DNA from: Butyrivibrio sp.
Lineage (GTDB): Bacteria > Bacillota_A > Clostridia > Lachnospirales > Lachnospiraceae
Direction: 5' to 3'
DNA length: 10,497 nucleotides
Assembly: GCF_024699075.1 (NCBI RefSeq)
Contig: NZ_JAILQF010000376.1
Span: forward strand, 1 to 10,497
The notes below the pieces were generated by a model. That model made no database searches, had not been told where the DNA came from, and was given only the letters and a program-made list of their open reading frames with translations. Position 1 is the stretch's first letter. The number at the start of each line of letters is the position of its first letter. The translations under genes and the position numbers were made by a program. Positions 1-10,497 of this stretch are shown here, piece by piece.

Positions 1-552
1 ATAGCCGTGATAATATAATCCGGTATTTTTGTTCTGAAGATATTTGATATGCCAATAGTACTGATTAAGTGCATCAGCTATAAGCTCTTCATCCTGTTCA
101 TGTACACCAACTCTTAAAAGGAAGAAGGCTGCCATGAAAAGTGTATCTGCCCAGCACTGTTCCGGGAAATCATTATTAGCTGATACTGTATGCTGAAGTA
201 CATTATCTCCAAATCTAAGAGCATCATTTCTAAGGTAATCAACCTTACTCATTACTATGTCCCAGTACTTCTGGTCTTTAGTAGCATCATATAAAGTAAT
301 AAGACAATGTCCCATTGCACAGGTATTAACTGTCCATACCTTAGGAAGGCCAAGCTCATCAACGTATTCATCGATTCTTGCCTTAAGTACATCAAGATAT
401 TCCTTCTTCTTGGTCACTTCATACGCTTTGGCTATACCATAATATGCAACTCCGCATGGCCAGTCCCATGTAAGATCCATATTCATTGTCTTATCAACTA
501 TATGATCAATAGTCTCTTCGATTACCTTTGTGTCAAAATCAAGTGATGTCAT
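1..552 (-). CDS. Unsaturated glucuronyl/galacturonyl hydrolase, GH105/GH88 type (5' part, runs off window)
   Basis: An open frame of 184 codons runs leftward from the ATG at 552-550 to base 1 without a stop, so the C-terminal part lies outside the window. AGGAG at 557-561 sits 4 nt before the start. The product resembles the (alpha/alpha)6-barrel hydrolases of GH105/GH88 that remove the 4,5-unsaturated uronic acid left by polysaccharide lyases, hydrating the double bond rather than cleaving as a normal glycosidase. Visible hallmarks are WDWPCGVAYYG (residues 29-39), VWTVNTCAMGH (72-82) and EQCWADTLFMAAFFL (131-145); Asp136 in the last is the likely catalytic acid by family analogy. There is no signal peptide, so it should act in the cytoplasm on imported oligosaccharides, which fits the adjacent transporter on the same strand. 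A hairpin lies between them, so it may have its own promoter or be reached by read-through. Substrate (rhamnogalacturonan versus glycosaminoglycan disaccharide) cannot be told from this fragment. Confidence 0.85.
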   Translation of the reverse strand, partial: MTSLDFDTKVIEETIDHIVDKTMNMDLTWDWPCGVAYYGIAKAYEVTKKKEYLDVLKARIDEYVDELGLPKVWTVNTCAMGHCLITLYDATKDQKYWDIVMSKVDYLRNDALRFGDNVLQHTVSANNDFPEQCWADTLFMAAFFLLRVGVHEQDEELIADALNQYYWHIKYLQNKNTGLYYHGY

Positions 553-773
553 ATATCTCCTCTCCGGCCTGTAACTGCCATATAACTGTATTTCTTAATC
601 TTTTAAACAATGACTATATATTCCTCTAAATAAAGATAATCCTCATTTAAAAGATAAAGAAAAGCCTGTTTATTTTATTAGTACCACTTTTAATATACAT
701 ATTTATATTTTTGATATTTTTTATTGCTTTTAAAAAATCTGTCGATCCGCATCTCGTTTCTCTTTTCAAAGAA

Positions 774-808
774 ATCCCCGGGCTGCTCCACTGAGCTTGC
801 TCGGGGAT
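774..808 (-). terminator. Terminator-like hairpin after the transport operon
   Basis: Read on the minus strand, arms beginning ATCCCCG and ending CGGGGAT close a stem that continues, with a small bulge, into a GCTC/GAGC inner helix and a 4-nt loop. A T-rich run (TTTCTTT) follows on the minus strand. It lies about 75 nt past the stop of the binding-protein gene, so it plausibly ends or attenuates the operon before the downstream hydrolase gene. Confidence 0.6.
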
Positions 809-824
809 CGCTTTTAAAAAATTA

Positions 825-837
825 TGTGATTGTCACA
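825..837. repeat. 13-bp inverted repeat TGTGA-TTG-TCACA
   Basis: Perfect 5-bp arms with a 3-bp spacer, 45 bp past the binding-protein stop codon. It resembles a compressed CRP half-site pair, but the spacer is 3 rather than 6 bp and the site lies between genes rather than at a recognised promoter. Function unknown; chance is possible in AT-rich DNA. Confidence 0.3.
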
Positions 838-882
838 AAGATGGAACCTGTCACCTTTTCAGGGGTAATCTGAACAGATGAA

Positions 883-2649
883 TTATTTCATCTTGGAGGT
901 CAGACCATTATTGTATGCTTCGCCTCTCTCATCGATGATTGCCTGATATCCGGCATCAAGGTACTCCTGCTTGTACTGCTCATAAAGTGTATCGAACTCT
1001 TCGTCAGATGCAACTACAAGCTTTGAAGCATATTCTTCGTAAAGACCAAGGAGTGTCTCCTGGTTGTCTGTTACAGATGTAAGAGTTACAGCGAAGTTAC
1101 AGTCAGGCTGGATTACACCGCTATCAACCATTGATTCCATACCATTGTAGTTATCAAGGATTTGCTGATACCAAGCATCTGAATCAGGATAGTTAACAGG
1201 CATGTTGAGCTTGATGTCATCTTCGATTGAACCAAGTGTCTTAGACTCAACAGCTACACACCAGTAATCCTTGTTGTTGTTAGCCATTGCGTATTCGCCT
1301 TCTGTGTTGTTTGTGATTACAGGGTATCCGTTCTCGTCATACTCGAATGTCTCGCCTTCGATACCATACTGCATTGTGAAGAGTGCGCTTGTTCCGTCAA
1401 CTTCACCTGCAAGCATCCATTCCATGTACATCATAGCTGCTGTGATCTGATCTTCAGAAGCAAGTGCTGAGAAGCCGATCATCATACCAAAGTTGTTGTT
1501 AGGACGATATGCATTTGTTGTTGAGATTCCGTCAGCGCCTGTATCTTCTACAAGACCCGGGCAAACAGCGATTGAAAGGTGTGCATCAGGATTTGTCTCA
1601 TAGAAAGAATCAAGAACTGCGATTGAAGGAGCGATGTAAGCTGAATATGTGAAAGCGTTACCTGCGATGAAATCAGCTTCGCCATCAGCTGCTTCTCTCT
1701 GTGTGAAATCAGGATTGAAATATCCAAGGTTGTAAAGCTGATTTCTTCTGTAAAGAAGGTTCTTCTGAGCTTCTGTTGAAAGAGCAGGTATAGCATAGTC
1801 ACCTGTTGTAGCCCACTCATACTCATCCTGAGGATTTGATCTGTAGCCATAGTTCTGGTCTACGCCAGCGCCTGAGATCTTTGTTCCGCCTGCAGGATAT
1901 TCTGCAAGTCCAGCTTCCTTGATTGCTGCGTATACTTCAAGTGTTTCTTCCCATGTCTGAGGATACTCAAGTCCAAGCTGATCAAGCCAGTCCTGACGAT
2001 AGAATGTTACATAGTTGTATGTGTTCTGTGAATAAGGTCTTTCTGCAAGAGCAAAGTATGTTGTGTCATTAAGATCTGTATAGTCAAGGTTGCCCTGCTC
2101 TTCCATCATTGCATAGTATGTAGGAGCTACGCTCTTAAGCTTCTCAAGGTCAAGTTCCTGAAGATATCCATCATCAGCCCACTGTGCCTGCTTAGGGAAG
2201 TCATACTCCATAAGGATTGTAGGAAGGTCCTGAGCATTTGCAAGGTTTGCATATGCATTAAGAACGTCTCCACGAGGAATTGCTACGAACTCAACTGTGA
2301 TATTGTACTTATCACCAAAATTAGTCTGTACCCACTGTGTCCAGTAGTTGTTAGTAACATCAACTTCTCCACCACGATCATATACAGGAATCTGAAGTGT
2401 TACATTGTCTGCAAATGGCTGCCAGCTGTCAATGCCTGAACCCTCAGCTGATGCCTCAGCATCTCCTGACTCTGTTGTTGCAGCAGCTTCTGATGTAGTT
2501 TCCTGGCTTGTTTCGTTTGTGCTGTCTGTCTGCTCTGTCTGATCTGCTGCTGTCTCGTTAGTAGAACCTGAGCAACCTGCAAGTGCGCCCATTACCATTG
2601 CGCTACTCATAGCAAGTGCAAAGCTTCTCCTTAACATGTTCTTTTTCAT
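883..2649 (-). CDS. Lipoprotein carbohydrate-binding protein of an ABC importer (solute-binding family 1, LplA-like)
   Basis: The 588-residue product starts with a lipoprotein signal: basic MKKNMLRR, a hydrophobic stretch, and lipobox LAGC with Cys26 as the expected lipidated residue. Residues about 27-70 form a Ser/Thr/Glu/Ala-rich acidic linker, typical of Gram-positive lipoproteins. The remainder (about 75-588) resembles the large binding proteins that partner LplB/YtcP-type permeases and capture oligosaccharides outside the membrane. At 588 residues it is longer than the usual 400-450 of simple sugar-binding proteins, as is common for this subgroup. GGAGG lies 7 nt upstream of the ATG. 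It is the third gene of the operon, 27 bp after permease 2. Codon use looks strongly biased, consistent with high expression of the binding component (by eye only). Ligand is inferred from the adjacent unsaturated-uronide hydrolase: probably an unsaturated uronic-acid-ended oligosaccharide. Confidence 0.9.
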   Translation of the reverse strand: MKKNMLRRSFALAMSSAMVMGALAGCSGSTNETAADQTEQTDSTNETSQETTSEAAATTESGDAEASAEGSGIDSWQPFADNVTLQIPVYDRGGEVDVTNNYWTQWVQTNFGDKYNITVEFVAIPRGDVLNAYANLANAQDLPTILMEYDFPKQAQWADDGYLQELDLEKLKSVAPTYYAMMEEQGNLDYTDLNDTTYFALAERPYSQNTYNYVTFYRQDWLDQLGLEYPQTWEETLEVYAAIKEAGLAEYPAGGTKISGAGVDQNYGYRSNPQDEYEWATTGDYAIPALSTEAQKNLLYRRNQLYNLGYFNPDFTQREAADGEADFIAGNAFTYSAYIAPSIAVLDSFYETNPDAHLSIAVCPGLVEDTGADGISTTNAYRPNNNFGMMIGFSALASEDQITAAMMYMEWMLAGEVDGTSALFTMQYGIEGETFEYDENGYPVITNNTEGEYAMANNNKDYWCVAVESKTLGSIEDDIKLNMPVNYPDSDAWYQQILDNYNGMESMVDSGVIQPDCNFAVTLTSVTDNQETLLGLYEEYASKLVVASDEEFDTLYEQYKQEYLDAGYQAIIDERGEAYNNGLTSKMK

Positions 2650-2676
2650 ATAAAATCCTCCTTTTATATTGTTTTA

Positions 2677-3633
2677 TTAACCTTTAACCGCACCTACCAT
2701 TGTGCCCTTTACGAAATATTTCTGTACGAAAGGATAAATGATTATGATCGGTATTGTTACAAACATTACTGATGCTGCCTGAAGTACTTCAGGTGTTGAT
2801 GTTACATTTGTAGCCTCTGTAAGCGCTGTTGAAGCTGCTTCCTGAGCATTTAAGATCATTTCGTAGAGCTTGTACTGTGCCATCTTAAGGTCATTGCTTC
2901 TTATATAGTACATATTGTCGCCGTACGCATTCCAACGACCTACTGCATAAAAAAGTGTAAGTGTTGCAAGGATAGGCTTTGAAAGTGGAAGCACTATTTT
3001 AAACAGTATCTGGAAATTTGAAGCTCCATCAAGGAAGGCTGATTCCTCAAGCTCATCCGGGATATTTGATAAAAAGTAGTTCTTCATGATAAGCATGTTA
3101 TAGGCTGAATAGATAAGTGGCCATATAAGAACCCACATTGTATCAAGAAGATGGAGATCACTATACAAAAGGTATGTAGGAAGATTACCTGCACTAAAGT
3201 ACATAGGGATCATAAGAAGGAATGTGATCACTGCTCTTCCTTTAAGTCTCTTTCTTGAGAGCGGATATGCTGCGCAGGTACATACGATCATACCAAGTAT
3301 TGTGAAGATCACTGTTACCTCTACGCTGTATATCATTGAGTGTGTCATACTACCATCTTCTACGATGGATCTGTATGCATCCCAGGTTACATCAATCGGC
3401 CACAGATATACTGACTTTGCTGCAACTGCGGCATTTGATGAAATTGATTTAACTGCAACATGCCAGAATGGAAGAAGACATGTTAAGGATAAAATACCAA
3501 TTACAAGTACTATTACAACATCGCTTACGTGAAGTTTACTTATCGCTCTGCTTCCGCCTGCGGATATGTCATTTTCTTTATCACTTCTCTTTTTAGCCAT
3601 TATCTTGCCTCCCTTAAAAACTGCTGTATCCAT
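2677..3633 (-). CDS. Carbohydrate ABC transporter permease, YtcP/LplC type (MalG-like)
   Basis: A 318-residue integral membrane protein with about six hydrophobic segments, the first at about 37-57. The EAA cytoplasmic loop that docks the ATPase is clear: EESAFLDGA and the following FKIVLP (about 196-216). The C-terminus KYFVKGTMVGAVKG is the hallmark ending of this permease subfamily. It would pair with permease 1 to form the channel. No ATPase gene is present; related Firmicute systems use a shared MsmX-type ATPase encoded elsewhere. The start is uncertain. ATG 3633 has AGGAGG (3640-3645) 6 nt upstream, 12 bp after the preceding stop. ATG 3600 has GGGAGG (3608-3613) 7 nt upstream and would give 307 residues starting MAKKRSD. 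A TTG at 3639 directly abuts the first ribosome-binding site and is unlikely. Confidence 0.9.
   Translation of the reverse strand: MDTAVFKGGKIMAKKRSDKENDISAGGSRAISKLHVSDVVIVLVIGILSLTCLLPFWHVAVKSISSNAAVAAKSVYLWPIDVTWDAYRSIVEDGSMTHSMIYSVEVTVIFTILGMIVCTCAAYPLSRKRLKGRAVITFLLMIPMYFSAGNLPTYLLYSDLHLLDTMWVLIWPLIYSAYNMLIMKNYFLSNIPDELEESAFLDGASNFQILFKIVLPLSKPILATLTLFYAVGRWNAYGDNMYYIRSNDLKMAQYKLYEMILNAQEAASTALTEATNVTSTPEVLQAASVMFVTIPIIIIYPFVQKYFVKGTMVGAVKG
3608..3613 (-). promoter_or_regulatory. Second strong ribosome-binding site inside the permease 2 gene start region
   Basis: GGGAGG on the minus strand, 7 nt before ATG 3600. It lies in frame, inside the region translated from ATG 3633, which has its own AGGAGG. 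The two in-frame starts differ by 11 residues; both could be used, or the downstream one could be the true start. Confidence 0.5.
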
Positions 3634-3645
3634 ATTCAACCTCCT

Positions 3646-4611
3646 TTATAGCAGTCCTGTTTCGCCAAGAGCTTTTGCAACTCTGTCAGCGATCAGTACC
3701 AAGATAAGACCGACAAGTGACTGGAACAGGTTAGCTGCTGTACCTATTGAATAGTGCTGACCGGAAAAACCGTAATCATATATGTATACAGCGAGCTGAT
3801 ACTGGAAATCTCTTACAAGAGCATTATCAAGAGCTACAAGTCTTTCAAGATTGGATCCCATAAGTCGTCCAAGATTCATAATAAGAAGTGTTACGATTGT
3901 AGGACGAATTCCAGGAAGTGTTATGTGCCATATTCTCTGCCAACGGCTTGCGCCATCGATCATTGCTGCTTCATAAAGGTCACCGCTTATACCGGTTATT
4001 GCTGCAAGGTAGAGGATTGATCCCCATCCCATTCCCTGCCATACACCAATGAGCAGATATGTTGCAGCCCAGTGGAATTTTTCTGTAAGAAAAGGAATTC
4101 CCTGATCGATCCATCCAAGACTTGAAAGAGTCATATTGATAAGACCGGTATTTGTACGGAACATTGTAAGAGCGATTGATCCGATAACTGCCCATGAAAG
4201 GAAGTGTGGCAGATATAAAACTGTCTGTGTTACTTTCTTGTACTTTGGAAATCTGAGCTCATTGAGCATTACTGCCAAAATGATAGGCATCGGAAAACCA
4301 AGAGCAAGATCAAGTAAGTTAAATACTATTGAGTTTCTCAGAGCCATGAAGAAACGGGCACTTGAAGTTCCCGTAAACAGATCTACGAAATTCTTCATTC
4401 CAACCCAATCACTTCCGCTGTAGCCTTTCATAACTTTGTAGTTCATGAAGACCATCCTGAGTCCCGGATAAGCTGCGTAGTTGAAAAGAACAACCATTGC
4501 AAGCGGGAATAAAAGAAGCAGATACAACTGCCAGTCTCTTTTAAATGCTTTCTTCCAGCTTGTCTTAACCTGCGGCTTAACATTCGAAACCGCATCATTA
4601 CCTTTACCCAT
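3646..4611 (-). CDS. Carbohydrate ABC transporter permease, LplB/YteP type (MalF-like)
   Basis: The 321-residue product starts at the ATG 4611-4609, chosen because GGAGGAGG (4619-4626) lies 7 nt upstream; longer in-frame versions reaching 4716 would run back through this site and into the predicted promoter leader. A basic N-terminal tail (about 1-27) leads into membrane segment 1 (about 28-48), with roughly five more segments. The EAA loop is LYEAAMIDGASRWQRIW followed by ITLP (about 212-233), including the invariant Gly, which contacts the shared ATPase. It is the first gene of the leftward transport operon and its stop overlaps the ribosome-binding region of permease 2, so the two are probably translationally coupled. 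With permease 2 it forms the membrane channel of a sugar importer. Family assignment is firm; substrate is inferred from the neighbouring GH105/GH88 hydrolase and AraC regulator. Confidence 0.92.
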   Translation of the reverse strand: MGKGNDAVSNVKPQVKTSWKKAFKRDWQLYLLLLFPLAMVVLFNYAAYPGLRMVFMNYKVMKGYSGSDWVGMKNFVDLFTGTSSARFFMALRNSIVFNLLDLALGFPMPIILAVMLNELRFPKYKKVTQTVLYLPHFLSWAVIGSIALTMFRTNTGLINMTLSSLGWIDQGIPFLTEKFHWAATYLLIGVWQGMGWGSILYLAAITGISGDLYEAAMIDGASRWQRIWHITLPGIRPTIVTLLIMNLGRLMGSNLERLVALDNALVRDFQYQLAVYIYDYGFSGQHYSIGTAANLFQSLVGLILVLIADRVAKALGETGLL

Positions 4612-4690
4612 GTAAAAACCTCCTCCAAGCTTTACTTCTGTCAAAATTACTTTTGTATTATTTAAATAATTCCTAATGTTTAGAGATATC

Positions 4691-4706
4691 CAGCAGGAAC
4701 CTGCTG
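4691..4706. promoter_or_regulatory. Perfect 16-bp palindrome over the predicted transcription start (putative operator)
   Basis: CAGCAGGAACCTGCTG has 7-bp perfect arms around an AA centre (TT on the other strand). It begins 1 bp downstream of the candidate -10 box of the transport operon, so a transcript starting about 7 nt after that box would begin inside it. It may be a repressor operator or the 5' stem of the mRNA. It is GC-rich against very AT-rich surroundings, which makes chance less likely. Confidence 0.55.
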
Positions 4707-4707
4707 A

Positions 4708-4735
4708 ATTACACATAACCCTCTTACATTTTCAA
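4708..4735 (-). promoter_or_regulatory. Candidate sigma-A promoter of the transport operon
   Basis: On the minus strand, TTGAAA (4735-4730, 5 of 6 matches to TTGACA), a 16-bp spacer, and TGTAAT (4713-4708, 5 of 6 matches to TATAAT). Predicted start is near 4701, giving a leader of about 90 nt before permease 1. This is the best pair I found upstream of the operon. Confidence 0.5.
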
Positions 4736-4786
4736 TTGTATGGTTATATGGGCATTTATTCACTTCATTTCATCTATAAAAACTGT

Positions 4787-4888
4787 GCATTTTCGACCAT
4801 GTTAAAAACAAAATCACCATCTATTGTCTATTTTTTACTAATTGTGTTGGTCATTTTTGTTAAAAATCATGGTTTTTAGTCTATTTTT
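4787..4888. repeat. Related AT-rich repeats, possible regulator-binding sites
   Basis: GTTAAAAA occurs at 4801-4808 and 4859-4866, each followed 20-25 bp later by GTCTATTTTT (4826-4835 and 4879-4888), giving a degenerate direct repeat about 53-58 bp apart. In addition, the minus-strand copy around 4796-4815 and the plus-strand stretch around 4853-4876 share TTTTGTT followed by CATGGT, an inverted relation. AraC-family proteins often bind such repeats upstream of the -35 box; the site is 50-150 bp upstream of the transport promoter candidate. Function is inferred from position only. Confidence 0.35.
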
Positions 4889-4955
4889 AATTTAATATAC
4901 AATAAATTAATTTGATTTTCGTTTATTTTTTCGGTCAGAAATGCATTATTAAATC

Positions 4956-4985
4956 TTTACTTTGATTTCCGTCATATTATATACT
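4956..4985 (+). promoter_or_regulatory. Candidate promoter of the AraC-type regulator
   Basis: TTTACT (4956-4961), an 18-bp spacer, and TATACT (4980-4985, 5 of 6 matches to the -10 consensus). The predicted start near 4992 leaves a short leader before GGAGG (5003-5007) and the ATG at 5019. Confidence 0.45.
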
Positions 4986-5018
4986 TGATATTGAATTCAG
5001 ACGGAGGTTTTTGACATT

Positions 5019-5978
5019 ATGCCCAAATCAAAGCAACAGACAATAGAATTCAGAAGCTACGATCTGCCGGAATACTTCCCTGTACTGCTTCTATCTGGAG
5101 ATCAATGGAGAATTTCAGACATTCCTTCAGGTACTCTTCACTTCCATAATTGCCTTGAAATAGGCTTATGCGAGACCGAAAGCGGAACCATGGAGTTCAT
5201 GGGCGACAAGCAGCCCTTCCATGCAGGAGATATCACTATTGTAGCCAACAATATATCTCATACAACATACTCAGACCCGGGGTGCGCCAGTAAGTGGTCT
5301 TATATATTTGTAGATATTCAGTCGCTTCTCGAACCTCTGTTTCCATTAAGTGCTTTGGAACACTCAGCTGAACTTACCAAAATGCTCCATAACTACTACG
5401 GCATATTGCCAAGAGATGAATATCCTGATATCTACAACCTTGTTACTGCTGCAATCTGTGAACTAAGAAGAAAGGGAAGCAACTATGAGTTCTCTGTAAG
5501 AGGCCTTATGATGGCCCTGATAGTAAAGCTCTTCCCTATATATAAGAAGCTTGAGCTTAATGCAAGTGCACATCCTCATGAGAATGCGCTTGTAATAGCC
5601 CCTGCCATAGACTATATACAGGACCATTATATGGAAGATTTTGTAATGGAAGATCTTGCTGCTATGTGTTCTTTGTCACCGACTCATTTCAGACGCCTGT
5701 TTACAGCAATTGTAGGAGACGGACCACTTAGATATCTCAACCACATAAGAGTACAAAAGGCATCTGTACTTCTGCGCACAACTGAAATGCCCATCTTAAA
5801 CATTTCAGACGAAGTAGGTTTTCATTCATTATCAAGTTTTAATCGTCATTTCCTAGAAGATTTTGGTGAAGCGCCAAGAGACTGGCGTAAGAAAGTAGTA
5901 GCTACTCAGAGCCGTTCAATAATGAAATTTGCCGGCTGGATGGTACCACCATCCGTACGCCAGGGCGTAAGAACATAA
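5019..5978 (+). CDS. AraC-family transcriptional regulator with cupin-like sensor domain
   Basis: The 319-residue protein has an N-terminal cupin-type sensor: HFHNCLEIGLCETESG (41-56), then FHAGDITIVANNISH (67-81), the usual metal/sugar-pocket pattern of AraC_binding domains. A helical linker (about 110-190) leads to a C-terminal double helix-turn-helix (about 195-292). Its first helix pair is around MEDLAAMCSLSPTHFRRLF and its second around ILNISDEVGFHSLSSFNRHF, ending in the family signature FGEAPRDWR. A 27-residue tail of unknown role follows. GGAGG (5003-5007) lies 11 nt before the ATG. The gene is divergent from the transport operon and separated from it by a repeat-rich control region, so it is probably the local activator responding to the imported oligosaccharide. 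AraC-type family is certain; target and ligand are inferred from position. Confidence 0.93.
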   Translation: MPKSKQQTIEFRSYDLPEYFPVLLLSGDQWRISDIPSGTLHFHNCLEIGLCETESGTMEFMGDKQPFHAGDITIVANNISHTTYSDPGCASKWSYIFVDIQSLLEPLFPLSALEHSAELTKMLHNYYGILPRDEYPDIYNLVTAAICELRRKGSNYEFSVRGLMMALIVKLFPIYKKLELNASAHPHENALVIAPAIDYIQDHYMEDFVMEDLAAMCSLSPTHFRRLFTAIVGDGPLRYLNHIRVQKASVLLRTTEMPILNISDEVGFHSLSSFNRHFLEDFGEAPRDWRKKVVATQSRSIMKFAGWMVPPSVRQGVRT

Positions 5979-5994
5979 AGTAGTGAAATACAGA

Positions 5995-6010
5995 AAGCTT
6001 TTAAAAGCTT
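5995..6010. repeat. 16-bp perfect palindrome AAGCTTTTAAAAGCTT
   Basis: Self-complementary sequence 16 bp past the regulator's stop codon and 24 bp before its terminator hairpin. Made of two AAGCTT units around TTAA. It may be an accessory part of the 3' end or chance. Confidence 0.4.
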
Positions 6011-6034
6011 ATGGTAATACATATAAGCTATGTT

Positions 6035-6064
6035 CTCCCACGGTTTTGCCGTGGGAGTCTTTTA
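6035..6064 (+). terminator. Rho-independent terminator of the AraC-type regulator gene
   Basis: CTCCCACGG (6035-6043) and CCGTGGGAG (6049-6057) form a perfect 9-bp GC-rich stem with a 5-nt loop, followed by TCTTTTAT. The T run is on the plus strand, so it serves the regulator gene; it lies 78 bp beyond the convergent glycosyltransferase stop (6152), where the minus-strand side lacks a T tract. Confidence 0.88.
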
Positions 6065-6151
6065 TAACGATGTAGCCAGAAAAGCCAGAACCCACATTAC
6101 CTTTAGGTGATGAGTAGTTCATAATAGATTGTTTATAATGTGAGAAATTAT

Positions 6152-7348
6152 TTACTTTACTTCTTCCGGTCTTATATATGGTTTTATAACAGGAGCATGA
6201 CTCATAGGGCCATCCTTTGGAGCTATATATTCTTTATCCTTAATAAGAGCATTGCAGAAATCTATAAGCCTTTGTGCTGCAACATTACTGTTCCATTGTC
6301 TTTTAATAGTATCATAAGCATTATTTCCAAATTTCTGCTGCTTTGACGGATGCTTTACAAGATCTTCAACCTTATCAAGAAAACTTTGAAGATTTTCTCC
6401 ATCAAATATATAGCCATTTTCTCCGTCTTGTATCAGGTACGGGACAGCTCCAGCCATTGAACCTGCAACAACAGCGCAGCCTGAATTCATAGCCTCATTA
6501 ACAACCGCCCCCCAGCCTTCAAGATTATTGCTGGTAAAAAGGTATATATGAGCTTCTTCCATCATCTGCCTGACTCTTTCAGGCACAAGAAAACCGTGGA
6601 AAGTCACTACATCTGTAAGTCTGTTCTCATCAACGTAGTACCTTAAATCATCATTCATCTCCCCATCACCTACAATATCCAGGTGAAAAGAATAATTCTT
6701 TTCCTTAAGATATGCTGCAAGCTGAAGAGCAAATTCAGGATGCTTGACTCCGTCCATAAACCTTCCTGCCCACAGGATCCTTGGAGTCTTATTGTCCTCC
6801 ATCCTCTTCATGCTTCTCATCTGCTCAGAAGTATATTCCCTGTATTCCGGAAAATATCCCCATCTGAACATCTTGTGAGGATATGCACCTATAAGCGCGA
6901 AGTCAGAAGCTACATACGCACCGTTACAAAGCATATAGACCTTTTTATTTCTGAATTTTATATGCTCTTTGTATTTGGCTATAAGGCCCTTTGGAGATAC
7001 TGCTTTCCACTGTCCTTCGCGATATATCCTTTCGCTCATCCTAAGAAGAGGCTTGCCTGCCTGAGCCCTCATAAGACACGCATTTAATACATCTTCATTT
7101 TCTGTCCATCCAAGAAGCACTATATCAAAATCATTAATTGCATTTAATGTGTCAATCTTATCATTGTCATATATCTTTACATAAGGAAGTTTATATATAT
7201 CAACGCCCCAGCCCATACGAACTCTTTCCTCTTCCATAGGCTGTGTCTGAACAAATATAAAATTCTCATCACCGATTATCCTCATAATAGCTTCACAAAG
7301 AGGAATCTGGTGATGATTAATATAATTCGATATAAATAAAAATCTCAT
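6152..7348 (-). CDS. Glycosyltransferase, GT4 family (GT-B fold)
   Basis: The 398-residue product has the two Rossmann-like halves of a GT-B retaining glycosyltransferase. The N-terminal acceptor half begins MRFLFISNYINHHQIPLCEA. The C-terminal nucleotide-sugar half carries ILWAGRFMDGVKHPEFAL (191-208), LDIVGDGE (223-230), VTFHGFL (248-254), and the GT4 motif EGWGAVVNE (277-285), in which Glu277 and Glu285 form the E-x7-E pair that binds the sugar donor. It should act in the cytoplasm, transferring a hexose or similar sugar from a nucleotide donor to a glycan or lipid acceptor; neither is identifiable. Start: ATG 7348 with GGGAG 11 nt upstream; an in-frame TTG at 7366 would precede that site. 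The proline-rich tail (about 375-398) is not part of the core fold. It has no glycan-biosynthesis neighbours here, so it looks solitary. It converges on the AraC gene. Confidence 0.9.
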   Translation of the reverse strand: MRFLFISNYINHHQIPLCEAIMRIIGDENFIFVQTQPMEEERVRMGWGVDIYKLPYVKIYDNDKIDTLNAINDFDIVLLGWTENEDVLNACLMRAQAGKPLLRMSERIYREGQWKAVSPKGLIAKYKEHIKFRNKKVYMLCNGAYVASDFALIGAYPHKMFRWGYFPEYREYTSEQMRSMKRMEDNKTPRILWAGRFMDGVKHPEFALQLAAYLKEKNYSFHLDIVGDGEMNDDLRYYVDENRLTDVVTFHGFLVPERVRQMMEEAHIYLFTSNNLEGWGAVVNEAMNSGCAVVAGSMAGAVPYLIQDGENGYIFDGENLQSFLDKVEDLVKHPSKQQKFGNNAYDTIKRQWNSNVAAQRLIDFCNALIKDKEYIAPKDGPMSHAPVIKPYIRPEEVK

Positions 7349-7488
7349 TACAGGATCATCTCCCAACCAGTATTATGGCAATGCTTATATAACCGCCCTC
7401 ATCTACATAAACGTGGCTCAAATTCATGATCACTAAAACGCATATACCATTTATATTGTATCACACTCGCCAAATATCATATTAATTC
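7349..7488. other. Upstream region of the glycosyltransferase gene
   Basis: Noncoding, AT-rich DNA between the GT4 start and the large inverted repeat. GGGAG (7360-7364) is the probable ribosome-binding site of the glycosyltransferase. I could not find a -35/-10 pair of acceptable quality on the minus strand, although AT-rich TACAAT and TATAAA hexamers occur around 7455-7465. Confidence 0.45.
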
Positions 7489-7784
7489 ATCTAAACTTCG
7501 CATTTAAAATATCACTTCATTTTGTGGGATAAGACTATATGAACAGCCTATAAAGGATTTTCGCGTTCTTTAAAAATGTTTCTAATTCAAGAGCTTAATA
7601 GATGGAGTTTTATATTCTTCTTGGGGGCCGCATGTCTGAGCGAAGCGAGTTTCGGCCCCCGGAATATAAAATTCCAGATATTAAGCCTTGAATTATAACA
7701 TTTTTAAGACAAGAAAATCCTTTATAGGCTGCTCATATAGTCATCCCCACAGGCATTACTTATATTTTAATGCGAAGTTTAGAT
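7489..7784. repeat. ~296-bp imperfect inverted repeat (MITE-like element or long RNA hairpin)
   Basis: Left arm 7489-7630 and right arm 7653-7784 are reverse complements over nearly their whole length, with about 110 matching positions in my hand alignment of arms of 142 and 132 nt. The perfect blocks include the 16-bp termini ATCTAAACTTCGCATT, the 19-bp block CAGCCTATAAAGGATTTTC, AAAAATGTT, TAATTCAAG, GCTTAATA, TTTTATATTC and GGGGGCCG. A 22-nt loop (7631-7652) is left at the centre. No coding frame is supported inside. Candidates are a nonautonomous mobile element with long terminal repeats, a structured RNA, or an inverted duplication. I see no clear target-site duplication. The right terminus overlaps the last two codons of the CobW-family gene (ATC TAA). 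Confidence 0.85.
7623..7660. repeat. GC-rich tip hairpin of the large inverted repeat
   Basis: GGGGGCCG (7623-7630) and CGGCCCCC (7653-7660) pair perfectly around a 22-nt loop containing GAGCGAAGCGAG, which can fold further. Neither side is followed by a T tract, so it is not a classical rho-independent terminator despite its GC-rich stem. It is the apex of the larger inverted repeat. Confidence 0.75.
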
Positions 7785-8783
7785 CAGTTCATTAAAGTCC
7801 GCTGTCGGAAAATACTTACTGATCATATCTGTATTTAATTTTTCGCCAATGACTATGATTACTTCCTGGGCGCCTCTTACATGGTTATAGGTAACTTTCT
7901 GCCTTGTTGCATTTATTTCGGTATATCCTTCAGATTCAGCTCCTTTATCCGATTCATCACCAATTTTGGCAAAACCTTTTATACGTATTATATGGCCGCA
8001 CTCAGGATCTTCTATCGCCTTGCTGATATTTTCTATAAGCTCGTCTTTTTTAAGCTTAACTCCAAAAAGGTACAAGGATTTATAGCCTTTATCATCTGAA
8101 AGCTGCCTTTTTTCATAATCACCATGTACAAATCCTGCAGATGCTATCTTTTTAAAGTCTTCATCATTAAGCTCATCACTACCTTTATTTATAAAGAAGT
8201 TGTCAAAAGCTTCCTGAGACCTGAATATATCGGTTCTTCTTACTAAAATCCCCTCAAGAGCTTTTCTTATATGTTCTTTTACTTTGGTGACTCTTTCATC
8301 AGATACATCTTCTGTCTTTGACAAAACTACAATTCCCGCATCAGCTATTTCTGATGCGAGCACATAATCAGACTCTTTGGAAAGATTATCTTCAAGATCT
8401 GCTGATGCTATTGCTATAACGCTTCCTATCTCATACCAGTTATCAAGTGGGGATTCATAGAGGGTATCGAAGAACTCGTCCATATCAAATATTCCGGATG
8501 GCTCTATGATAACCCTTTGATAGCCGGACATTGCAAGGGTTATAAGCTTGGTCTTGAGTCTTCTTTGATGAGCAGTTTTGCCATCACCTCCAACTATCAT
8601 TTCAACTCCGCACAGATCACTTCTTATATCTTCAAGAAGCGCCACATCTATATTTACGGCACCATAATCATTTTCCAGAATACATACTTTTATTCCCTGG
8701 GAATTCAAGTACCTCACATATTTTTTTATAAATGTTGTCTTTCCGGATCCAAGAAATCCGGTTATAAGGTCAACTTTTATCAT
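7779..8783 (-). CDS. CobW/G3E-family P-loop GTPase, variant without the CxCC motif
   Basis: The 334-residue product has a G3E-type GTPase domain. Walker A is GFLGSGKT (9-16), the ExxG-like EPSG lies at 94-97, and a C-terminal CobW-like domain covers about 215-325, ending QEVIIVIGEKL. These proteins are metallochaperones or metal-insertion GTPases (cobalt, zinc, nickel, by subfamily) in the cytoplasm. The CxCC metal-binding motif that normally follows the first helices is absent: the equivalent stretch reads IVGGDGKTAHQRR (64-76). The guanine-specificity NKxD motif is replaced by SKTE (155-158). The start is ATG 8783, since AAGGTG (8790-8795) lies 6 nt upstream; the in-frame GTG at 8792 is part of that site. 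It follows the MATE gene by 38 bp with no terminator between, so they are probably co-transcribed. Its last codon and stop fall in the outer end of the large inverted repeat. Metal and partner are unknown. Confidence 0.88.
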   Translation of the reverse strand: MIKVDLITGFLGSGKTTFIKKYVRYLNSQGIKVCILENDYGAVNIDVALLEDIRSDLCGVEMIVGGDGKTAHQRRLKTKLITLAMSGYQRVIIEPSGIFDMDEFFDTLYESPLDNWYEIGSVIAIASADLEDNLSKESDYVLASEIADAGIVVLSKTEDVSDERVTKVKEHIRKALEGILVRRTDIFRSQEAFDNFFINKGSDELNDEDFKKIASAGFVHGDYEKRQLSDDKGYKSLYLFGVKLKKDELIENISKAIEDPECGHIIRIKGFAKIGDESDKGAESEGYTEINATRQKVTYNHVRGAQEVIIVIGEKLNTDMISKYFPTADFNELI

Positions 8784-8821
8784 TATATTCACCTTCTTAT
8801 CATAAGCTACGCCTGATTAGA

Positions 8822-10174
8822 TCACGCTTTGATCTTCTTAATCCATTTACCGCTTCTAAGCCTTATAACGCATATCACACATTTTATAAACTGATCTATC
8901 TTAAGCATAATGTAAACCCAGAATCCCGGCCATTTAAATACAAGTCCTGCTAGTGCTCCAAGCGGTATACTGAATATCCACAAAAATATTATATCAGCAA
9001 CCATAAGGAACTTTGTATCTCCGCCGCCCCTTAGTGTACCCTTTGTAAGAATGCTGTTTGCAGCCTGAAACCATATCACAAGAGCAACAGCATGCATGAG
9101 TTCTATCGCAAGATTGGCTGTCTCAGGTTCTATCTTATATGCGCCAACAACAAGCTTTGAAATTGCAAGAATAAGTATACATCCAAAACCGCCAATAATA
9201 AAACCAAGTGCTGCAAAGGTAATGCCCTGGGCTTTGGCTTTTTCTACATCTCCTTTACCAAGTGTAATACCTGTGATAGTACAGCTTGCCTGGCTTATAC
9301 CCTGGATAACAACAGTTGCAAGTGACATAACGACAGTCGTAATGGAGTTAGCTGCAACAAAGCTTGCACCTATATGCCCCATAACAACTGCAACAGCGCT
9401 GTTACCAAGTCCAAGAAGAGTATCTGAAACAAGTACAGGAATAGATATCCTTATATACTCACCGATAAGATCTTTAACAGATAGCGTAAGATCTTTGATC
9501 CTAAGTCCGATGTTAGTATCTGCCAAAAACAAAAAGCCCATTATAACGCTAAACTCTACGATCCTTGCAATAAGAGTACCAAGAGCCGCACCATTAACTC
9601 CCATTTTGGGTGCACCAAGTTTACCAAAAATAAATATCCAGTTACAAAAGATATTAATAAAGAACGAACAAAGGCTGGAATACAGCGGAATGTTAGCCTT
9701 ACCAACGCTTCTTAGCATGATACTGCTGGTAACAGCATAACCATTTAGATAGTAACAGGGAATAGAAATAAGAAGATACCCTGTACCCTGAATTATTACC
9801 TCTTCTTCACTCGTAAAGATACCCATTATCTCACCTGGAAAAAGAGCTGTAGCTACAGAAAATACAGTAGCTACCACGAACAAAAGCCTGTACATAATGA
9901 CAACAGATTTCTTCATCGAAAGCTGATCCTTCATACCAAAGAATCTGCTTACAAGAACACTTGCTCCCATGCCAAGTCCCATACACATTATCTGAAATAT
10001 GGTTATAAAATTATTGGCAAGTGTCGCACCGCTCATTGGAGCTTCACCAAGCTGTCCAAGCATTACATTATCAGCCATATTTACGCCTACGGTGATAAGC
10101 TGCTGAAGCGCAATTGGAAGTGCAAATGCTACAAGTGTCTTATAAAAAAGTCTGTCTCTAACAAAAATTTTCAT
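8822..10174 (-). CDS. MATE-family multidrug/toxin efflux transporter
   Basis: A 450-residue, very hydrophobic protein with about 12 membrane segments in two homologous halves, matching MATE antiporters, which export organic cations, drugs or metabolites using Na+ or H+ gradients. Family-typical stretches are VNMADNVMLGQLGEAPMSGA (31-50), GASVLVSRFFG (70-80), its second-half counterpart around NSAVAVVMGHIGASFVAANS (258-277), and LRGGGDTKF (381-389). ATG 10174 is preferred: AAAGGGGACAGG lies just upstream, whereas an in-frame ATG at 10210 has only CCCCTTTAATAAT before it. The usual length for the family is about 440-460, agreeing with this choice. It lies between a small membrane-protein gene and the CobW-family GTPase on the same strand. 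The ribosome-binding region falls in a strong inverted repeat. Substrate cannot be inferred. Confidence 0.92.
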   Translation of the reverse strand: MKIFVRDRLFYKTLVAFALPIALQQLITVGVNMADNVMLGQLGEAPMSGATLANNFITIFQIMCMGLGMGASVLVSRFFGMKDQLSMKKSVVIMYRLLFVVATVFSVATALFPGEIMGIFTSEEEVIIQGTGYLLISIPCYYLNGYAVTSSIMLRSVGKANIPLYSSLCSFFINIFCNWIFIFGKLGAPKMGVNGAALGTLIARIVEFSVIMGFLFLADTNIGLRIKDLTLSVKDLIGEYIRISIPVLVSDTLLGLGNSAVAVVMGHIGASFVAANSITTVVMSLATVVIQGISQASCTITGITLGKGDVEKAKAQGITFAALGFIIGGFGCILILAISKLVVGAYKIEPETANLAIELMHAVALVIWFQAANSILTKGTLRGGGDTKFLMVADIIFLWIFSIPLGALAGLVFKWPGFWVYIMLKIDQFIKCVICVIRLRSGKWIKKIKA

Positions 10175-10181
10175 TATACTG

Positions 10182-10228
10182 CCTGTCCCCTTTAAGAAAT
10201 AATTATTCATATTATTAAAGGGGATAGG
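10182..10228 (-). repeat. 47-bp inverted repeat enclosing the MATE ribosome-binding region
   Basis: Arms 10182-10195 and 10215-10228 match at 13 of 14 positions (CCTRTCCCCTTTAA against TTAAAGGGGAYAGG) around an AT-rich 19-nt spacer with some further pairing. In the leftward mRNA the downstream arm carries AAAGGGGACAGG, the only ribosome-binding-like sequence for MATE ATG 10174. The upstream arm is its complement, so folding could hide the site. No T tract follows, so a terminator is unlikely. It may also be a dispersed REP-like repeat. Confidence 0.7.
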
Positions 10229-10236
10229 GTCTGTAA

Positions 10237-10467
10237 CTATCTTCCATTAATCCTAAATGGACATCCGGGATAATAATAATCTATTGGTGTTTTCTTTTTC
10301 ACATGATCACATCTATTAGTATATACAATACCGGAATCAGATAATGTATCAACATTACCTGTAAAATCACCTATATTATTAGATTTATCCAGCATATAGC
10401 CCCCTATATACAAAGAAGCACCTGCCCCTACAATAATACTTATAATGATTGTCCCAAAAATAAGCAT
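10237..10467 (-). CDS. Small single-pass membrane protein of unknown function
   Basis: A 76-residue product that I do not recognise. Residues about 2-25 form one hydrophobic, glycine-containing membrane segment with no preceding basic cluster; the tail (about 26-76) is polar and carries Cys53 and Cys69 and the ending YYYPGCPFRINGR. The two cysteines might form a disulfide or bind a ligand if the tail is outside the cell, but this is speculative. GGAGG (10477-10481) fixes translation: ATG 10467 is 9 nt away and preferred, while ATG 10473 is only 3 nt away and TTG 10476 abuts the site. The gene lies 62 bp upstream of the MATE start on the same strand, with the 47-bp inverted repeat between. Coding is supported by the ribosome-binding site and a sensible membrane protein, not by homology. 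Confidence 0.65.
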   Translation of the reverse strand: MLIFGTIIISIIVGAGASLYIGGYMLDKSNNIGDFTGNVDTLSDSGIVYTNRCDHVKKKTPIDYYYPGCPFRINGR

Positions 10468-10497
10468 TTTCATCAACCTCCATTTTGTCTCTTTTTT

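Follow-up and report, generated by a model that had tools for sequence, protein, structure and literature searches.

What is the large inverted repeat that separates a CobW-family gene from a GT4 gene in this Butyrivibrio DNA, and why do its two arms still match one another? The original prediction, made for the 10,497-nucleotide stretch analysed here (the window), took the repeat at 7489-7784 to be a decayed MITE-like element, and named a long structured RNA or an attenuator of the upstream operon as alternatives. Our analysis indicates that it is very probably a non-autonomous, MITE-like mobile element with IS4-type ends, the arms of which are kept mainly by template correction and the core of which is kept by a separate constraint.

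The hairpin at the CobW stop codon and its empty site

The sequence does contain the inverted repeat, at a level far above chance. Its arms pair end to end, and its outermost 16 bp can be read from the sequence as an exact match, as had been claimed. When folded from 7480 to 7795, the region yields -151.8 kcal/mol on the plus strand and -149.7 kcal/mol on the minus strand, and none of 100 dinucleotide shuffles per strand, with a mean near -60, was as low (z about -19). A strand-neutral alignment of one arm against the other gave 118 complementary columns out of 140 aligned, with 10 gap positions; because of such indels, repeat searches return the arms as four blocks. The window had no Rfam family at gathering score, and a search of a phage collection gave no match.

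The two flanking genes lie on the minus strand and, named as in the original prediction, are GT4 (6152-7366) and CobW (7779-8792). Further away, positions 1-5978 appear to hold a sugar ABC transporter, with a binding protein (883-2649) and two permeases (2677-3639 and 3646-4716), together with a divergent AraC-like regulator ORF (5019-5978), all named by eye. An uncultured Butyrivibrio locus (L001), whose CobW is 82% identical to that of the window, has the same GT4-CobW order, with 38 bases between its two matching stretches. When the flanks of the window were joined without the element, they aligned through the junction to this locus, where a single ATTAATTCAG is found. This empty site, together with the terminus that relatives have in common, defines the element as positions 7491-7782, a total of 292 bp, with a 10-bp duplication. 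The left copy of the duplication, ATTAATTCAT (7481-7490), matches the right copy at 8 of 10 positions and the single copy of L001 at 9 of 10, and the right copy, ATCAGTTCAT (7783-7792), was placed by comparing the flank with the same empty site; the two copies in the window therefore now differ at two sites.

The plus strand of the element is here the strand whose tip sequence is GAGCGAAGCGAG. Its left terminus, CTAAACTTCGCATTTAAAAT (7491-7510, plus strand), is common to the dispersed copies described below and resembles the ends of IS4-type elements. The right terminus (7763-7782, minus strand) is an inverted copy of the left. CobW takes its stop codon from it, TAA (7779-7781), where L001 has TGA. 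No ORF within the 292 bp reaches 80 aa. The earlier placement of the repeat between the two genes needs one correction, in that CobW extends into the element. The empty site that the mobile-element reading predicted in a relative was found at L001, the one locus tested, although strictly a precise loss there, rather than a site that was never occupied, could also account for it. In the reading that we prefer, insertion took place between CobW and GT4, right at the stop codon of CobW, and duplicated 10 bp of target, as the empty site and the duplication show.

The syntenic CobW-GT4 spacer in another relative, G009 (L171:2820-2970), contains another inverted repeat, identified by eye, which is not a hairpin of this element's family. 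There, a solo element terminus abuts the CobW stop in the opposite orientation, so that the history of this spot is not simple, and an older insertion at the CobW stop of G009 is possible. The conserved syntenic copy expected if the repeat encoded an RNA is therefore absent at the locus in both syntenic relatives. The same comparison bears on the idea that the repeat terminates or attenuates transcription of the CobW-GT4 unit, a role to which the position of the element between two codirectional genes lends itself. However, the site is empty in L001, a different sequence occupies it in G009, no terminator-like site was found in the window and copies are dispersed elsewhere, leaving an attenuator of the upstream operon very improbable.

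Dispersed copies and the probable source of their mobility

Dispersed copies with common ends, the pattern expected of a mobile element, were found in the relatives G001, G008 and G009; all copy counts refer to relatives rather than to the host genome. Used as a DNA query, the window repeat matched at least 14 distinct places in G001, four places on plasmid pNP243 of B. fibrisolvens D1, and many places in G008 and G009 (40 candidates were scored in each, out of 146 and 123, respectively). One G008 contig has the plasmid's matches at identical coordinates, from which we take G008 to be D1. With a model of the inner core (R1), at least 45 copies were detected in each of G008 and G009, as all 45 scored candidates matched; one G009 pair of identical elements appears to stem from a circular contig whose two ends overlap. 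The DNA search of 79 genomes of the genus gave matches in five, of which G001, G008 and G009 were multi-copy, while G021 and G042 held short pieces only.

Intact copies in these relatives have the terminus CTNAAACTTCGCA in common. The terminus pattern AAACTTCGCACNT occurs 57 times in G009, 19 times in G008 and 9 times in G001, and its reversed control 0 times. Most paired ends lie 290-297 bp apart; others are 58-177 bp apart, which implies that shortened, end-only derivatives exist, and in G008 and G001 the ends of many older copies are gone on one side or both. The retrieved G009 loci contain 37 elements that still have both ends. Target duplications of at least 7 bp flank 13 of these, compared with 1.0 on average and never more than 5 when the right flanks were shuffled 1000 times; the remaining 24 have no duplication of that length. 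Of 40 copies placed in the window and G009, 37 lie between ORFs; at the hairpin itself two share sequence with ORFs of about 285 bp, and one (L204) overlaps a 927-bp ORF. Their orientation relative to neighbouring genes, scored for 37 copies, was codirectional antisense in 15, codirectional sense in 11, convergent in eight and divergent in three, and in 23 of the 37 the 3' end of the right-hand gene faces the element, as that of CobW does.

Several related arrangements were seen alongside these copies. Elements of 290-292 bp with the same inner core (L170:2995-3285, L176:10933-11222 and L199:1790-2081) end in CACTTGGACG or CACTTGGATG rather than CACTTGCC, with AAACTTCCCAC in two of them and AAACTTCGCAC in L170. 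A second small dispersed repeat, which contains GACATAGAAGTTCATCC and a second hairpin, ACTACGTCCTGTAGT, sits at the same apical-loop spot in L084, L085, L100 and L150; it also lies in an arm of L096 and L141, and has two further copies elsewhere in L138 and L150. Two wide terminus pairs, of 2387 bp in L171 and 1024 bp in L184, were considered and set aside, as they enclose other genes with ORFs that do not read as transposase-like.

Autonomous elements with matching ends are present elsewhere in the genus. AAACTTCSCACTTG was found in seven of the 79 genomes, and forms inverted pairs spanning 1633 bp in G024 (four copies) and G077 (one copy). These pairs enclose a 475-aa transposase that scores 569.5 bits against NCBIfam NF049925 (IS4 family, cut-off 250) and matches Pfam DDE_5 and DDE_Tnp_1. 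The IS4-type insertion sequences of other Butyrivibrio thus end in CTNAAACTTC[C/G]CA, the same as the element. Relatives of this transposase with 45-47% identity lie in G018 and G059 within elements ending in CTTAAACTTCGCA/CTGAAACTTCGCA and CTAAAACTTCCCA, and two further relatives in G071 had no such ends in the flanks examined. The G059 insertion sequence has TTATTTA on both sides and four G018 copies have TTAATAA on both sides, though contigs break there; the G077 insertion sequence has no target duplication, and those of G024 have flanks at contig ends, outside the scoring. The elements of the NF049925 (transpos_IS4_4) group are therefore like the window element in their termini and, in G059 and G018, in their AT-rich target duplications of about 7 bp, but are about 1.6 kb long with a transposase of about 475 aa, whereas this element has no gene.

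A search for the IS4-type transposase in G001, G008 and G009 gave no match. Other transposase families were covered through DDE_Tnp_1, in G008 and G009, where none of the 20 loci scanned for an autonomous partner was bracketed by the termini. Since the three copy-rich genomes yielded no such transposase, we can only infer mobilisation in trans; nevertheless, judging from the ends, the element was most likely moved in this way by an IS4-type transposase, and it is possible that the partner has been lost or has diverged.

Bacterial MITEs derived from insertion sequences, such as Correia elements, are short, non-coding, intergenic and present in many copies, with terminal inverted repeats and target duplications. 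The element is alike in these traits, having shared terminal inverted repeats, target duplications, no coding capacity, an empty site and ends like those of an autonomous relative. It differs in that it is wholly one near-perfect hairpin with a conserved irregular core, in that its stems differ among copies yet remain self-complementary, and in that its copy-rich genomes yielded no partner transposase. ERIC and other long palindromic intergenic repeats are likewise dispersed, intergenic, long imperfect palindromes. Compared with ERIC in these general traits, rather than by sequence, the element differs in its IS4-type ends, its 7-10-bp duplications and its length, which is about twice as great.

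Complementary arms and the changes that may keep them so

Inside its ends the element is one long hairpin with a conserved inner core (7583-7702, plus strand, model R1). In an alignment of 58 cores (A1), 98.0% of cells pair, compared with 87.6% after shuffling, and 31 of 44 pairs have undergone double changes; none of 500 shuffles reached any of five measures, and structures slid along the same cores paired at most 46.5% of cells. The core also has fixed irregularities. An A at 7592 (plus strand), in TTCAAGAGC opposite GCCTTGAA (7685-7692), is invariant in A1 and bulges out unpaired in both the fold and the consensus, and the apical motif TGTCTGAGCGAAGCGAGTTT (7633-7652, plus strand) is common to the window sequence, the copies and A1. 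A G.A/A.G mismatch at 7601-7602 (plus strand), opposite 7677-7678, was kept in 52 of 71 copies, converted to the right arm in seven, converted to the left arm in two and otherwise altered in ten.

This pairing is what would be expected if a structured RNA were the point of the element, with the plus strand transcribed, the core selected as RNA, the pairing restored by compensatory selection and the mobile ends serving only to spread it. The covariation fits that account, as do the bulge and loop, which are conserved in the 58 copies and which other Butyrivibrio keep on different stems at 18 of 19 loci. However, the strong covariation of the core is not decisive for RNA, because correction between the arms of the DNA would leave an identical signature. 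Changes were counted along a minimum spanning tree joining 71 copies. Double changes of the transversion type were as frequent as those of the transition type (416 and 393), which speaks against the RNA account. Single changes led between a Watson-Crick pair and G.U in 265 cases, A.C in 223 and another mismatch in 474. The excess of G.U over A.C was marked in the inner half of the element (93 to 37; by column, 20 to 8), in favour of an RNA, but the outer half was unbiased (172 to 186) and its columns pointed in the reverse direction (17 to 35). A simple count over 73 copies, which ignores kinship, gave 199 to 147. The balance of G.U and A.C is thus inconsistent as an RNA signal, which appears in the inner half and is absent from the outer. 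Against the RNA account there are also the inconsistent gene orientations given above, promoter-like sites in the window at the shuffled level, the failure to find any terminator-like site there, and the lack of an Rfam match both for the window and for the hairpins of the 18 tip-motif loci described below. Of the RNA alternative, strong covariation of the inner core stands, and conservation of the site in the two syntenic relatives and a consistent G.U/A.C signal do not; on balance we consider it unlikely that RNA is the purpose of the element.

Both-arm changes were already abundant in young copies. Young copies were defined as a single-linkage cluster at 7% difference, which comprised 12 copies after one duplicate was dropped. 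They carry 33 single changes and 11 both-arm changes, the latter in seven copies and all in the outer half, and ten of these 11 are still Watson-Crick, compared with 0.165 expected by coincidence. A second cluster of five copies gave four distinct double changes among 18 distinct changes. Exchange with another subfamily, which was considered as a source, would need to transfer both arms and the intervening stretch, and the isolated changes do not suggest that. We read the both-arm changes of young copies as a better fit to template correction from arm to arm than to RNA selection, and the G.A/A.G mismatch, which has been resolved towards either arm, agrees with this. On this reading, hairpin-templated DNA synthesis (template switching) would transfer a change from one arm to the other, and such transfer would be the main reason why the arms stay complementary. 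Conserved mismatches and the bulge should be erased by such correction and are not, so selection acts too; the irregularities of the core, namely the bulged A and the apical TGTYTGA/GAGTTT loop, would be kept by a separate constraint. The original reading of a decayed MITE-like element consequently holds for the MITE, given the copies, ends, empty site, duplications and matching insertion sequence ends, but "decayed" does not fit, because the arms change together, also in young copies.

Template switching has been described as both maker and keeper of hairpins in PMC8794818, and the homogenisation of inverted-repeat arms in yeast is reported in PMC8604942. The changes reported here resemble those in the former in that a single event altered the two strands of a stem and existing stems were repaired; they differ in that the histories reconstructed there were of RNA genes, whereas here a dispersed repeat has many young sister copies in one genome.

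The inner core and its tip beyond the element

Of the 79 genomes of the genus, 13 match the core model when as many as 45 candidates per genome are scored. We read 19 core loci of other Butyrivibrio (from G011, G012, G028, G044, G055, G069 and G074), and found that their stems differ and that none has the AAACTTCGC end within about 90 bases of the core. The TTCA[A/T]GA[G/A] arm with its bulged A is kept in 18 of the 19 (the exception being L353), as is the TGTYTGA...GAGTTT loop (the exception being L354), which in most of these loci is closed by a longer mini-hairpin such as CCCATTTATGGG. We model the tip as a mini-hairpin that may contain G.A pairs, and one copy, L134, has a matching double change within it.

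The tip motif recurs still more widely: among 397 genomes of the family, five (one of them G001) carry a long apical pattern, and 21 of 391 genomes of the class have a shorter version. As the motif reads nearly the same backwards, a reversed pattern is not a valid control for it. Of 33 tip-motif loci that were folded (among them L317 and L332, from the window element's own family, and L329, which repeats L309), 29 enclose the motif in 28 pairs or more; the others are L311, L322, L323 and L330, the last two of which look truncated. The same folding was also applied to eight more loci. When 18 tip-motif loci were compared with Rfam, none of the hairpins matched, and the three matches obtained, a T-box and two TwoAYGGAY elements, all lay beside the hairpins. 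Searches of the literature for the tip motif surfaced only plant and human cell line papers, and no title dealt with this repeat in the literature searched, outside of which lie most subscription journals.

Long-hairpin families with the same tip were also seen in other Clostridia (L307-L310, L327, L328 and L335; L306, L312-L314 and L331), with their own outer inverted repeats, of the GAAGAAAAATAT...ATATTTTTCTTC type, at the points where homology between copies stops. These families may be separate dispersed palindromes. In other Butyrivibrio, at L347:1160-1700, L339, L341, L345 and L350, two oppositely oriented core hairpins lie near each other, with about 0.4 to 1.2 kb between them.

Could the hairpin core itself be the mobile or spreading unit, recognised through its folded tip, with the IS4-type ends a later packaging in B. 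fibrisolvens-like species? Core hairpins that have no AAACTTCGC end in the 19 stretches read, a tip motif that sits on unrelated stems and is multi-copy in G796 and G653, ends that also occur without the core, and the second small repeat at the same tip position in four copies, as if the tip were exposed, are all in keeping with this. Against it, none of the ORFs listed at the paired hairpins of L339, L345 and L347 reads by eye as a transposase, and L346 and L349 look like one locus common to two species, so that some copies are stable. We regard such an origin as doubtful, though a little less so than a purpose in RNA. We are somewhat more inclined, though still tentatively, to see the inner core as an undescribed nucleic-acid module, the folded plus strand of which, as single-stranded DNA or RNA, would be recognised by a common factor, and which was packaged within IS4-type ends in B. 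fibrisolvens-like species while its stems drifted via arm correction. The module would then be a long hairpin whose irregularities are fixed, namely the apical TGTYTGA-[mini-hairpin]-GAGTTT loop and the bulged A, with the tip recurring on unrelated stems across Clostridia.

With dozens of sister palindromes in one genome, the contributions of selection and template switching to the upkeep of a hairpin become directly testable, and in young copies paired both-arm changes are about 60 times above coincidence. Strong covariation in a repeat is thus, alone, no proof of a functional RNA. At the same time, the tip motif common to unrelated long hairpins points to an unrecognised factor in Clostridia.
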